This document shows, one piece after another, positions 1-64,000 of a stretch of 64,000 nt of DNA. The notes under the pieces were generated by a model. That model did no database searches. It saw only the letters and a program-made list of their open reading frames with translations, and was not told the DNA's origin. Source of the stretch: an uncultured Flavobacteriaceae bacterium. Lineage in GTDB: Bacteria; Bacteroidota; Bacteroidia; Flavobacteriales; Flavobacteriaceae. The stretch's first letter is position 1; each line of letters starts with the position of its first letter. The DNA lies in NCBI GenBank assembly GCA_947503005.1, contig CANNCA010000008.1:186001-250000 (forward strand). The letters are read 5' to 3'. A program made the translations under genes and the position numbers.

Positions 1-1360
1 CATTGTATACCATTACGATAGCACCAATAATGTACATGCTACCTCCGATGGCACGCATCCAGTACATGGGCATAATTTCGTTTACGGTTTCTAAGAAGTT
101 ACCATATACCAATGTTCCATCCGGATTAAAATCTTTCCACATCAAAGCCTGTGTAAATCCAGCGACATACATTGGCAGGGCATATAGGATAATTCCTAAA
201 GTGCCGATCCAGAAGTGGAAATTCGCCAACCCTACGGATGCTAATCTTGTCTTGAACATTTTCGGTACCAACCAGTAAATCATCCCAAAGGTCAAGAAAC
301 CGTTCCAAGCCAAAGCACCAACATGTACATGAGCAATGATCCAATCACTAAAGTGTGCGATAGCGTTTACGTTCTTCAAGGATAACATTGGACCTTCAAA
401 AGTCGCCATACCGTAACCGGTAATAGCAACGACCATAAATTTAAGGGTGGGATCAGTACGGACCTTGTCCCATGCCCCACGCAGGGTCAAGAGTCCATTA
501 ATCATACCACCCCAGGATGGTGCAATTAGCATTACAGAAAAAGCAACACCTAAATTTTGAGCCCAATCTGGCAAAGCTGAATACAATAAGTGATGTGGAC
601 CCGCCCAGATATAGATAAAAATCAACGACCAAAAGTGAACGATTGAAAGTTTATAGGAATAAACAGGTCGGTTCGCCGCCTTGGGTACAAAGTAGTACAT
701 TAAGCCAAGGAACGGAGTGGTCAAAAAGAACGCTACCGCATTGTGACCGTACCACCATTGAACAAGGGCATCTTGCACACCCGCATAAACGGAATAACTT
801 TTTAAAGCACTTACAGGAAGCTCCAGACTATTGAAAATATGCAGTACCGCTACGGTAACAAATGTCGCTACGTAAAACCAAATCGCTACATATAAGTGTC
901 TTTGACGACGTTTTATCATGGTACCGATGAGGTTGACGCCAAAAGCTACCCAAACCAGCGCGATAGCGATGTCGATGGGCCATTCTAGTTCTGCATATTC
1001 TTTTGACGTAGTATAGCCTAGAGGAAGGGTAATCGCAGCTGCAACGATAATTAATTGCCACCCCCAAAAGTTAAATTTGCTCAGAAAATCGCTGAACATT
1101 CGTGCCTTAAGTAGGCGTTGAGTGGAGTAGTAGACTCCCGCAAAAATGGCATTACCCACAAAGGCAAAAATAACCGCGTTGGTGTGTAAAGGTCTCAAAC
1201 GGCCAAAACTCAACCACGAAATACCGTCGGTCAAGTTCGGAAACATGAACATAAAGGCCAACAGTAGGCCTATGGACATTCCCACGATACCCCAAAGCAT
1301 AGTTGCATAGAGGAAATTTTTTACGATTTTATTATCGTAGTAGAACTGCTGTACTTCCAT
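1..1360 (-). CDS. ccoN: cbb3-type cytochrome c oxidase subunit I (partial, 3' end outside window)
   Basis: Catalytic haem-copper subunit of the high-affinity cbb3 oxidase; it reduces O2 to water in the inner membrane and pumps protons. The frame is open from the ATG at 1358-1360 to the window edge (about 453 codons). Visible are the haem/CuB histidine motifs RPLHTNAV near the N-terminus, WWYGHNAVAFF, AGPHHLLYS and DWIIAHVHVGALAW, and many hydrophobic segments. In Flavobacteriia this subunit is often fused to CcoO; the fusion point would lie outside the window. The gene begins 3 bp after the ccoS stop, so it is cotranscribed from the ccoS promoter, which carries an Fnr-type palindrome. Identification is firm; whether it is CcoN or a CcoNO fusion cannot be seen. 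Confidence 0.95.
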   Translation of the reverse strand, partial: MEVQQFYYDNKIVKNFLYATMLWGIVGMSIGLLLAFMFMFPNLTDGISWLSFGRLRPLHTNAVIFAFVGNAIFAGVYYSTQRLLKARMFSDFLSKFNFWGWQLIIVAAAITLPLGYTTSKEYAELEWPIDIAIALVWVAFGVNLIGTMIKRRQRHLYVAIWFYVATFVTVAVLHIFNSLELPVSALKSYSVYAGVQDALVQWWYGHNAVAFFLTTPFLGLMYYFVPKAANRPVYSYKLSIVHFWSLIFIYIWAGPHHLLYSALPDWAQNLGVAFSVMLIAPSWGGMINGLLTLRGAWDKVRTDPTLKFMVVAITGYGMATFEGPMLSLKNVNAIAHFSDWIIAHVHVGALAWNGFLTFGMIYWLVPKMFKTRLASVGLANFHFWIGTLGIILYALPMYVAGFTQALMWKDFNPDGTLVYGNFLETVNEIMPMYWMRAIGGSMYIIGAIVMVYN

Positions 1361-1363
1361 AAT

Positions 1364-1573
1364 TTATAATTGTTTATTTAGTTGGATTTTATCTTCAATA
1401 CTGTCTTTCTTCTTTGTAGCCTTTTTTTGGACCAATTCATCTTCAAATAGCATACGCACTGATGGTGTATATGAATCATCATACTGACCACTCTTGACCG
1501 AAACAATAAACGCTATGAAAAAGAAGACCGCAACAACAATGCTGATGGCCAATAACACATATATAACACTCAT
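1364..1573 (-). CDS. ccoS: cbb3-type oxidase assembly protein CcoS
   Basis: Small membrane protein (69 aa) needed for cofactor insertion during cbb3 oxidase maturation. It has one N-terminal membrane segment (about residues 3-25) followed by the family pattern SGQYDDSYTPSVRMLFED and a charged tail. It lies between the copper ATPase ccoI and ccoN, 3 bp upstream of ccoN, the usual order in Bacteroidota. The ATG at 1571-1573 is about 15 bp downstream of the predicted transcription start, so the leader is short. The neighbours and the sequence pattern agree. Confidence 0.92.
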   Translation of the reverse strand: MSVIYVLLAISIVVAVFFFIAFIVSVKSGQYDDSYTPSVRMLFEDELVQKKATKKKDSIEDKIQLNKQL

Positions 1574-1592
1574 ACCTACCTGAATTCTGGTG

Positions 1593-1635
1593 TAAAAATA
1601 CCCTGCTGATTATCGAATTAATATGACATATATCA
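1593..1635 (-). promoter_or_regulatory. Fnr-type box and promoter of ccoS-ccoN
   Basis: Read on the minus strand, the palindrome TGATATATGTCA (1624-1635) is followed by TATTTTTA (1593-1600), close to the Bacteroidota -7 consensus TAnnTTTG. The centres are 33 bp apart, which puts the box near -41, the position of a class II Fnr/CRP activator. The same spacing is seen at 4117-4128 and 5230-5241. Confidence 0.7.
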
Positions 1636-1661
1636 GGTTTACACTTTTTTCTACTATTTTT

Positions 1662-4067
1662 TTATCTATCTATTTTTTTTCCTAAAATATTCGTCATTAT
1701 GGTCGTAAATGCAACTACACTAATTGAGCTTAAGGGCATTAATATTGCGGCGATCACAGGTTCTAATCGACCTGTTACGGCAAAATAGAGACCGATAATA
1801 TTGTATAATAGGGACAGTACAAAACTCACTTTGATAATTTTAATTGCTTTTTTTGATGCCAAGATATATCGATACAGCTGTTTAAATTTGGTGGCATCTA
1901 AAATGCCGTCACAAGCCGGGGAAAAAACATTTATATTTTCTGAAATCGCTATGCCAACGTTGGCCTGTGCCAATGCCCCAGCATCATTTAGTCCATCACC
2001 CACCATCATTACTTTTTTGTTTTGATGTTGTAATGATTTGACGAATTCTAATTTTTGTTCCGGTTTTTGATTGAAATAAAGTGGCGTCAACTTAGGTAAA
2101 AGTTTTTCCAATCGTGCTTTTTCTCCTGCATTATCCCCTGATAGAATTGCAAGTTGTAGTGTTTCCGACATGGTTCGGAATACATTTGAAATACCATCAC
2201 GATATTCATTATGAAAAACGAATTTTCCTTTATAAGAGTCATTACTGCTGATATGCACAGAGGTGTTCAGGTTTCCCTCGATTTGGGGTTCACCTACAAA
2301 ATCAGCCGAACCTACTTTCATACGATTACTGTCTTTAGTGCCAATAATCCCTTTTCCAAGATGCTCTTCATACTCATCCAAAGTCACGATATTCTGTTCA
2401 GAAAGCATCTCGTACAATTCACGGCTTAATGTATGGTTTGAAGCCCGGATCGTATTCTTAAGTAATGATTCTTCTTCGGCCGTCAAAGGCATACCCTCAT
2501 AGGTAGCCACGCTTTCTTTTGTAGTGGTAATGGTTCCTGTTTTATCGAAAATCGCGGTGTCTATTTGTGCCAATTGTTCAATGGTCACAGTATCCTTTAA
2601 ATAAAATTTCTTGCGACCAAATATGCGTAACATATTACCCAAAGTGAATGGTGCCGCTAAAGAAAGGGCGCAAGGACAGGCTATAATCAAAACGGCCGTA
2701 AAAACATTCATCGCCTTGCCAGGTTCATGGTAGAGCCAGAAAGCAGTAGAAATTGCCGCAATTGACAAAACCGTGATAGTAAAACGTTTTCCGATACTAT
2801 CAGTCAAAGTTTGGAAAGTATCTGATTTATTAGTTTGAAAAACGGAATTGCTCCAGAGCTGGGTAAGGTAGCTCTGTGATACTTTTTTTAAAGCTTCCAT
2901 TTCTATGACACCTTGTAATTGCTTCCCACCAGCGAAAATTTTATCTCCGGATACTTTTCGAACGGGTTCTGATTCCCCAGTAACGAAACTATAGTCTATT
3001 CGGGCATTTCCTTCAATGAGTATACCATCTACAGGAATCAATTCCTCATTTCGAATCAATAATCGATCTCCTCTTTTTATATCATGTACTTGCACGGTTT
3101 CTTCGTTCCCTCCTGTGACGATACGAGTAACCGCAATGGGAAAATATGATTTATAATCCCTTTCAAAGGATAGAAAAGAGTACGTTTTCTGTTGAAAGAA
3201 CTTGCCAAGGAGTAGAAAGAATACCAAGCCTGTTAGCGAATCGAAAAATCCTGGTCCCCAATTAAAAATAATATCAAAAGTACTTCTTAAGAACAGCACA
3301 ACAATTCCAAGGGCAATCGGCACATCAATGTTCAATATTTTGGAACGAAGTCCTTTATAGGCAGAGACGAAATAATCTGCACCGGCATAAAATACCACAG
3401 GAAGCGAAAATGTAAACATCAACCAACGAAAAACGTCTTGGTATTGATTCAACCAAAATTCGCCACCTGAAGCCTTACTTGTAGACAAATCAAAATAATC
3501 GGGAAATGAAAGAAACATTACATTACCAAAGGCAAAGCCTGCCACACCCAGTTTGTAAATCAAACTACGGTCAGCACCCTTCTTCTTGTTGTCGTAATCG
3601 TCTAAAGAAATATATGGCTCGTAGCCGATTCGGGCTAAAAGGGTGACCAAGTCTTTCAAAGAAATATTGGAAGTGCGATACGTAATTCGAACGGTTTTCT
3701 TTGGAAAATCAACCTGTGAGTAATGGATTCCTGAATTCAATTTATTCAAATTCTCTAATACCCATATACAAGAACTACAATGAATATGTGGTATGTAAAG
3801 ATTCACGATTTGCAGATTACCATCGTTGAACTCGGTCAATCTTTCAACAATAGCGCTAGTATCAAGAAAATCGTACTTTTCTTCAACCGCTTTTGGAGTG
3901 GTGCCAGCAGCCGACTGCAGGTCGTAATAATAGGATAAATCGTTGCTAGCAAAAATGTCATAGACCGTTTTGCATCCATTACAGCAGAAATTTTTCTCGT
4001 CAAATTCAATAATCGTGTTGCCACAATCATCACCACAATGGTAACAGTTGGTCGTATCCATAAACAT
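1662..4067 (-). CDS. ccoI: Heavy-metal P1B-type ATPase for cbb3 oxidase (copper transport)
   Basis: Copper-translocating P-type ATPase (801 aa) of the CcoI/FixI class that supplies Cu to the cbb3 oxidase. In order: an N-terminal cysteine cluster (CYHCG and CCNGC) typical of the FixI class, an HMA domain with HCSSC, about eight membrane helices, the actuator motif TGES, the transport motif CPC in IIACPCAL, the phosphorylation motif DKTGT and the hinge motif GDGLNDAGAL. Length is normal. A second in-frame ATG lies 6 bp downstream (4059-4061), so the start could be there. It is divergent from fnr, and an Fnr box at 4117-4128 is shared between the two promoters. It ends 88 bp before ccoS. Confidence 0.95.
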   Translation of the reverse strand: MFMDTTNCYHCGDDCGNTIIEFDEKNFCCNGCKTVYDIFASNDLSYYYDLQSAAGTTPKAVEEKYDFLDTSAIVERLTEFNDGNLQIVNLYIPHIHCSSCIWVLENLNKLNSGIHYSQVDFPKKTVRITYRTSNISLKDLVTLLARIGYEPYISLDDYDNKKKGADRSLIYKLGVAGFAFGNVMFLSFPDYFDLSTSKASGGEFWLNQYQDVFRWLMFTFSLPVVFYAGADYFVSAYKGLRSKILNIDVPIALGIVVLFLRSTFDIIFNWGPGFFDSLTGLVFFLLLGKFFQQKTYSFLSFERDYKSYFPIAVTRIVTGGNEETVQVHDIKRGDRLLIRNEELIPVDGILIEGNARIDYSFVTGESEPVRKVSGDKIFAGGKQLQGVIEMEALKKVSQSYLTQLWSNSVFQTNKSDTFQTLTDSIGKRFTITVLSIAAISTAFWLYHEPGKAMNVFTAVLIIACPCALSLAAPFTLGNMLRIFGRKKFYLKDTVTIEQLAQIDTAIFDKTGTITTTKESVATYEGMPLTAEEESLLKNTIRASNHTLSRELYEMLSEQNIVTLDEYEEHLGKGIIGTKDSNRMKVGSADFVGEPQIEGNLNTSVHISSNDSYKGKFVFHNEYRDGISNVFRTMSETLQLAILSGDNAGEKARLEKLLPKLTPLYFNQKPEQKLEFVKSLQHQNKKVMMVGDGLNDAGALAQANVGIAISENINVFSPACDGILDATKFKQLYRYILASKKAIKIIKVSFVLSLLYNIIGLYFAVTGRLEPVIAAILMPLSSISVVAFTTIMTNILGKKIDR

Positions 4068-4085
4068 TTGCTAACATACCTTTGA

Positions 4086-4159
4086 CAAAGGTGTGAATGT
4101 TGGTGATTATAAAACATGATAAATGTCATGTTTGGTCTTTTTGCTATCTTGTAGCTTTG
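4086..4159. promoter_or_regulatory. Shared Fnr-type box between divergent ccoI and fnr promoters
   Basis: The palindrome TGATAAATGTCA at 4117-4128 extends to perfect 7-bp arms (AACATGA at 4113-4119, TCATGTT at 4126-4132). On the plus strand a perfect TAnnTTTG box, TAGCTTTG, lies at 4152-4159, its centre 33 bp from the palindrome centre. On the minus strand CACCTTTG lies at 4086-4093, also exactly 33 bp away. One site can therefore serve both promoters in the same geometry, implying autoregulation of fnr. Confidence 0.72.
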
Positions 4160-4183
4160 TAAGGTCAGGTAAATTCATAGTAA

Positions 4184-4885
4184 ATGGAAGATGGTTTAGA
4201 ATCACGTTGTGAAAGTTGTATTGTTCGACAGTTCAATTCGCTACGGGCGATGAGCAAAGACGAGTTAAAAAAGGTTTCCGATTCAAAAATCACTAAAACC
4301 GTAAAAAAGGGCGAAGCCTTATTTGAAGAAGGTGATAAACTTTCAGGTATTTATTGTGTTCGAAACGGTGTTTCTAAACTTTCAAAATTAAGTTCCAACG
4401 GAAAAGATCAAATTGTCAAACTTGCTTCTAAGGGTGAGGTTATTGGGCAACGCTCCGTTATTGCCGAAGAACATGCAAATTTAAGCGCAACGGCCGTTAA
4501 TGACATGGAGGTCTGTTTTATTCCGAAAGACAGTATCGTACATACGTTGAATACAAATCCCAACTTTGCAGTTGAAGTGTTACGGCACATGGCTCACGAC
4601 CTTAAGGAGGCTGACGATGTTATTGTAAACATGAGCCAAAAAACGGTTAAGCAACGTGTGGCGGAGGCTTTTTTCTATTTAAAAAACAATTTCGGGGAGG
4701 ACAAGGATGGATTTCTAGCGCTTACCCTTTCACGAGAAGATATTGCCAACGTAGTGGGCACGGCTACCGAATCATGTATTAGAATCATTTCTGAATTCAA
4801 AAAGAAGGGATATATCAAAACATCTGGTAAGAAAATTGCAATCGCTGATGAGCGAGGACTTCAGGATCTGATGGAAGGTTTTTAA
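4184..4885 (+). CDS. fnr: Fnr-type transcriptional regulator (Crp/Fnr family)
   Basis: Global anaerobic/microaerobic regulator (233 aa): N-terminal CxxC (C9, C12), a cyclic-nucleotide-type beta-barrel, a dimer helix and a C-terminal winged helix with the recognition segment VVGTATESCIRI. C111 lies in VCFIP, aligning with the VCEIP cysteine (C122) of E. coli Fnr; C9 and C12 align with C20 and C23. The position equivalent to E. coli C29 is asparagine, and a different cysteine (C58, in GIYCVRNG) might supply the fourth ligand. Whether it carries a 4Fe-4S cluster is an inference. The gene faces ccoI across a shared palindrome and is followed by a bidirectional terminator. Confidence 0.88.
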   Translation: MEDGLESRCESCIVRQFNSLRAMSKDELKKVSDSKITKTVKKGEALFEEGDKLSGIYCVRNGVSKLSKLSSNGKDQIVKLASKGEVIGQRSVIAEEHANLSATAVNDMEVCFIPKDSIVHTLNTNPNFAVEVLRHMAHDLKEADDVIVNMSQKTVKQRVAEAFFYLKNNFGEDKDGFLALTLSREDIANVVGTATESCIRIISEFKKKGYIKTSGKKIAIADERGLQDLMEGF

Positions 4886-4927
4886 ATGCCCTAAACCGGA
4901 TAAAGGAAAAGATTTGATTAAAAAAAC

Positions 4928-4954
4928 GCTTTCTAAACAGAAAGCATTTTTTTT
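4928..4954. terminator. Bidirectional rho-independent terminator
   Basis: The stem GCTTTCT (4928-4934), loop AAAC and AGAAAGC (4939-4945) are followed by a T run on the plus strand and preceded by an A run, so it can work both ways. It separates fnr from the convergent small gene at 4933-5145, whose stop codon lies inside the stem. Confidence 0.85.
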
Positions 4955-5145
4955 GGGTTTAAATGTTTGTTCCTCTCGGGGGGATTTATAAACTGCGTTC
5001 TAAACTCAAACAGACTACTTTGCAGCATTTTTTGATAGAGTTCTTCATTAACGTTTACAGGAATTTGAAGATTAGGAAATTTGATTTGATAAAAGTTGTC
5101 ATCTCCCTTTCCGATAAGTGAAACTTTGACAGGTTCTTTCTTCAT
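4933..5145 (-). CDS. Small conserved-looking protein of unknown function
   Basis: I do not recognise this 70-residue protein. It is soluble with no signal peptide; it starts MKKEPVKVSLIGKGDDNFY, reads like a small beta-rich fold, and has a basic tail. Its stop codon sits in the terminator shared with fnr. It is divergent from usp, and the Fnr palindrome at 5230-5241 lies between them; on this strand GGCCTTTG (5199-5206) lies at the mirror-image 33-bp position, matching only the TTTG half of the -7 box. Co-regulation with the Fnr set is possible but weakly supported. Confidence 0.6.
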   Translation of the reverse strand: MKKEPVKVSLIGKGDDNFYQIKFPNLQIPVNVNEELYQKMLQSSLFEFRTQFINPPERNKHLNPKKMLSV

Positions 5146-5229
5146 AATCTAAGATTTTTACATGTTAAACCATTAAAAATAACCGACTAGTAGTATTCCA
5201 AAGGCCATACCAAAATGTTTTTCAAAAGC

Positions 5230-5272
5230 TGATATATGTCATAGTTTCAGTACGTGTGTCAAACTACTTTTA
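5230..5272 (+). promoter_or_regulatory. Fnr-type box and promoter of the universal stress protein
   Basis: TGATATATGTCA (5230-5241) is identical to the minus-strand box of ccoS. TACTTTTA (5265-5272) resembles the TAnnTTTG -7 element, with centres 33 bp apart as in the ccoS and fnr promoters. The start codon follows about 23 bp after the -7 element. Confidence 0.7.
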
Positions 5273-5295
5273 CGTGATAGATTATAATAAAAACC

Positions 5296-6189
5296 ATGAG
5301 GAACATACTAATACCCACTGATTTTTCAGAAAATGCATGGAACGCTACTAAATACGCCCTGGAACTCTTTGCGGACGAAGAATGTGTTTTTCATCTACTA
5401 AATACCTACACGCCAAGCATCGCTCATAGCCGATTTATGGCTTCAACTGTAGTATATGGGGCTGAGGATGCAACACAACGTAATTCTAGAAAAGGATTGG
5501 AGAGTCAGGTTCTAAGAATTCAAGAAACGTTTGAGAATAAAAAACATAGCTTTAGAACCATTTCTTCATTCAGTCTTTTAGTAGATGAGATAAAAGAACA
5601 AATAAAAGAGGAAGCTATTGATTTGGTGGTTACGGGAACAAAAGGCGCATCAGGCCTGGAGGAAGTTTTTATGGGCAGTAATACGGTTCGAATCATTAAA
5701 GCCGTTAAGGATTGTCCTGTATTGGCGATTCCACAAAATTTCGAATTCGAGACTCCTTCTGAAATCGCCTTCGCTACTGATTTTAACCGATTCTATACAG
5801 TTTCAGAACTACAACCCTTAATTGAAATGGCGCATACTTTCAATGCGGCAGTGCGAATTGTACACGTTCAATATGAAATAAAGGCTTTGACCGAGCTGCA
5901 GCAGTTTAACCTAAGTATGCTCCGCAAATATCTAGCGGAAGTGGAGCATTACGTACACACGGTGTCCGAACTGAACTCCGTTTCAAAAACATTGGAAGTA
6001 TTTACTGATGAGTTGGACATACATTTATTGGCTATGCTCAATTATCAGCATAGTTATATGGAGCGTATGACCAGAGAACCTGTGGTAAAACGGGTAGCTT
6101 TCCATACTCAGATTCCATTGTTGGTTATTCCAGAGTTGGGCATGAGCAATCATTCCAAAGGTAAAAAAGAACTTTCGCTTTCGAACTAG
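5296..6189 (+). CDS. Tandem-domain universal stress protein
   Basis: Cytoplasmic UspA-family protein (297 aa) with two Usp domains. Domain 1 (about residues 1-145) begins MRNILIPTDFSENAWNA and carries the ATP-binding pattern G-2x-G-9x-G-S in GTKGASGLEEVFMGSNT. Domain 2 (about 150-285) keeps the fold (AIPQ/AFATDF and LLVIPEL strands) but lacks a clear nucleotide-binding glycine pattern. Usp genes are commonly activated by Fnr under low oxygen; the promoter here has an Fnr-type box in the same geometry as the cbb3 genes. The stop overlaps the convergent gene at 6186-6413 by 4 bp. Confidence 0.9.
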   Translation: MRNILIPTDFSENAWNATKYALELFADEECVFHLLNTYTPSIAHSRFMASTVVYGAEDATQRNSRKGLESQVLRIQETFENKKHSFRTISSFSLLVDEIKEQIKEEAIDLVVTGTKGASGLEEVFMGSNTVRIIKAVKDCPVLAIPQNFEFETPSEIAFATDFNRFYTVSELQPLIEMAHTFNAAVRIVHVQYEIKALTELQQFNLSMLRKYLAEVEHYVHTVSELNSVSKTLEVFTDELDIHLLAMLNYQHSYMERMTREPVVKRVAFHTQIPLLVIPELGMSNHSKGKKELSLSN

Positions 6190-6413
6190 CGCATTCTATT
6201 TCCGATAGGATAATCTTCATAAAAATCCTCGAAGGTCTTATTTGTTGTATAATTTTCGGTCAATACGCGGTATACCATATATACTATCATGGCCTGACCT
6301 ATTACGGTTGCATAGAATACCCAATTAAACGGAAAGTTCATCGTAACCATTATGGTCACCATGATTAAGGCGATGGTCGTTGCGGCGACCCAAAACATAG
6401 CTGAGGTTTTCAT
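6186..6413 (-). CDS. Small two-helix membrane protein
   Basis: Unrecognised 75-residue protein with two predicted membrane helices (about residues 5-25 and 31-50) and an acidic cytoplasmic tail containing NKTFEDFYEDYPIGNRMR. It converges on usp with a 4-bp overlap, leaving no room for a terminator between them. Its position beside the cbb3/Fnr/Usp block suggests a respiratory or stress context, but nothing in the protein shows a function. Confidence 0.65.
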   Translation of the reverse strand: MKTSAMFWVAATTIALIMVTIMVTMNFPFNWVFYATVIGQAMIVYMVYRVLTENYTTNKTFEDFYEDYPIGNRMR

Positions 6414-6443
6414 TTTTTATTTAAAAATAAGAAATCAGAGCTT

Positions 6444-6480
6444 ACAAGCTTGTTAAGTGAAACTTAAAAAGCAAGCTTGT
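6444..6480. other. Nested inverted repeat (hairpin) in intergenic DNA
   Basis: Outer arms ACAAGCTT (6444-6451) and AAGCTTGT (6473-6480) enclose inner arms TTAAGT (6453-6458) and ACTTAA (6462-6467) with a 3-nt loop. It lies downstream of the dienelactone hydrolase gene and upstream of the small membrane protein gene, both on the minus strand. It may be a terminator for the former, although no long T run follows directly. Confidence 0.5.
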
Positions 6481-6531
6481 CTATATTTTATCACAAACAG
6501 TAGCTTGGCCAATACCTCCTCGATTCAATTT

Positions 6532-7419
6532 TTAGCCTAGCTTTTCATTAAAAAAATCGATGGTTCTTTTCCATGCTAATTCTGCGGCTTCCCTGTCATA
6601 TCTGGGAGTGGTGTCATTGTGAAAACCGTGATTGGCGTTCTCGTACATATAGGCTTGGTAAACTTTACCATGCTTTTTTAATTCTGCCTCATAGGCTGGC
6701 CAACCTTCGTTTACGCGCTTATCCAATTCTCCAAAATGTAGCAGGAGCGGTGCTTTTATCTTATCGATATCATCTTTTGGTTGTCCTCCATAAAATGGAA
6801 CTGCGGCCCCTAAATCGGGAACTTTTACCGCCATCATATTAGATATCCATCCACCAAAACAAAATCCGACCACACCAACTTTACCAGAGCATTCCGGATG
6901 ATTTTTTAAATGTTCAAAAGCGGCAATAAAATCCTCCAGCATTTCATTGCGATCACGCTTTCGTTGTAATTCACGACCTTCATCATCGGTTCCGGGATAT
7001 CCTCCCAAGGGGGTCAAAGCGTCGGGGGCTAATGAGATAAAACCGGCCAAACCTGCTCGGCGCCCTACATCTTCTATATGCGGATTCAAGCCTCGATTTT
7101 CATGTACAACGACAATGCCCGGGAGTTTTTCTTTCGCATCCACAGGCCTTGATAACAAGCCCTTTATCGAACCACCACCCTTGGGCGAATCGTAATTGAT
7201 AAATTCGGATTTCAATCGTGAATCATCTTGCTGTATCTGAATTTTCTTCACATAATCTGGGGAGATAAATCCTAATAATGAAGAGACGGTAAGTCCGCCT
7301 ACTGCATAAGTGGATAGTTTGTCTAAGAACAATCTTCTGCTTACCCTGTCGTGTGCATAATCATCATATAGGTCAAAGACCTCTTGTTTGATGTCTTCCT
7401 TTTTTAATTTTTTTTTCAT
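6532..7419 (-). CDS. Exported dienelactone hydrolase family protein
   Basis: Alpha/beta hydrolase of the dienelactone hydrolase family (295 aa). About residues 25-50 hold a Tat-like stretch ([16 protein letters not shown] followed by hydrophobic residues), as in other Bacteroidota members, so it is probably exported or membrane-anchored. The catalytic triad of the family is visible: cysteine nucleophile in GFCFGG, aspartate in [10 protein letters not shown] and histidine in NHGFHND. Substrate unknown; the family hydrolyses esters and lactones. It stands alone on the minus strand, divergent from the secreted hydrolase at 7479. Confidence 0.88.
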
Positions 7420-7478
7420 ATCGAACCAATTTTGATGTAAAATAGTATCTTAACCGTAAGAACTTAAAGATACAAATT

Positions 7479-8789
7479 ATGAAACTCATATCATTATGGT
7501 CATTTCTATTGGTGCTCAGCGTGTCACCGATGCTTGGCGCGCATGATACCCAAAAAGACACGAAACTAAAGGAAATTATATCTGGGAAATATGTTTTATT
7601 GATTGACGGTTACGACTGGGGCCCGGGAGTAAATAAAGTTGTTTTGGATATGGAAAAAACAATTTCCGAAGTTAATAGCAGTGAGTTCTCGGTTTTTGTG
7701 GAGCGAAGTGCGGAAGGTGTAGAAATGAATCCTCAAGAGGCAAAAGGGGATAGGAAAATAGTTCATGCTTATGTTTCAGATGAAAAAGGAAACACTATGG
7801 AGGAAGGTGATCATATTACCTTGGTACTTTTTGTAAGTCCAAGGGATCCTTTGACCTCGCCAATTAAATATGTTTTTCAAAATGGACGAGGGAGTAATGA
7901 ATGGATCGACTATAAGCTAACGATTACCCATAAACAATCAAATAGCATATGGAATACCGAATCAAATCGGATTGTAACACCACTTCAAAATTTTGATTTG
8001 ACCGGTACCTATTCCCAAAATGACATTACGTTGACCTATGCGTCTTTTGTTCCGCAAAACATGGAGGATAAATCACCATTGATCATTTGGCTGCACGGAG
8101 GTGGCGAAGGTGGAAAGGATCCTAGTATTGCTTTGATTGCTAATAAGGCTTGGAATTATGCTTCTGAAGAAATTCAATCCTTGTTCGGTGGCGCCTACGT
8201 ACTTGTGCCGCAAAGTCCAACTTTTTGGATGCAAAGTGACACTGGTGAATATACCCGGGGTGACAAAAATGATATCTATAACATGGCACTAATGGGGTTG
8301 ATTGAAAAATATGTTTTGGAGAATCAGAATATTGACTCCAATAGAATATATGTGGGCGGTTGTTCCAATGGCGGATATATGAGTTTAAAGTTGCTTTTAG
8401 AGCATCCAGATTATTTTGCTGCTGCGTACATCAGTGCTCTAGCCTATCAAGACCGGTATATTTCGGATGAGCAAGTAGAAAAAATTAAGAATATCCCGAT
8501 TTGGTTCATACATTCAAAAGATGACCCGGTCACAATACCCGAAGAAACGGTAGTTCCCTTATATAAAAGACTGGTCGATGTTGGTGCTAGCAATATTCAT
8601 TTTTCTTTTTACGATCATGTAGTAGATCTTTCGGGATTCTATGGTGGTGACGACTACCACTTTAATGGTCATTGGTCGTGGATTTATTCCCATGTGAACC
8701 ACGCAGATTTTGATTTTGATGGAAGTCCAGTGCTTTTAGATGGAAATCAAGTCAGCATCATGGAGTGGTTGGCGGCTCAAAAAAAGTAA
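7479..8789 (+). CDS. Secreted prolyl-oligopeptidase/PHB-depolymerase-like hydrolase
   Basis: Signal peptide (about residues 1-20, MKLISLWSFLLVLSVS), then a beta-sandwich-like N-terminal half (about 25-190) and a C-terminal alpha/beta hydrolase domain. The oxyanion-type motif IWLHGGGEGG, the nucleophile motif GCSNGG, a likely acid in HSKDDPV and a likely histidine near FNGHWSW fit the prolyl oligopeptidase/feruloyl-esterase-like clan. Such secreted enzymes in Bacteroidota usually act on esters or peptides outside the cell. It ends 6 bp from the convergent scpA gene. Substrate not predictable. Confidence 0.82.
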   Translation: MKLISLWSFLLVLSVSPMLGAHDTQKDTKLKEIISGKYVLLIDGYDWGPGVNKVVLDMEKTISEVNSSEFSVFVERSAEGVEMNPQEAKGDRKIVHAYVSDEKGNTMEEGDHITLVLFVSPRDPLTSPIKYVFQNGRGSNEWIDYKLTITHKQSNSIWNTESNRIVTPLQNFDLTGTYSQNDITLTYASFVPQNMEDKSPLIIWLHGGGEGGKDPSIALIANKAWNYASEEIQSLFGGAYVLVPQSPTFWMQSDTGEYTRGDKNDIYNMALMGLIEKYVLENQNIDSNRIYVGGCSNGGYMSLKLLLEHPDYFAAAYISALAYQDRYISDEQVEKIKNIPIWFIHSKDDPVTIPEETVVPLYKRLVDVGASNIHFSFYDHVVDLSGFYGGDDYHFNGHWSWIYSHVNHADFDFDGSPVLLDGNQVSIMEWLAAQKK

Positions 8790-8795
8790 ATCAGA

Positions 8796-10871
8796 CTAGT
8801 CCATTTTCAACAATTGAAGCACTTCTATGGCCGCCTCGGGAATTTTTGTTCCTGGACCATAAATACCCGCTACGCCCTTGTCGAACAAAAATTGATGGTC
8901 TTGTTTCGGTATTACTCCACCAACAATAACGAGAATATCTTCCCTGCCATAATTTTTAAGTTCTTCCAAGACTTTCGGTACCAGCGTTTTATGTCCAGCG
9001 GCAAGGGAAGAGATACCCAAAATATGAACGTCATTTTCAACCGCTTGCTTTGCTGCTTCTTGCGGAGTTTGAAATAGCGGCCCAATATCGACATCGAAAC
9101 CTAAATCGGCATAGCCCGTAGCAACAACTTTGGCACCTCTATCATGACCATCTTGGCCCATCTTTGCAATCATTATGCGCGGTCTTCTACCTTCTTGTTC
9201 GGCAATTTCGTCTGCCAAATCTTGGGCTTTTTTAAAAGTTTCGTCTTTTTTCATTTCTCTAGCGTAAACACCTGTAAACGATTTTATCTCTGCCGTGTGT
9301 CTTCCAAAAGACTTCTCTAGGGCATAACTGATTTCCCCTAATGTTGCGCGGGCTCTGGCAGCTTGAATACATAATTCCAATAAGTTTTCATCTGCTAGTC
9401 TTTCTTTTTTGGAAGCTGCTGAGGTAAGTTTTTCAAGACATAAAAGTACAAGATCCGTATCTCTTTCATTCTTGATCCTATCGAGTCGTTCAACTTGTTG
9501 TTTTCGTACAGCATCATTATCAACGTCCAAGATCTGCAGTTCATCCTCATTTTCCAATTGGTACTTATTTACTCCGACGATTACTTCATGACCGCTGTCG
9601 ATTCGTGCTTGTTTTTGAGCCGCTGCCTGCTCGATTCGCATTTTAGGAATTCCTGCTTCGATTGCCTTGGTCATACCTCCCAATTGTTCGACTTCATCAA
9701 TGAGGCCCCAGGTTTTTTGACAAAGATCATGGGTGAGTGATTCCAAATAATGACTACCGGCCCAAGGATCTACGGTTTTGGTAATATGGGTTTCTTCTTG
9801 TAGCAACAATTGGGTGTTACGTGCTATACGTGCGGAAAAATCCGTTGGTAATGCTATTGCTTCATCGAGAGCATTCGTATGCAAACTCTGTGTTCCTCCA
9901 AATACTGCTGCCGCGGCTTCAATAGTAGTTCTTGCTACGTTATTGAATGGATCTTGCTCTGTTAGGCTCCATCCACTGGTTTGACAATGCGTACGGAGCA
10001 TCATTGATTTTTCATTCTTCGGATTGAACTGTTTTACGATTTTTGCCCATAACAAACGGGCTGCCCTCAATTTTGCGATTTCCATAAAGTGATGCATACC
10101 TATTCCCCAAAAAAAGGAAAGGCGCGGGGCGAAATCATCGATTTCCAAACCCGCCTTTAATCCAGTTCGAATATATTCTAATCCATTTGCCAGTGTATAG
10201 GCAAGTTCAATTTCCGCAGTAGCGCCTGCTTCGTGCATATGATACCCAGAGATACTGATGCTATTGTACTTGGGCATATGTCTACTCGTATATTCAAAAA
10301 TATCCGCGATGATTTGAATCGAGGGGGCAGGTGGATAGATGTACGTGTTTCGTACCATAAACTCCTTAAGTATATCATTCTGTATTGTGCCAGTAAGTTG
10401 ATGTTGCTTTACACCTTGTTCTTCTGCTGCGACAATATAGAAGGCTAAAACGGGCAGAACCGCTCCGTTCATGGTCATTGAAACTGACATCTTATTAAGC
10501 GGAATGCCGTCAAAAAGAATTTTCATGTCCTCAACGGTATCTATGGCCACACCTGCCTTACCAACGTCACCAATTACGCGTTCATGATCGCTATCATAAC
10601 CTCTATGTGTTGGTAAATCAAAGGCGACCGACAGTCCTTTTTGACCTGCTTCAAGATTTCTTCTGTAAAAGGCATTGCTTTCTTCAGCAGTGGAGAATCC
10701 GGCGTATTGTCTAATCGTCCAAGGTCGCTTTACATACATGGTGGAGTAGGGGCCTCTTAAAAATGGAGGTATTCCCGCGGCAAAACCAACCTGTTCGAAC
10801 TCTTCTTGAGTTTTAGAACTCTTAACCGGCTGCTTAGTTAATTTAAGATGCTGAAGATTTTTTCTAGCCAT
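8796..10871 (-). CDS. scpA: Methylmalonyl-CoA mutase, large (catalytic) subunit
   Basis: Adenosylcobalamin enzyme that interconverts succinyl-CoA and (R)-methylmalonyl-CoA in propionate metabolism. 691 aa: the N-terminal TIM barrel has [17 protein letters not shown] and [13 protein letters not shown], and the C-terminal B12-binding domain has the base-off motif DxHxxG ([11 protein letters not shown]). This is the catalytic subunit at near full length. The non-catalytic small subunit gene that usually precedes it in Bacteroidota is absent here; upstream there is only a hairpin and a decayed outer-membrane protein gene. Either the partner lies elsewhere or the enzyme is homomeric. Confidence 0.95.
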
Positions 10872-10917
10872 TTTAGTTCCGTTTCAATATATCCATAATC
10901 TGACACAAATTTAAAAG

Positions 10918-10947
10918 AGCTATCGTAAGATAGCTTCCTTTTTTCTA
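10918..10947 (-). terminator. Possible terminator upstream of scpA
   Basis: Stem AGCTATC (10918-10924), loop GTAA, GATAGCT (10929-10935). Read on the minus strand it is followed by a T-rich run and would end transcription coming from the small-protein operon before scpA. On the plus strand it is also followed by a T-rich tract. The scpA promoter then has to lie in the remaining leader. Confidence 0.45.
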
Positions 10948-11053
10948 TTTTCTTGAAAAGTACGTATTAATGATATGCACTTTTGAACAGATTATTTTTG
11001 TGTCTTTTGATTTCCGACTTAGGAAAATTATAGATAAACAAAGAACCCAAGTG

Positions 11054-11680
11054 TTACCGTGTATTTGAAGGTTTTGTCAAAATATTGGGTATATAAAGGT
11101 CAACTACACATAAAGTATCTTCGGCGCCTTCAAAGCTTAACCAAGAAAAGCCAGCTCGTACATAGTTGCCTGTATCAAAATCCAAATCTGCTTTCTTGCA
11201 ATCGGCACATTGCGAAGTAGAACGTCGTGCAGAAAATCCGCGTTGCCCAAAACCAGCATTAAATTGTAACCGTTTTGTGATTGGCACTCGTCCCCCAATT
11301 GAGCAATATAATCCGCCAGAACTGATTTTTGATTTTCCGGTGCTCGGTAAGCCTGACAAATGACCTGAAGTGAAAACCAATGCCTAGTTAAAAGGTAGCT
11401 CATCTTTAAAGTTCGATATGCTCTAGCCCAGATACAAATTAATGTATTTGAAGAGATTCATTCGAACACGGAAATCTAACCACGTACCACCTATGGCCGA
11501 GATGCCAAGGTCTTCAGCGATTATTTTATCGATTGATTCCAATCCGAAACTAAACCCAAAATCAAAAGCCACTTTTTAAGGGTACTCATCTTTTGATACT
11601 TGGACATTGGAAGATGAATGAATGGATATGCATGATATTGCAACTAGAAATACTCTTTTCGGATAGAAGATTTTGTTCAT
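11054..11680 (-). pseudogene. Decayed outer-membrane beta-barrel protein
   Basis: No single frame covers this region, but three consecutive minus-strand segments read as one protein. From the ATG at 11678-11680: MNKIFYPKRVFLVAISC as a signal peptide, ending at a stop. Then, in another frame, KVAFDFGFSFGLESIDK to FKYINLYLG, ending at a TAG. Last, a segment with GGLYCSIGGRVPITKRLQF and AGFSWLSFEG to the stop at 11054. Alternating aromatic/glycine-rich strands suggest a small outer-membrane barrel. At least two frame breaks plus a stop indicate decay. It is the last member of the minus-strand run 13056-11054. Confidence 0.6.
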
Positions 11681-11697
11681 AAGATACGTTTATGTCT

Positions 11698-11955
11698 TCA
11701 ATTAATTTCGATACAATCGTCTTGGTTTCCTGTTGGAGGGCAATAGCCGTACCTGCAATCTTTTCTAGTCGATTCTGCCGCCATTTTCCTGCAATTTTCC
11801 TCAGAGGATAAGACCGTTTTTGACGTTATGGTAGTTAAACCTACCACACCACATGAGGTTGTACAGCTACCTGCTCCGCCACCTTCTTTACTACAAGCAA
11901 TTGGCAGTACAGTGAATAGAACAAGAACTAGAAGAGCAAATAGAGATTGTTTCAT
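11698..11955 (-). CDS. Small cysteine-rich lipoprotein
   Basis: 85-residue secreted lipoprotein of unknown function. I chose the ATG at 11953-11955 because it gives a clean lipoprotein signal (MKQSLFALLVLVLFTVLPIAC, Cys at 21); an upstream in-frame start at 12033 would overlap the preceding gene and add a charged leader. The mature part holds six more cysteines (CTTSC, ENC, KDC, GYC, DDC), suggesting disulfides or metal binding. It lies in a minus-strand run of small exported proteins. Confidence 0.65.
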   Translation of the reverse strand: MKQSLFALLVLVLFTVLPIACSKEGGGAGSCTTSCGVVGLTTITSKTVLSSEENCRKMAAESTRKDCRYGYCPPTGNQDDCIEIN

Positions 11956-11968
11956 GAATTTGATATTT

Positions 11969-12553
11969 TTAAAGAAGAATACATTTGACATTTTGGATAC
12001 AACTGGTTTGGCGGTCTTTTTTTTCAATTTCAAATTGCATGAACGTTCCTAAATCATCTGTACTAACATTGCGTTGTGAGGAAAAGTCACTATCGCTCGA
12101 AAAGTATATTTTGGAATAAAGAATACGATTTGAGGATAAAAGTTCAAGGTTCTCTTTACTCAGTTTATAGTAGGCTCTGCTAATCGCTTGCGAGAAACCC
12201 ATGTTTGACGGAGGAATTAAGAGATTGGGGTATAAAGTGATTGTACTGTCGTTTTCAAAGCGCAAGACAATAGGGTTTGTATCTTTGAGGTTTATTAGAA
12301 AAGAACGACGACCGCCCCGAACCAAGCTGAGGCTTAGATAATGGTCGTTTTCAGATTTTAAAAAGTGGGTTAGTATATTTGTTGTAAAACTTTTTGCCAG
12401 TATTTCAATGTTTGTGGCTTTTAGTATTTTTTCTTCCTCAAAATGCTTGTTGGCCTGTTTGAGCATTTTTTTGGAGTAATTACAATTTTGACCAGCACAA
12501 AGCATTGAAAAAAATGCAAATAGTAATACGGTAGCTAGTTTTGAGATGTTCAT
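11969..12553 (-). CDS. Exported protein of unknown function
   Basis: 194 residues with a signal peptide (MNISKLATVLLFAFFSMLCAGQ). No recognised domain. The mature part is mixed alpha/beta with a segment LSLVRGGRRSFLINLKD followed by a beta-rich stretch, and it ends in a lysine/arginine-rich tail. Its start overlaps the stop of the upstream gene by 4 bp (12550-12553), indicating translational coupling. It is in the operon with the gene at 12550 and the lipoprotein at 11698. Confidence 0.65.
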   Translation of the reverse strand: MNISKLATVLLFAFFSMLCAGQNCNYSKKMLKQANKHFEEEKILKATNIEILAKSFTTNILTHFLKSENDHYLSLSLVRGGRRSFLINLKDTNPIVLRFENDSTITLYPNLLIPPSNMGFSQAISRAYYKLSKENLELLSSNRILYSKIYFSSDSDFSSQRNVSTDDLGTFMQFEIEKKDRQTSCIQNVKCILL

Positions 12554-13056
12554 AGCGCTATGGTTATTTTAATAGCAAGTTGGTTATCTGGGCTGCCGAA
12601 TTTCAAATACAAAGGTGCTCTTTGACCCAGAAAATCTCCTTTTGAATAAACTTCTTTCCATTTTGGAAATAATAATCCGACGAGACCACCCAAGACCGCT
12701 CCTCCTGCAACAAAACCGGCAAACTCCCCCGTAGTTGGTTTTGTAGTGTCTTTTCTTGAACTTGCCACTATGGCAGCGCCGAGACAAACAATACCTGTAT
12801 AAGTGGCACCTTCTAAAAAGTAGTTACCTTTCCTGGCTTTAATAGTGTTGACCCCATCTAATTTTAGTTGTTGTTCCCTATTTGTATTATTTATAAAAAA
12901 TAAATCGGTACCCTTGATGTTAAGTTTTTTGACGTTCAGACTACTTTGATTTTTTAAAAATAGTATTGCTTTCTCGTACTGACGCCCATCCATAGATTGT
13001 GAATAAGTTGAGAAGACCGTGATAAGAAGTGCCACTAGAAAGATTAGGCTTTTCAT
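12550..13056 (-). CDS. Exported protein with glycine-rich membrane segment
   Basis: 168 residues: signal peptide (about 1-19, ending TYSQS), a beta-type N-terminal half (about 20-75), then two hydrophobic glycine-rich stretches (GATYTGIVCLGAAIVASS and FAGFVAGGAVLGGLVGLLFP) separated by a polar loop, and a C-terminal beta segment. This resembles small envelope proteins of Bacteroidota with a glycine-zipper-like hairpin; no function is known to me. First gene of the minus-strand operon reaching 11054; overlaps the next gene by 4 bp. Confidence 0.65.
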   Translation of the reverse strand: MKSLIFLVALLITVFSTYSQSMDGRQYEKAILFLKNQSSLNVKKLNIKGTDLFFINNTNREQQLKLDGVNTIKARKGNYFLEGATYTGIVCLGAAIVASSRKDTTKPTTGEFAGFVAGGAVLGGLVGLLFPKWKEVYSKGDFLGQRAPLYLKFGSPDNQLAIKITIAL

Positions 13057-13183
13057 AGGATGGTTTTATAGTGAATGGCTAGCTAAAGGTTTATACCAAA
13101 GTATAAATCGAAATCTTGTTGCACTAACACATATGTTGCAGTTTCTTACAGCGATGTGTCAAAAGCATTTTGGTAGGAGTAGT

Positions 13184-16054
13184 TTATTCGGAATACTGGG
13201 AAGGAGGAGTACCAAAAGTTTCATTGAAACATTTCGAAAAGTAACCCACGTTTTCGAAGCCAACTTTAAAAGCAATTTCAGCAACGGTACCAGCATTTCC
13301 TTTGAGCAACTGTGCTGCTCTCTTAAGTCTGACCAAACGTATGAATTTAGTAGTAGAATACCCTGTCGCCGCCTTTAACTTTCGGTGTAACTGCGACCTA
13401 CTCATGAACATTTCGTCTTTGAATTTCTCGACATCAAAAGAGGAATCATCGATATTTTCTTCAACAATCTGAATTGCACGCTTTAAAAATTTCTGGTTCA
13501 TAGAAACAACTGAAACGTTTTTCAACGGCAGTTTAGGGTAGACGGTATTGGCATGTCCTTCCGTTCCTAAGGATGTCGAGTTGCCATTCTCCCAGTTGGT
13601 AATTTTAAGTTCGAAGTCCGCTCGGGCCTTTTCAAATTTTCTTTGCTGTCTAAAGAAAATAGCACCGGTCCCTATTATTGCTAATAAATAGGCGGCATAG
13701 GCCCAATAGGTGCGCCAGAAAGGTGGGGAAATAGTAATCTTGATGGATGCGTTTTCTATAGGTTTATCTCGAACCCTAGTAACGAGTTCATACTTTCCTG
13801 GACTTAAGCCGCCTATTGTAATTTCCTGTTTAGCACCAAGATTTCTCCAAAATTCTTCTCCTCCTTTTAGCTGATACTCATAGTTATGATCAACATTATC
13901 TGAATAATTGAGTTCGGCAAAGGTTAGGGAGAAAGTGTTTTGATTGTAAGGAAGTTCGATATGTTCGACTCTTGTGATACTTTTATCTAAAAACTCCTTT
14001 CCGTCAATAGCCTTTTTGTTGTCAAGAATATCAAAAGCTGTAAAAACGATTTTTCCTGTTTTCTTATTTTTGTTAATGGATGAGGGATAAAAGGCATTGA
14101 AACCATTTATTCCACCAAAAAAGAATTCTCCATTCTTGCTTTTGTGATATGCTCCCGCATTAAATTCGTCACTTTGAATACCGTACTCCGTTCCAAAATA
14201 TTGGAACTCTTCGGTGTTTGGGTCAAAGCGGCATAAACCAGCATTGCTGGTAAACCAAATAAGACCTTGTTCGTCTATTAATATGCCATAGATTACATCA
14301 TTCAGTAAACCATTACTCGTATTGTAATGGCGGAAAACCCCGTTTGAAGGATTTAAAAAATTCAACCCGCCACCATAAGTGCCCAACCAAAGAGAACCCT
14401 CCTTGTCTTCGGCTATACTGACGACACCATTATGAGAAAGCGAGTTGGGGTTTTTGGGGTCATGAAGAAACTGTGTAACGGCACCTGATTGGGTATCGAC
14501 ACGGATTAATCCGCTGACATTAGTACCTGCCCATAAGTTAGAATCCTTGTCAAAAAGAAGACTACGTATGTAGTATTTTGGTTTATTGTTCTCATCAAAA
14601 AGATAATTTTTTGATTGTTTGCTGTTGGGGTCGAACTTCCAAAGACCATGTGAACCAATCCAAATATTATCGGCAGCATCAACTGCCAATGCTGGAATAT
14701 GATTAATGGAATCAATTTGATTTGGCAGGATTATGAATTGTTCAAAAGTTCCAGTTTTCTTATCAAAACGGTTCAAGCCTTTATTCCAAGTTCCTGTCCA
14801 AATTATTCCTTTGGAATCTTCAACTGAAGAGCGTGTTAGGTTCTGGGAAATCGTTGAAGGGTCGTAAGCATTATGGAGGTAAATTGTATTTTCTCCTGTA
14901 TTGGGGTTTATTCTATTTAAACCTTTATGTGTACCTACCCATAATTCACCTTGACTGTCTTTAAGGATTGATCGAACAGAATTTCCACTGAGGCTTTTGG
15001 AATTTCCCGGTTCGTTTTTATAGTGTTCGAATTTGATTTTGTTCGGGTCGTGTTTATTGATTCCACCGGAGAAAGTGCCTACCCATAATATTTCGTTTTT
15101 ATCTTTAAATAGTGATCTTACCCCATTCGAATTAAGGCTTAAACGATTATTGGGGTCATGAACAAATCGTTGAAAACCACAGGTAGCTTTATCGAATAAT
15201 TTCAAGCCTCCACCATTGGATCCAAGCCAGAGTTTTCCATCATTATTAGCCCGTACGATTGAGAGAATTTGATTTCTGGTATCCATTGAACCGTTGGAAT
15301 CGTAGAAATAATAATTTTCAGATTCTCTGGTCTCCATGTTGTACTTTTCAAGTCCGTTATTGTTGCCTATCCAGGCATGCGTTTCGTCCAATAATAAAGC
15401 TCCGTGAAAGGAAGGCTTCAGCGATTTTTGAAGTATGGGTTTCGAAAACTTTCCATGACTGTGATTGATTTTCTCAAGGGATCGAGTGGTTAACACCCAA
15501 ATGTTCCCTGAACTATCTTGGCTTGTTGTGATTATGTGGTAGGGCTTGTTTTTGACTTCAGGGGTAATTCGGTTAAATCCTTTTTCGTTAGTGTAACTGA
15601 AAAGGCCATCCCCTGTTCCTACTAATAGGTTGCCGTCAGCAGAAAATTCAAGTGAATTTATAATGTCATTTCCCAAACTTTCTGGATTGCCGGAAATATT
15701 TAGAAACCGTTGAAACTTTTCCTTATTTGGATTAAAATAGTTCAGTCCGTTTGTAGTGCCTATCCATAGAAATCCATCTTCTTGTTCAGCGATGGAAAGA
15801 ATGTAACTGCTGCTAAGACTTTCTTGGTCATCTGGTTGATGGCGGTAAATTTTGAAATGCGTACCGTCGTATCTATTAAGCCCGTCTTCGGTACCAAACC
15901 ACATGAACCCTTGACTATCAGCAAATATGGGAGCTACTGAAGATTGTGACAAGCCGTTTTCAAGGGTCAGATGTTTAAAATTGAGGGATGCTTTTTGACC
16001 AACAGCAAAAACGGAAAGAAACAAAAAAATGCAATTGATGAAGATTGACCTCAT
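13184..16054 (-). CDS. Membrane one-component regulator: propeller, Y_Y_Y, TM, AraC HTH
   Basis: 956 residues. Signal peptide (1-19), then about 14 regulator-propeller repeats (recurring WxGTxxGLNxF patterns, e.g. MWFGTEDGLNRYDG, LWLGTYGGGLNF) to about residue 650, a Y_Y_Y domain (about 700-770), one membrane helix (about 780-800), and an AraC-type helix-turn-helix at the end (MSRSQLHRKLKAATGYS, VGFENVGYFSKCF). This is the layout of hybrid two-component systems that sense glycan fragments in the periplasm, but histidine kinase and receiver domains are absent: the linker between membrane helix and HTH is only about 60-70 residues. It lies next to the oxidoreductase/sulfatase region and is the likely glycan sensor for it. 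Confidence 0.85.
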   Translation of the reverse strand: MRSIFINCIFLFLSVFAVGQKASLNFKHLTLENGLSQSSVAPIFADSQGFMWFGTEDGLNRYDGTHFKIYRHQPDDQESLSSSYILSIAEQEDGFLWIGTTNGLNYFNPNKEKFQRFLNISGNPESLGNDIINSLEFSADGNLLVGTGDGLFSYTNEKGFNRITPEVKNKPYHIITTSQDSSGNIWVLTTRSLEKINHSHGKFSKPILQKSLKPSFHGALLLDETHAWIGNNNGLEKYNMETRESENYYFYDSNGSMDTRNQILSIVRANNDGKLWLGSNGGGLKLFDKATCGFQRFVHDPNNRLSLNSNGVRSLFKDKNEILWVGTFSGGINKHDPNKIKFEHYKNEPGNSKSLSGNSVRSILKDSQGELWVGTHKGLNRINPNTGENTIYLHNAYDPSTISQNLTRSSVEDSKGIIWTGTWNKGLNRFDKKTGTFEQFIILPNQIDSINHIPALAVDAADNIWIGSHGLWKFDPNSKQSKNYLFDENNKPKYYIRSLLFDKDSNLWAGTNVSGLIRVDTQSGAVTQFLHDPKNPNSLSHNGVVSIAEDKEGSLWLGTYGGGLNFLNPSNGVFRHYNTSNGLLNDVIYGILIDEQGLIWFTSNAGLCRFDPNTEEFQYFGTEYGIQSDEFNAGAYHKSKNGEFFFGGINGFNAFYPSSINKNKKTGKIVFTAFDILDNKKAIDGKEFLDKSITRVEHIELPYNQNTFSLTFAELNYSDNVDHNYEYQLKGGEEFWRNLGAKQEITIGGLSPGKYELVTRVRDKPIENASIKITISPPFWRTYWAYAAYLLAIIGTGAIFFRQQRKFEKARADFELKITNWENGNSTSLGTEGHANTVYPKLPLKNVSVVSMNQKFLKRAIQIVEENIDDSSFDVEKFKDEMFMSRSQLHRKLKAATGYSTTKFIRLVRLKRAAQLLKGNAGTVAEIAFKVGFENVGYFSKCFNETFGTPPSQYSE

Positions 16055-16111
16055 AACCTTCCTTTTAAAAATTTTCCAAAACGGCGACCCAACTATTTGT
16101 TGAAACCTGGA

Positions 16112-17488
16112 TCAGACTGATTCAGGGTGAGGGTGTTCATATCCCTCGCGATAGTTGCGCTCCAAGAGTTTAGTAGCTTCGGGGTCGTCTGCAACTGTTC
16201 TAGTTTTGGGGTCGTAGACCAAAGGTCTGCCCAATTCCATAGCGATATTGGCCAAAATACAGCTTGCCGTTGAGATATGTCCTTCCTCAATGTCGGCAAT
16301 GGGTCTTGTACCATTTTTGATGGCATTGAGAAAATCTAGCATATGCCTGCGGGTCGCCGGAGCGGCATTCAATTCGTTATCTTTTTCGACCAAATCTTCT
16401 GGATATTTCTCTTTTTCGTATAATACATCGAAATGAATAGGTTCCGCTTCTTTGTCATGGGGAACAAAGTCAGCTTGCATTGTGCTTCCCGATAAGGTTC
16501 CTTTTTCTCCGTATAGTTTGAACGACCAAGGATACTCTGGATCTGCTGGGGTTCCCCAACTACGATGTTGCCAAACACAGTTCAGCTCATCATGTTCAAA
16601 AATCGCAGTCTGGGTATCCGCGATATTCGATTTCCCTTCCTTTTGAACATATATGCCACCTGTTGCGGTAATCTTGTTTGGCCATCCAAGACCTAGCATC
16701 CACCGGACTGTATCGTACATGTGTACGCACATATCTCCGGTGATTCCATTTCCGTATTCCATAAAGGTTCTCCACCATCTTCTATGTGGCAATCCGTCAT
16801 AGGGTCTTAACGGAGCGGGACCCGTCCACATTTCATAGTCCAAAAATTCTGGAACCTCCTGCAAAGGTGGATTCCCATTCGCTCGCATATGAAAGTAGCA
16901 ACACATTTCTACATGCTTGATCTTGCCTAAAAGTCCCGCATCCACAATTTGCTTCTTAACATCCACTAGATGTGGAGTACTTTTTCGTTGCGTACCTACC
17001 TGCACAACTTTGTTATATTTTCTCGCGGCGGCCACCATGGCTTCCCCTTCAATTACATCAACACTTATTGGTTTTTGAACATAAACATGGGCACCGGCCT
17101 TCAAGGCATCAATACATTGCAGTGCGTGCCAGTGGTCTGGTGACCCAATGAGTACGATATCCAAATTACTTTCATCAAGCATCTTTTTATAGTCACCGTA
17201 CATTTTGGGTTTCTTTCCAGATTTCTGACGCTCGGCTACTTGATTCGCTGTACTTTCCATAAATTGAGAATCCACATCGCAAACTGATATCACATTGACA
17301 TCTGCAACTTGAATAATTTTGAACAAATCACTGGTACCGTACCAACCACAACCAATTAATCCGACACGCCAAGGTTTATCTCGATACGCGGCTTCGAAAC
17401 CATAGGCACCCAAAGAGCTTAGTGCAAGGGCAGCTGTAGTTCCTTTAATAAATCTTCTACGGTCAATGAATAGCGTCTTGTTTTTCAT
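16112..17488 (-). CDS. Tat-exported Gfo/Idh/MocA family oxidoreductase
   Basis: NAD(P)-dependent sugar oxidoreductase family, 458 aa from the ATG at 17486-17488. I prefer this start because it puts the Tat signal (DRRRFIKGTTAALALSS) at the N-terminus; an in-frame start 60 bp upstream is possible. The Rossmann motif is VGLIGCGWYG, with the family signature VYVQKPISVDVIEGEAMV (EKP-type lysine) and a C-terminal alpha/beta domain with GDMCVHMYD. Tat-exported members carry a tightly bound nicotinamide cofactor and act on glycosides; in Bacteroidota they form or reduce 3-keto-glycosides. It is divergent from the GMC oxidoreductase. Confidence 0.9.
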   Translation of the reverse strand: MKNKTLFIDRRRFIKGTTAALALSSLGAYGFEAAYRDKPWRVGLIGCGWYGTSDLFKIIQVADVNVISVCDVDSQFMESTANQVAERQKSGKKPKMYGDYKKMLDESNLDIVLIGSPDHWHALQCIDALKAGAHVYVQKPISVDVIEGEAMVAAARKYNKVVQVGTQRKSTPHLVDVKKQIVDAGLLGKIKHVEMCCYFHMRANGNPPLQEVPEFLDYEMWTGPAPLRPYDGLPHRRWWRTFMEYGNGITGDMCVHMYDTVRWMLGLGWPNKITATGGIYVQKEGKSNIADTQTAIFEHDELNCVWQHRSWGTPADPEYPWSFKLYGEKGTLSGSTMQADFVPHDKEAEPIHFDVLYEKEKYPEDLVEKDNELNAAPATRRHMLDFLNAIKNGTRPIADIEEGHISTASCILANIAMELGRPLVYDPKTRTVADDPEATKLLERNYREGYEHPHPESV

Positions 17489-17579
17489 AGTTGCACGTTT
17501 TAGTTCACGAATTTGTTGCGAAAAATCTGGTAAAAGATAGTAAATCATTTTAGGAATTGTACTAAAGATTTTTTCAACT

Positions 17580-17593
17580 TGTGTACGAACACA
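17580..17593. promoter_or_regulatory. Palindromic operator candidate between divergent oxidoreductase genes
   Basis: TGTGT (17580-17584), spacer ACGA, ACACA (17589-17593) lies midway between the divergent starts of the Gfo/Idh/MocA gene (17488) and the GMC gene (17671). Size and symmetry suit a GntR- or LacI-type dimer, but no such regulator is in the window. Confidence 0.4.
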
Positions 17594-17670
17594 TATTTTT
17601 TATAGTTCTTCGAATGGAATACTGTTTTGTTTAAAAAAATCTTAAATTGTGGCGAATAAAGAAATAAACA

Positions 17671-19392
17671 ATGCAGATAAAGGAATCATCGGAAGAATAT
17701 GATGTAATCATTGTCGGTTCAGGAGCCGGAGGTGGAATGGCCACAAATCGTTTGGCCGAAGCCGGATTGAACGTTGCAGTAGTGGAAGCAGGGCCTTATT
17801 TTGACCCTGCAGACCCTGTAACCATGACCCAACTGAAATGGCCTTATGAATCACCTAGAAGGGGGGCGAATACCGATCGTGTTTTCGGAGAATGGGACAT
17901 GGCCTATGGTGGATGGGAAGTGGACGGAGAACCCTACACCCAAGGTGAGGATACCGATTTTTGGTGGTACCGATCAAGAATGTTAGGTGGTCGAACGAAC
18001 CACTGGGGAAGGATTTCACTTCGTTTTGGCCCAAAGGATTTTAAGGGAAAGACTCGTGACGGGCATGGGGAAGATTGGCCTATCGGTTATGATGATGTGA
18101 AACCCTATTACGACAAACTTGACAAAATGGTGGGTGTTTTTGGCACTAACGAGGGATTGGAGAATGATCCTGATGGGTTTTTTCTTCCGCCACCAAAACC
18201 TAGATTACATGAGTTGTTCTATATCAACGGAGCGAAAAAATCGAATATTCCAGTGATTCCAGGTCGACTTTCAATGTTGACCAAAAAGATTAACAATGAA
18301 AGAGGTGTTTGTTTTTATTGCGGCCAATGTTCACGTTCCTGCTCCGTTTATGCTGATTTCTCTTCAGGTAGTTGTTTGATTTTTCCAGCACAAAAAAGTG
18401 GCGGGCAGGTTAAGATTTTCGTAAACTCAATGGTGCGGGAAGTGACTACCAATACCGAAGGAAAAGCAACAGGGGTTTCCTATATCAGCAAAGACGATAG
18501 AAAAGAATATAAACTAAAAGGAAAAGTCGTAATACTTGCTGCGTCGGCCTGTAGTTCTGCACGGATCCTATTGAATAGTAAAAGCAAACAACACCCGAAT
18601 GGATTGGGTAACAGTAGTGATTTGGTCGGTAAATACCTTCACGATTCCACTGGCGCGAGTGCCGCAGGATTCATTCCAGGACTGATGAACCGAAAAATGT
18701 CCTATAATGAAGATGGCGTTGGCGGTATGCATGTGTATTCTCCTTGGTGGGGAGACAACTCAAAATTGAACTTCCCTCGAGGGTATCACATTGAAGTTTG
18801 GGGCGGGGCCGGTATGCCGAGCTACGGTTTCGGTTTCGATGCCAACGGGTTTAATAAGTTCTTTGGAACGAAAGTCGGAGGGTATGGCGATACACTCCGC
18901 GACGATGTGAAGAAATACTACGGTTCGGTAATTGGTTTCGGTGGTCGTGGCGAAGGAATTGCGGTAAAGGAAAACCGTTGTGAAATTGACCCTACGAAAG
19001 TTGATGAATTTGGTATTCCAGTACTGAAATTTCATTACCAATGGTCTGATTTTGAACGAAATCAAGCTAAGCATATGCAGGATACTTTTGAGGAGCTTAT
19101 TCATAATATGGGAGGCGAACCTTTAGGTGATAAACCTGGTAAGGACAAAGATTATGGTTTGCTTGAACCAGGTAAGATTATCCATGAGGTAGGTACAACA
19201 CGTATGGGTGATGATCCAAAGACTTCCGTGACCAATAAGTTCAATCAATTGCATGATGTGGACAATGTGTTTATTGTGGATGCAGGTCCGTTCGTTTCAC
19301 AGGCAGATAAAAACTGTACCTGGACAATTATGGCACTTTCTTGGAGAGCATCGGATTATATTATCGAACAACTTAAATCGCAGAATATTTAA
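17671..19392 (+). CDS. GMC-family FAD oxidoreductase, large subunit of a sugar dehydrogenase
   Basis: 573 residues. FAD-binding glycine motif GSGAGGGMATNRLAEAG (about 16-32), GMC signature region around WYRSRMLGGRTNHWG (99-113), and the C-terminal FAD/active-site block VDAGPFVSQADKNCTW. A cysteine cluster (C214, C217, C220, C224, C235) resembles the [3Fe-4S] site of FAD-dependent glucose and glucoside 3-dehydrogenases. The next gene, 3 bp downstream, encodes the matching small subunit (gluconate 2-dehydrogenase subunit 3 type), which in known enzymes carries the Tat signal for the pair. Electrons would go to a periplasmic cytochrome. Likely reaction: oxidation of a sugar or glycoside at a secondary hydroxyl. 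Confidence 0.9.
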   Translation: MQIKESSEEYDVIIVGSGAGGGMATNRLAEAGLNVAVVEAGPYFDPADPVTMTQLKWPYESPRRGANTDRVFGEWDMAYGGWEVDGEPYTQGEDTDFWWYRSRMLGGRTNHWGRISLRFGPKDFKGKTRDGHGEDWPIGYDDVKPYYDKLDKMVGVFGTNEGLENDPDGFFLPPPKPRLHELFYINGAKKSNIPVIPGRLSMLTKKINNERGVCFYCGQCSRSCSVYADFSSGSCLIFPAQKSGGQVKIFVNSMVREVTTNTEGKATGVSYISKDDRKEYKLKGKVVILAASACSSARILLNSKSKQHPNGLGNSSDLVGKYLHDSTGASAAGFIPGLMNRKMSYNEDGVGGMHVYSPWWGDNSKLNFPRGYHIEVWGGAGMPSYGFGFDANGFNKFFGTKVGGYGDTLRDDVKKYYGSVIGFGGRGEGIAVKENRCEIDPTKVDEFGIPVLKFHYQWSDFERNQAKHMQDTFEELIHNMGGEPLGDKPGKDKDYGLLEPGKIIHEVGTTRMGDDPKTSVTNKFNQLHDVDNVFIVDAGPFVSQADKNCTWTIMALSWRASDYIIEQLKSQNI

Positions 19393-19395
19393 GCT

Positions 19396-20115
19396 ATGGA
19401 TAGAAGAAAAAGTATACAGACTATTATTTTAGGTGCGGGAGCATCAGCTTTAGCATTTCATAGTTGTAAGAATGAAGGAGATGCTGCGGTTAACAATGAA
19501 ATTCCGGCTGTCGAGGATACCAAATATTTTGGAAGAACACCTAAAGAACTGGAACGGCTGGAAAAACTGAGAGCCGAAACCCTTTTCAATGACCACGAAA
19601 TGGAAACGATTTCCATTCTAAGCACTGTGATTCTTCCTCCAAAAGAACCGCATGGAGGACCAATAGAGGCCGATGTTCCTGAATTTATAGAGTTTATGGG
19701 TAAAGATATCCCTGAGCTGCAAACTACCTTATTGGGTGGTCTGATGTGGCTCGACCACAAAAGCAATACCGAGTTTGGTAAGGAGTTCAAATCGGCTACT
19801 TTAGAACAGCAAAAATCAATTCTAGACACCATTTGCTATCACGATATTGAATTACCCTTGGATGAGCAAGCACTGGAAATTCAGTTCTTCCATTTGATGC
19901 GGGGACTGACCTTAACAGGTTATTACACTTCCAAAGTAGGTATAGAAGATTTAGGGTACAAAGGCAACCAGCCTAACGTTTGGGACGGCGTTCCTCAAGA
20001 TGTCTTAGATCAGCATGGTGTGGCCTACGACCCGGAGTGGATCGCGAAGTGTATTGACCAAAGTACCCGAGGAACGATTGCCACTTGGGATGAAAAGGGT
20101 AATCTTTTGACATAA
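19396..20115 (+). CDS. Gluconate 2-dehydrogenase subunit 3 family protein
   Basis: 239-residue small subunit of the GMC dehydrogenase encoded 3 bp upstream. It begins MDRRKSIQTIILGAGASAL, a twin-arginine-like export signal with a possible lipobox cysteine (FHSC). The family pattern is visible: ETISILSTVILPP near residue 75, the LLGGLMWLDHKSN segment and the C-terminal PNVWDGVP. In characterised complexes this subunit guides export and folding of the FAD subunit. 25 bp separate it from the first TIM-barrel gene, so one transcript is likely. Confidence 0.88.
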   Translation: MDRRKSIQTIILGAGASALAFHSCKNEGDAAVNNEIPAVEDTKYFGRTPKELERLEKLRAETLFNDHEMETISILSTVILPPKEPHGGPIEADVPEFIEFMGKDIPELQTTLLGGLMWLDHKSNTEFGKEFKSATLEQQKSILDTICYHDIELPLDEQALEIQFFHLMRGLTLTGYYTSKVGIEDLGYKGNQPNVWDGVPQDVLDQHGVAYDPEWIAKCIDQSTRGTIATWDEKGNLLT

Positions 20116-20140
20116 TATTCAGTAATTAAAAAGTATAAAA

Positions 20141-20965
20141 ATGAAAAAAATAATTCTAATTTTGGTCGTTGGATTAATGACAATCCCAATGATGGCCCAA
20201 GAAGTCGGTCTACAGCTTTATAGCCTAAGAAATCAGTTCAAAGAGGATGTAACCGGAAGTCTTGACATCATTCAATCTTGGGGAATTACCAAGTTGGAAG
20301 GTGGCGGAACTTATGGAATGACATTGGAGGATTTTCAAAAAGAATTGGCATCGCGCAATTTGAGCGTGGTAAGTGTAGGTGCTGGTTTTGAAGACTTAGA
20401 AAAAGACCCACAGATTGCAGTGGATAACGCTAAAAAGTTTGGTGCAAAATACGTCATGTGTGCTTGGGTGCCCCATGATGATAACAAGTGGGATTTGGAG
20501 GAAACCCAACACGCAACTGAGGTATTCAATAAGGCAGGAAAGGTTTTGAAGGAAAACGGAATTACCTTGGCCTATCATGCACATGGGTATGAATTCCGCC
20601 CGTACAAAGGTGGAACCTTATTTGACTACATGGCCGAAAACGCAACGGATTTCACGTTCGAGCTTGATGTTTTTTGGGCCCATCATGGTGGTGGAGACCC
20701 TTTGGGCATCATGAAAAAGTATCCTGGCAAAGTGACCTTGATGCATCTTAAAGATATGAAACATGGTGTAAAAGGCAACAATACCGGTCATGAAGATGTA
20801 GAAACGAACGTAGTGCTAGGTACTGGACAGGTAGATATCGAAGGTACCGTTCGGGAAGCAAAAAAACTAGGCATCGAATACATGTTCATTGAGGACGAGT
20901 CTTCAAACGTGGTCGAACAGGTACCGCAGAGCTTAGAGTTTTTAGAAAATTTGAACAAAGGATGA
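20141..20965 (+). CDS. Exported sugar phosphate isomerase/epimerase-type TIM barrel (copy 1)
   Basis: 274 residues with a cleavable signal (MKKIILILVVGLMTIPMMAQ). Xylose-isomerase-like TIM barrel: QEVGLQLYSLRNQF at the first strand, YVMCAWVPHDDN, YHAHGYEFRPYKGG, LDVFWAHHGGGDP, MHLKDMKHG and FIEDESS provide the metal-binding Glu/Asp/His set. Secreted members accompany Gfo/Idh/MocA or GMC dehydrogenases in Bacteroidota, and related barrels act as hydratases or lyases on 3-keto sugars; which reaction applies here is an inference. The next gene overlaps by 4 bp and is a paralogue. Confidence 0.87.
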   Translation: MKKIILILVVGLMTIPMMAQEVGLQLYSLRNQFKEDVTGSLDIIQSWGITKLEGGGTYGMTLEDFQKELASRNLSVVSVGAGFEDLEKDPQIAVDNAKKFGAKYVMCAWVPHDDNKWDLEETQHATEVFNKAGKVLKENGITLAYHAHGYEFRPYKGGTLFDYMAENATDFTFELDVFWAHHGGGDPLGIMKKYPGKVTLMHLKDMKHGVKGNNTGHEDVETNVVLGTGQVDIEGTVREAKKLGIEYMFIEDESSNVVEQVPQSLEFLENLNKG

Positions 20966-21825
20966 ATTGCCCTAACAGAAAAGGATATCTTCTAAACTTT
21001 AAAGCCTTAATACCTGTTGTTTTCATCCTGTGCTGTTTGAGCATGAAATCACAGGAAATTGGGTTACAACTTTATAGTCTTCGAAATGAATTCCCTAAAG
21101 ATGTACCGGGTACTTTTGCGAAAATTAAAAGCTGGGGTATCACCAATTTAGAGGATGGCAATGATGGCACCTACGGTTATACCCAATCGGAATATAACAA
21201 AATGCTTTCTGAGAACGGACTCAAAATCGTGAGTGTTAGTGCTCCATTTGAAGAATTACAGAATTCTCCAGAAACCGTTTTGGCAAGAGCGAAAAATTAT
21301 GGTGCTAAATATGTCGTTTGTTTTTGGATTCCCCATAACGGAACCGATTTTACCATTGAGGATACAAATTTGGCCATAGATGTCTTTAATAAGGCAGGTA
21401 GACTCATGGAAAAAGAAGACGTGACGTTGACCTACCATCCACATGGTTATGAATTCAGACCGTATGAAGGAGAATTACTAATGGATCGTATGATTAAAAG
21501 CTCCGATCATTTTGATTTTGAAATGGACGTCTACTGGTTCGCCCATCCAGGAGAAGATCCGGTGGCTTGGCTCAAAAAATACCCAGCAGAATTCAAATTG
21601 ATGCATCTTAAGGATTGTGAAAAGGGAGTTGAGGGAAATCAAACCGGCGAATCTGATGTAGAAACCAATGTGGTTTTAGGAAGTGGTCAAATCGATATTG
21701 CGGCTGTCGTTGAGGAAGCAAGGAAACTTGGTATCGACTACATGTTCATTGAAGATGAATCCTCTAAGGTGGTAAAACAAGTTCCTGAGAGTTTAGAATT
21801 TTTAAAGAGTTTGGAGCAGAAATAA
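20962..21825 (+). CDS. Exported sugar phosphate isomerase/epimerase-type TIM barrel (copy 2)
   Basis: 287 residues; tandem paralogue of the gene at 20141, which it overlaps by 4 bp (ATGA). Signal peptide with MKSQEIGLQLYSLRNEF after it. The same metal-site motifs recur (YHPHGYEFRPYEGE, MDVYWFAHPGEDP, MHLKDCEKG, FIEDESS), with an insertion DGNDGTYGY after the second strand. Strong conservation of the site in both copies argues that both are active, perhaps on the two anomers or on different linkages. The sulfatase starts 7 bp downstream. Confidence 0.87.
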   Translation: MNCPNRKGYLLNFKALIPVVFILCCLSMKSQEIGLQLYSLRNEFPKDVPGTFAKIKSWGITNLEDGNDGTYGYTQSEYNKMLSENGLKIVSVSAPFEELQNSPETVLARAKNYGAKYVVCFWIPHNGTDFTIEDTNLAIDVFNKAGRLMEKEDVTLTYHPHGYEFRPYEGELLMDRMIKSSDHFDFEMDVYWFAHPGEDPVAWLKKYPAEFKLMHLKDCEKGVEGNQTGESDVETNVVLGSGQIDIAAVVEEARKLGIDYMFIEDESSKVVKQVPESLEFLKSLEQK

Positions 21826-21832
21826 CATTCCC

Positions 21833-23458
21833 ATGAAAAAGCTGAGCTTCTTCCTTTTGTTTCAGTTTGTCATTTTTACCAGTTGTAAGCATGAAAAGAT
21901 AGAAGAAGAGATAGATCAACCAAATATTATCTGGTTGGTCGCAGAAGACCAATCTCCTGAGTGGTTTCCAATGTACGGAGATAGTACAATATCGTTACCA
22001 AATTTGGAAGCTCTTTCGCATGACGGGATTGTTTTTAAGAACGCCTATTCTCCAGTTCCTGTATGCGCACCAGCTAGAAGTTCCATAATTACTGGAATGT
22101 ACCCGACCACTTTAGGCACACATAATATGCGCACACATGCACCGTGGCGAGGGGAAGGTGAGAAGCCCTATACCAATTTGGATATCCCTAGCTATTCTCC
22201 CGTAGTTCCTGATGGTGTAAAAATGTTCACACAGTATTTAAGGGAGAAAGGTTACTACTGCTCAAATGGCCCAAAGGAAGATTATAATTTTAAGAAGCTA
22301 GAATCGGCCTGGGCTGAAAGCAGTAAAACCCATCATTTTAGAAACCGGAAGGTTGGCCAGCCGTTCTTTTCGGTCTTTAATTTCAGTGTTTGTCACGAAT
22401 CACAAATATGGGCTAGGGGCAAGGATACTCTTTTCGTTGATCCTTCTATATTAAAAGTGCCGCCTTATTTTCCCGATAACGATACCATCCGTCATGATTT
22501 GGCGGTCAATTATAGTAATCTAAAGCGGCTTGACAATCAAATCGGAGAAATCATAAACGATTTAAAGGAAGATGGACTTTATGAAAACAGTATCATTTTC
22601 TTTTACGGTGATCACGGCGGCCCTTTTCCCAGACATAAACGTGCTCTTTATGAAACGGGAACTAAAGTTCCTATGGTTATTAAGTTTCATAAAAATCAAA
22701 ACGCTGGCAGAACCGATAATCGGTTTATAAGCTTTATTGATTTGGCTCCCACGGTGCTTTCCGTAGCTGGAATAGAACCACCAAAAGTAATGCAAGGTGT
22801 AGCGCAATTCGGATTGTTTGAAGCAAAAAAGAAACCCTTGTATACCTTTCATACTTCAGATCGTTTCGATGGTGTTTATGATCGCTTGCGCGCAGTACGT
22901 TCCGAACGTTACAAATACATAAAAAGCTTCGATACGACTCTCAGCCATGCGTTACCTGTAAAATATCGGGAGCAAATGCCAATGATGCGGGAATTGAGAA
23001 GAATGTACGCTCAAGGAAAATTAAATGAAGAACAGGCGCGTTGGTTACACCCGACCAAACCAGTAGAAGAACTATATGATTTGGAAAATGACCCCTACGA
23101 ATTGAACAATTTGGCATCGTTACCTGAAATGCAAGATACGTTGTTAGTACTTCGGGAAGTTTTGGAAGAATGGATTGAGGAAACGGGTGATTTAGGAGAA
23201 ATTCCCGAAGATGACTTGATTGCAAAATGGTTGCCCAGCGGAAGTCAACCGCAATTACCTCCTTTGGAAATGGAGGATAAAGAAGGGGAAATCCGACTAT
23301 TCTCCAAAAAAAGTGATGCAACCATTCTATGGCGACTTCACCAAGATTCACAGTGGAATATTTATCAGAAACCATTTTCTTCGGAGTTACCTTTTGAGGC
23401 GAAAGCGGAGCGAATTGGATATTTGGATAGTGAAATACTACTTTATGATATTGAATGA
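21833..23458 (+). CDS. S1-family sulfatase, lipoprotein
   Basis: 541-residue formylglycine sulfatase. Lipoprotein signal (FVIFTSC, Cys 18), then the metal-binding WLVAEDQSP strand and the core motif CAPARSS with C78 as the residue converted to formylglycine. Later come GDHGG (metal/sulfate site) and a C-terminal subdomain with YDLENDPYELNN. The N-terminal pattern (EDQSPEWFPMYG, TLGTHNMR) resembles N-sulfoglucosamine hydrolase-like S1 sulfatases, but the subfamily is not certain. It is in the operon with the TIM-barrel proteins and should remove sulfate from the glycan being degraded. Confidence 0.92.
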   Translation: MKKLSFFLLFQFVIFTSCKHEKIEEEIDQPNIIWLVAEDQSPEWFPMYGDSTISLPNLEALSHDGIVFKNAYSPVPVCAPARSSIITGMYPTTLGTHNMRTHAPWRGEGEKPYTNLDIPSYSPVVPDGVKMFTQYLREKGYYCSNGPKEDYNFKKLESAWAESSKTHHFRNRKVGQPFFSVFNFSVCHESQIWARGKDTLFVDPSILKVPPYFPDNDTIRHDLAVNYSNLKRLDNQIGEIINDLKEDGLYENSIIFFYGDHGGPFPRHKRALYETGTKVPMVIKFHKNQNAGRTDNRFISFIDLAPTVLSVAGIEPPKVMQGVAQFGLFEAKKKPLYTFHTSDRFDGVYDRLRAVRSERYKYIKSFDTTLSHALPVKYREQMPMMRELRRMYAQGKLNEEQARWLHPTKPVEELYDLENDPYELNNLASLPEMQDTLLVLREVLEEWIEETGDLGEIPEDDLIAKWLPSGSQPQLPPLEMEDKEGEIRLFSKKSDATILWRLHQDSQWNIYQKPFSSELPFEAKAERIGYLDSEILLYDIE

Positions 23459-23483
23459 ATAAATTTTTTCTAAACCAGTATGA

Positions 23484-23841
23484 ATGCTTACAGCTATTAA
23501 TCCAAAGCTTCCCATGCGCAGCAGAGCTGCAACCATTGATTACTATGTCTCAAAATTGGGTTTTGAAAAAGTAGGCCAGGAAGATTACAACGGATACTTG
23601 ATGTTAAGAAAAGATCACGTCGAAATTAAATTTTTTGAATTCAAGACTCTTAACCCCAAAAAAAACTATGGTCAAGTTTATATCAGGACCAATGCTATTG
23701 ACAAGCTCTATCAATCTTGTTTAAGTAACAAAATTGGAAATACACCACAATGGACCGTTACAGTTGAAACCATGGGGACAGAAAGAGTTCTCGTTATTGG
23801 ATCCTGACCATAATTTATTGACTTTCGGGCAGGGCATTTAG
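23484..23841 (+). pseudogene. Frame-shifted VOC-family (glyoxalase/bleomycin-resistance-like) gene
   Basis: From the ATG at 23484 the frame reads a normal VOC half (YYVSKLGFEKVGQEDYNGY, HVEIKFFEF, VYIRTN) and then leaves the family pattern, stopping at 23807. In the +1 frame from about 23767 the expected C-terminus appears: KPWGQKEFSLLDPDHNLLTF and a stop at 23839-23841. A single-base change near 23763-23772 therefore breaks the gene, or the base call is wrong. Intact, it would be about 118 aa. It follows the sulfatase gene by 25 bp. Confidence 0.75.
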
Positions 23842-23881
23842 ATGATTCTGAAACGGTAGTAGCTTTTAACAAGACGAAAAC

Positions 23882-25429
23882 TCAGAACATTTGTTCCTCG
23901 GTTAAGTTTTGAAGCACATTTTTCCAAAAGTCATTGAAACTTGATTTTGGGTTCGAGCACAAATACACTGTAGTACCATATTCTCTCGCATGTTCATTTG
24001 AAATTGAACCGACTACCTTAACATTAGTGAATAGTGCCTCGACATTTTTGCCCAATTCATCATTGATGTAAATGAAGTATTCAATATCAGGATTAAATTT
24101 TTCGGGTACCCAATACACAAAACTTTCATGGAAAGATAAGGGTTCAGGTAAATTATACTTTTTGCCTATTATGGCAATGGCGCCTGCTTGCCCATAATTT
24201 TCGCAATATATTGCAGCTTTTTCTTTATCCGGAATTTGCTCGTAAGCCTTAGCAGTAATTTGGGCCAGTTCTTCCCATCCCAATTGATCGGCATAGTCCT
24301 GAGGTAGCGAATGAACGGAACCGTCTTCAAAGGTTCTTCCTAAAAGCAGGCCATAGTCATTTTCAAGACCTGCGTAATAATTGATAAGACCCTGCTGCCC
24401 GTAAATAGGCATTCCAAAAGGTAAAATGGGTAGAGTCAGAAGGATCATAACGGCCGGGATGATAATCCGCGGTACCAGACGTTTAACATACTTTTCGACC
24501 ACTAAAGAACCTGAAGCAAGTAGAATGGGGAACAAACCAATGGTATAATAACTTTTTCCGCGTAGGAGCAATAAAATGGACAAAACTAGCAACGTAGTTA
24601 TGCCCAAGACCCGATACTTTTTTGAACGGATTAAAAAGATTAACCCCAATATGAGCAAAAAGGCCGATGCAAACGGCATAAAGAGTTGGTCGGTCAAAAA
24701 AGAAATTCGGTCGACATTCACCAATTGATTTTCTTCCAATGCGTTCATGTGCCCAATGACGGGAAACCCTTTTGCTATTTGCCACAGCATGTTGGGGAGA
24801 AAAACGAGTAAACCAATTCCAATGCTAATATAAAATGGTCTTTTAGTATATATTTTTCGGTGGCTAGAAAAAAGTATCGATAACAGAATACATCCTACTA
24901 ATAAAGCAATTAAATATTTGTTGAGCATGGCCAGACCTGCCAGTGAACCTATTATGACAAGGAGTCTATCTTTTTCCTCATTGAGATAGCGTACCAATAA
25001 ATAGAGGAGCAGCGTCCAAAAAAACATATCTACAGCAACTGGTTGAAAAAGGTGGAACGCTCTTAAAGAAACAGGCATCACAATTAGTGCAACTGCGGTT
25101 AAAATTTGAGCATAGTTTTTGCCACCTAGTGCTTTGCTCAAAGAAGAAGATAGGAGAACCATAACACCCCCTAGAAAAGCTGGAAATAGTTTAACAGCGA
25201 ACAATGAGTATCCGAAAATGTTCTGTATTATAGCGGCGAGCCAGCCTATCATAGGAGGAACGGTCAAATATCCAAATTCAGGATGCCTGCCCAATGCAAA
25301 GTAGAGGAGTTCATCCCTATGAAATTCAAGATTGTCATATATCAGTATATGAACCACCACATTGAGAATGGCCAGAAGCAACACGACTAGATTAACTTTA
25401 TTTTCAAACCATTTTTTCAGATTCTCCAT
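23882..25429 (-). CDS. GT39-type integral membrane glycosyltransferase
   Basis: 515 residues from the ATG at 25427-25429; an upstream in-frame start at 25492 would overlap the sulfatase gene, so I prefer the shorter form. About 11-12 membrane helices. The first periplasmic loop has HRDELLYFALGRHPEFGY, the acidic DE motif of the ArnT/PMT (GT39) clan that binds polyprenyl-phosphate sugar. Such enzymes transfer sugars to lipids or proteins in the envelope. It is on the minus strand behind the second sulfatase. The acceptor is unknown. Confidence 0.82.
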   Translation of the reverse strand: MENLKKWFENKVNLVVLLLAILNVVVHILIYDNLEFHRDELLYFALGRHPEFGYLTVPPMIGWLAAIIQNIFGYSLFAVKLFPAFLGGVMVLLSSSLSKALGGKNYAQILTAVALIVMPVSLRAFHLFQPVAVDMFFWTLLLYLLVRYLNEEKDRLLVIIGSLAGLAMLNKYLIALLVGCILLSILFSSHRKIYTKRPFYISIGIGLLVFLPNMLWQIAKGFPVIGHMNALEENQLVNVDRISFLTDQLFMPFASAFLLILGLIFLIRSKKYRVLGITTLLVLSILLLLRGKSYYTIGLFPILLASGSLVVEKYVKRLVPRIIIPAVMILLTLPILPFGMPIYGQQGLINYYAGLENDYGLLLGRTFEDGSVHSLPQDYADQLGWEELAQITAKAYEQIPDKEKAAIYCENYGQAGAIAIIGKKYNLPEPLSFHESFVYWVPEKFNPDIEYFIYINDELGKNVEALFTNVKVVGSISNEHAREYGTTVYLCSNPKSSFNDFWKNVLQNLTEEQMF

Positions 25430-25442
25430 CAAGAACAAGATT

Positions 25443-27254
25443 TTAGTCGATACGTCTAAAAAGTAATAGCCGAACATCCATAGCGGCCTCACCAGAAATA
25501 TAGGGTGCTTTTAAAATCAAGGTGTTTCGCCCTTTTTGAAGTCCTACCGTACCCAATACTTTAGCTTTGAAATCCTTAACATAAGATTCTCCTCTCGGAA
25601 CCCTATCCGTATCCGGAATTATAAGTGGCGGGTCATGTGCTTCGGTAATACGGGTGACCAGCATGCTTTTACCATTGATTATTTGAACTGCAACAGGTGT
25701 ATTCTCTTCGGATAGGGTATAATAAAGTTCCACTTCGAATTTACCACCCTCAAGTACTTCGACATCCCAAGTTATAGAATCGTTTACACTTGACCACTTG
25801 GTGAAGAAACTATCATTTGGCCAACGATTACTACGTTTTATATTACCATGTGGAATTCCATCTCGAGCAGGAATTTGGGTGTATTCAAAGTCAGGATGTC
25901 CTAATGGATATGATCGTACATCGTCGGCTTTGGTTAATGGCTGGGTTTCTTTCAGCCAGTTTTCCTTAGCTTGAACTAGAGAATCTTTAATTTTCGGAAG
26001 TTCCGTTGATAAATCTTTCGTCTGCCCTCTATCTTTTGAGATATCGTACAATTGATTTTCGGCATCCAAACGATAGTCTTGAGACCTAACGGAAGTTTTA
26101 TCGTTCCAATAGTTAAAGAGGAACCGGTCGTTCCATGAATGGTTTTTGTCAAACAAAAGCGGCACTAAACTTTTACCGTCCAAAGGTTTTTTAGTCATAG
26201 TGGTTATTCCTGTGAATTCAGTTAAAGTGGGTAAAATGTCAATTGCACCTGCAATTTCAACTACTTTTTTTCCTTCCGGAATAGTGCCTTTCCATTGCAT
26301 TAAAAAAGGCGAACGTACGCCGCCTTCATCCGTTGCTCCCTTTCTTCCTCGCATTCCACCATTGTAACGCCAACTGTTTGGGCCGTTGTCAGACATGAAA
26401 ATAATGATGGTATTTTTCTCAAGATCACGTTCCTGTAATGTTTGCGTAATCTTACCAACATTGTCGTCGATATTCTCGACCATGGCCAACGCTGCTTTGG
26501 TGAAATCGGTGTTTTCTTCCTCAGTGCCGTGATAGGTTTCAACTAGTTCCTTATCCTTAAAGCGATTCCAATAGTTGTCAGGAACCTGCATGGGGCTGTG
26601 GGGTGTGTTGTACGGCAGGTATAAAAAAAACGGTTTCTCCGCATTGGTTTCGATAAATTCGATGCCGTGTTGAGTCAGGTCATTGGGTAAATAGCCTTCA
26701 CCTTTGACTATTTTACCATTATGCTCCAACATGGGACTGAAATAATTGCCCCAATGACCGGATGCGAATCCGTAGAAATCGTCGAAACCCCTGGCGTTGG
26801 GGTGGTATGGAGGTTGCATACCACTATGCCATTTTCCATAGGCGGCCGTGTGATAACCAGCCTGTTTCAATAGTTCCGCTAACGTGGTTTCTTCCAAATT
26901 GAAACGTTCACCTCCTGCCGAGGTGTCATAAACGCCTAACCGTGTGTGGTAACGACCCGTTAAGATTTCTGCACGGGTAGGTGAACAAACTGGTTGAACA
27001 TAAAAATTCTCAAAGAATGCCCCATGCATTGCTAAGGAATCGATATTAGGGGTTTTGAGATTCGTATTTTCGTTCATACTCAAATCTCCCCAGCCTTGGT
27101 CATCGGTTACAATGAGTATAATGTTAGGTTTTTTGGGAATGATTTTTTCCTCAACGGCCTTTGGTTCTTGCTTGCACGAAACTACTAGGATTGGCAAAAT
27201 GAAAATTATGGATGACTTTTTAAAAATCCACGATGATCTCAACTTAAAACTCAA
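25443..27254 (-). CDS. S1-family sulfatase with C-terminal accessory domain, lipoprotein
   Basis: 603 residues. Lipoprotein signal (ILPILVVSC, Cys 27), metal-binding IVTDDQGWGD, core CSPTRAE with C90 as the formylglycine precursor, SGMQPPYHPNARGFDDFYG and MSDNGPNSW. After the usual catalytic core (to about residue 450) there is a beta-rich tail (WDVEVLEGGKFEVELYYT) resembling the accessory domain of many marine arylsulfatases. It lies 25 bp downstream of the GH130 gene, so GH130, sulfatase and GT39 form one minus-strand transcript. Confidence 0.92.
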   Translation of the reverse strand: MSFKLRSSWIFKKSSIIFILPILVVSCKQEPKAVEEKIIPKKPNIILIVTDDQGWGDLSMNENTNLKTPNIDSLAMHGAFFENFYVQPVCSPTRAEILTGRYHTRLGVYDTSAGGERFNLEETTLAELLKQAGYHTAAYGKWHSGMQPPYHPNARGFDDFYGFASGHWGNYFSPMLEHNGKIVKGEGYLPNDLTQHGIEFIETNAEKPFFLYLPYNTPHSPMQVPDNYWNRFKDKELVETYHGTEEENTDFTKAALAMVENIDDNVGKITQTLQERDLEKNTIIIFMSDNGPNSWRYNGGMRGRKGATDEGGVRSPFLMQWKGTIPEGKKVVEIAGAIDILPTLTEFTGITTMTKKPLDGKSLVPLLFDKNHSWNDRFLFNYWNDKTSVRSQDYRLDAENQLYDISKDRGQTKDLSTELPKIKDSLVQAKENWLKETQPLTKADDVRSYPLGHPDFEYTQIPARDGIPHGNIKRSNRWPNDSFFTKWSSVNDSITWDVEVLEGGKFEVELYYTLSEENTPVAVQIINGKSMLVTRITEAHDPPLIIPDTDRVPRGESYVKDFKAKVLGTVGLQKGRNTLILKAPYISGEAAMDVRLLLFRRID

Positions 27255-27279
27255 TTTTTAGAACTTAACATTTAAAAAA

Positions 27280-28404
27280 TCATTCTTTTATCGCCAACCC
27301 CACCATTGAATCTGCCGTACCGTAATACAAAAACCATTTATCCTTAAAATATACCAGGCCTTGAATAAAGGTTGTGCCACCTTTATATTGTCCGGTAATT
27401 TCATGTGGTAGGCTAGGGCAAATGAAGGGGTTTTCCAAGCGCGCTAAAACCTTTGTTGGGTTGTCTTTGTCGAAAAGTACCTGTCCACCGCAATAGGTGT
27501 TTTCAGGTACTTTGTCTGTCGCACCATCTCCTTCTAAGTTTTTCCCATTGTAAAGTACCAAAATACCATGCTCGGTAAACAGGGCCGGCGGACCAACTTC
27601 GGTTAAGTGGCTATCGAATTCATTCAGAGTAGGTTTGAAGGAATGTAATAACTCGCCCTTTTCATCGAGAGTTGGTTGCCAATCGACACCGTTTTCTGAA
27701 GTTGCCAGATTTACGAAGAGTTCGCCCCAATACATCAAGTATTTTCCGTCGATTTTTTTGGCTATCAATCTTCCATCGACCAATTCGGTGACAATAGACC
27801 CTGATTTGCTCCAGATGTCTAGAAATTTTCCATCGTATGCGTCCTGAAAAACGGGACCTTTTTTAGTCCATTTTTTAAGGTCTTTTGAAGTTGCACTTGA
27901 AAGTCGCGCGACATCTTTGTTCCAACTGGTGTAGACCATAATGTATTCGCCATGAGGAGTTTCCACGATTCTCGGGTCTTCTATGCCCCCGGGGAAATCC
28001 CATTGTTGAAATTCGTCGTTATCAGGATACAATACAGGTTCAGGGTTTTTGGTAAAATGAATACCATCGGTACTATAGGCCAATCCGATTCGGGAAGTCC
28101 TTCCCCCTAAAATAGCCTTGGGATTATCTTCTGCCCTAAATAAGAGAAAAACAGTATCATTCCGAACAATCGCCCCAGGGTTGAACACATCAGCCTTTTG
28201 CCATTGTACCTCTTTCTTTGTTATGGGATCGCTAAATATATAGGTGGAATCTGCCGTCATAATTGGGTTGACATCGGTTTTTTCGAAGCCCAGCATCCAT
28301 TTTTCTACAGGAGCTATTATAGTTTCAGTAGTTGAAGTGTTTTTATCTTTACAGGAAAACAACCATCCGACCATAAAAAGGGAAAGGGTAATTTTTAGTC
28401 TCAT
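27280..28404 (-). CDS. GH130-type glycoside hydrolase/phosphorylase, lipoprotein
   Basis: 374 residues from the ATG at 28402-28404. That start gives a lipoprotein signal (LFMVGWLFSC); the longer in-frame reading (from 28677) overlaps the divergent gene's promoter and start and is unlikely. Five-bladed propeller with GH130 hallmarks: VFNPGAIV, FRAEDNP, GGIEDPRIV and VGPPALFTEHGILVLYNGK. GH130 enzymes act on beta-mannosides, either by phosphorolysis (cytoplasmic) or hydrolysis; a lipoprotein signal favours hydrolysis in the periplasm or at the cell surface. It is divergent from the DUF5060 hydrolase across a region holding a 10-bp inverted repeat. Confidence 0.85.
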   Translation of the reverse strand: MRLKITLSLFMVGWLFSCKDKNTSTTETIIAPVEKWMLGFEKTDVNPIMTADSTYIFSDPITKKEVQWQKADVFNPGAIVRNDTVFLLFRAEDNPKAILGGRTSRIGLAYSTDGIHFTKNPEPVLYPDNDEFQQWDFPGGIEDPRIVETPHGEYIMVYTSWNKDVARLSSATSKDLKKWTKKGPVFQDAYDGKFLDIWSKSGSIVTELVDGRLIAKKIDGKYLMYWGELFVNLATSENGVDWQPTLDEKGELLHSFKPTLNEFDSHLTEVGPPALFTEHGILVLYNGKNLEGDGATDKVPENTYCGGQVLFDKDNPTKVLARLENPFICPSLPHEITGQYKGGTTFIQGLVYFKDKWFLYYGTADSMVGLAIKE

Positions 28405-28433
28405 CTGGTGTTTCTTTATTTTCGTGACATAAC

Positions 28434-28500
28434 ATTGAGCTAGTCTTGAAGCGAAGATACAGACATTATCATGAAAGAAAAATAGCAGTTCTAGCTCAAT
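28434..28500. promoter_or_regulatory. Long-spaced inverted repeat in a divergent promoter region
   Basis: ATTGAGCTAG (28434-28443) and CTAGCTCAAT (28491-28500) are perfect inverted copies separated by 47 bp, between the divergent GH130 (start 28404) and DUF5060 hydrolase (start 28552) genes. They may be two operator half-sites acting on both promoters, possibly by looping. Confidence 0.45.
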
Positions 28501-28551
28501 ACCGAATATAAAAATATGAGTATATTGAAATAAAAACCGAACCGTTACCAA

Positions 28552-30411
28552 ATGTATATGCTGCGACTTGCATTTTTCTATTTTTTTATCGTAACACTTC
28601 TTTTTTGTTTTGTAAACTGTACTAAAAAACAGCAAGGTGAGGGCTATGAGCTCGAAGGCTCGTTGAAGAAATGGCAACCAGTTTCACTAACTTTTGACGG
28701 ACCGGAGGTGGCAGAAACAGATACTATCAATCCTTTTTTGGATTATAGTTTATTGGTAAATTTTTACAACGCGAGTGAATCTTATCAGGTCAACGGTTAC
28801 TTTGCGGCTGATGGTGATGCCTCCAATACGGGCGCTGCTAGTGGAAATAAATGGAGGGTTAAGTTTGCTCCAGATCAAATCGGTGTTTGGCAATTTGATG
28901 CATACCTGATGCAAGGCGATAGTATTGCAATCAGAAATCATACATTACCCAAAAAGTCTAAGGGCTTTTGGAACGTTACGGGTGAGTTTGAGATTCTTCC
29001 AGCGGATTCAACGGCAAATGGTTTCTATAGAACTGGAAAATTGGCCTATGTGGGCGAACCTTATTTAGAAGAATCGGAAACTGGAAAGGCATTTTTAAAG
29101 AATGGGGTAGGCAGTCCTGAAACCTTTTTGGCCTATCATGAGTTCGACGGTACATTCAAAAAAAATGGAGCGGATACACCCACTTTGAAAAACGGATTAC
29201 ATGAATACCCGGACCATATAAAGGATTGGAAATCGGGCGACCCTACTTGGGCCAATGGTAAAGGAAAAGGAATAATAGGAGCACTCAATTATCTTAAATC
29301 CAAGGGAATGAACAGTTTATACTTTTTGGTCATGAACGAACATGGTGATGGCGATAATGTATGGCCATGGATAGCACCGGACGAACAAACGCGCTACGAT
29401 GTGAGCAAATTGGCACAATGGGAAAAGGTATTTACCCATATGGACAAATTGGGCATGGCCATGAACGTTTTTACCCAAGAAACTGAGAACGATACTATTT
29501 TAAACAAAGGTGAATTAGGCGCTGAGCGAAAGTTATACTATAAGGAACTAGTAGCTCGTTTCGGACATCACCTAGGGGTGGTTTGGAACCTAGGGGAGGA
29601 AACCAACCGAACTACCGAACAATTGAAAAGTTATGCTTCCTACATTAGAAGTATTGATCCCTACGACCATCCTATCGCTGTTCATAATCATGTTCGTATT
29701 ACAGGGGAACGCTTTCAGGGCAGGCCCTTGGATCCTATCAAAGAAACGTTGACACCACTTCTTGGTTTTGAGGATTTTGAGATTCCATCTTTACAGTTGT
29801 ATGATACCACTGAAGTGCATAAGGAAGTATTGAAATGGCGAAACCTTTCAAAGAAGAATAAAAGGCAATGGGTGACCTATTTGGATGAGATCGGACATTG
29901 GGATATCGGCATCACTACTGACACGGCGGCGAATAACAATTATGCCATGGTCATGCGCACTAGCCTTTGGGGAAGTCTGATGGCCGGCGGAGCTGGCAAC
30001 TCATGGTATTTCGGCGGACTCGACGGCCCGAACAATGATATGGCAGCGGAAGATTTTCGGGCCCGTGATCAATGGTGGACTATCAGCGCAAATGCCGTAA
30101 AGTTCTTCGAGGATCATTTACCTTATACCGAAATGCAAAATCGTGATGACCTGCTGAGCAATGAAAAAGCTTTCTGTTTTGCCAAAAACGACGAATTTTA
30201 TGTCGTGTATTTACCAAAGGGACAGAAAACGGACTTGGCCATTGGTGATGGTGTATATTCCATAGCCTTTTACGACCCATGGAAAGGGGGGAAGTTATAC
30301 GACAAACCCAATGAAGGTTGGAAAATAACCAAACCCAATAGTGTCGAGCTTTCTGCCTATAACGGTTCGGAAAACCAAGATTGGGTCATTATAATAGGAA
30401 AGAACAAATGA
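28552..30411 (+). CDS. DUF5060 / TIM-barrel glycoside hydrolase-like lipoprotein
   Basis: 619 residues. Lipoprotein signal (LLFCFVNC), then an immunoglobulin-like DUF5060 domain (about 35-150: WQPVSLTFDGP, GNKWRVKFAPDQIGVWQF), a (beta/alpha)8 barrel (about 190-510) and a C-terminal beta-sandwich of the collagen-binding-like type (FYVVYLPKGQKTDLAI). Likely catalytic acids are in VVWNLGEETN and YLDEIGHWD. Similar enzymes cleave plant and algal glycans; the substrate here is unknown. First gene of a tight plus-strand operon; its stop overlaps the next start by 4 bp. Confidence 0.82.
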   Translation: MYMLRLAFFYFFIVTLLFCFVNCTKKQQGEGYELEGSLKKWQPVSLTFDGPEVAETDTINPFLDYSLLVNFYNASESYQVNGYFAADGDASNTGAASGNKWRVKFAPDQIGVWQFDAYLMQGDSIAIRNHTLPKKSKGFWNVTGEFEILPADSTANGFYRTGKLAYVGEPYLEESETGKAFLKNGVGSPETFLAYHEFDGTFKKNGADTPTLKNGLHEYPDHIKDWKSGDPTWANGKGKGIIGALNYLKSKGMNSLYFLVMNEHGDGDNVWPWIAPDEQTRYDVSKLAQWEKVFTHMDKLGMAMNVFTQETENDTILNKGELGAERKLYYKELVARFGHHLGVVWNLGEETNRTTEQLKSYASYIRSIDPYDHPIAVHNHVRITGERFQGRPLDPIKETLTPLLGFEDFEIPSLQLYDTTEVHKEVLKWRNLSKKNKRQWVTYLDEIGHWDIGITTDTAANNNYAMVMRTSLWGSLMAGGAGNSWYFGGLDGPNNDMAAEDFRARDQWWTISANAVKFFEDHLPYTEMQNRDDLLSNEKAFCFAKNDEFYVVYLPKGQKTDLAIGDGVYSIAFYDPWKGGKLYDKPNEGWKITKPNSVELSAYNGSENQDWVIIIGKNK

Positions 30412-31532
30412 TGAAGTATGAAATTAAGACACTTATTAGAACCATTGTAGTGGTCGGCCTTATGCTGATGAATTCTTGCAAGGATGAATCCGAACTAATA
30501 CTTACGGTTTTTCCTGGAGAAAATTGGGAAGAAAAAAAACCTGAAGAACTTGGGGTAGATTCTCAAAAACTACAGGAGGCCTTGGATTATCTAGCTTCCG
30601 AATCCGGGGAAGATGGTTTGGAAGAAATATTTATCGTACGAAAAGGGTTTGTGATTTATAAAGGAGATAGTATAACTAAAAAGCACAATATTTATTCATC
30701 CAGTAAATCTTTTACAAGTACCGTTCTCGGATTATTGAGCGATTTTGGAATTGTTAGCGTTGAGACTAATGCAAAGTATCTAGACGACGCATTGAACGAG
30801 TTGTATCCCACCACAACACTGAGTCATTTTGCCAGTATGACCTCTGGTTACAGCGGAAAAGGCGCAAGTAGATGGAATGAACCCAGCGAAGATTGGTCAT
30901 GGACTCCCTATGAAATAGACACACCATTATTCGAACCTGGAACCAAGTTTGCCTATTGGGATGAAGCCCAGATGATGCTGGGGCGTTTATTGACCAAGAG
31001 GGCCAAAAAATCAATGAAGGAAATTTTTGACGAAAATATCGGGAAGCCAATTGGAATGGGTGAATATGAATGGATTACAGAAGGAGAAGTCGATAGTATT
31101 CCCATTAACAATGGTTGTACGGGAGTCATGATCAATGCGGAACAATTAGCACGCTTTGGCCATTTATATCTCAATGAGGGGCATTGGGATGGTGACCAAA
31201 TACTCTCAAGATTTTGGATTAAAAAAGCAACCACGAATCAGGTTTTTACCGATAAAATAGCTGACACTGATCGAAAAAATGTTGACGGACGGGGCTGCTA
31301 CGGTTATAACTGGTGGATAAACGGATTGATGCCCACGGGAGAGTACCATATGCCCGATACGCCGAAATCACTTTATTATGCCAGCGGATTACATAATAAT
31401 GTGTGCTTTGTCATTCCCGAGTGGGATTTGGTCTTTGTACGAAGGGGAGAAGATGGCAACCCGAAAAAGGGAAAACCTTTCGTCTACAACGAGTTTTTTA
31501 AACGAATGGCACTTGCTGTTGAAGAATTATAA
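30408..31532 (+). CDS. Serine hydrolase, beta-lactamase/class C fold, lipoprotein
   Basis: 374 residues. The start ATG (30408) overlaps the upstream stop by 4 bp. Lipoprotein signal (LMLMNSC). Beta-lactamase-fold family: the SxxK motif is in YSSSKSFTS, and FASMTSGYSGKG and the C-terminal YASGLHNNVCFVIPEW fit the class C/esterase group. Members include DD-peptidases, esterases and 6-aminohexanoate hydrolase-like enzymes. Next to a VanX-type dipeptidase, a role on D-amino-acid peptides is possible, but in a glycan operon an esterase is equally likely. Confidence 0.82.
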   Translation: MMKYEIKTLIRTIVVVGLMLMNSCKDESELILTVFPGENWEEKKPEELGVDSQKLQEALDYLASESGEDGLEEIFIVRKGFVIYKGDSITKKHNIYSSSKSFTSTVLGLLSDFGIVSVETNAKYLDDALNELYPTTTLSHFASMTSGYSGKGASRWNEPSEDWSWTPYEIDTPLFEPGTKFAYWDEAQMMLGRLLTKRAKKSMKEIFDENIGKPIGMGEYEWITEGEVDSIPINNGCTGVMINAEQLARFGHLYLNEGHWDGDQILSRFWIKKATTNQVFTDKIADTDRKNVDGRGCYGYNWWINGLMPTGEYHMPDTPKSLYYASGLHNNVCFVIPEWDLVFVRRGEDGNPKKGKPFVYNEFFKRMALAVEEL

Positions 31533-31533
31533 A

Positions 31534-32259
31534 ATGATGTACGGAAAACGTCAAGTTTTGATTTTGTTTTTAGTTGTGGTGGCTTGTCGTGAGAATAACA
31601 CAACTAAAAGGGAGACAAAAGCTGAGGAAAAAAAAGTGGTGAAGTCTATTGACTCCGATTTGGTGGAAAAGGCAGCTCCAATTAAAATTTTTAAATCCCT
31701 CGGCAATCTGGCGGACACCACTTTCGTTCGATTGGCAGATTTTAGTGATGGTTTTACCTATGATATGAGGTATGCTACCGAAAACAACTTTTTGAAAGCG
31801 CAGGTCTATGATTGTGCCGAATGCTATACTCGAGTTAAAACCGCCAAGGCGCTGATCAAAGCAAATGAAGATTTTAAGAAAGCTGGGGTTCGCATTCGTT
31901 TTTATGATTGTTACCGCCCGAATTCCGTACAGTACAAAATGTGGAAGATTGTCCCCAACCCTCAGTATGTGGCCAATCCTGTAAAGGGCTCTATTCATAA
32001 TAAAGGCGGAGCTGTGGACATTACTTTAGAAACTTTGGCGGGTGAACCGCTGGATATGGGAACCGATTTTGACTTCTTCGGAAAAAGGGCCTATCATGAT
32101 AATTTGGATTTGCCTCAAGAAATTCTTGACAATAGAAAGTTATTAAAGGAAACTATGAAAAAAAACGGCTTTTGGTCCACAAGAACAGAATGGTGGCATT
32201 ACAATCTGCAAGGAGCTTCCAAAGATCCCATTGCGAATTTTAAATGGAAGTGTAAATAG
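31534..32259 (+). CDS. D-alanyl-D-alanine dipeptidase (VanX/DdpX family)
   Basis: 241 residues from the ATG at 31534, 1 bp after the previous stop; a much longer in-frame start (31378) lies inside the upstream gene. Lipoprotein-like signal (LFLVVVAC). The zinc site of the M15 family is complete: SIHNKGGAVDITL (SxHxxGxAxD) and TEWWH, plus FYDCYRPNSVQ as the substrate arginine region. The family cleaves D-Ala-D-Ala. VanX proteins are usually cytoplasmic; this one appears exported, so it would act on peptidoglycan-derived dipeptides or another D-peptide in the periplasm. Confidence 0.87.
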   Translation: MMYGKRQVLILFLVVVACRENNTTKRETKAEEKKVVKSIDSDLVEKAAPIKIFKSLGNLADTTFVRLADFSDGFTYDMRYATENNFLKAQVYDCAECYTRVKTAKALIKANEDFKKAGVRIRFYDCYRPNSVQYKMWKIVPNPQYVANPVKGSIHNKGGAVDITLETLAGEPLDMGTDFDFFGKRAYHDNLDLPQEILDNRKLLKETMKKNGFWSTRTEWWHYNLQGASKDPIANFKWKCK

Positions 32260-32274
32260 CTAAATTTTCAGAAT

Positions 32275-33183
32275 ATGAAATACTTACAATTACTAGTTTT
32301 TTTGGTTTTTACTATTCAAACGATGGCCCAAGATACGATCATACCCCTATGGCCTAAAGACAAAATACCTAACCGTATCGCGTCCAATGAAAAAGAAGAA
32401 CACGTACGCAAGGGAATTTTGAGGATAAGCAAGGTTCAAGAACCAACAATAGAAGTGTACCTACCTGCTCAACAGAATGCTACTGGAGAGGCGGTGTTGA
32501 TTTTTCCAGGTGGAGGTTACGGAATTTTAGCATATGACTGGGAAGGTACCGATATCGCAAAGTTTTTGAACGGAAAAGGCATCGCGGGAATCGTTGTAAA
32601 ATATCGTTTACCTTCCGATGTTTCACAGAGTGATAAGCACAATGTTCCATTAATCGACGCACAACGTGCATTAAGGATGGTGCGAAGCAAAACAGCAGAA
32701 TTCCATATCTCAGAAAATAAAATTGGTATAATAGGCTTTTCTGCAGGTGGCCATTTGGCTTCGACTTTAGGAACTCATTTTGAAGAGAAAGTCTATGAAC
32801 CCATTGATGAAATCGATATCCAGAGTGCGCGGCCAGATTTTATGGCACTGGGATATCCGGTGATTTCTTTTGGCGATATGACCCATGGGGGCTCAAAGAA
32901 AAATTTAATAGGGGAGAACCCTAGTCCTGAAGTCATGGAGCATTTTTCAAACGAAAAACAGGTAACAGAAAATACGCCTCCAACCTTTTTGTTTCATGCC
33001 TCTGATGATGAGGGGGTTCCTGTGGAAAATAGCCTGTTGTTTTACAAGGCTTTAAAAGACCATGGAGTTTCCGCAACAATGCATATCTACCCTAAAGGAG
33101 GTCATGGCTTTTCTTTGGCCCGTAAAGATCTGCAACTTAGGGGCTGGACCGAACGTATGTTTGAATGGATGGAGGGTTTATAG
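32275..33183 (+). CDS. Secreted alpha/beta hydrolase, carbohydrate-esterase-like (BD-FAE type)
   Basis: 302 residues with a signal peptide (MKYLQLLVFLVFTIQTMAQ). Motifs of the BD-FAE/acetyl-xylan-esterase-like group: oxyanion loop PGGGYGILAYDWEG, VVKYRLP, nucleophile GFSAGGHLAS, acid in HASDDEGVP and histidine in GGHGFSLA. Members remove acetyl or feruloyl groups from polysaccharides. Last gene of the operon that begins with the DUF5060 hydrolase; start 15 bp after the VanX gene. Confidence 0.87.
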   Translation: MKYLQLLVFLVFTIQTMAQDTIIPLWPKDKIPNRIASNEKEEHVRKGILRISKVQEPTIEVYLPAQQNATGEAVLIFPGGGYGILAYDWEGTDIAKFLNGKGIAGIVVKYRLPSDVSQSDKHNVPLIDAQRALRMVRSKTAEFHISENKIGIIGFSAGGHLASTLGTHFEEKVYEPIDEIDIQSARPDFMALGYPVISFGDMTHGGSKKNLIGENPSPEVMEHFSNEKQVTENTPPTFLFHASDDEGVPVENSLLFYKALKDHGVSATMHIYPKGGHGFSLARKDLQLRGWTERMFEWMEGL

Positions 33184-33279
33184 TATAATAGTGAATGTTA
33201 ATGGGCACTTGAAGGTTATTCAAGAAATTCAGCATCATGCCTGTAAGTTTTATTTAATTTTACTACTTATGCTCTATAT

Positions 33280-33855
33280 ATGACAGCATTACAACTTTTC
33301 TTTAAAGAATCGCACCAGCTTTCACAGACTGATTTAAGTTTTATAGTAAATCATTTTGAAACTATTTCAGTCGACAAGGGAACCGTTCTTATTGAACCTG
33401 GAACGATTGTGGATTCCGTGTATTTTATTGCCGAAGGGTTGTTACATCACTTCAATCATAATCAACAAGGAGAAAAGATAACACTTGATTTACATGATGG
33501 ACCTTCTTTTTGCACAGATATAGAAAGTTTTTCAGAAGGGAAAAAATCTGAAGATTATTGCGTAGCACTTACAGATTGCACGCTTTATGTACTTACAAAA
33601 GATAAATACGATGCTTTAATAAATACCGATGTGAAATGGAGTAATATAGCAAAGGATATTATTGAAAAAAACTTAATTAAGATGTTGGATCAGGTAAAAG
33701 ACATGTCCAATAAATCTATTGAACAACGGTATTTAGAGCTGTTGAAAAACAAACCGCTGATTATTCAAAATACTTCTGTTGCCGATATTGCTTCCTATTT
33801 AGGCACATCGCGTGAAACGCTACATCGCATTCGTAGAAAAAATATTTTAGCATAA
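33280..33855 (+). CDS. Crp/Fnr-family transcriptional regulator (second)
   Basis: 191 residues: cyclic-nucleotide-like beta-roll (about 20-120, with SVYFIAEGLLHHF) and a C-terminal helix-turn-helix (VADIASYLGTSRETLHRIRRK). It has no N-terminal CxxC, so it is not an Fnr-type iron-sulfur sensor. Many short Bacteroidota members of this family regulate the gene next to them. A TGTG-N8-CACA palindrome with CRP spacing lies 36 bp downstream, in the promoter region of the SRPBCC gene, a plausible target. Confidence 0.85.
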   Translation: MTALQLFFKESHQLSQTDLSFIVNHFETISVDKGTVLIEPGTIVDSVYFIAEGLLHHFNHNQQGEKITLDLHDGPSFCTDIESFSEGKKSEDYCVALTDCTLYVLTKDKYDALINTDVKWSNIAKDIIEKNLIKMLDQVKDMSNKSIEQRYLELLKNKPLIIQNTSVADIASYLGTSRETLHRIRRKNILA

Positions 33856-33891
33856 TTTTATGCATCTTCTTGTTTCTTAAAATTTTGTTAG

Positions 33892-33907
33892 TGTGTCATT
33901 TGACACA
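33892..33907. promoter_or_regulatory. CRP-type palindrome upstream of the SRPBCC gene
   Basis: TGTGTCA (33892-33898), spacer TT, TGACACA (33901-33907): a perfect palindrome with the TGTG-N8-CACA spacing of CRP sites. It lies between the Crp-family gene and the exported SRPBCC gene, 79 bp before the latter's start. Confidence 0.5.
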
Positions 33908-33985
33908 GTTGTTGGATTGAAAATTCAGGAACTTTCGTTTTAGAAAAGGCATTCAACCTTTATAATTCTAAAACGATATCGCAGC

Positions 33986-34465
33986 ATGAGAACATTATTT
34001 TGTACCGTATTTTTAGTATCAATAACACTGACCGCACAAGAAAGAAGCTTAAAAAAGAGTTATCACAAGGAAATTCAATTAACTACATCGGTTGGGGATG
34101 CATGGCAATTACTGTCTGATGTTTCAAGGTGGGAACAATGGGACAGTCATATTATTGATGCGCGATTGGTTGGGGATTTTGAGGATAATGCGCAAGGTAG
34201 TTTGATAACTACCAACTCCAAAATTGTAAACTTTCAAATTATAGCAATGAAAGAAGGTGAAAGTTATACTGTTCGCCATAAACTGCCCACTGGAATAGTA
34301 TACCTGAGACGCACTTTAGCTGCTACTGAGGCTGGCACTAGGGTTATGGCCGAGGTATGGTTTAAAGGACTTTCTTTGAGGACCTTTAAAAAATATATGG
34401 GCAACGATTATAATAAGGTGTTGGAAAAAGAACTTCAAACCCTTCGGCAATTACTTCAAAACTAA
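33986..34465 (+). CDS. Exported SRPBCC-family protein
   Basis: 159 residues: signal peptide (about 1-18, ending LTAQE) and a START/polyketide-cyclase-like fold (DAWQLLSDVSRWEQWDSHI, the characteristic N-terminal helix-turn segment, then beta strands to about 140 and a long C-terminal helix). Such proteins bind hydrophobic ligands or act as cyclases; no catalytic residues stand out. Probably regulated by the neighbouring Crp-family protein via the palindrome at 33892. Monocistronic. Confidence 0.75.
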   Translation: MRTLFCTVFLVSITLTAQERSLKKSYHKEIQLTTSVGDAWQLLSDVSRWEQWDSHIIDARLVGDFEDNAQGSLITTNSKIVNFQIIAMKEGESYTVRHKLPTGIVYLRRTLAATEAGTRVMAEVWFKGLSLRTFKKYMGNDYNKVLEKELQTLRQLLQN

Positions 34466-34568
34466 TTCTGATGGTTTTAAAGCGGCATATCGATTCCCAA
34501 AAATGAGGACCTTATATAATATACATCATTTTTAATGCGAAAAGTTATCATATGACTATCGAACTGTT

Positions 34569-34576
34569 TATTTTTG
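34569..34576 (+). promoter_or_regulatory. -7 promoter element of tRNA-Pro
   Basis: TATTTTTG is an exact match to the Bacteroidota -7 consensus TAnnTTTG and lies 11 bp upstream of the mature tRNA 5' end. Confidence 0.65.
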
Positions 34577-34587
34577 CAATCCGATTT

Positions 34588-34664
<77 letters not shown>

Positions 34665-34676
34665 AACACTTTTAAG

Positions 34677-34762
34677 TGATATCAAAGTACTGTTAATCTG
34701 TTGATTTTCAGTACTTTTTATTTTTTATGATATCATATAATATCATCTGAAATCATATCAAT
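34677..34762. repeat. Cluster of TGATATCA / ATATCAT repeats beside the integrase
   Basis: TGATATCA occurs at 34677-34684 and 34728-34735; ATATCAT at 34730-34736 and 34740-34746; a variant ATATCAA at 34755-34761. They lie between the attachment repeat and the integrase gene, where arm-type integrase sites are expected. Function is inferred from position only. Confidence 0.4.
34684..34726 (+). terminator. Hairpin terminator after tRNA-Pro
   Basis: AAAGTACTG (34684-34692) pairs with CAGTACTTT (34709-34717) around a 16-nt loop and is followed by a T-rich run. It belongs to the island side and now ends the tRNA transcript. Confidence 0.65.
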
Positions 34763-34877
34763 CGTGTGCGCATCGGGATAATTCTCGGCACATATATTGT
34801 TGTAACTTTAAGTAGTTTTTGAAGGTATTTTGCTTTCGTCTTTACCAATCACCAGTATTAATTTAAAGACGTATAAC

Positions 34878-36137
34878 ATGCACAACAACAGAAGATTAGC
34901 CGTATTATTTTTTACTCGAAAACACCGTAAGGTATCGGAAAATGTCATCCTTTATGTTCGTATTACTTCTAATGGAACAGTGAAGGAAATGAGCTTAAAT
35001 CGGGATATCCCTCGTGTGCTCTGGGACAATAATAAGAAGAGAGGAAGGGGATATTCTCAAAATATTCAATCACTGAATAAGTACCTAGACCAAGTTTATA
35101 CTAAGATACATGAGTGTCATCGACAACTTTTGTATGAAAATGTATTGGTAACAGCATCTTCAATTCGTGCGAAGTATTTAGGCGAAGACGAAAATGGTAA
35201 AACTTTACTTGAACTAATTAAATATCATAATTCTAATATGCATACTTCTCTAAAGAAGGGAACTATGAAGAATTATGGTATAACTGAACGTAACATCAAA
35301 AGCTTCTTGAAAAGTGATTACGGCATTGAAGATATTAAGCTCAAAAAACTGAACTATAGATTTATCGTAGACTTTGAGCAGTATCTAAGACGATATAAGC
35401 CTACCACCAGAACGCAATGCGGAAATAACGGAGCTATGAAACATATGGAGCGTTTAAAGAAAATGTCTCGGTTGGCTGTTCGTTTGGAATGGATTGATAA
35501 AGATCCCTTTATTAATTATAAACTTCGTTTTGAAAAAACGGAACGGCAGTTTTTGACAGAACGGGAATTGGAGTTAATCAAGGAAACGGACTTCACGCAA
35601 AAGAGTACACAAAGGATAAAAGATATTTTCCTATTCGCATGTTATACAGGATTATCGTACATCGATGTAAAGGAATTGTACGTGGACCATTTGGTCATGG
35701 GTATAGATGGTAATGAATGGTTGTATACGAAGCGCACTAAAACCGACGAACCTTTAAAAATTCCCTTGCTCCCTCAAGCCAAAGAAATTATTGAAAAGTA
35801 TGCAGATGAGCCAGATATCATGGAGGCTGGAAGGTTAGTACCTATTTACAGTAATCATATGATAAATCGAACTTTGAAAGAAATCATTAAGGTTTGTGGA
35901 ATTCGAAAGAATATAACTTTTCATGTAGCGCGTCATACGTTTGCTACCGCAATAACACTTTCCAACGGAGTACCAATAGAAACGGTATCAAAACTATTAG
36001 GGCATTCGAAGTTGTCAACTACTCAAATTTATGCGAAGGTTGTGGAAAAGAAAGTAGGGGAGGATATGCAAAACTTAATGAATCATTACAAGGCGAAGTT
36101 GAATCAAAATAGCGAAGCCCCCAAATCCTTACCTTAA
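34878..36137 (+). CDS. Tyrosine recombinase (CTnDOT/Bacteroidota-type integrase)
   Basis: 419 residues from the ATG at 34878, which is preferred to a TTG 48 bp upstream. N-terminal arm-binding domain (RRLAVLFFTRKHRKVSENV), SAM-like core-binding domain (about 115-215) and C-terminal catalytic domain with HVARHTFATAITL, LGHSKLSTTQIYAKV (tyrosine nucleophile) and CYTGLSYIDVKEL. In the last motif the first catalytic arginine is replaced by serine, as in the CTnDOT integrase. Its position next to tRNA-Pro and the attachment repeat marks it as the integrase of this island. Confidence 0.93.
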   Translation: MHNNRRLAVLFFTRKHRKVSENVILYVRITSNGTVKEMSLNRDIPRVLWDNNKKRGRGYSQNIQSLNKYLDQVYTKIHECHRQLLYENVLVTASSIRAKYLGEDENGKTLLELIKYHNSNMHTSLKKGTMKNYGITERNIKSFLKSDYGIEDIKLKKLNYRFIVDFEQYLRRYKPTTRTQCGNNGAMKHMERLKKMSRLAVRLEWIDKDPFINYKLRFEKTERQFLTERELELIKETDFTQKSTQRIKDIFLFACYTGLSYIDVKELYVDHLVMGIDGNEWLYTKRTKTDEPLKIPLLPQAKEIIEKYADEPDIMEAGRLVPIYSNHMINRTLKEIIKVCGIRKNITFHVARHTFATAITLSNGVPIETVSKLLGHSKLSTTQIYAKVVEKKVGEDMQNLMNHYKAKLNQNSEAPKSLP

Positions 36138-36152
36138 CTTTTGCGCATGGTT

Positions 36153-36182
36153 CCTGTCGGGTTTTTGAAGCGTCCCGATAGG
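36153..36182 (+). other. Hairpin downstream of the integrase
   Basis: CCTGTCGGG (36153-36161) pairs with CCCGATAGG (36174-36182), one G-U pair, 12-nt loop, 15 bp after the integrase stop. No T run follows, so a rho-independent terminator is uncertain. Confidence 0.35.
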
Positions 36183-36712
36183 TAAGCGTTAAGCAAAAAT
36201 CCGATAGGGCGCAATCTACTATGTTCTTGGATAAGTACATTTTAAAGTATTCTAAGTTTAGGAGTGAAGCGGATAAATTTCGAATAGCAAGACGGTAACA
36301 CGCTAAAGCGATGTTACGAATTTTGATTTTAATAATAAATCATTGAATATCAATATTTTAAATACTTAATCTGATTATTTTAGAATAATGGTGAGGTCAA
36401 AAGTTTATTGAAAAACGCACCTCAAACCCTATAAACATTGGAAAAGTTTATTGAAAAAAATACTTTGACACCTCGCAAGCAGATTAGTTTGGTAAGTATT
36501 TGGGACTTGCAGCACGAAACTTTGTTTCGTTCGCTCTCTATATCGGTAGATCAAAATTTTTGTCAAATAGGATTTTTTCTTTTGCGACCTTCGGGAGAAA
36601 AAGCAAGATTGTCATGACAATGACACATCTTGAATTGCTTCGCAATGAAGTTGGAAGGTTATTTTTTTGTGAACCTACATTGAAACCCTGAGTTAAGGAC
36701 TAATTTCAATAA

Positions 36713-36789
36713 TGTCGATAAAATTTAAATATTTCGACATATATTTGTATTGTGTCGATGTCTTCGACATAGTTGTATTCATATGTCGA
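36713..36789 (+). promoter_or_regulatory. TGTCGA operator array and promoter of the Fic gene
   Basis: Five half-sites: TGTCGA at 36713-36718, inverted at 36734-36739, TGTCGA at 36753-36758, inverted at 36764-36769, and TGTCGA at 36784-36789. A perfect -7 box TATATTTG (36740-36747) lies between the two inverted pairs, so the first pair spans the upstream promoter and the second covers the expected transcription start. This is the arrangement of a repressor array. Confidence 0.65.
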
Positions 36790-36793
36790 AATC

Positions 36794-37867
36794 ATGTTTA
36801 ATAAGAACGAACCCTATAACGATTTACCGCTATTACCACCTAAAGTAGAACTTGAAACCAAAAAGGTTTTAAAGCAAGCTATTGCAGCAACGCGTGTACT
36901 GGCAGAGTTAAAGGGTAGAGCAGATGAGATTCCAAACCAGTCTATGCTTATCAATGCAATTACGTTGCAGGAAGCAAAAGATAGTTCCGAAATTGAGAAC
37001 ATTGTAACTACTGATGATAATCTCTATCAAGCTTTTAGTGCTAATACAAATACAACCGATGCACAAACCAAAGAAGTATTACGATATCGACAAGCCTTAT
37101 GGGAAGGTTACAATAACTTAGATAAAAGACCTTTATCTACAAATACTTTTGTGTCCATAGTACAGACTATTAAAGAGAATAATTCAGGTATTCGTAAAAC
37201 AACCGGAACAAGAATAACCAGTAATAATAAAACCATTTATACACCACCAGAAGGTGAGAAGGTTATCAGGGACTTGCTGAAAAACTTAGAGGACTTTGTA
37301 CATGCAGAAAATGGTATTGACGATTTGGTGCGATTAGCGGTAATGCACTACCAATTTGAAGCCATTCACCCATTTCCTGATGGTAACGGAAGAACAGGAA
37401 GGGTTTTAAATATTCTATACTTGGTAGAAAAAGGTTTGTTGGATGCACCTATTTTGTATTTAAGTAAATATATAATTGAGAATAAAAATCAGTACTACAC
37501 AAAATTAAGAGCTGTTACTGAAAAACAAGATTGGGAAGGATGGATATTATATATGCTTAAAGGTGTAGAAGAAACAGCCAAATATACCCTTGAAAAAATT
37601 AACGCTATTAATTCCCTGATGCATGATACTATTGCTTTTGCAAAAGAAAAATTACCTTCAAGAGTTTATTCGAAAGAACTAATAGAGTTATTATTTGAAC
37701 AACCTTATTGCAAAGTGAAGTTTTTGGTGGATAAAGGTATTGCCAAACGTCAAACCGCAGCTGAATATTTACAAGAATTAGAAAAAACAGGTATTTTAAA
37801 ATCTCAAAAAGTGGGGGTGGAGAATTTGTTTTTAAATATAAGATTGTTTGAGATTTTGCAAAGCTGA
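36794..37867 (+). CDS. Fic-family protein (AMPylase-type)
   Basis: 357 residues from the ATG at 36794. N-terminal Fic_N-type region with the inhibitory-helix motif SSEIEN (S/T-xxx-E-N/G), so a self-inhibited class II Fic; the Fic core motif HPFPDGNGRTGR (HxFx[D/E]GNGRxxR) is intact; a C-terminal winged-helix-like region (KVKFLVDKGIAKRQTAAEYLQELEK) could bind DNA. Family members transfer AMP to target proteins. Within the island it is probably a toxin/antitoxin-like or regulatory cargo, and its own C-terminal domain may bind the TGTCGA array upstream. It converges on the Argonaute gene. Confidence 0.88.
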   Translation: MFNKNEPYNDLPLLPPKVELETKKVLKQAIAATRVLAELKGRADEIPNQSMLINAITLQEAKDSSEIENIVTTDDNLYQAFSANTNTTDAQTKEVLRYRQALWEGYNNLDKRPLSTNTFVSIVQTIKENNSGIRKTTGTRITSNNKTIYTPPEGEKVIRDLLKNLEDFVHAENGIDDLVRLAVMHYQFEAIHPFPDGNGRTGRVLNILYLVEKGLLDAPILYLSKYIIENKNQYYTKLRAVTEKQDWEGWILYMLKGVEETAKYTLEKINAINSLMHDTIAFAKEKLPSRVYSKELIELLFEQPYCKVKFLVDKGIAKRQTAAEYLQELEKTGILKSQKVGVENLFLNIRLFEILQS

Positions 37868-37890
37868 TTTTACCGCAAAAGGATTGAGGT

Positions 37891-39420
37891 TCATATATAG
37901 TATCTAAATGGTAGAGCAGGTCTTAGATTACTTATATCTCCAGAAGTAAGAATATCTCCAATAACATTTGCAAATTTTAATGTAACAGGCATACCGTCAC
38001 AATACCTACATGAATTATAGTTTAATTTGGTCAAAGCTAAAATATCGTAACATACTGTTCTCATAGATACATTTCCTTTTCCCCTTGTTAGTCTTATCGT
38101 TATAGGATTAGGTGTTTCCATACCTAGAGGTTGTTGTAATCTTGGAATGAATCCCTTTGTCCATAAATATGCACTGCTACTATTTCGTTGATAAAAACTA
38201 CCTCTTAAGATGGGGAAATTTTTGTCTCGATACAGTTTAAATATCTTTTCATCTTTGATAGTAACTCCTAATAAGTTGATTTCATGATTCTCAACAGCCT
38301 CCATAAACCCGTCCCATTCTTCATCACTAAAATTTGTCCTACCGTGAATAAAGATCTCCTTAGGTACCTGCTGGTTATTGGATTTTTTGAAAGATTCAAG
38401 GGCAACATTCAATAGCTCTTTCGCTGCTTTTTTAGTCAAATGATATTCCTTTGTTTCCTCATTATACCAAGGTCCCACAGCACCCTTAAATACCATGCCA
38501 TCCCCACTATCAAGAAACATTTGGGCTGCGCAACAGGCATATCTACTGTCTTTACTTCGCTCGTTAATCTTGAAAACCAAACCAATGTAGCAGACACCCT
38601 TTCTAATTTTGCCAAGTTTCCAAGGCAATCCCCCAATTTTGTAATACACGGAGGTGCCAATATTCCATGCGATGTCCGCCTCCATAGATGATAAATCTCT
38701 TTTTGGTTCTCCTTTAATGTTCAAATACGGAAATTGATTATAAGCAATAGTAGATTCTCTTATAATTTGAGTTAAAATCTCATGTTTTAGAAGTTTAAGT
38801 TTTAGCTGATTATGAAAGTGGTTATCGTAGTTGTAGCTCTGTTTTAGCCTAACAAGTTCAGGATCTATTTCATCAAAAAGCCCAACATTCTCTCTTGCAT
38901 ATTTATTTTTTATTCCAATTTTTATCGGATTAGTTGCTGGTTTCGATTTAATTCTACCATGCTTGTAGACCTCATCAGGTATAACAACGAACCAAACGTT
39001 AACAGGTGGTCCATCATCATCTTTTCTTTGTTCGACCAATTTTTCAACAAACAAATCTACCATACTGGCCACTCGAACGTGAGCATCTGAGTATCTGTAG
39101 TATTCAAACAGCTTGTTTTCATCTATTTCAATTTCCAATTTTGAGTTTTGGTTTATGGTAACGCCAAAAGCAGATTCAAAACCAGGATAAAAAGGTTTTG
39201 AAATATCCTTTTTTTTGGGAAAAATCGGATTAAGAAATTTCTCTAGCCATTCATTCATTGCTGAAATCCCGTATTTCGTACCGATGATTCCAATTGAAAA
39301 ATTATTTATCTTTTTCTTAGTAAACGGACCAAATAAAGTCAAACCATCTCTCGGGTCGATAACTTTTTGACCATGATTAAAAAGTAAATAGGGCTCTTTA
39401 ATATGTTTTAGCTCTATCAT
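37891..39420 (-). CDS. Short prokaryotic Argonaute (MID-PIWI), SPARTA type
   Basis: 509 residues from the ATG at 39418-39420 (MIELKHIKEPYLLFNHGQ), directly after the APAZ stop; an upstream in-frame start (39444) would overlap APAZ. The N-terminal EPxLxF/GPF segments, the MID region, and PIWI segments (WNIGTSVYYKIGGLPWKL, CYIGLVFKINERS, FIHGRTNFSDEEW) fit catalytically inactive short pAgos; length equals the roughly 507 aa of characterised SPARTA Argonautes. In that system a guide-loaded Ago/TIR-APAZ heterodimer senses invader DNA, oligomerises and lets the TIR domain degrade NAD+. The tetrad of slicing Argonautes is not apparent. Confidence 0.9.
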   Translation of the reverse strand: MIELKHIKEPYLLFNHGQKVIDPRDGLTLFGPFTKKKINNFSIGIIGTKYGISAMNEWLEKFLNPIFPKKKDISKPFYPGFESAFGVTINQNSKLEIEIDENKLFEYYRYSDAHVRVASMVDLFVEKLVEQRKDDDGPPVNVWFVVIPDEVYKHGRIKSKPATNPIKIGIKNKYARENVGLFDEIDPELVRLKQSYNYDNHFHNQLKLKLLKHEILTQIIRESTIAYNQFPYLNIKGEPKRDLSSMEADIAWNIGTSVYYKIGGLPWKLGKIRKGVCYIGLVFKINERSKDSRYACCAAQMFLDSGDGMVFKGAVGPWYNEETKEYHLTKKAAKELLNVALESFKKSNNQQVPKEIFIHGRTNFSDEEWDGFMEAVENHEINLLGVTIKDEKIFKLYRDKNFPILRGSFYQRNSSSAYLWTKGFIPRLQQPLGMETPNPITIRLTRGKGNVSMRTVCYDILALTKLNYNSCRYCDGMPVTLKFANVIGDILTSGDISNLRPALPFRYYI

Positions 39421-39421
39421 T

Positions 39422-40165
39422 TTATTCTTCCTCATTTTCATCAAATTCGTTCAATTCATTTTGATAAAACTCTTCTTCCTCTAAGAAATCGTCAATTGGA
39501 ATAAGTCTATTTTCATCTGTTGGCTCTATGTAGCTAAAGGGAGCATTGAAAAGAATTGGCACCGTGGATAAAACAAGGTTTTCTTCTAATGAAACAGGAA
39601 TTACAATTTCATCGTTGAAGTTTTCTGATAGTGTCGAAAGAAACGCTAAAAGCAAATCTCTCCATTCTTTATTGAAAAAACGTTTCCCTTTACTTCTTCG
39701 AGCCTTGTGCATTTTTTTTTGATCTTCCCATAAGGTTTCTCCATCTGATGAAAATAAAAGATGATTCTTTATACTAAAACATGGTTCAGGAGATAGCATA
39801 GTTCTAAAACTAATTGCATAGTGCCAAAAGCTATCAAAATATTTGCCTGTAACTCCAATATTTTTTTCTTTTTCCTCCAATAGAAACTTTCCTTTTACTT
39901 TGTCTTCAGGATTATGATTATAGTAGAAACAAGTATTGCTTGACAATTCATACTCATTTTTAACTTTGTTTAGTAAAAAGGCTTTAAATACGTTATTTAA
40001 AAGTCTTACCAACAATCGTCTAAAATCATGGAATGTTGGAAATTCATCATCTTCATAATATTGAAAAGCTGATGATGTTTTTTTGCTTATGATCTCTTTT
40101 GGGATTAAGTTTAGGTTTTCACTTGGAATGAAGCAATCAATTTCTGCTTGAAATGTTATAACCAT
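39422..40165 (-). CDS. APAZ domain protein (C-terminal part of a split TIR-APAZ)
   Basis: 247 residues; APAZ domain that pairs with short Argonautes, with the family pattern KKMHKARRSKGKRFFNKEWRDLL (first 20 residues around the basic motif are the clearest) and an acidic C-terminal tail. It begins at an ATG in the same frame as the TIR gene, five codons after the TIR gene's TAA (40181-40183). In known SPARTA operons TIR and APAZ are one polypeptide of about 450 aa; TIR (209) plus APAZ (247) gives the same total here. It is translated separately only if ribosomes reinitiate at 40165. The Ago start follows the stop by one base. Confidence 0.82.
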   Translation of the reverse strand: MVITFQAEIDCFIPSENLNLIPKEIISKKTSSAFQYYEDDEFPTFHDFRRLLVRLLNNVFKAFLLNKVKNEYELSSNTCFYYNHNPEDKVKGKFLLEEKEKNIGVTGKYFDSFWHYAISFRTMLSPEPCFSIKNHLLFSSDGETLWEDQKKMHKARRSKGKRFFNKEWRDLLLAFLSTLSENFNDEIVIPVSLEENLVLSTVPILFNAPFSYIEPTDENRLIPIDDFLEEEEFYQNELNEFDENEEE

Positions 40166-40180
40166 ATTCCCATGTCTGAA

Positions 40181-40810
40181 TTATGGAAACAAAGTGTTTT
40201 TTACAATTGTCTTGGCTTGTTTATCATTACTAAATTTATGGAAATAGAGTGTTTCTGGTAACCGAGGAATTTTTAACCAATTTGAATAAAAAGTGTCTGA
40301 GCTATTTTGTTGAATTCCAACCCAATTAGTATAAACATTGTTGTACCAATTCTTAATAGACAGACTATTGTTGTTTACAGTTGGAACTTGGTCATTAATT
40401 AATTTTCTAAAAACTCTTTTTAACCCTGAAGGCCAACCTTTATCAAAGGGTATAAGATTTTTGCGATTTAGCCCTATTCGAGCATTAAAAGCTGAATTGT
40501 CTATCTTAACCGGAATAATAAAATCTTTGAGGCCAAATTGTTTTTCAATGCTTTTGCAATGCTCCCATTCATCAAGGACACCACTCTTTTCAAAAGTACT
40601 GTTAGAAATAACAAGAATGTACTTAATGGTTCTTTTTTCGAGAAATTCTTGTAGAACATTCCAGTAATCTGATTCCCCGCCAATTAAAAGAGATAAATCA
40701 CATTCACAATTGTAACCTTCATTTTGCAATTTTGATTGGAGCCATAATGTAAATTCGTTATCCTCTGGTGTAGCATGACCAATAAAAATAGTATCTCTTT
40801 TAATAAACAT
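40181..40810 (-). CDS. TIR-domain NADase (N-terminal part of a split TIR-APAZ)
   Basis: 209 residues. TIR fold: TIFIGHATPEDNEF (first strand), WLQSKLQNEGYNCECDL, YILVISNSTFEKSGVLDEW with the likely catalytic glutamate at E81, and FIIPVKID. The last about 90 residues (WLKIPRLPETLYFHKF) are the linker and first strands of APAZ, so the stop falls inside that domain. The frame continues past the TAA as FRHGN into the APAZ gene, so one nonsense change splits a formerly single TIR-APAZ protein. Function: NAD+ degradation on activation, killing or arresting an infected cell. Confidence 0.85.
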   Translation of the reverse strand: MFIKRDTIFIGHATPEDNEFTLWLQSKLQNEGYNCECDLSLLIGGESDYWNVLQEFLEKRTIKYILVISNSTFEKSGVLDEWEHCKSIEKQFGLKDFIIPVKIDNSAFNARIGLNRKNLIPFDKGWPSGLKRVFRKLINDQVPTVNNNSLSIKNWYNNVYTNWVGIQQNSSDTFYSNWLKIPRLPETLYFHKFSNDKQAKTIVKNTLFP

Positions 40811-41094
40811 TAAGATAAATGTGAATTTTAGGTTAGATGTGTTTACCTAATTGAAAACTAATAACTATGAACAAGGTAAGAATAATTTTAACATTTGTAA
40901 GCAAATTCTAACATGCATAAATTTTGCACTCTTTTAAATCGTATTGATTTTATGTCTATTTTTAAAGTGGTAAAAACGCATAAAATTTACCTTTAAAAGT
41001 TGCGATTTAGTAAACGTGTTCTTTTTAGGATACGAGATTAAATAACAGTATTTAATTTATTGATAATCAGACACTTGAAATGGTTAAGTGGATG
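40811..41094. promoter_or_regulatory. SPARTA promoter region and island right end
   Basis: On the minus strand TAGTTTTC (plus 40853-40860) is close to the TAnnTTTG -7 box, and the inverted repeat TTAGGT (40828-40833)/ACCTAA (40845-40850) lies between it and the TIR start codon, a possible operator. The rest (to 41094) is AT-rich with no visible gene. Confidence 0.4.
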
Positions 41095-41108
41095 CTGTCA
41101 TCCCGACT
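41095..41108 (+). repeat. Right attachment repeat (attR)
   Basis: CTGTCATCCCGACT, identical to 34650-34663 in the tRNA-Pro 3' end. It is followed by the displaced tRNA terminator. Confidence 0.85.
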
Positions 41109-41115
41109 AAGTTTG

Positions 41116-41147
41116 AAAAGTGATTTGCATTGCAAATCACTTTTTTT
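41116..41147 (+). terminator. Strong hairpin terminator, displaced from tRNA-Pro
   Basis: AAAAGTGATTTGCA (41116-41129) and TGCAAATCACTTTT (41131-41144) are perfect 14-bp inverted arms ending in a seven-T run. Just 7 bp after attR, it would follow the tRNA directly if the island were excised. Confidence 0.85.
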
Positions 41148-41348
41148 GTAACTCCTCTTGAAATTGTTTTTGCTTAGTTGGGTGTTCAATTAGAGCTTGT
41201 AAAGTGAAATTTTGTTTCGCTTGCTTTTTAAGATAATCTAGTCTTGAGTCAGTATTTAAAAGATAATAGCAAAAACAAAATCAAATCTAGCAATTATTGC
41301 TTCAGGTACTGCGAAAATAGATTCTCTATATCTTGTTGTATATTTTAC

Positions 41349-41390
41349 TACTATTTTAATCTTTATTCTAGAATAAAGATTAAAATAGTA
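41349..41390. repeat. Perfect 42-bp palindrome upstream of the LytS operon
   Basis: Every base from 41349 to 41390 pairs about the centre CT|AG (41369/41370), arms TACTATTTTAATCTTTATTC-T. It is preceded by an AT-rich tract and followed 25 bp later by a candidate small gene. It could be a large operator or a cruciform; there is no T run directly after it to make a standard terminator. Confidence 0.8.
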
Positions 41391-41415
41391 TAATAGCGGT
41401 ACTTACAGATTATAA

Positions 41416-41565
41416 ATGAATATTACAGGAACACTTTCTCGAAAGTTCGAAGCATTTATCAATTCGCACTCTCCTTTTGATGATCTTCTCATCTTAAAAC
41501 AGCACCTGCGGCCAATTGTTTATTATATTGCTAAATCACCAAAACTCTTCTGTTTCTCCATATGA
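41416..41565 (+). CDS. Candidate 49-residue leader protein, overlapping lytS
   Basis: ATG at 41416, stop TGA at 41563-41565, overlapping the sensor kinase ATG (41562) by four bases, the usual coupling arrangement. The product (MNITGTLSRKFEAFINSHS... YYIAKSPKLFCFSI) has no similarity I recognise. The overlap and the absence of any other gene in 41150-41560 are the only support. Confidence 0.4.
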   Translation: MNITGTLSRKFEAFINSHSPFDDLLILKQHLRPIVYYIAKSPKLFCFSI

Positions 41566-43745
41566 AAACTAGCACCGCTCAGCTAATTTCCCTAGCATAT
41601 TTTCTATTCTTAACAAGCACGTTTTATTCTCAAAGTACCACTATTGATAGCTTGGAAATTAATCTGCAAAATCATAAAGAAAAAGACACTACAAGAGTGA
41701 ATCTTTTAAACGCACTGGCTTTTTCTTATTTCAGTAAAGATTTGCCTAAAACCCTTGAATATTTGGAAGAAGCGGATGCAGTAGCTGAAGTTATCCATTT
41801 TAAAAAGGGGAAAGCCAGAAGCATATACATAAGGGGTATAACCGAGGCAATACAAGCGAATTTTGAACAAGCACTTCGTTTTTATAATGAGGCCTTGCAA
41901 TTGTATGAAAGCATTGATTTTAAAAAAGGAATAGCCAACTGTTACAATGCCATGGGCATAACCTATAGAAATAAAGGGGAACTGACAAAATCAGTCTCCT
42001 ACTTTAAAAAAGCTATCAAGATAGAGGAGGAAATAGGAAGTAATAACCTATCTGCCAGTCTATTGAATTTAGGAACTTCATATGAGGAATTGGGGGATTA
42101 TGGTGAAGCTATATCATATTTAAATAAAGCGTTTTCTATTGCCAAAGCTGACGAAAATGACCAACGGGTTGCCTATAGTTTAAATAATTTGGGTAATGTT
42201 TATCAGAGTATGGGCAATTACCCACTTGCCCTAGAACACTACAAAGAATCTTTATACATTAATGAAAAGCTTGGGGATAGTTTAGGTATTGCCAATCATC
42301 TGGCCAATATAGGAAGGATATATAAGACGCAGAAGCACTATGATAAAGCAATGAATTACTATGAAAAGTCCTTAGAAATGGACAAACGGATTGATAACAA
42401 AACAGGAATTACTTCACTATTGAATGATATAGGAATCATACATGAGGAAAATGGAGATTACCAAAGTGCGCTTGACCATTATGTTGACGCATTACTTATA
42501 AGTAAGCAAATTGGTTCAAAAAGCGTAATTCCACATATCCTAAATAATATGGGTGAGGTTTACTTAGCATTAAAGGATTATAGTACTGCAAATCAATACT
42601 TATCAGAGGCGAAGAAAATCAGTATAGAAATTGGAAACAAAAAAGTATTATGTGAAGCTTATATTGGATTGGCGAGAACAAATGCGAACCAAAAAGATTA
42701 TAAAAGTGCTCTTAGCAATGCGCTACAAGCAAAGGAAATTTCCGAAAAATCCGGTTTTTTGAATTGTCAAAAAGATGCTTCTGAAATTCTCTCCAAGATT
42801 TACAAAGCCACTGGCAACTACAAAGATGCACTCGAAAGCCAAGAGCAATTCAAAATATTGAACGATAGCCTTTTTAATAAAGAGAATGTAGAAAAGATAA
42901 CACAGTTAGAATATGAGTATAAGTACAAGCAAGCGTTAGATTCTGCAAATATTAGAGAATTACAACTGACAAAAACAGTCACTGCCACCAACAAGGATTT
43001 AGAAAAATCAAAACGTAATTCTTTATGGGCGATTATTGGTGTCCTTATAATTTCAATGCTGTCGGGTTCCATTATTTTTTATCAGAAATTCAACAATATT
43101 AAAACCAAAAACGAGAATATCGTTATGGAGCAAAAACTACTGCGCTCTCAAATGACACCACATTTTATTTTCAACTCATTGTCCGTATTACAAGGCATGA
43201 TACTAAATAAAGAGTATAAGAAGTCGGTTTCATACCTTTCTAAATTTTCAAAATTGTTGCGCATTACCTTAGAGAATTCTAGAGATAAAACGGTTTTGCT
43301 TTCTGAAGAAATAGCTGCTTTAGAAAACTACCTTGCGCTACAGAATTTGGAAAATGAAACATATCTATATACTGTTAAGGTAGCTGATATTATAGATACT
43401 ACATCGATTAAAATTCCACCAATGTTAATACAACCCTTTATTGAAAATGCTGTAGAACACGCTTTTACATCGTCGAAAGGAGACAAAAAAATAGAAGTTG
43501 GTCTAGAGTTTAACGATAAAAAATTAATCTGTACCATAATCGATAACGGTATCGGAATTGATTCCCAAGAAGATCCGAAAAATAAGGACAAGAAATCATT
43601 GGCCACCACAATCACCTCCGAACGTCTGGAAATACTGTCTAGAGATTTAAAAATGAAGGGGTCGGTAACAGTGGATGACCGAAAAAAATATAACGAACAA
43701 GGTACCGTGGTAACTTTGGTAATTCCATTTAAAACGGTTGCATGA
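41562..43745 (+). CDS. TPR-containing LytS-type sensor histidine kinase
   Basis: 727 residues. Signal peptide (about 1-24, FLTSTFYSQS), about nine tetratricopeptide repeats (about 40-440, e.g. ANCYNAMGITYRNKGEL, SLNNLGNVYQSMGNYPLAL), a coiled-coil stretch, one membrane helix (about 485-507), then a LytS-type kinase: PHFIFNSLSVLQ with the phosphorylated histidine (about H533), and an ATP-binding domain with NAVEHAF and DNGIGID. It phosphorylates the LytTR regulator whose gene overlaps by 4 bp. The periplasmic TPRs suggest protein-protein sensing. Confidence 0.92.
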   Translation: MKTSTAQLISLAYFLFLTSTFYSQSTTIDSLEINLQNHKEKDTTRVNLLNALAFSYFSKDLPKTLEYLEEADAVAEVIHFKKGKARSIYIRGITEAIQANFEQALRFYNEALQLYESIDFKKGIANCYNAMGITYRNKGELTKSVSYFKKAIKIEEEIGSNNLSASLLNLGTSYEELGDYGEAISYLNKAFSIAKADENDQRVAYSLNNLGNVYQSMGNYPLALEHYKESLYINEKLGDSLGIANHLANIGRIYKTQKHYDKAMNYYEKSLEMDKRIDNKTGITSLLNDIGIIHEENGDYQSALDHYVDALLISKQIGSKSVIPHILNNMGEVYLALKDYSTANQYLSEAKKISIEIGNKKVLCEAYIGLARTNANQKDYKSALSNALQAKEISEKSGFLNCQKDASEILSKIYKATGNYKDALESQEQFKILNDSLFNKENVEKITQLEYEYKYKQALDSANIRELQLTKTVTATNKDLEKSKRNSLWAIIGVLIISMLSGSIIFYQKFNNIKTKNENIVMEQKLLRSQMTPHFIFNSLSVLQGMILNKEYKKSVSYLSKFSKLLRITLENSRDKTVLLSEEIAALENYLALQNLENETYLYTVKVADIIDTTSIKIPPMLIQPFIENAVEHAFTSSKGDKKIEVGLEFNDKKLICTIIDNGIGIDSQEDPKNKDKKSLATTITSERLEILSRDLKMKGSVTVDDRKKYNEQGTVVTLVIPFKTVA

Positions 43746-44479
43746 AGGCACTCATAGTTGAAGACAAGGCGTACATCAGAAAAGGACTGTTAGCACTAAT
43801 AGAATCGATAGAAGCTAACGTACAGGTAGTAGGGGAGTGCGAATCGGTAAGAGAAGCGGTTATTGTAGCCAATGCTTGTAAACCAGACTTGACTTTTTTA
43901 GATATAAACCTTATAGATGGCACCGCTTTTGATTTCTTAGAACAGACCGAAGACCTCACCTTCAAAGTTATTTTTATTACGGCGTATGAAGAATATGCAT
44001 TAAAGGCTTTGAAAGCCGGCGCAGTAGATTATCTAATGAAACCAGTGGATGAAGAAGAACTCAAATTAGCACTTCAAAAGGTTATAGCACTACCTGTTAA
44101 TGAGCAGAGGCAAAATATCAACACCGCAAAAGCGGTATGGAACAATGATGAATCTAAATTGATATTATCACTGCACGACAGCTTTCAAGTGATTGATTTG
44201 AATGAATTATTGTACTGTGAATCTGATAAGGGGTATACAACGTTTTATTGTAATGATGGTAAAAAGCACTTGGTGTCCAAAACACTTAAGGAATTTGAAG
44301 AACGTTTGGTTACGGCCAATTTTATCCGACCCCACCAGTCATTTATGGTCAATATGAAGTTTATTGATAAGTATGATAAGTCGGGAGTGATTCATTTAAA
44401 AAATGGGACAAAGATTCCTGTTTCTTCCCGTAAAAAAGACCACTTTATTTCTGCCTTTTTGAATAAAAAGGGTGAATAA
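43742..44479 (+). CDS. LytTR-family response regulator
   Basis: 245 residues: receiver domain with phosphorylated aspartate in LTFLDINLIDG (about D56), conserved ITAYEEYALKALKAGAVDYLMKP, and a LytTR DNA-binding domain (about 145-240: LLYCESDKGYTTFYC, RPHQSFMVNMKFIDKY). The start overlaps the kinase stop by 4 bp. It probably controls the small membrane protein and lipoprotein genes that follow; a palindrome lies in their promoter. Confidence 0.93.
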   Translation: MKALIVEDKAYIRKGLLALIESIEANVQVVGECESVREAVIVANACKPDLTFLDINLIDGTAFDFLEQTEDLTFKVIFITAYEEYALKALKAGAVDYLMKPVDEEELKLALQKVIALPVNEQRQNINTAKAVWNNDESKLILSLHDSFQVIDLNELLYCESDKGYTTFYCNDGKKHLVSKTLKEFEERLVTANFIRPHQSFMVNMKFIDKYDKSGVIHLKNGTKIPVSSRKKDHFISAFLNKKGE

Positions 44480-44536
44480 TTGCCGTTTTTGTCTAATTCG
44501 AATGTAATTTCTTTCAATTCTACACATGCGTATATG

Positions 44537-44552
44537 GCGTAAAGTTTTACGC
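44537..44552. promoter_or_regulatory. Palindrome upstream of the small membrane protein operon
   Basis: GCGTAAA (44537-44543), GT, TTTACGC (44546-44552), with outer arms CGTAT (about 44529-44533) and ATACG (44555-44559). It lies 88 bp before the ATG at 44641 and just downstream of the LytTR gene. LytTR proteins usually bind direct repeats, so this may be a site for another factor or an RNA hairpin. Confidence 0.45.
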
Positions 44553-44640
44553 TTATACGATGGAAATATCCATTAATACATCGGCCGCTACCAACTGCAC
44601 TAGGCCTATGAAACTTGTCGTTCTAATCAAAACAAAAAAT

Positions 44641-44856
44641 ATGAACGATATCAAATTAAAATTAGGTAAAGCAGGATTAATCATTGGGGCGATGGGTATC
44701 ATGTCCATTGTTTTATCAATCTTCAATTACAACATTCGACTTCTCGCTTGGATAGACATCTGGGGCAACACAATGGGCTGGATCATCAGAATACTTCTTA
44801 TCGTTGGAGGTGGCGCACTCTTTCTCTTATTCGGTAGTGAAGAAGACCCTGCGTAA
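44641..44856 (+). CDS. Small membrane protein
   Basis: 71 residues from the ATG at 44641 (MNDIKLKLGKAGLIIG); an in-frame start 81 bp upstream overlaps the palindrome and adds a polar leader. Two membrane helices (about 10-30 and 45-65) and an acidic end (GSEEDPA). No known domain. It follows the LytS/LytTR pair and precedes a lipoprotein gene by 29 bp. Confidence 0.6.
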   Translation: MNDIKLKLGKAGLIIGAMGIMSIVLSIFNYNIRLLAWIDIWGNTMGWIIRILLIVGGGALFLLFGSEEDPA

Positions 44857-44885
44857 ATCAAAAACCACTTAAAAAAACAATTGAA

Positions 44886-45455
44886 ATGAAAATTATTAAT
44901 AAAAGTACGCTTTTACTCTTGACGGTCATGGTGTTTGTTTCCTGTGCAGGGATCATTGGTAATCAGCCGGTGAACTCTGAGGACTTTAAAGCAATTGAAA
45001 CCGATTTGAAACGTGAATTTGGAGATGACGCCTACTATACAGATTTAACAATTATGTATAATGAATCTATAGGTAATATGATCGGTGTCACTGTAACCGA
45101 GGCTCCAGAGTCGTTAACAATGGGGCAGTGGAATTATTCACAAGGGTTTTGGAAACAAAATACTGAAATTTCATTGGAAGTACCGCAAGGCACAAAAGCC
45201 GCCGATTTTATGTTTCAGTTAAATGATAAAATCAATCTTGCAAACTTAGGTGAACTGGTTGAAAAATCGATGAACCAACTAACAGCGGAAAAAGATATTG
45301 ATAACCCACGGTTAGAAATGGCCTTTGTGAATTTTCCGAAAAATGGCGATATGGCGAAGGCGGAATACCATGTCAAGTTACAACCCGAACATGGAGGTAC
45401 TTCTTTTTCTTTCTACTACGCATTAAATGGGGAACTTTTAAAAATGAACTATTAA
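44886..45455 (+). CDS. Lipoprotein of unknown function
   Basis: 189 residues. Lipoprotein signal (LLLTVMVFVSC, Cys 20). The mature part is alpha/beta with ESLTMGQWNYSQGFWKQN and a beta-rich C-terminus (FSFYYALNGELLKMNY). No recognised family. It is in the operon with the small membrane protein; both are probable targets of the LytTR system. Confidence 0.65.
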   Translation: MKIINKSTLLLLTVMVFVSCAGIIGNQPVNSEDFKAIETDLKREFGDDAYYTDLTIMYNESIGNMIGVTVTEAPESLTMGQWNYSQGFWKQNTEISLEVPQGTKAADFMFQLNDKINLANLGELVEKSMNQLTAEKDIDNPRLEMAFVNFPKNGDMAKAEYHVKLQPEHGGTSFSFYYALNGELLKMNY

Positions 45456-45492
45456 TCTTATACAACCTACAATTATTCAAAACCTAAATATT

Positions 45493-46449
45493 ATGAAGAA
45501 GCAATTAAAATTAATCTACCTACTTGCAATAGGGTTAATACTATCAATACTTAGCTGTAATAATGATGATGAAGGCGCAACAAGCAGTCCGATAAATCTT
45601 CAAGATTTACAAGTAACAATTGATGAAAACCCGACTAACGGCCAAATTATTGGAACGGTGCAAACCGATGGAAATGGAGCCATTGATTTCGATATTGCAA
45701 CGCAGACTCCGGCTGGGGCCTTAAGCATCAATTCAACTTCAGGTGAACTGACCATTGCCGATGCAACTTTGTTCGACTTTGAAACAAACCCCGAGATTAC
45801 GGCAACTATTTCGGCCAATAACGTTGTAAATACTGCAAACATCACAATTAATCTCAATAACCTAAATGAGGCAGCGGTTCCTGGCGGTACAGATACTGAA
45901 TTTGTAATAGGAACCGACGCTTACGTTACACCAAAGGCCTACCTTTTGTTGGATGATGCCGCGGGAGGCTTTGAACGCGAGTTTTCATTTGTTTTTACTA
46001 ACGGCGATGTCGTTGAAGATGCCACAAACGGTATCGCTTTTGAGACCACAATGACAACTCATTTTTCTAAAATCACCTGTAACCTGATCGGAATGTCAAT
46101 GACCGAAGCTCAGCTACCGATATTTACTTGGCCTGTTCAAAATCCTGCTGTCTCCATTGTTATGGAAGGGAATAATTATACCCATATTGATATTACAGCA
46201 TTTAACAATCCTTCTATGGTAGGTGGTCTCTCTTTCGGGCAAGTAGATACTTCAACTAACTACCCTCATTTGGGTCAGGCGCTGGGCAGTCTTAATCATC
46301 CTACCCATTTATTGACGGTTAACAGCATTACAGTTGACCTGACGGCCGGAACGGGTACCATTGATTGTTCATACAATTATGACGATGATAACGGAATTAA
46401 TATCAGTGGCGTCTTCGTAGGATCGTATGAGATTCTTACGGCTTTCTAG
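45493..46449 (+). CDS. Cadherin-repeat lipoprotein (one repeat)
   Basis: 318 residues. Lipoprotein signal (LSILSC, Cys 22), one cadherin-like repeat (about 35-130: VTIDENPTNGQIIGTV, LFDFETNPEITATIS, ANITINLNNLNE) and a C-terminal beta-rich domain (about 140-318) that I do not recognise. It is a paralogue of the next gene: both start MKKQLKLI and the repeat matches closely. Cell-surface exposure with Ca2+-dependent adhesion is the usual role of such proteins, but this is an inference. Confidence 0.75.
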   Translation: MKKQLKLIYLLAIGLILSILSCNNDDEGATSSPINLQDLQVTIDENPTNGQIIGTVQTDGNGAIDFDIATQTPAGALSINSTSGELTIADATLFDFETNPEITATISANNVVNTANITINLNNLNEAAVPGGTDTEFVIGTDAYVTPKAYLLLDDAAGGFEREFSFVFTNGDVVEDATNGIAFETTMTTHFSKITCNLIGMSMTEAQLPIFTWPVQNPAVSIVMEGNNYTHIDITAFNNPSMVGGLSFGQVDTSTNYPHLGQALGSLNHPTHLLTVNSITVDLTAGTGTIDCSYNYDDDNGINISGVFVGSYEILTAF

Positions 46450-46612
46450 TAATCGGTCGAATCGTATAAATAGCGCGCTCTTAAAACCAAATACTTCATA
46501 ATGTTTAATACGGGAGGATATTAAGGTTTCACCTTTGCCTTCCGCTAACTCTCATTAGGGAGAAGTAATCAAAATAAATCAATAACATAAACCGATTTTA
46601 AAACCCAAAATC

Positions 46613-48340
46613 ATGAAGAAACAACTAAAATTAATCAACCTATTTGCAATGGCCTTATTGTTTACAACACTTAGTTGTAAAAAAGATGATGAAGTACCTG
46701 CGAGTAACCCGATCAGCATTCAAGATTTCGAAGTTACTATTGATGAAAACCCTACCAATGGCCAAACTATTGGCACGGCACAAGCTGATGGTGATGCAAC
46801 CCCAAGTTTCAGCATAACATCTCAAGCACCTTCAGGTGCTCTAAGTATAAACTCAAGTACAGGCGAGTTGACCGTTGCCAATGCCGGTTTATTTGATTTT
46901 GAAACCAATCCTGAAATCACTGCGACCATTTCGGTAAGTGGAACGGATAATACAGGAACCGTTACTATCAATCTTAATGACTTAGATGAAATAAGTGCTC
47001 AAGACGTAACCATCGCCTTGGATGAAAATCCAACCAACGGACAATCTATCGATACCATTGGTGTAGATGGTGGCGGAACCTTAAGTTTTGGTATTTCCTC
47101 ACAAACACCAGCAGGAGCGTTAAGTATTGATGAAAGTACGGGAGAATTAACAGTTGTAGATGCTGCATTGTTCGACTTTGAAACAAACCCTGTAATTACG
47201 GCCACTATTTCTATCGACAATACTATAAATACGGTAACCGCAGTAGTTACAATCAATCTTAATGATCTAGACGAAATAAGCGCCCAAGATTTAACAGTTG
47301 CTATTGATGAAAACCCAACGGACGGACAAGTAGTCGGTTCTATTCAAGTAAGTGGAAATGGAACTCTAAGTTTCACCATTACGGCCCAAACACCAGCAGG
47401 AGCTTTAAATATCGATGCAGCTTCCGGAGAATTAACTGTGGCTGACCCTAACTTGTTCGATTTTGAAACAAATCCGGTGATCACAGCAGATATCGAAGTT
47501 GACAATAGTGTTTACACGGTTACAGCAACCGCAACGATCAACCTTAACGATGTCGATGAAGTCACTGCTCAAAACACTGACCTCGATATTGATGAAAACC
47601 CATTAAATGGTGATGTGGTTGGAACCTTGCAGGCAACGGGCTCAAACTTAACGTATTCAATTACTTTTCAAAATCCGGCTGGTGCTTTTAACATCAATCA
47701 AAGTACAGGAGAACTATCAGTTGCTGATGAAACCTTATTTGATTTTGAAACCAACCCCAATATGCTTGCTACCATTTCTGTAGACAATGGGACACTATCG
47801 GTATCAGCCAACGCCATGGTCGCCCTTAATGATGTAAATGAGATTGGGGAATTTAAATATGGCGGTGTTATTTTTTGGATAGACCCTACAAGTAATAATA
47901 GCTCAGGTTTGGTTTGCGCAGTTAACAATCAAAGTGTTTCTGGAGCTGTATGGGGTTGTCAAGGGATTAACATATCGGGCACCACTATAAACATAGGCAG
48001 CGGAGCATCAAATACAGCGCTGATTGAAGCAACTTGCACAACGCCGGGGACAGCGGCGGATTTGGCCGCTAACTTAGTTCTTAACGGCTTTGATGATTGG
48101 TTTTTGCCCAGCAGAGATGAACTGTATGAGATATACCTATTACAAAATATAATCAATCCAACAATCATTGCTAACGGAGGTACGTCATTGACAAGTAATG
48201 GTACTTACTGGAGTTCTTCACAACAAGGTAATTCATCTCAAAATGCAATTTTTCTAGGTATTAGCAATGGATCGCTAAACGGCGTGAGCAAGTCAGCACT
48301 ACTTGCAGTTCGTGCGGTTAGATCTTTTACGGATTTTTGA
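46613..48340 (+). CDS. Cadherin-repeat lipoprotein (four repeats) with C-terminal DUF1566-like domain
   Basis: 575 residues. Lipoprotein signal (LLFTTLSC, Cys 22), then four cadherin-like repeats of about 93 residues (from about 35, 130, 225 and 315), each with IDENPxNGxxxGT, TGELTV, LFDFETNPxITATI and INLNDxDE. The tail (about 410-575) has GGVIFWID, LNGFDDWFLPSRDEL and TYWSSSQ, the pattern of the DUF1566/Lcl-type C-terminal domain. The repeats are also similar at DNA level, so copy number may vary. Surface adhesin or receptor by inference. Confidence 0.82.
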   Translation: MKKQLKLINLFAMALLFTTLSCKKDDEVPASNPISIQDFEVTIDENPTNGQTIGTAQADGDATPSFSITSQAPSGALSINSSTGELTVANAGLFDFETNPEITATISVSGTDNTGTVTINLNDLDEISAQDVTIALDENPTNGQSIDTIGVDGGGTLSFGISSQTPAGALSIDESTGELTVVDAALFDFETNPVITATISIDNTINTVTAVVTINLNDLDEISAQDLTVAIDENPTDGQVVGSIQVSGNGTLSFTITAQTPAGALNIDAASGELTVADPNLFDFETNPVITADIEVDNSVYTVTATATINLNDVDEVTAQNTDLDIDENPLNGDVVGTLQATGSNLTYSITFQNPAGAFNINQSTGELSVADETLFDFETNPNMLATISVDNGTLSVSANAMVALNDVNEIGEFKYGGVIFWIDPTSNNSSGLVCAVNNQSVSGAVWGCQGINISGTTINIGSGASNTALIEATCTTPGTAADLAANLVLNGFDDWFLPSRDELYEIYLLQNIINPTIIANGGTSLTSNGTYWSSSQQGNSSQNAIFLGISNGSLNGVSKSALLAVRAVRSFTDF

Positions 48341-48354
48341 AATAACAAATTACG

Positions 48355-48390
48355 ACCACAGATGGCTTTGGACCATCTGTGGTTTTTTAA
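48355..48390 (+). terminator. Strong rho-independent terminator
   Basis: ACCACAGATGG (48355-48365) and CCATCTGTGGT (48373-48383) form an 11-bp stem with a 7-nt loop, followed by TTTTTT. It ends the cadherin gene; any start codon inside it is not a real start. Confidence 0.92.
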
Positions 48391-48412
48391 TAAAACTAAA
48401 ATAATAAGACCA

Positions 48413-48796
48413 ATGGATAACTTAATCGAGGTGAAAAACGAATATAACTCTTTAGACAAACTCTACGATTTTCTCAAATCGACTTCAGCTTTCGAATGCT
48501 CAAAAGAGTATGATGCTTGGGAAGTCCGAACAGATTCAAATGGGCAAATGGCCCAATGTATCGTGCTTAAAAAAAGCGGAATGCACGCCCTAAAAGTATT
48601 TTTCATAAATGATAATACCGTAAAAATATGCCATATCATTCCTAGCAAGGTAATGAACGCTTACTTCGGAAAGAGTGTAAAAAGATATCGAAATATATTG
48701 GAAATTATCACCGGTAAAATAAAGGATACCTTACTAGCCCCTGCTCAACAAAAGGCATTTGAGGAATTAGAGCGGGAAGTTAAGAAAGCAGCCTAG
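48413..48796 (+). CDS. Small cytosolic protein of unknown function
   Basis: 127 residues from the ATG at 48413. An earlier in-frame ATG (48362) lies inside the terminator hairpin and can be excluded. Soluble, no signal peptide, with a beta-rich centre (DAWEVRTDSNGQMAQCIVLKK) and a helical C-terminus (KAFEELEREVKKAA). I do not recognise the family. Confidence 0.6.
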   Translation: MDNLIEVKNEYNSLDKLYDFLKSTSAFECSKEYDAWEVRTDSNGQMAQCIVLKKSGMHALKVFFINDNTVKICHIIPSKVMNAYFGKSVKRYRNILEIITGKIKDTLLAPAQQKAFEELEREVKKAA

Positions 48797-48911
48797 TAAA
48801 TAAGTGATGTCTACCATCATATACGGCAATAGTTGGTAGGTGAATTGCGTTAAACCCCTAGGTTGTTTCGTGATACCAGCAATTGTTTAGAATTTATAGT
48901 CTACCAAAACC

Positions 48912-50441
48912 ATGAGCAAATCAATATCCATCGTAAATTTTCTTATGGTATTTGTGGCTTGTGTTTCGAGTAGGAGCCAAGACAATCCGATTGACACTAT
49001 CGAAACTGAAAAAGCAAGCCTTGTCGATAACGTGATACGGCAGCTTCACTTAGATATATTAAAGGAACCAATAGATTTAGATATTGCACTCTACAAAGTG
49101 TCGCCAAATAATTCAGAAGAAACCATTGTAGTGATTCCTGAAACTGTAAATGAAGAGGATGATTTTTACGAGTTTAATACCAATATATTTATAGTCGATA
49201 ACAGTACCGGCCAAGTTACCCACCAATATTTTGAAAGTTCAAAAACGAATGGATGGACTTCTGATGCCATTTTTATAGATGAAATCGCTATTGATACCAC
49301 GGCATATAAACTAACTCATTCTAAAAATGCTTTTGGGGTTATTGTAAAGTGGAGGAGTATGTCACAACCCAACCCGTATAGGCAAGAAAGTATTTCGCTT
49401 TTTACCAAAGAAAAAGATAGTTTGAAAAAGGTTTTGGATCTGTATACAATTTATGAGTCCACGGGTGAGGTGAATGTAAATGCTTGTTACGCAAAGTTTA
49501 ATAAGAGGGTTAATAAAATATCCGTAAGTAATTCAACGACAGTAGGTTATTTCGATATCCTTGTTGACCAAACTATTTGCGAAGAAGTATTTCAAGAAGA
49601 TGAAAATGGTGAATGTAACCCAAAAGAAAGAATAATTTCCACGGAAAAGAAAATGCTGAAATTTGATAATGGAGCATATTCAAAAACGGAACTCTTTCCT
49701 ACTGATCCGAAAATTGAACGAGCTACTATTGATTCCATAAGTATCAATGAAATTAAAAGATTCTGTGATACAAAGTACAGTACAATCTATGATTACTACA
49801 AGCACGAAAAAATAGATGAGGTGGCTATATGGTCAGATAAAATGTTTGGCAGATGTTGTACTGAGGCCGACTTAGACTATTCTGAACTATTGAAGTTTGA
49901 AATCACCGCCAGTACAAGTAATACAAAGTATCCGTCTGATAATTTATCGGATCACTATTACAGGACTGCCTATGTGTTTAAAGAAAACAAGGGTGCGGAA
50001 ATACATCTAAAATTAATTGGTGTTGAGGAGCATAAATATCATACTAATTTGCTAGTCGATGAGGTTTTAAAACCTAGCGATATAATTTTGAAACCCTTTA
50101 AACTGAGTCTAGTAAATGGGTATGTAAAATCAGAAAAAACATTCAAAGAAAATGGACGGGTAAAAGAACTAAAAATCCTTTTAAATGATACGTATCAAGG
50201 TACTGTAGAATTACAAGACACACCTTTAGTACAACAATTTGAGATGGATTTCACTTTTTTCAAGAATGACGAGGTTACCTTAATTCCTATAAGTTTTTAT
50301 AGAGGCACTACCTACGATGACATCTGCATCTCTGAAATTCAAAGCAGTCTGTCACAAATTACACACCCAAGCATCAATGGAAAGTATAAAGTAACAGAAT
50401 TGCGGCAAGTTGGAAATGCCATAAAAAAAGAGAAAAAGTGA
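48912..50441 (+). CDS. Exported protein, shares an unknown domain with the gene at 51344
   Basis: 509 residues with an N-terminal signal (NFLMVFVACVSS, likely lipoprotein Cys 18). Residues about 35-235 contain the shared domain, which also makes up the C-terminal third of the protein at 51344: paired motifs NSEETIVVIPE, STGQVTHQYFE, NPYRQESISLF, GYFDILVDQTI and the end LKFDNG. The C-terminal half (about 270-509) is beta-rich and unrecognised, with YRTAYVFKENKGAEIHL. First of a four-gene cluster; its stop overlaps the next GTG start by 4 bp. Function unknown. Confidence 0.7.
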   Translation: MSKSISIVNFLMVFVACVSSRSQDNPIDTIETEKASLVDNVIRQLHLDILKEPIDLDIALYKVSPNNSEETIVVIPETVNEEDDFYEFNTNIFIVDNSTGQVTHQYFESSKTNGWTSDAIFIDEIAIDTTAYKLTHSKNAFGVIVKWRSMSQPNPYRQESISLFTKEKDSLKKVLDLYTIYESTGEVNVNACYAKFNKRVNKISVSNSTTVGYFDILVDQTICEEVFQEDENGECNPKERIISTEKKMLKFDNGAYSKTELFPTDPKIERATIDSISINEIKRFCDTKYSTIYDYYKHEKIDEVAIWSDKMFGRCCTEADLDYSELLKFEITASTSNTKYPSDNLSDHYYRTAYVFKENKGAEIHLKLIGVEEHKYHTNLLVDEVLKPSDIILKPFKLSLVNGYVKSEKTFKENGRVKELKILLNDTYQGTVELQDTPLVQQFEMDFTFFKNDEVTLIPISFYRGTTYDDICISEIQSSLSQITHPSINGKYKVTELRQVGNAIKKEKK

Positions 50442-50782
50442 AGTTAAACCAAAACTTAACCTACCTTATCTGGACAGCTGTAGCAATTTTAATAAGCTTT
50501 GGCTATGTGCGAATGCTTATTGGCCCGGCACCAGATGAAGAAACCTTTGGAGGTTTTTGGTTTATTGCTCAGGTGTTTTATGGTTATGGTTTATTATATG
50601 TAGGATTAGCAATTGGAGGTATAGTTGCATTGCTATTCATCCTTATCGATATTTTTTATCTAAAAAAAAGATTAAAAGACAGGCCCAGAAGAACAATCAT
50701 TCGTTTACTGGTAATTGTACTTATTACGATTATTGTGGCAATAGTCCATTATATATTTGAGAAGGTGATTGATATTATTTAA
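50438..50782 (+). CDS. Membrane protein of unknown function
   Basis: 114 residues from a GTG start (50438), which overlaps the upstream TGA by four bases; this coupling decides the start. Three predicted membrane helices (about 7-28, 44-70 and 84-110) with a short basic loop (KKRLKDRPRRTIIR). No known family. Second gene of the cluster 48912-53374; 10 bp precede the next start. Confidence 0.6.
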   Translation: MKLNQNLTYLIWTAVAILISFGYVRMLIGPAPDEETFGGFWFIAQVFYGYGLLYVGLAIGGIVALLFILIDIFYLKKRLKDRPRRTIIRLLVIVLITIIVAIVHYIFEKVIDII

Positions 50783-50792
50783 AAATCCATAA

Positions 50793-51344
50793 ATGGGAAT
50801 AGTAATAATCATTTTAGTAATTATTGTTGTCGGCATAAGCCTCTTTCTTTTGTTTAAAATAATAGGATGGATTGTTCGTAAAAAAGTAAGGATTGTTTGG
50901 ATGTTCTCCTTCTTGGGAACACTAGGGATTGGCATGACTATAAATACATTATTTTTTGTGAAAATGGAATTCATACAGTCCGAAGTATATCCCGATTTAT
51001 ATATCATAAAGAACCCTGTTAAAGAAAGAAGCACCCTAAATAATATCATTAAAGAAAAGGTATTTCGAACAATCAGTGTGGAAAATAAGAAGTCAAATAC
51101 CTTGCGTTTTTATGAATACCATAAAGGTGATTTTGGAGAATCAGGCACCGTTTATTTTATAAAAAACAAAGAAAGAAGAGATGGTATGACAGCTGAGCTT
51201 TTAGAGTATTATCCTGAATATCTAATTGCAGAATATAGTCTACAATATTGCAGCGAAGAAAGCGCTGGCTATTTTGGAAAACTAGACTATTATAACGACC
51301 GTCAAATAATCAAAACGGATACGCTCCTAAATTCATGCAACTAA
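50793..51344 (+). CDS. Membrane-anchored protein of unknown function
   Basis: 183 residues. Two N-terminal membrane helices (about 2-25 and 34-55) followed by a mixed soluble domain with YLIAEYSLQYCSEESAGYF. The stop TAA shares its last base with the ATG of the next gene (TAATG, 51342-51346). No recognisable domain. Third gene of the cluster. Confidence 0.6.
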   Translation: MGIVIIILVIIVVGISLFLLFKIIGWIVRKKVRIVWMFSFLGTLGIGMTINTLFFVKMEFIQSEVYPDLYIIKNPVKERSTLNNIIKEKVFRTISVENKKSNTLRFYEYHKGDFGESGTVYFIKNKERRDGMTAELLEYYPEYLIAEYSLQYCSEESAGYFGKLDYYNDRQIIKTDTLLNSCN

Positions 51345-53374
51345 TGAAACAGCTCTATATTTTAATCTTATTATCAATTTTCTCTTGTACTGAGAAAACA
51401 AAAGAAAAGAAAGAAAGTTTTGAAACAGCAATACAAGACACCGTACAAGCAACTGAACAATTCTCAGTTCTTAATACAGAAAATGCTAGCGGAACCAGTG
51501 TTGAATATACCGGAGAAGATATTTCGGGTACTTATATATTAGTATATGGTAAAACACATATTGTTGGTGGCGATGGGTATGAGAGTTACAAAGCAGCGAT
51601 AGTTATAGAAAGGCTATCTGATTCGGATTTTGGGTTCTATGCGGCGGACAAAACTAAAGATATTTCACCCATCGGTGCTTATGGAATATTAAGAAAGATG
51701 AATAATAGTTTTCATGAACTAAGAATTTGCGACGGAAAGGACGTAGAAGGATACACCGACGGCAATTTTACATCTGGACCTTACCTCTTCAATAAAGTAA
51801 GTGTTTATCAAAAAGGGGATGTTTTAGGGATAATACAATATGGCGGTAATTTCAGAAAATATATGCTATACAAGAAAAAGAAGAATAATACTGACTTCTA
51901 CACATCCTTAATTAAAACAATGAGGGATACCAAGCAAGAGTATCAAGAGTATTTAAAAACCTATGAAACGGCAGTAAAATATAATAAGAATAAACTTCAG
52001 ATAAATCACTATTTAAATGGTGATGAATGGCTTACGAAACACCTGCACAATGAAGATTATGCCAATTTCGAAAAAACACACTTTTATCAGAACCCCCATC
52101 AGGAGGGTAAGTTCGCGAAGAATGATGCAGCTTTTGAAAATCAATTAAAAAATTTAGTTGAAATGGGAACTTTTGATAAAGAAGCGCTGGAAAATGAAGT
52201 TTCCAAGGATTTAAGCTTTAAGGATGTTTTTAATTCTTTAGAGACAAAACCCTTGCCCCTAATAGAAAGTACCACTTTTGATGATTTTATTGAGGCCGAA
52301 GATTATGAAATAGTAGACGCAAAGGCTTTGAAAATTGACGAAATATATCCAGGTTTTACTGAGCAAACTGCAAATTTCAGGGCAATAAGAAGTTATAAAA
52401 TTGACATCTCTAAGGAGTTTTATTCCGTGATTGTCACCATACTTAAAGGTGAACATGAAATGGAATCGGTACTAATTAATTATAGCTTGAATGGACAAAT
52501 TATCGACTCTAAAATTATTTCCTATGATGAAATAGCAGAAGGCTTGTCCCGAATTGAATCCAGATTGACCAAAAATACCTTGACCATAAACCATATTTTT
52601 TGGGATGTCATTAAGGAAATCGAGAAAGAAAGTTTTACGATTGAAAGAGATGGTACCATAGACAAGATCGATTCAAAAAAACTAAGTGCTACACTCACAA
52701 ATTATCCTTTGATTTTAGATGTTTTAGAACAACTTAAACTTAACGTTTTAGAGGTCAAAACAGGTTTGATTGTTACCAAGGCCATGCCCCAAAACTCAGA
52801 TGAGACCCTTGTATTAATCCCGGAAATTGTAGGGGAAGACCATGAATATAATTTTGAACTCAATAGTCATATAGTCTTGGTAAATAATACCACAGGAAAA
52901 ATAACACATAAATATTTTGAGGGTACTCCAACCAATTATTGGGTTTCGGATGCTTTACAGTTAAAGGAATTGAAAATTGATATAACTCCTTATATGATTA
53001 CTGAAAATGTAAGGGCATTTGGTGTAAGGGTTTACCATTATGGAAGTTCACGAGCGAACCCATATAGTAGTGAAATCATTTCGTTATTCATGAAATCTGG
53101 TACTACCTTAAAAAAGCTTTTGAATAATTATACAGTGATGGAGTATGGTGGTGAGTGGGAAATGGATTGTTTGGGTGAATTTTTAGGTTCCAAAGCGACA
53201 TTGACAATGGCCAATGAAAAAACAAATGGATACTTTGACATAATCGTTGAAAACACAATTACCGAAACCAAAAACTATGAAGATGAAAAAGGGGATTGTA
53301 GATCAAAAGATGAAATTACGACCGAAAAGTTGATTTTGAAATTTGACGGTAGCGAATACAAAACGCCTAAATAA
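51344..53374 (+). CDS. Large lipoprotein with the same unknown C-terminal domain
   Basis: 676 residues from the ATG at 51344, one base overlapping the previous stop. Lipoprotein signal (YILILLSIFSC). Residues about 45-170 form a beta-rich domain (SGTYILVYGKTHIVGG, FHELRICDGKDVEGY), about 180-330 are helical, and the last about 220 residues match the N-terminal domain of the protein at 48912 (SDETLVLIPE, TTGKITHKYFE, NPYSSEIISLF, GYFDIIVENTI, LKFDGSEY). The pair therefore flank two membrane proteins with two related exported proteins. Function unknown. Confidence 0.7.
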   Translation: MKQLYILILLSIFSCTEKTKEKKESFETAIQDTVQATEQFSVLNTENASGTSVEYTGEDISGTYILVYGKTHIVGGDGYESYKAAIVIERLSDSDFGFYAADKTKDISPIGAYGILRKMNNSFHELRICDGKDVEGYTDGNFTSGPYLFNKVSVYQKGDVLGIIQYGGNFRKYMLYKKKKNNTDFYTSLIKTMRDTKQEYQEYLKTYETAVKYNKNKLQINHYLNGDEWLTKHLHNEDYANFEKTHFYQNPHQEGKFAKNDAAFENQLKNLVEMGTFDKEALENEVSKDLSFKDVFNSLETKPLPLIESTTFDDFIEAEDYEIVDAKALKIDEIYPGFTEQTANFRAIRSYKIDISKEFYSVIVTILKGEHEMESVLINYSLNGQIIDSKIISYDEIAEGLSRIESRLTKNTLTINHIFWDVIKEIEKESFTIERDGTIDKIDSKKLSATLTNYPLILDVLEQLKLNVLEVKTGLIVTKAMPQNSDETLVLIPEIVGEDHEYNFELNSHIVLVNNTTGKITHKYFEGTPTNYWVSDALQLKELKIDITPYMITENVRAFGVRVYHYGSSRANPYSSEIISLFMKSGTTLKKLLNNYTVMEYGGEWEMDCLGEFLGSKATLTMANEKTNGYFDIIVENTITETKNYEDEKGDCRSKDEITTEKLILKFDGSEYKTPK

Positions 53375-53489
53375 AACAGCATAAAATAGTGAGGTAAAAT
53401 GTTGAAATACAAAGTGGTAAAATAGTATATTTAATTTTGTCATTCCAACAAAGTAAAAAGGGATTTCCTCTTTCAAATAACTTTTTTAT

Positions 53490-55904
53490 TCATAAATCAA
53501 GGTCGAAAACAAGAGTATCCAATTCCGTAGCTGTCCATGGCATTATCTTTCCTTGAGTGCGAAAACGGATACTGCCTACAGTTCTACTGGTGACCTCCTC
53601 TCCAGAGTTTCCCCAAGCATTTCTGATATATGTGGCGATTGCTGCTATATCTTCATTCTGAAGCGTTGAAAAAGAAGGCATTTCCGGCAGAATATCCGGA
53701 GTGTCGAAGTATTTGCCATTGACTTCTATAGGGCCTTGCATTCCATGAAGGAGGAGCATCGTCAATTTTTTCTCATCACCGTTGACCCATTCTGATTGCC
53801 GTAGTGGAGGAGCGAAACGTTTCATGCCTTCACCGCCCGTACCATGACAACTGGCGCAGATGTTGATGTATTTTTGACGACCAGAAGCAAAAGCTTTTTG
53901 ATCAATGTTCAATCGAGTGGTTGAAGTAATTTGAGGACCGCTGTTAATTGCATTGTTCATTCCGTTGATCAAGGCTTTTTTAATCCATAATCGGTTTGAA
54001 TCTTTTTCTTTGGCAGCGATACTTTTCAATTGTTTGAAATCTTGCTCAGATTTGGAATTTGAAATTGCCGTAGCCAGAATTTCTAGAAATATTTCACGAT
54101 TTTGATTATAAATCTTCAGCTTTTCTTGGGAAACTATTTTTTTAACCATTGCCAATTCTCTTCCCTCCAAACTGCTCATGATTACATCACGGGTAACCGG
54201 AAGTTGTCCATAGTCCGATAAAAACTGTTGGGCAATATCCAACGCGACTTTTTCATCGATTCGATTGCTCACGAGCACCATTTGCATTTTGACCAGTGAT
54301 TCTGACCGGTCAAAATTGTTCTTAATAAAGTCTTCTATTTTCGAAACGATATGAGGATGTGTTGAAACCGATGCAGTTGCAAGTCTAAGAGCAGCTTGAA
54401 CCACCTTCGAGTCAGTAGCCTTTAGGGCTGAAAGGTATACATTGGGATTCTCATTGCCCAAACCTTCCAAAGTCCAAAGGGCATGTAATTGACCCAATGC
54501 ATTGCCCTCTAATACCAAATTTTCCAAATTGGGTACTACGGCCATATCTCCCTTCTCTACTAAAAGGCGTTGTGCAGTATCGCGTGTCCACCCATTTTTG
54601 CTTTCCAGCTGTCGGACCAACTCTGAAGCATTCATTTTAGAAAGATCAGGCGCGATGGAGTACTTTTTGTCTTTAGCGGAAATTCGCCAAATACGCCCCA
54701 TATTGATGGGTTTGTCAAGTCCACGCTTTAGGGTTTCCTCCCTCAAATATTCGGTCATATAAGGTGCATGTTGAATGATTCCTTTGTACATATCCACGAC
54801 ATAAAGGGCACCTTCAGGTCCTGAAGCCAAAGAAATCGGACGGAAACGTTCATCCGTCGATGCTAAAAACTCTTTGTTCTCAAAGAAATTTTCAGCTCGC
54901 AGCATAAATCCCTCTTCAATTACTTTATTTTGTTTGATGAGATTGGCGGTAGGCTCACAGACAAATGCGTCGCCTTTGTAGTTTTCAGGCATTGCAGTAC
55001 CACGATAAACCAGGGGTCCACAAGCGGAAGCAAATTCAAGAATCCGACCATTTTCATCGAGGGTTCCTGGTACATATCCTCGATTGATAGCCGTATTGCT
55101 TCTGATTGGGTATACTTTTCGATCTAGAGTCAAGCCGTGGTCGATTCCCGTAGTTGAGGTATGATTTTTATTGGCCATGAGGGAATTTGGCGGTACTAAA
55201 TCGGCATGCAGTTGTGACCAATTGTAGTTGTAAAACAAGCGTCCGGCATCATCCTGTGCAATGCCCCATTGACCCCGAAATTCAGTTTCATCCTTGATCC
55301 ATTCATTTTGTACTTTCTTATAACGATATTTTGATTTTGCATTGTAGAACCAATTGTCCATACCGCGTAGCAATCCATTGGCGGAGTGCTCCGGTACTCC
55401 AAGTCCACCGTAAAGGGAATCAATCAAAGTTTTTTTATCGGCTTTAAAATCACCATCGGAATCTTCAACGTACCAGAGTGGCATATTTTCGGCAACTAGT
55501 GCGCCTCCCTTTACGATGGCCAATGCCCTAGGAAGCACAAGGCTATCTAGAAAGGTTTGTCTTCTATCCATTTTTCCATCACCATCATCATCGAATAAAA
55601 CAGAGATTCTTCCAATTTTATCTTCCTCCCCAGTACCATCAATGTCCTGCATAAAACCCAGCATTTCGGCAACCCAAAGCCGACCTGCTTCGTCAAATGA
55701 AATTGCTACGGGATCCTGAACCAACGGTTCTGAAGCGACTAATTCTACTTTCAGATTTTTATCCGCCAACTGAAAGGTCGCCAAAGATTCTAAGGGGGAT
55801 AAGGGAGGGGAAATCGGTTTTTTAGTATTGCATCCAAAGAAAAAAAACGTAGTACAAGTAATAAATAATAGAATCACGAATACCTGTGTACATTTCAATT
55901 CCAT
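53490..55904 (-). CDS. Exported dehydrogenase-like lipoprotein with C-terminal cytochrome c (PVC-type)
   Basis: 804 residues from the ATG at 55902-55904, 7 bp after the gntP stop; a start at 55961 would overlap it. Lipoprotein signal (TFFFFGC). N-terminal six-bladed propeller of the PVC-type haem-binding/glucose-dehydrogenase-like family (FDEAGRLWVAEMLG, GMDNWFYNAKSKYRY, LASGPEGALYVVDMYKG), HEAT-like repeats (about 440-650), and a single c-type haem domain with CASCHG and MPSF near the end. Probably oxidises a sugar in the periplasm and passes electrons to the respiratory chain. Third gene of the dehydratase/permease operon. Confidence 0.87.
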   Translation of the reverse strand: MELKCTQVFVILLFITCTTFFFFGCNTKKPISPPLSPLESLATFQLADKNLKVELVASEPLVQDPVAISFDEAGRLWVAEMLGFMQDIDGTGEEDKIGRISVLFDDDGDGKMDRRQTFLDSLVLPRALAIVKGGALVAENMPLWYVEDSDGDFKADKKTLIDSLYGGLGVPEHSANGLLRGMDNWFYNAKSKYRYKKVQNEWIKDETEFRGQWGIAQDDAGRLFYNYNWSQLHADLVPPNSLMANKNHTSTTGIDHGLTLDRKVYPIRSNTAINRGYVPGTLDENGRILEFASACGPLVYRGTAMPENYKGDAFVCEPTANLIKQNKVIEEGFMLRAENFFENKEFLASTDERFRPISLASGPEGALYVVDMYKGIIQHAPYMTEYLREETLKRGLDKPINMGRIWRISAKDKKYSIAPDLSKMNASELVRQLESKNGWTRDTAQRLLVEKGDMAVVPNLENLVLEGNALGQLHALWTLEGLGNENPNVYLSALKATDSKVVQAALRLATASVSTHPHIVSKIEDFIKNNFDRSESLVKMQMVLVSNRIDEKVALDIAQQFLSDYGQLPVTRDVIMSSLEGRELAMVKKIVSQEKLKIYNQNREIFLEILATAISNSKSEQDFKQLKSIAAKEKDSNRLWIKKALINGMNNAINSGPQITSTTRLNIDQKAFASGRQKYINICASCHGTGGEGMKRFAPPLRQSEWVNGDEKKLTMLLLHGMQGPIEVNGKYFDTPDILPEMPSFSTLQNEDIAAIATYIRNAWGNSGEEVTSRTVGSIRFRTQGKIMPWTATELDTLVFDLDL

Positions 55905-55911
55905 AGCCTTA

Positions 55912-57249
55912 CTAAAATATGAAACTTGCGACAAATACACAAAGTGCTGCGAACGTGCCAACTACGAGTGTTCCTAACGTATAAACGCGATAGCCAGTTT
56001 TTACGTCAATACCTGAAAATTGGGTTAGGATCCAAAACCCGCTGTCATTGGCATGTGAAACTACCATGGCACCAGCTCCAATAGCTGCAACTACGAGTGC
56101 CTTATCGATTTCGGTGGAAAAACCCATAGTGGCAAGCAACGGAGCAACGATGGATGCAGTAGTTATCAATGCGACTGTTGAGGATCCTTGAGCAGTTTTT
56201 ATGGCCGCACAAAGCAAAAAGGGGAGCCAAATACCCAAATTCGAACCTGAAAGGGCGTCTGCCAATACTTCGGCAATACCGCTGTTTTGGAGAATGGTAC
56301 CAAAAATTCCACCGGCACCGGTAATCAAGATTATATTGGAAGCATCTGCAAGGGCTTTGCCTACCCAACCTGTGGTTGCCAACATTTCATTGTCCCATTT
56401 CTTTGGCAATAAAAAGGCGAACAACATACCAATTATCAAAGCGATGATTGGTGAGCCAATGAAAGAAACGAACTTGACAACGTTCGATGGTTCTTGACCT
56501 TCGAGCATCGTGAATTCCATAATCGATTTGCCGACAATGAGCAAAATTGGAATCAAAATCGGCAAAAAGGATTTAAATGCACTGGGTGCTTCCTTCATTT
56601 TTTCTGCAATAACTTCATCGGTGACCTCAGGGTTTGGGTCGATAAACTTTGTCTTTCCCATTCGTTTACAATAGATAATGGCAACTACCAACGAAAGTAA
56701 ACCGATGATCAGCCCCACGAGCATGACAAGACCCACATCGGCACCGATGATACCTGCCGCGGCAATCGGTCCTGGGGTGGGAGGGACCAATACATGTGTA
56801 ATCATAAGACCCAAAATCAAAGCAGTGGCTGTACCAACAATGGATAATCCCGCTCTTTTGGTCAAACTTTTATTCAACGGGTTCAATATGATAAAACCAC
56901 TATCGGCAAAAACAGGAATGGAAACTATGAAACCTACAATCCCCATCGCTTCATGTACCCGCTTTTTACCGATAACACGCAAAACAACTTCCGCCAGTTT
57001 GTAGGCGCCACCCGAGTGTTCTAAAAAAGCACCGATGATTACACCTAAGACAATGACGATTCCAATTTTTCCTAATGTCACCCCAAAACCATCATTGACC
57101 ATTGTCACAATGTTATCCAAGGTCATTCCTGAAAACAGTGCGAAGAAAATTGCCGCTGCCAGAAGTGCTAAAAAGGGATGTACTTTTAATCGTACAGTTA
57201 ATAAAATGATAAGTAAAACACTGAGTACTAGTAAAAGAATTGATATCAT
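55912..57249 (-). CDS. gntP: Gluconate:H+ symporter family permease
   Basis: 445 residues of GntP-type transporter with 12 or more membrane segments. Family motifs: HPFLALLAAAIFFAL, LGVIIGAFLEHSGGA, HVLVPPTPGPIAAAGI, ITGAGGIFGTILQNSGI and QGSSTVALITTASIVAPL. Imports gluconate or a related aldonate. 12 bp after the dehydratase gene and followed within 7 bp by the cytochrome-linked dehydrogenase. Substrate inferred from context to be a sugar acid. Confidence 0.93.
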   Translation of the reverse strand: MISILLLVLSVLLIILLTVRLKVHPFLALLAAAIFFALFSGMTLDNIVTMVNDGFGVTLGKIGIVIVLGVIIGAFLEHSGGAYKLAEVVLRVIGKKRVHEAMGIVGFIVSIPVFADSGFIILNPLNKSLTKRAGLSIVGTATALILGLMITHVLVPPTPGPIAAAGIIGADVGLVMLVGLIIGLLSLVVAIIYCKRMGKTKFIDPNPEVTDEVIAEKMKEAPSAFKSFLPILIPILLIVGKSIMEFTMLEGQEPSNVVKFVSFIGSPIIALIIGMLFAFLLPKKWDNEMLATTGWVGKALADASNIILITGAGGIFGTILQNSGIAEVLADALSGSNLGIWLPFLLCAAIKTAQGSSTVALITTASIVAPLLATMGFSTEIDKALVVAAIGAGAMVVSHANDSGFWILTQFSGIDVKTGYRVYTLGTLVVGTFAALCVFVASFIF

Positions 57250-57261
57250 AATTTGGTTGGT

Positions 57262-58992
57262 TTAGTGTGCATCGCGGGTTACATCCGCACTTGATTTACC
57301 TACGAGAAAATCAAGATCGGCACCAAGATGGGCTTGTTGTACCGTTTTGGTGTATAAACTAGTGTAGCCTCTTTCAACAGCAGGTTTTGGCGCCTTCCAT
57401 GCTGACTTTCGTTTTTCTAATTGAACATCATCGACTTCCAAATGAAGTTTTCTATTGGGAACGTCCAAAACAATATAGTCACCTGTTCGAACAAGACCTA
57501 AAACACCACCAACCGAAGATTCAGGAGATACATGAAGTACGACCGTGCCAAAAGCAGTCCCGCTCATTCTTCCATCCGAAATACGGACCATATCTTTAAT
57601 TCCTTTTTTAAGGAGCTTTTCGGGAATTTCCATATTGCCTACTTCAGGCATTCCGGGATAACCAACAGGACCAACTCCTTTTAAAACCATGACACTATTT
57701 TCATCAATGTCAAGATTAGGATCGTCAACCGTGCTCAAGAATTCTTCAATAGTTTCAAAAACAACTGCTTTTCCTCGATGTGACATCAGCGCTGTCGTAG
57801 CAGCCGAAGGTTTGATGACTGCCCCGTTTTCGCAGAGGTTACCGTAAAGTACTGCGATTCCTGCTTCTTCTATAAAGGGTTTGTCAATTGGGGATATAAC
57901 TTCTTGATTATAGCATTCGGCCTTTTGGTTGTTCTCTCCAATCGATTTTCCGTTAACCGTAATAGCATTGTTATGAAGGTGTCCGGACATTTCTTTGATG
58001 ACTACAGGTAGGCCACCAGCATCAAAAAAATCTTCCATTAGAAATTTGCCAGAGGGCATGAGATTTACTAACAGCGGAATTTTGCTTCCTAAATCATCGA
58101 AATCCTTTAAATCAAGTTTTACTCCGATTCTACCCGCAATTGCGGTGAGGTGAATTATGAAATTAGTGGAGCCACCAATGGCTGCATTAATTTTTATAGC
58201 ATTCTCGAAGGCCTCTCGTGTCAATACTTTGGAGAGTTTTAAATCTTCCCGTACCATATCCACAATACGTCGTCCTGACAATTGTGCCATGGCTTTTTTT
58301 CTGGAATCTACCGCGGGTATGGCTGCCGCTCCCGGTAATGTAAGCCCTAATGATTCTACCATACAGGCCATTGTTGAAGCCGTTCCCATGGTCATACAAT
58401 GCCCTGAACTTCGGGCGGAACAAATCTCGGCTTCTATCTGGTCTTCGGGAGTAAACCCTTCATTTTTGATTTTGTCCTTTAATTGCCAAACAAAAGTCCC
58501 TGAGCCAATAAGTTCCCCTTTGTACTTGCCATTCAGCATCGGTCCACCTGGTACGACGATGGTGGGTAAATCTACACTGCAGGCCCCCATTACAGTTGAC
58601 GGAGTTGTCTTATCACATCCTGTTAGTAAAACAACTCCATCTAAGGGATTGGCCCTAATTGTTTCTTCGGTATCCATTGCGGCTAGATTTCGAAAAAGCA
58701 TTGCCGTAGGCCGCATTAGAATTTCTCCCAAACTGGTTACAGGAAACTCAAAGGGAACGCCACCAGCTTCGAGTACACCGCGTTTTACAAATTCGGCAAA
58801 CTCTCGAAGATGTCCATTGCACGGGGTAAGATCAGACCACGTATTGCAAATGCCAATAACGGGTCTACTCCTAAAATAATCGTCGGGGTAACCTTGATTT
58901 CGTAGCCAAGACCGATGAATAAATGCTGATTTTGGATCAACGGGACTAAACCAATCGGCACTGCGTAGTTTGTTTTTATTCTTTTTTTCCAT
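57262..58992 (-). CDS. IlvD/Edd-family sugar-acid dehydratase
   Basis: 576 residues from the ATG at 58990-58992; a longer in-frame start (59049) adds an unconserved leader. Iron-sulfur dehydratase of the IlvD/Edd family with NTWSDLTPCNGHLREFAE, TGCDKTTPS, SARSSGHCMTMGTASTM, INAAIGGSTNFIIH and RISDGRMSGTAFGTVVLH. The L-arabinonate/xylonate/gluconate branch fits better than IlvD because of the neighbours (GntP permease, SDR). It converts an aldonate to the 2-keto-3-deoxy acid. First gene of the operon, divergent from the TIM-barrel gene at 59216. Confidence 0.9.
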   Translation of the reverse strand: MEKKNKNKLRSADWFSPVDPKSAFIHRSWLRNQGYPDDYFRSRPVIGICNTWSDLTPCNGHLREFAEFVKRGVLEAGGVPFEFPVTSLGEILMRPTAMLFRNLAAMDTEETIRANPLDGVVLLTGCDKTTPSTVMGACSVDLPTIVVPGGPMLNGKYKGELIGSGTFVWQLKDKIKNEGFTPEDQIEAEICSARSSGHCMTMGTASTMACMVESLGLTLPGAAAIPAVDSRKKAMAQLSGRRIVDMVREDLKLSKVLTREAFENAIKINAAIGGSTNFIIHLTAIAGRIGVKLDLKDFDDLGSKIPLLVNLMPSGKFLMEDFFDAGGLPVVIKEMSGHLHNNAITVNGKSIGENNQKAECYNQEVISPIDKPFIEEAGIAVLYGNLCENGAVIKPSAATTALMSHRGKAVVFETIEEFLSTVDDPNLDIDENSVMVLKGVGPVGYPGMPEVGNMEIPEKLLKKGIKDMVRISDGRMSGTAFGTVVLHVSPESSVGGVLGLVRTGDYIVLDVPNRKLHLEVDDVQLEKRKSAWKAPKPAVERGYTSLYTKTVQQAHLGADLDFLVGKSSADVTRDAH

Positions 58993-59215
58993 TAGAATTT
59001 GTTGGTCAAATGAGTCTATTAAAGTAAACATCTTTCCGATAGTTCGCAAAATGGATTCACTTTATATGAACAACAAATGATTTTAGTATCCATTTGCTTA
59101 GTTATGACCGAATCTATTCCGTGCGATTATTTTTCGATAATGAGCCAATGTGTTTCAACGCATTGCAAAAATCATTACTTTAGAAAGGTGTTATTATCAC
59201 ACTGAAGTTACTATT

Positions 59216-60283
59216 ATGAAACGGAGAACCTTTATTAAAAGCTCGGCCACTGGGGCCTTGGCAATGGGCCTGCCTTTGTTTCCTGCCATACCCAATGCTT
59301 TTGAAGAGACTAGATTCGGAGCTGCGGAAGCTTCCTTTATGCTGCGAAGGTACCGAAAGATGGAGAGCGCAAAATACCCTGAATACGAAGACCAACTAGA
59401 AATGATCGAGCATTTCAATTCGCTAGGTTTCAGCGGTGCTCAATTAACCATGCATGGGCTGGATTCCAAATTGGCCAAGAAAATATTGAAGTGTCGAAAA
59501 GAGCTTAATTTCTTCATGGAAGGACAAATCAAACTGCCAAAGAATATAGATGACGTCGCCCGATTTGAACAGCAAGTTCAGGAAACAAAGCGTATGGAAG
59601 TTGAAGTTATTCGTACGGTTTGCCTTTCGGGAAGACGATATGAAAACTTCAAAACTATGGAAGCCTTTCAAAATTTTAGAAGTATTTCTGAAAAATCACT
59701 GAAGCTTGCGGAACCAATTATGCGTAAACACAAAATGCGCCTTGCCGTTGAAAATCATAAAGATTGGCGTACTGATGAATTCCTTGAAATATTAGGCAAC
59801 ATTGATAGTGAGTGGGTAGGTGTAACCCTTGACACGGGGAATAATATTTCGCTTTTGGAGGATCCCATGGATGTAGTCAAGGCATTGGCACCATATGCTT
59901 TTACAGTTCATCTGAAAGATATGGCGGTGGAAGAATATGAAGACGGCTTTTTAATGTCAGAGGTAAATCTCGGAGACGGGTTTTTGGACATTGCAGGAAT
60001 GATTCGAGAAATTCGCAATCACAATCCTGAAATTCGGTTTAATTTGGAAATGATTACTAGAGATCCTTTGAAAATTCCGTGTTTAACGGAAGAATACTGG
60101 GCAACTTTTGACAAAATATCGGCAAGTGAACTCGCTCGCTTCCTTAAAAAAATAAAACAACATAAATCTGAAAAAGGTTTACCAAGAATTTCGGATAAAA
60201 CTGTAGATCAACAGTTAGCTTTGGAAATTGAGAATAACCAATCTTCCGTAGTCTATGCAAAAGAACATTTTGGGTTTAGCTGA
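59216..60283 (+). CDS. Tat-exported sugar phosphate isomerase/epimerase-type TIM barrel
   Basis: 355 residues from the ATG at 59216, which places the Tat signal (MKRRTFIKSSATGALAMG) first. TIM barrel with metal-site motifs LAVENHKDWRTDE, VTLDTGNN, FTVHLKDM, LGDGFLDIAGMI and RFNLEMITRDP. Distant from the tandem pair at 20141/20962, with a longer N-terminus. Divergent from the dehydratase; probably acts on the periplasmic product of the cytochrome-linked dehydrogenase. Confidence 0.85.
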   Translation: MKRRTFIKSSATGALAMGLPLFPAIPNAFEETRFGAAEASFMLRRYRKMESAKYPEYEDQLEMIEHFNSLGFSGAQLTMHGLDSKLAKKILKCRKELNFFMEGQIKLPKNIDDVARFEQQVQETKRMEVEVIRTVCLSGRRYENFKTMEAFQNFRSISEKSLKLAEPIMRKHKMRLAVENHKDWRTDEFLEILGNIDSEWVGVTLDTGNNISLLEDPMDVVKALAPYAFTVHLKDMAVEEYEDGFLMSEVNLGDGFLDIAGMIREIRNHNPEIRFNLEMITRDPLKIPCLTEEYWATFDKISASELARFLKKIKQHKSEKGLPRISDKTVDQQLALEIENNQSSVVYAKEHFGFS

Positions 60284-60408
60284 TAGCTTAAAGAAAGAAT
60301 TAGTTTTCCTACTAAAAAGGCGTCACGATAGCTAACGTGAAAGGGAGTTGTCCTTCTCCCAACTGAGATTAAGATAAATAGAAATAATAAATACATCCAA
60401 CAGAAAAC

Positions 60409-61194
60409 ATGATCGACACAACATTACCAGGAATACAGCTATTTGATTTAAAAGGAAAAAACGCGCTAATAACGGGAGGCTCTAAGGGCTTGGGTCTAGC
60501 CATGGCTGCAGGTTTGGCATCCGCTGGGGCTAACATCGCACTGGTCAATAGAAATTTAGAGGAAGGTCAGGCCGCAGCTGAATCCTTAGCGAAAACATAC
60601 AATGTTCAAGCGAAGGCTTACTCCGCTAATGTTTCGAATGAATCCGAAATCAATCAAGCAGTTTCTTCGGTACAAAATGATTTGGGTAGTGCTGATATTC
60701 TGATCAATAGTGCCGGCATTAATATCAGGGGGGCAATCGACGAACTTTCCTATGATGAATTTCACAAGGTGATGAAAGTAAACGTTGATGGCATTTGGTT
60801 GGCTTCCAAAGCCGTTGTGCCCCAAATGAAGAAAAATGGGTGGGGTCGAATTATAAATATGGCGAGTACACTGGGTTTGGTCGGCCTAGCTAATAGAACG
60901 CCCTATGCAACGAGCAAAGGTGCAGTTGTACAAATGACCAGGGCCTTGGGACTTGAACTGGCACCGTTTGGTATTACGGTTAATGCTATTTGCCCTGGTC
61001 CTTTTTTGACTGAAATGAATGTTCCGATCGCAGGAACCGAAGAAGCCAAAAAGTTTATAGTTGGTGCTACCGCTTTGGCACGTTGGGGTGAATTAAAAGA
61101 AATTCAAGGTGCGGCCATGTTCCTTGCCAGCGATGCCGGAAGTTATATGGTTGGTTCTATGCTCACCGTGGATGGGGGTTGGACAGCGAAATAA
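60409..61194 (+). CDS. Short-chain dehydrogenase/reductase, gluconate 5-dehydrogenase-like
   Basis: 261 residues. NAD(P) motif TGGSKGLGLAMA (about 21-32), NSAGI, active-site YATSKGA (YxxxK) with the catalytic serine in NMASTLG, and ICPGPFLTEMN. It starts with FDLKGKNALITGG as in 5-keto-D-gluconate/2-deoxygluconate dehydrogenases. Likely reduces a keto-sugar acid or its reverse in the cytoplasm. It follows the TIM-barrel gene by 125 bp and may have its own promoter. Confidence 0.9.
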   Translation: MIDTTLPGIQLFDLKGKNALITGGSKGLGLAMAAGLASAGANIALVNRNLEEGQAAAESLAKTYNVQAKAYSANVSNESEINQAVSSVQNDLGSADILINSAGINIRGAIDELSYDEFHKVMKVNVDGIWLASKAVVPQMKKNGWGRIINMASTLGLVGLANRTPYATSKGAVVQMTRALGLELAPFGITVNAICPGPFLTEMNVPIAGTEEAKKFIVGATALARWGELKEIQGAAMFLASDAGSYMVGSMLTVDGGWTAK

Positions 61195-61243
61195 ATTCAG
61201 ATTTTTATGATTTAAATCATCCTCTTTTCAGACTAAACCGTCT

Positions 61244-61251
61244 TATCTTTG
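61244..61251 (+). promoter_or_regulatory. -7 promoter element of the TonB-dependent receptor gene
   Basis: TATCTTTG, an exact TAnnTTTG match, 31 bp upstream of the ATG at 61283. It makes the receptor a separate transcription unit from the SDR gene. Confidence 0.6.
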
Positions 61252-61282
61252 CGTTCTTCAAGTCAAATCAAAGAACAAAAGA

Positions 61283-64000
61283 ATGCGCATTTTTTTATTT
61301 TCAATCCTTTTTCTTAGCACACTAACTTCAATTTTTGCTCAGGTAACTCTATCTGGGGAGGTAAAAGATAATCGGGACCAGCCTTTAGTAGGTGCGAATG
61401 TCATGCTAGAGGCAAAAGGTTTTTTTGGTATTACGAATTTCAACGGTATTTTCGAAATTTCGGATGTAGCACCAGGCAACTATAGACTCGTCGTCACTCA
61501 TTTGGGTTTAAAAACTTATGACGAAACAGTAGAAGTTGGCACTTCCGATGTTTCATTGAATATTGTTTTGGGAGAAGATTTACTGAATCTTCAATCTGTT
61601 GTTGTTACGGGTACATTTGATCCACGTAAGCAGCTAGAATCAAGTACTGCGATAACTACACTCAAGCGCAAAACCCTAGAGCAGATTTTCCCAAGGGGTT
61701 CGGCCGATATTTTACAATCGATTCCCGGAACTTTCGTGGATCCTTCAGCAGGAGAGGTTTTCACGAGGGTATATTCCCGAGGTGTTTCTGCCGCAGCCGA
61801 AGACGATATGGGGTGGTACTATGTTTCTCTACAAGAAGATGGCCTTCCTGTAAGTTTGGTTCAGCATTCGTATTACGGTCCTGATCTTTTCCATAGAATG
61901 GATTTGACCACCAAAAGTGTTGAGGGAATTCGAGGGGGTAGCGCTTCCATAACTGCTTTAAATGCTCCTGGAGGAATTTACAATTTCATTTCACAGGGTC
62001 CACGAGATCAGTTCGGAGGCGAATTACAGGTGTCAGGTGGAATACAGGGCGAAGCCAACCCTTTAACAAGGGTCGATTTAGATTTTGGTGGACCTCTGGG
62101 CAACAATTGGTTCTACAACATTGGCGGCCATTATCGAGTTGATGAAGGAGCCAGAAATGTTGATTTTATATTTAGTAAAGGTGGGCAAGTCAAGTTCAAC
62201 GTCATCAAGCGAAATAAAAATGGATATTTCAAGTTCTACGGAAAGATTTTGGACGATTTTACGAACCGCTACACAGGTGTAGCGGCAACGAACTGGGAAG
62301 ACCCTCAAGCAGCTTTTGGCCAAGATTTCAAATCGACAGCTTTAATGATGCCATCGTTCAACTCTGCCATTCCCGATGGTCGTAGATTGGTAGAAGGTGC
62401 TACGAATGATTTTGACCCTTCGCAAGGCGTACACGCACAAGACAGAGCGTTTGGGATAGATCTACTTCAAAATTTAGGCGATGGATGGTCGGTTCGTAAC
62501 AACTTGAAGTTTTCGAACAAAGATGCGAATTGGCAGACATCCATTAGTAATAATCTTTTTGAATTGGGTAATCCTTTTGCCTATTTCATTAGCGGCGCAC
62601 AGTTTCCCGTGGGGCAGGTAGTTTTTAGGGATGCAAGAAACGGGAATGAATTGGCCCGTGTCGATAATTCGGGTTCTTTGGCAGCTTTTTCCGGGGAAGA
62701 AGGCACTTTTGAATACCTGACCGGCGATAGACTTCCGAACGATGCCATAATGGGTACGGCAACATGGTACAATGACAATACGGCAAAAGAATGGATGGAT
62801 CAATTGACCTTTCGAAAGCAGTCTGTAAACCACGACCTTACTTTTGGGTTGGCCGGTGGTTTTTCAAATACATCTTTATATACCCAAGGTAGTTTTGGCT
62901 ATGTCACCTATGAGCCGAATCCTAGAATGCTTCGTGTTACCGTTGAAAACCCGGATCAACCTATAATTGCATTGTCCGATGAAAGCGGAGCTAGTAATTA
63001 TGGAGGGTTGTTCTTTGTCAATACAAGGGCCGATGTGAGTCAAATTGCCGGATTCGTTAATGACCGTTGGAAGATTGCAGAGCAATTTCATTTAGATCTA
63101 GGATTACGTTACGAAACCATTAAACATAAAGGAAGCAAAGATCGTTCGGCACCTTTTTCTCAGGATGGTGGGGTAGATGGAGATTCAACGACCGCCTATG
63201 ACAACGGTGTTTTAGTACCTACCGGCGAACAAGATGAATTTGATTTCAACTATGGCTATCTTTCACATTCAATAGGATTGAATTATGCGTTTCAAGAGGA
63301 TGCAGCGCTATTTGCCAGGTTTTCCGGAGGCAACAAGGCTCCGGAACTAAACTATTATTTCAACAATTTTGCAGATGTACCCATCAATCAAAAAGGGGAA
63401 GTCCAAAAAATAAATCAAGCAGAATTGGGGCTAAAATGGAATTCTTCGAATTTTTCGTTTACCACTACGGTCTTTTGGAGTCAACTCAAAAATATAGGCA
63501 TTGCCGATTTTGTATTCGATGGTGAAGAAAACAGGGTATTTTATGCCCCCGTTCAGTTTAACGCCTCAAGAACAATCGGATTGGAGTGGGAGAGTGCATA
63601 CGCCGCAACGAACAACCTTACTTTAATTTTCAACGGAACACTTCAAAATGCAAAAGCAACGGATTGGACGGTCTACAATGCGGAAGGTTCATTGGACACC
63701 GATGATGATAGCGTGCTGGACTTTTCTGGAAACAAACTTCCTTTCAACCCTGCTTTGATGTTTAATCTTGGAGCTGAATATCAGCTTAAAGGTTTTTCAT
63801 CTTTTCTGAAATGGCAGTTTATGGGTGAACGCGAAGGGAACATCGCAAATGCTTTTCAACTTGCACCATACAGTATTTTCAATTTTGGAGCTGGTTATGC
63901 AATCAACAAAAATTGGTCCGTTGACGCTTTGGTAACTAATCTATTTAATTCGGAAGGTTTGGCAAATTTCTTTGGTCCTAATAGTTTTGGTTCGAATGCA
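61283..64000 (+). CDS. TonB-dependent outer-membrane receptor (partial, 3' end outside window)
   Basis: 906 codons are open from the ATG at 61283 to the window edge. Signal peptide (MRIFLFSILFLSTLTSIFAQ), carboxypeptidase-regulatory-like domain (about 21-105: VTLSGEVKDNRDQPLVGANV), plug domain (about 110-230: VVVTGTFDPRK, GGSASITALNAPGGIYNF) and beta-barrel. No SusD follows within the window, and the plug and barrel resemble siderophore or small-ligand receptors more than SusC. It may import the sugar acid handled by the adjacent genes; that is an inference from position only. Confidence 0.9.
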   Translation, partial: MRIFLFSILFLSTLTSIFAQVTLSGEVKDNRDQPLVGANVMLEAKGFFGITNFNGIFEISDVAPGNYRLVVTHLGLKTYDETVEVGTSDVSLNIVLGEDLLNLQSVVVTGTFDPRKQLESSTAITTLKRKTLEQIFPRGSADILQSIPGTFVDPSAGEVFTRVYSRGVSAAAEDDMGWYYVSLQEDGLPVSLVQHSYYGPDLFHRMDLTTKSVEGIRGGSASITALNAPGGIYNFISQGPRDQFGGELQVSGGIQGEANPLTRVDLDFGGPLGNNWFYNIGGHYRVDEGARNVDFIFSKGGQVKFNVIKRNKNGYFKFYGKILDDFTNRYTGVAATNWEDPQAAFGQDFKSTALMMPSFNSAIPDGRRLVEGATNDFDPSQGVHAQDRAFGIDLLQNLGDGWSVRNNLKFSNKDANWQTSISNNLFELGNPFAYFISGAQFPVGQVVFRDARNGNELARVDNSGSLAAFSGEEGTFEYLTGDRLPNDAIMGTATWYNDNTAKEWMDQLTFRKQSVNHDLTFGLAGGFSNTSLYTQGSFGYVTYEPNPRMLRVTVENPDQPIIALSDESGASNYGGLFFVNTRADVSQIAGFVNDRWKIAEQFHLDLGLRYETIKHKGSKDRSAPFSQDGGVDGDSTTAYDNGVLVPTGEQDEFDFNYGYLSHSIGLNYAFQEDAALFARFSGGNKAPELNYYFNNFADVPINQKGEVQKINQAELGLKWNSSNFSFTTTVFWSQLKNIGIADFVFDGEENRVFYAPVQFNASRTIGLEWESAYAATNNLTLIFNGTLQNAKATDWTVYNAEGSLDTDDDSVLDFSGNKLPFNPALMFNLGAEYQLKGFSSFLKWQFMGEREGNIANAFQLAPYSIFNFGAGYAINKNWSVDALVTNLFNSEGLANFFGPNSFGSNA

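Follow-up and report, generated by a model that had tools for sequence, protein, structure and literature searches.

A SPARTA-Type Argonaute Operon on a Likely Mobile Element, With Its Effector Probably Lost to a Single Recent In-Frame Stop

Main Finding

In the genome of an uncultured Flavobacteriaceae bacterium, an operon for SPARTA, an Argonaute-guided antiviral system of bacteria, is probably carried by a mobile element and seems to have lost its TIR-APAZ effector through a single recent nonsense change while its Argonaute gene stayed intact, a reading to which we assign a probability of about three in four. The DNA analyzed here, termed the window, is a stretch of 64,000 nucleotides, and its relevant features are collected in Table 1. 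Under this reading, the nonsense change would end translation after residue 209, within the APAZ-N subdomain, leaving a TIR piece that would retain the catalytic Glu but little of the APAZ surface responsible for binding Ago and gripping the guide/target duplex. Tetramers should therefore no longer form in response to a target, nor should NAD+ be depleted, so the operon has probably lost its activity, and the change would persist because it spares the cell the burden of a suicidal effector.

Table 1. Features of the SPARTA operon and the surrounding element (positions in the window)
Feature	Position	Strand	Remarks
tRNA-Pro (ggg), likely integration target	34588..34662	+	ARAGORN
tRNA 3′ end, likely left attachment repeat	34647..34663	+	recurs with 16/17 bases at 41092-41108
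Tyrosine recombinase (integrase)	34830..36137	+	Pfam Phage_int_SAM_5, Phage_integrase, Arm-DNA-bind_5
Fic-domain protein (SoFic-like), convergent to the SPARTA operon	36773..37867	+	Pfam Fic_N, Fic, SoFic-like_C
Short Argonaute (MID-PIWI), intact	37891..39420	-	509 aa; PIWI tetrad positions V, Y, R, N (inactive)
Open frame for the remaining APAZ (most of APAZ-N, L1, L2, acidic tail), a putative separate product	39422..40165	-	247 aa
Out-of-frame ATG (40173-40171) with 5-codon frame; precedes and overlaps the in-frame ATG	40156..40173	-	
Five codons from the stop to the in-frame ATG	40166..40180	-	vs. L010: 6 synonymous, 1 non-synonymous
In-frame TAA stop	40181..40183	-	aligned to residue 207 of the 8fex TIR-APAZ chain, within APAZ-N
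Open frame: TIR domain, bridging helix and first ~40 residues of APAZ-N	40181..40810	-	209 aa; catalytic Glu = window residue 81
Likely right attachment repeat, end of the ~6.5-kb element	41092..41108	+	16/17 repeat; just upstream of the SPARTA operon

Operon Anatomy and the Position of the Stop

The minus strand carries the TIR frame, the TAA, five codons, the APAZ frame and the Ago gene in this order, and the ATG of Ago lies one base past the APAZ stop codon. Against the PADLOC profile PDLC02403 (Aga_TIR-PNTD1-PNTD2), the TIR frame covers positions 1-197 (E 3.6e-62) and the APAZ frame positions 210-421 (E 4.7e-51), consecutively and without overlap, and Ago matches pAgo_I (PDLC02378) over 3-509 with E 2.2e-184, values far beyond chance. 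The TIR frame also gives a TIR_2 match (E 1.9e-10), and its catalytic Glu aligns with E77. The operon thus has a short pAgo with an inactive PIWI tetrad, a TIR domain with the catalytic Glu and an APAZ of the TIR-linked group, both halves of the partner matching PDLC02403 best; what it does not have is TIR and APAZ in a single polypeptide, owing to the in-frame TAA. Apart from this codon, the TIR/APAZ reading runs over 456 codons with no further stop or frame change. The stop itself does not lie in a long homopolymer, although six A occur in a row 13 bases ahead of it.

Eight distinct sequences among solved structures match the TIR half, and the APAZ half matches strongly only these eight, all of which are named TIR-APAZ or TIR domain-containing protein; the best structure matches of Ago are the Argonaute partners of these eight chains, with an alignment over 2-509 to 8ifk_B (E 6e-149). 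The SPARTA assignment made in the first-pass annotation is borne out, as are its single in-frame stop, its frame lengths and the ATG five codons on. It had, however, placed the stop between TIR and APAZ, which is incorrect. When 15 sequences are aligned, the stop corresponds to residue 207 of the TIR-APAZ protein of PDB 8fex, and residue numbering of the solved chains runs parallel around the break region. In the domain map of the C. thermophila protein, TIR spans 1-138, the linker 139-160 and APAZ-N 167-280 (PMC11156904), so that the stop falls about 40 residues into APAZ-N and not at the boundary of TIR and APAZ.

The SPARTA systems of Maribacter polysiphoniae and Crenotalea thermophila are represented by PDB chains such as 8fex and 8ifk, the 8fex chain belonging to the Maribacter complex. 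The sequence L016, whose genome falls in the family of the window, is identical to the 8fex chain at 451 of 452 positions, in agreement with a most likely Flavobacteriaceae origin of the window. A complex of the species “polysiphoniae” is the subject of an earlier study (PMC10474274). The two known systems share with the window the gene order, the short inactive Ago, the TIR with its catalytic Glu and the APAZ, whereas their partner is one polypeptide and that of the window is cut at residue 207 (PMC10474274; PMC11156904).

When 24 positions were compared with the 8fex protein, one was the stop, 13 were the same and 10 were different. Those kept include Thr11, Trp46, Glu77, Arg114, Asn116 and Tyr154 in the TIR half and Arg263, Ser288, His340, Arg362 and Lys366 in the APAZ half, where five of eight nucleic-acid contact positions are preserved. 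The positions that differ, all of them mentioned in the structure papers, are D44, F45, R54, Y105, D111, V113, L159, R201, K211 and K328, and at several of them mutation weakens the known NADase (PMC10474274). The closest intact relative, L010, also differs from 8fex at all ten, and we thus take them for traits of the branch rather than damage. With these differences, an activity of the window/L010 branch like that of 8fex, present or ancestral, is nevertheless putative. An AlphaFold2 model of the L010 TIR-APAZ was set aside (mean pLDDT 45.8, about 30-35 around the break).

Relatives of the TIR-APAZ Gene

L010, a Bacteroidia MAG (JAUHWX010000066.1), is the closest relative found, with identities to the window of 75% for Ago, 66% for the TIR half and 49% for the APAZ half; L041 gives identical values. 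L010 differs from the window in having one unbroken TIR-APAZ of 459 aa, in register on both sides of the window stop. Counted from the preceding stop, its TIR-APAZ frame has no ATG before the 211th codon (L010 3295-3927), and therefore seems to begin at TTG.

The TIR-APAZ profile was searched in five overlapping draws of Bacteroidota genomes (98, 395, 397, 395 and 395 genomes, with E limits of 1e-3, 1e-20, 1e-15, 1e-15 and 1e-30), a full-length match being one that covers about 2-420 or more of the profile. None of the 13 other distinct full-length matches in these draws carries a stop, and no natural split common to the relatives was found among them or the partial matches inspected. An Ago match lies in the fetched flank of 12 of the 13; for the remaining one (L013, 1495-2904), also a full-length TIR-APAZ, the ~1.5 kb retrieved at each side contains no match to Ago. 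Of the partial matches inspected, L037 has a TIR remnant that gives way to other coding sequence, L038 has the end of an APAZ at the edge of its contig, and L039 is a different, weak TIR with TAG; L003 has no blastp match to the TIR, APAZ or Ago of the window. The further partial matches are TIR-only by profile coverage, in frames of 261 to 796 aa. The window's own genome holds one TIR-APAZ profile match (E <= 0.001) and one Ago match, so no intact spare copy of the family was found there.

Viral contigs yielded no relative of the APAZ half and none of the Ago alignment, and a single distant TIR-APAZ, which is unbroken (L079). A remnant resembling the start of a SPARTA TIR, with 38 residues matched in a 70-aa frame, was seen on a 247-kb viral contig (IMGVR_UViG_3300025161_000004, L080 4998-5210). 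No split TIR-APAZ was found in the titles and abstract openings of open-licence PMC papers.

Among plasmids, the APAZ half was matched in 27 records, 24 of which have the match under a TIR-named gene, and the annotation was looked at in eight. The three exceptions are an unbroken 470-aa gene in R. etli and genes with frame changes in Aminobacter and, upstream, in S. meliloti USDA1157. The plasmid pAA04 of Aminobacter aminovorans (NZ_CP015009.1, L091 1973-4964) resembles the window in having TIR and APAZ in separate frames with the downstream Ago frame open, but the disruption consists of two frame changes, possibly sequencing errors, and no stop codon. Genes for Fic and Hachiman HamA adjoin this broken SPARTA. 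On psymA of S. meliloti USDA1157 (NZ_CP021794.1, L092 1622-3528; a record with only two annotated features) one frame change lies upstream of TIR, in the N-terminal part of the partner, which is one open gene in S. meliloti M162. The frame changes of pAA04 and USDA1157 may be real or may be sequencing errors.

Age of the Break

Relative-rate tests compared the window with L010, using L040 and L014 as outgroups and counting unique sites. The counts for window and L010 under the two outgroups were 7 vs. 6 and 5 vs. 4 in TIR, 25 vs. 27 and 22 vs. 22 in the APAZ half, and 22 vs. 23 and 23 vs. 16 in Ago, with no significant excess in the window lineage for any of the three. In segment 141-209 the counts were 4 vs. 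10 and 5 vs. 6, the window being slower, if anything. The operon has thus not been dead for long, since neither the two halves of the partner nor Ago has accelerated relative to L010.

The five codons after the stop differ from L010 by six synonymous changes and one non-synonymous (P = 0.0008, with 77% of sites non-synonymous, in a test chosen after seeing the alignment), which suggests that translation extended through them during most of the time since the window and L010 diverged. An old split restarting at the ATG would let these codons drift, and the stop is therefore recent, or read through, or an error. The ten codons after the in-frame ATG have no such constraint (pN/pS 1.45), which cautions against reading much into very short stretches.

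The Integrative Element Around the Operon

The SPARTA operon is likely the cargo of a tRNA-Pro integrative element of ~6.5 kb, a placement that the first-pass annotation did not have. Between the tRNA-Pro and the far repeat (34588-41108) lie the tyrosine recombinase, the Fic protein and the SPARTA genes, so that an integrase stands beside the tRNA and the tRNA 3′ end recurs at the far end in 16 of 17 bases. No change in base composition accompanies the ends: G+C ranges over 0.29-0.36 within the element, yet it lies at 0.34-0.37 from as early as about 33 kb and at 0.32-0.37 as far as about 45 kb, and it fails to mark them because the low-G+C stretch is wider than the element. The tRNA-Pro is 100% identical over 75-76 bases in five of the 13 other genomes of the genus. 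Among 12 related genomes (L066-L077), an integrase match beside the tRNA-Pro is clear in two (L068, 59%; L075, 55%) and weak in two (L070, L074), making the site look like an integration hotspot. In one of five longer stretches (L088, from G010) the 12-base core occurs a second time, ~1.9 kb away from the tRNA. No empty site came to light: relatives of the right-hand neighbor gene of the element do not adjoin tRNA-Pro in any of the four stretches retrieved. From this arrangement the element was presumably mobile.

Weighing the Alternatives

Of the three options named in the first-pass annotation, recent inactivation fits best, and a natural two-subunit variant, which it had thought would be a new three-component SPARTA, is not borne out, given a break in APAZ-N and not in the linker, codons that bear the mark of long translation and the unbroken state of all 13 other full-length Bacteroidota matches. 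Inactivation is favored by the stop in APAZ-N, the intact L010 and other full-length matches, the codon signal, the want of a spare copy, the common use of TAA and the parallel of pAA04; it is opposed by the otherwise open and unrelaxed reading, the close in-frame ATG, the intact Ago and the ten differences from 8fex. A tolerated split or a sequence error would look alike here, because the 456 codons are otherwise open and show no relaxed evolution. That the strain's gene is in fact intact, and the stop an error of sequencing or assembly, is unlikely: the unbroken matches and the absence of relaxation would suit it, but the contig is 255 kb long in a 31-contig assembly that is 99.96% complete, and the stop itself is free of long homopolymers, although the run of six A precedes it. 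Least probable of all the readings is a low level of read-through at the TAA, giving a small dose of full-length effector that would be enough for a suicidal system, or deliberately low. Conservation across the stop and unrelaxed evolution would agree with it, yet TAA followed by T is a tight stop, TAA is the commonest stop of the window genes (22 of 43, the TIR frame included), and no full-length relative found carries the stop. The same usage led us to reject an alternative genetic code. The tRNA-Pro is the only tRNA that ARAGORN found within the window, and no suppressor tRNA was thus seen there.

A working split SPARTA, in which translation stops, restarts at the ATG five codons on and yields fragments that reassemble on Ago as a three-part complex, we consider very unlikely. 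An in-frame ATG does lie near the stop, coupled restart is plausible in an operon where Ago begins one base after APAZ, all three frames are open, the catalytic Glu and the nucleic-acid contact positions noted above are kept, and TIR-less APAZ is on record, one survey counting 16 group IIa APAZ proteins without TIR against 122 with it (PMC6299218). Nevertheless, the break lies in APAZ-N, a restarting ribosome would first meet an out-of-frame ATG (at 40173), the codons up to the in-frame ATG are conserved at the protein level and no full-length relative found shares the break. The ATG by itself is no signal, since one occurs in frame within six codons at 12% of 17504 positions in 43 window genes (29% when GTG and TTG are admitted). 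Restart is thus possible, the more so given the position of Ago, and selection for it finds no support. More improbable still is that this form is a natural three-subunit SPARTA, made by coupled restart from TIR with the edge of APAZ-N, the rest of APAZ and Ago, in which a junction beside the duplex channel would serve as an extra brake on a suicidal NADase. No simple repeat was seen at the stop, and reversible switching was rejected; upstream of the TIR start there was no match to the flavobacterial promoter pattern.

Implications

If the split form worked, it would offer a ready-made split SPARTA for dissecting how the signal of target binding reaches the TIR domain. On the preferred reading of recent inactivation, the operon would be a further example of an Argonaute defense operon, here on what is likely a mobile element, that combines a broken toxic effector with an open sensor gene, and would thus illustrate the cost of suicidal immunity.
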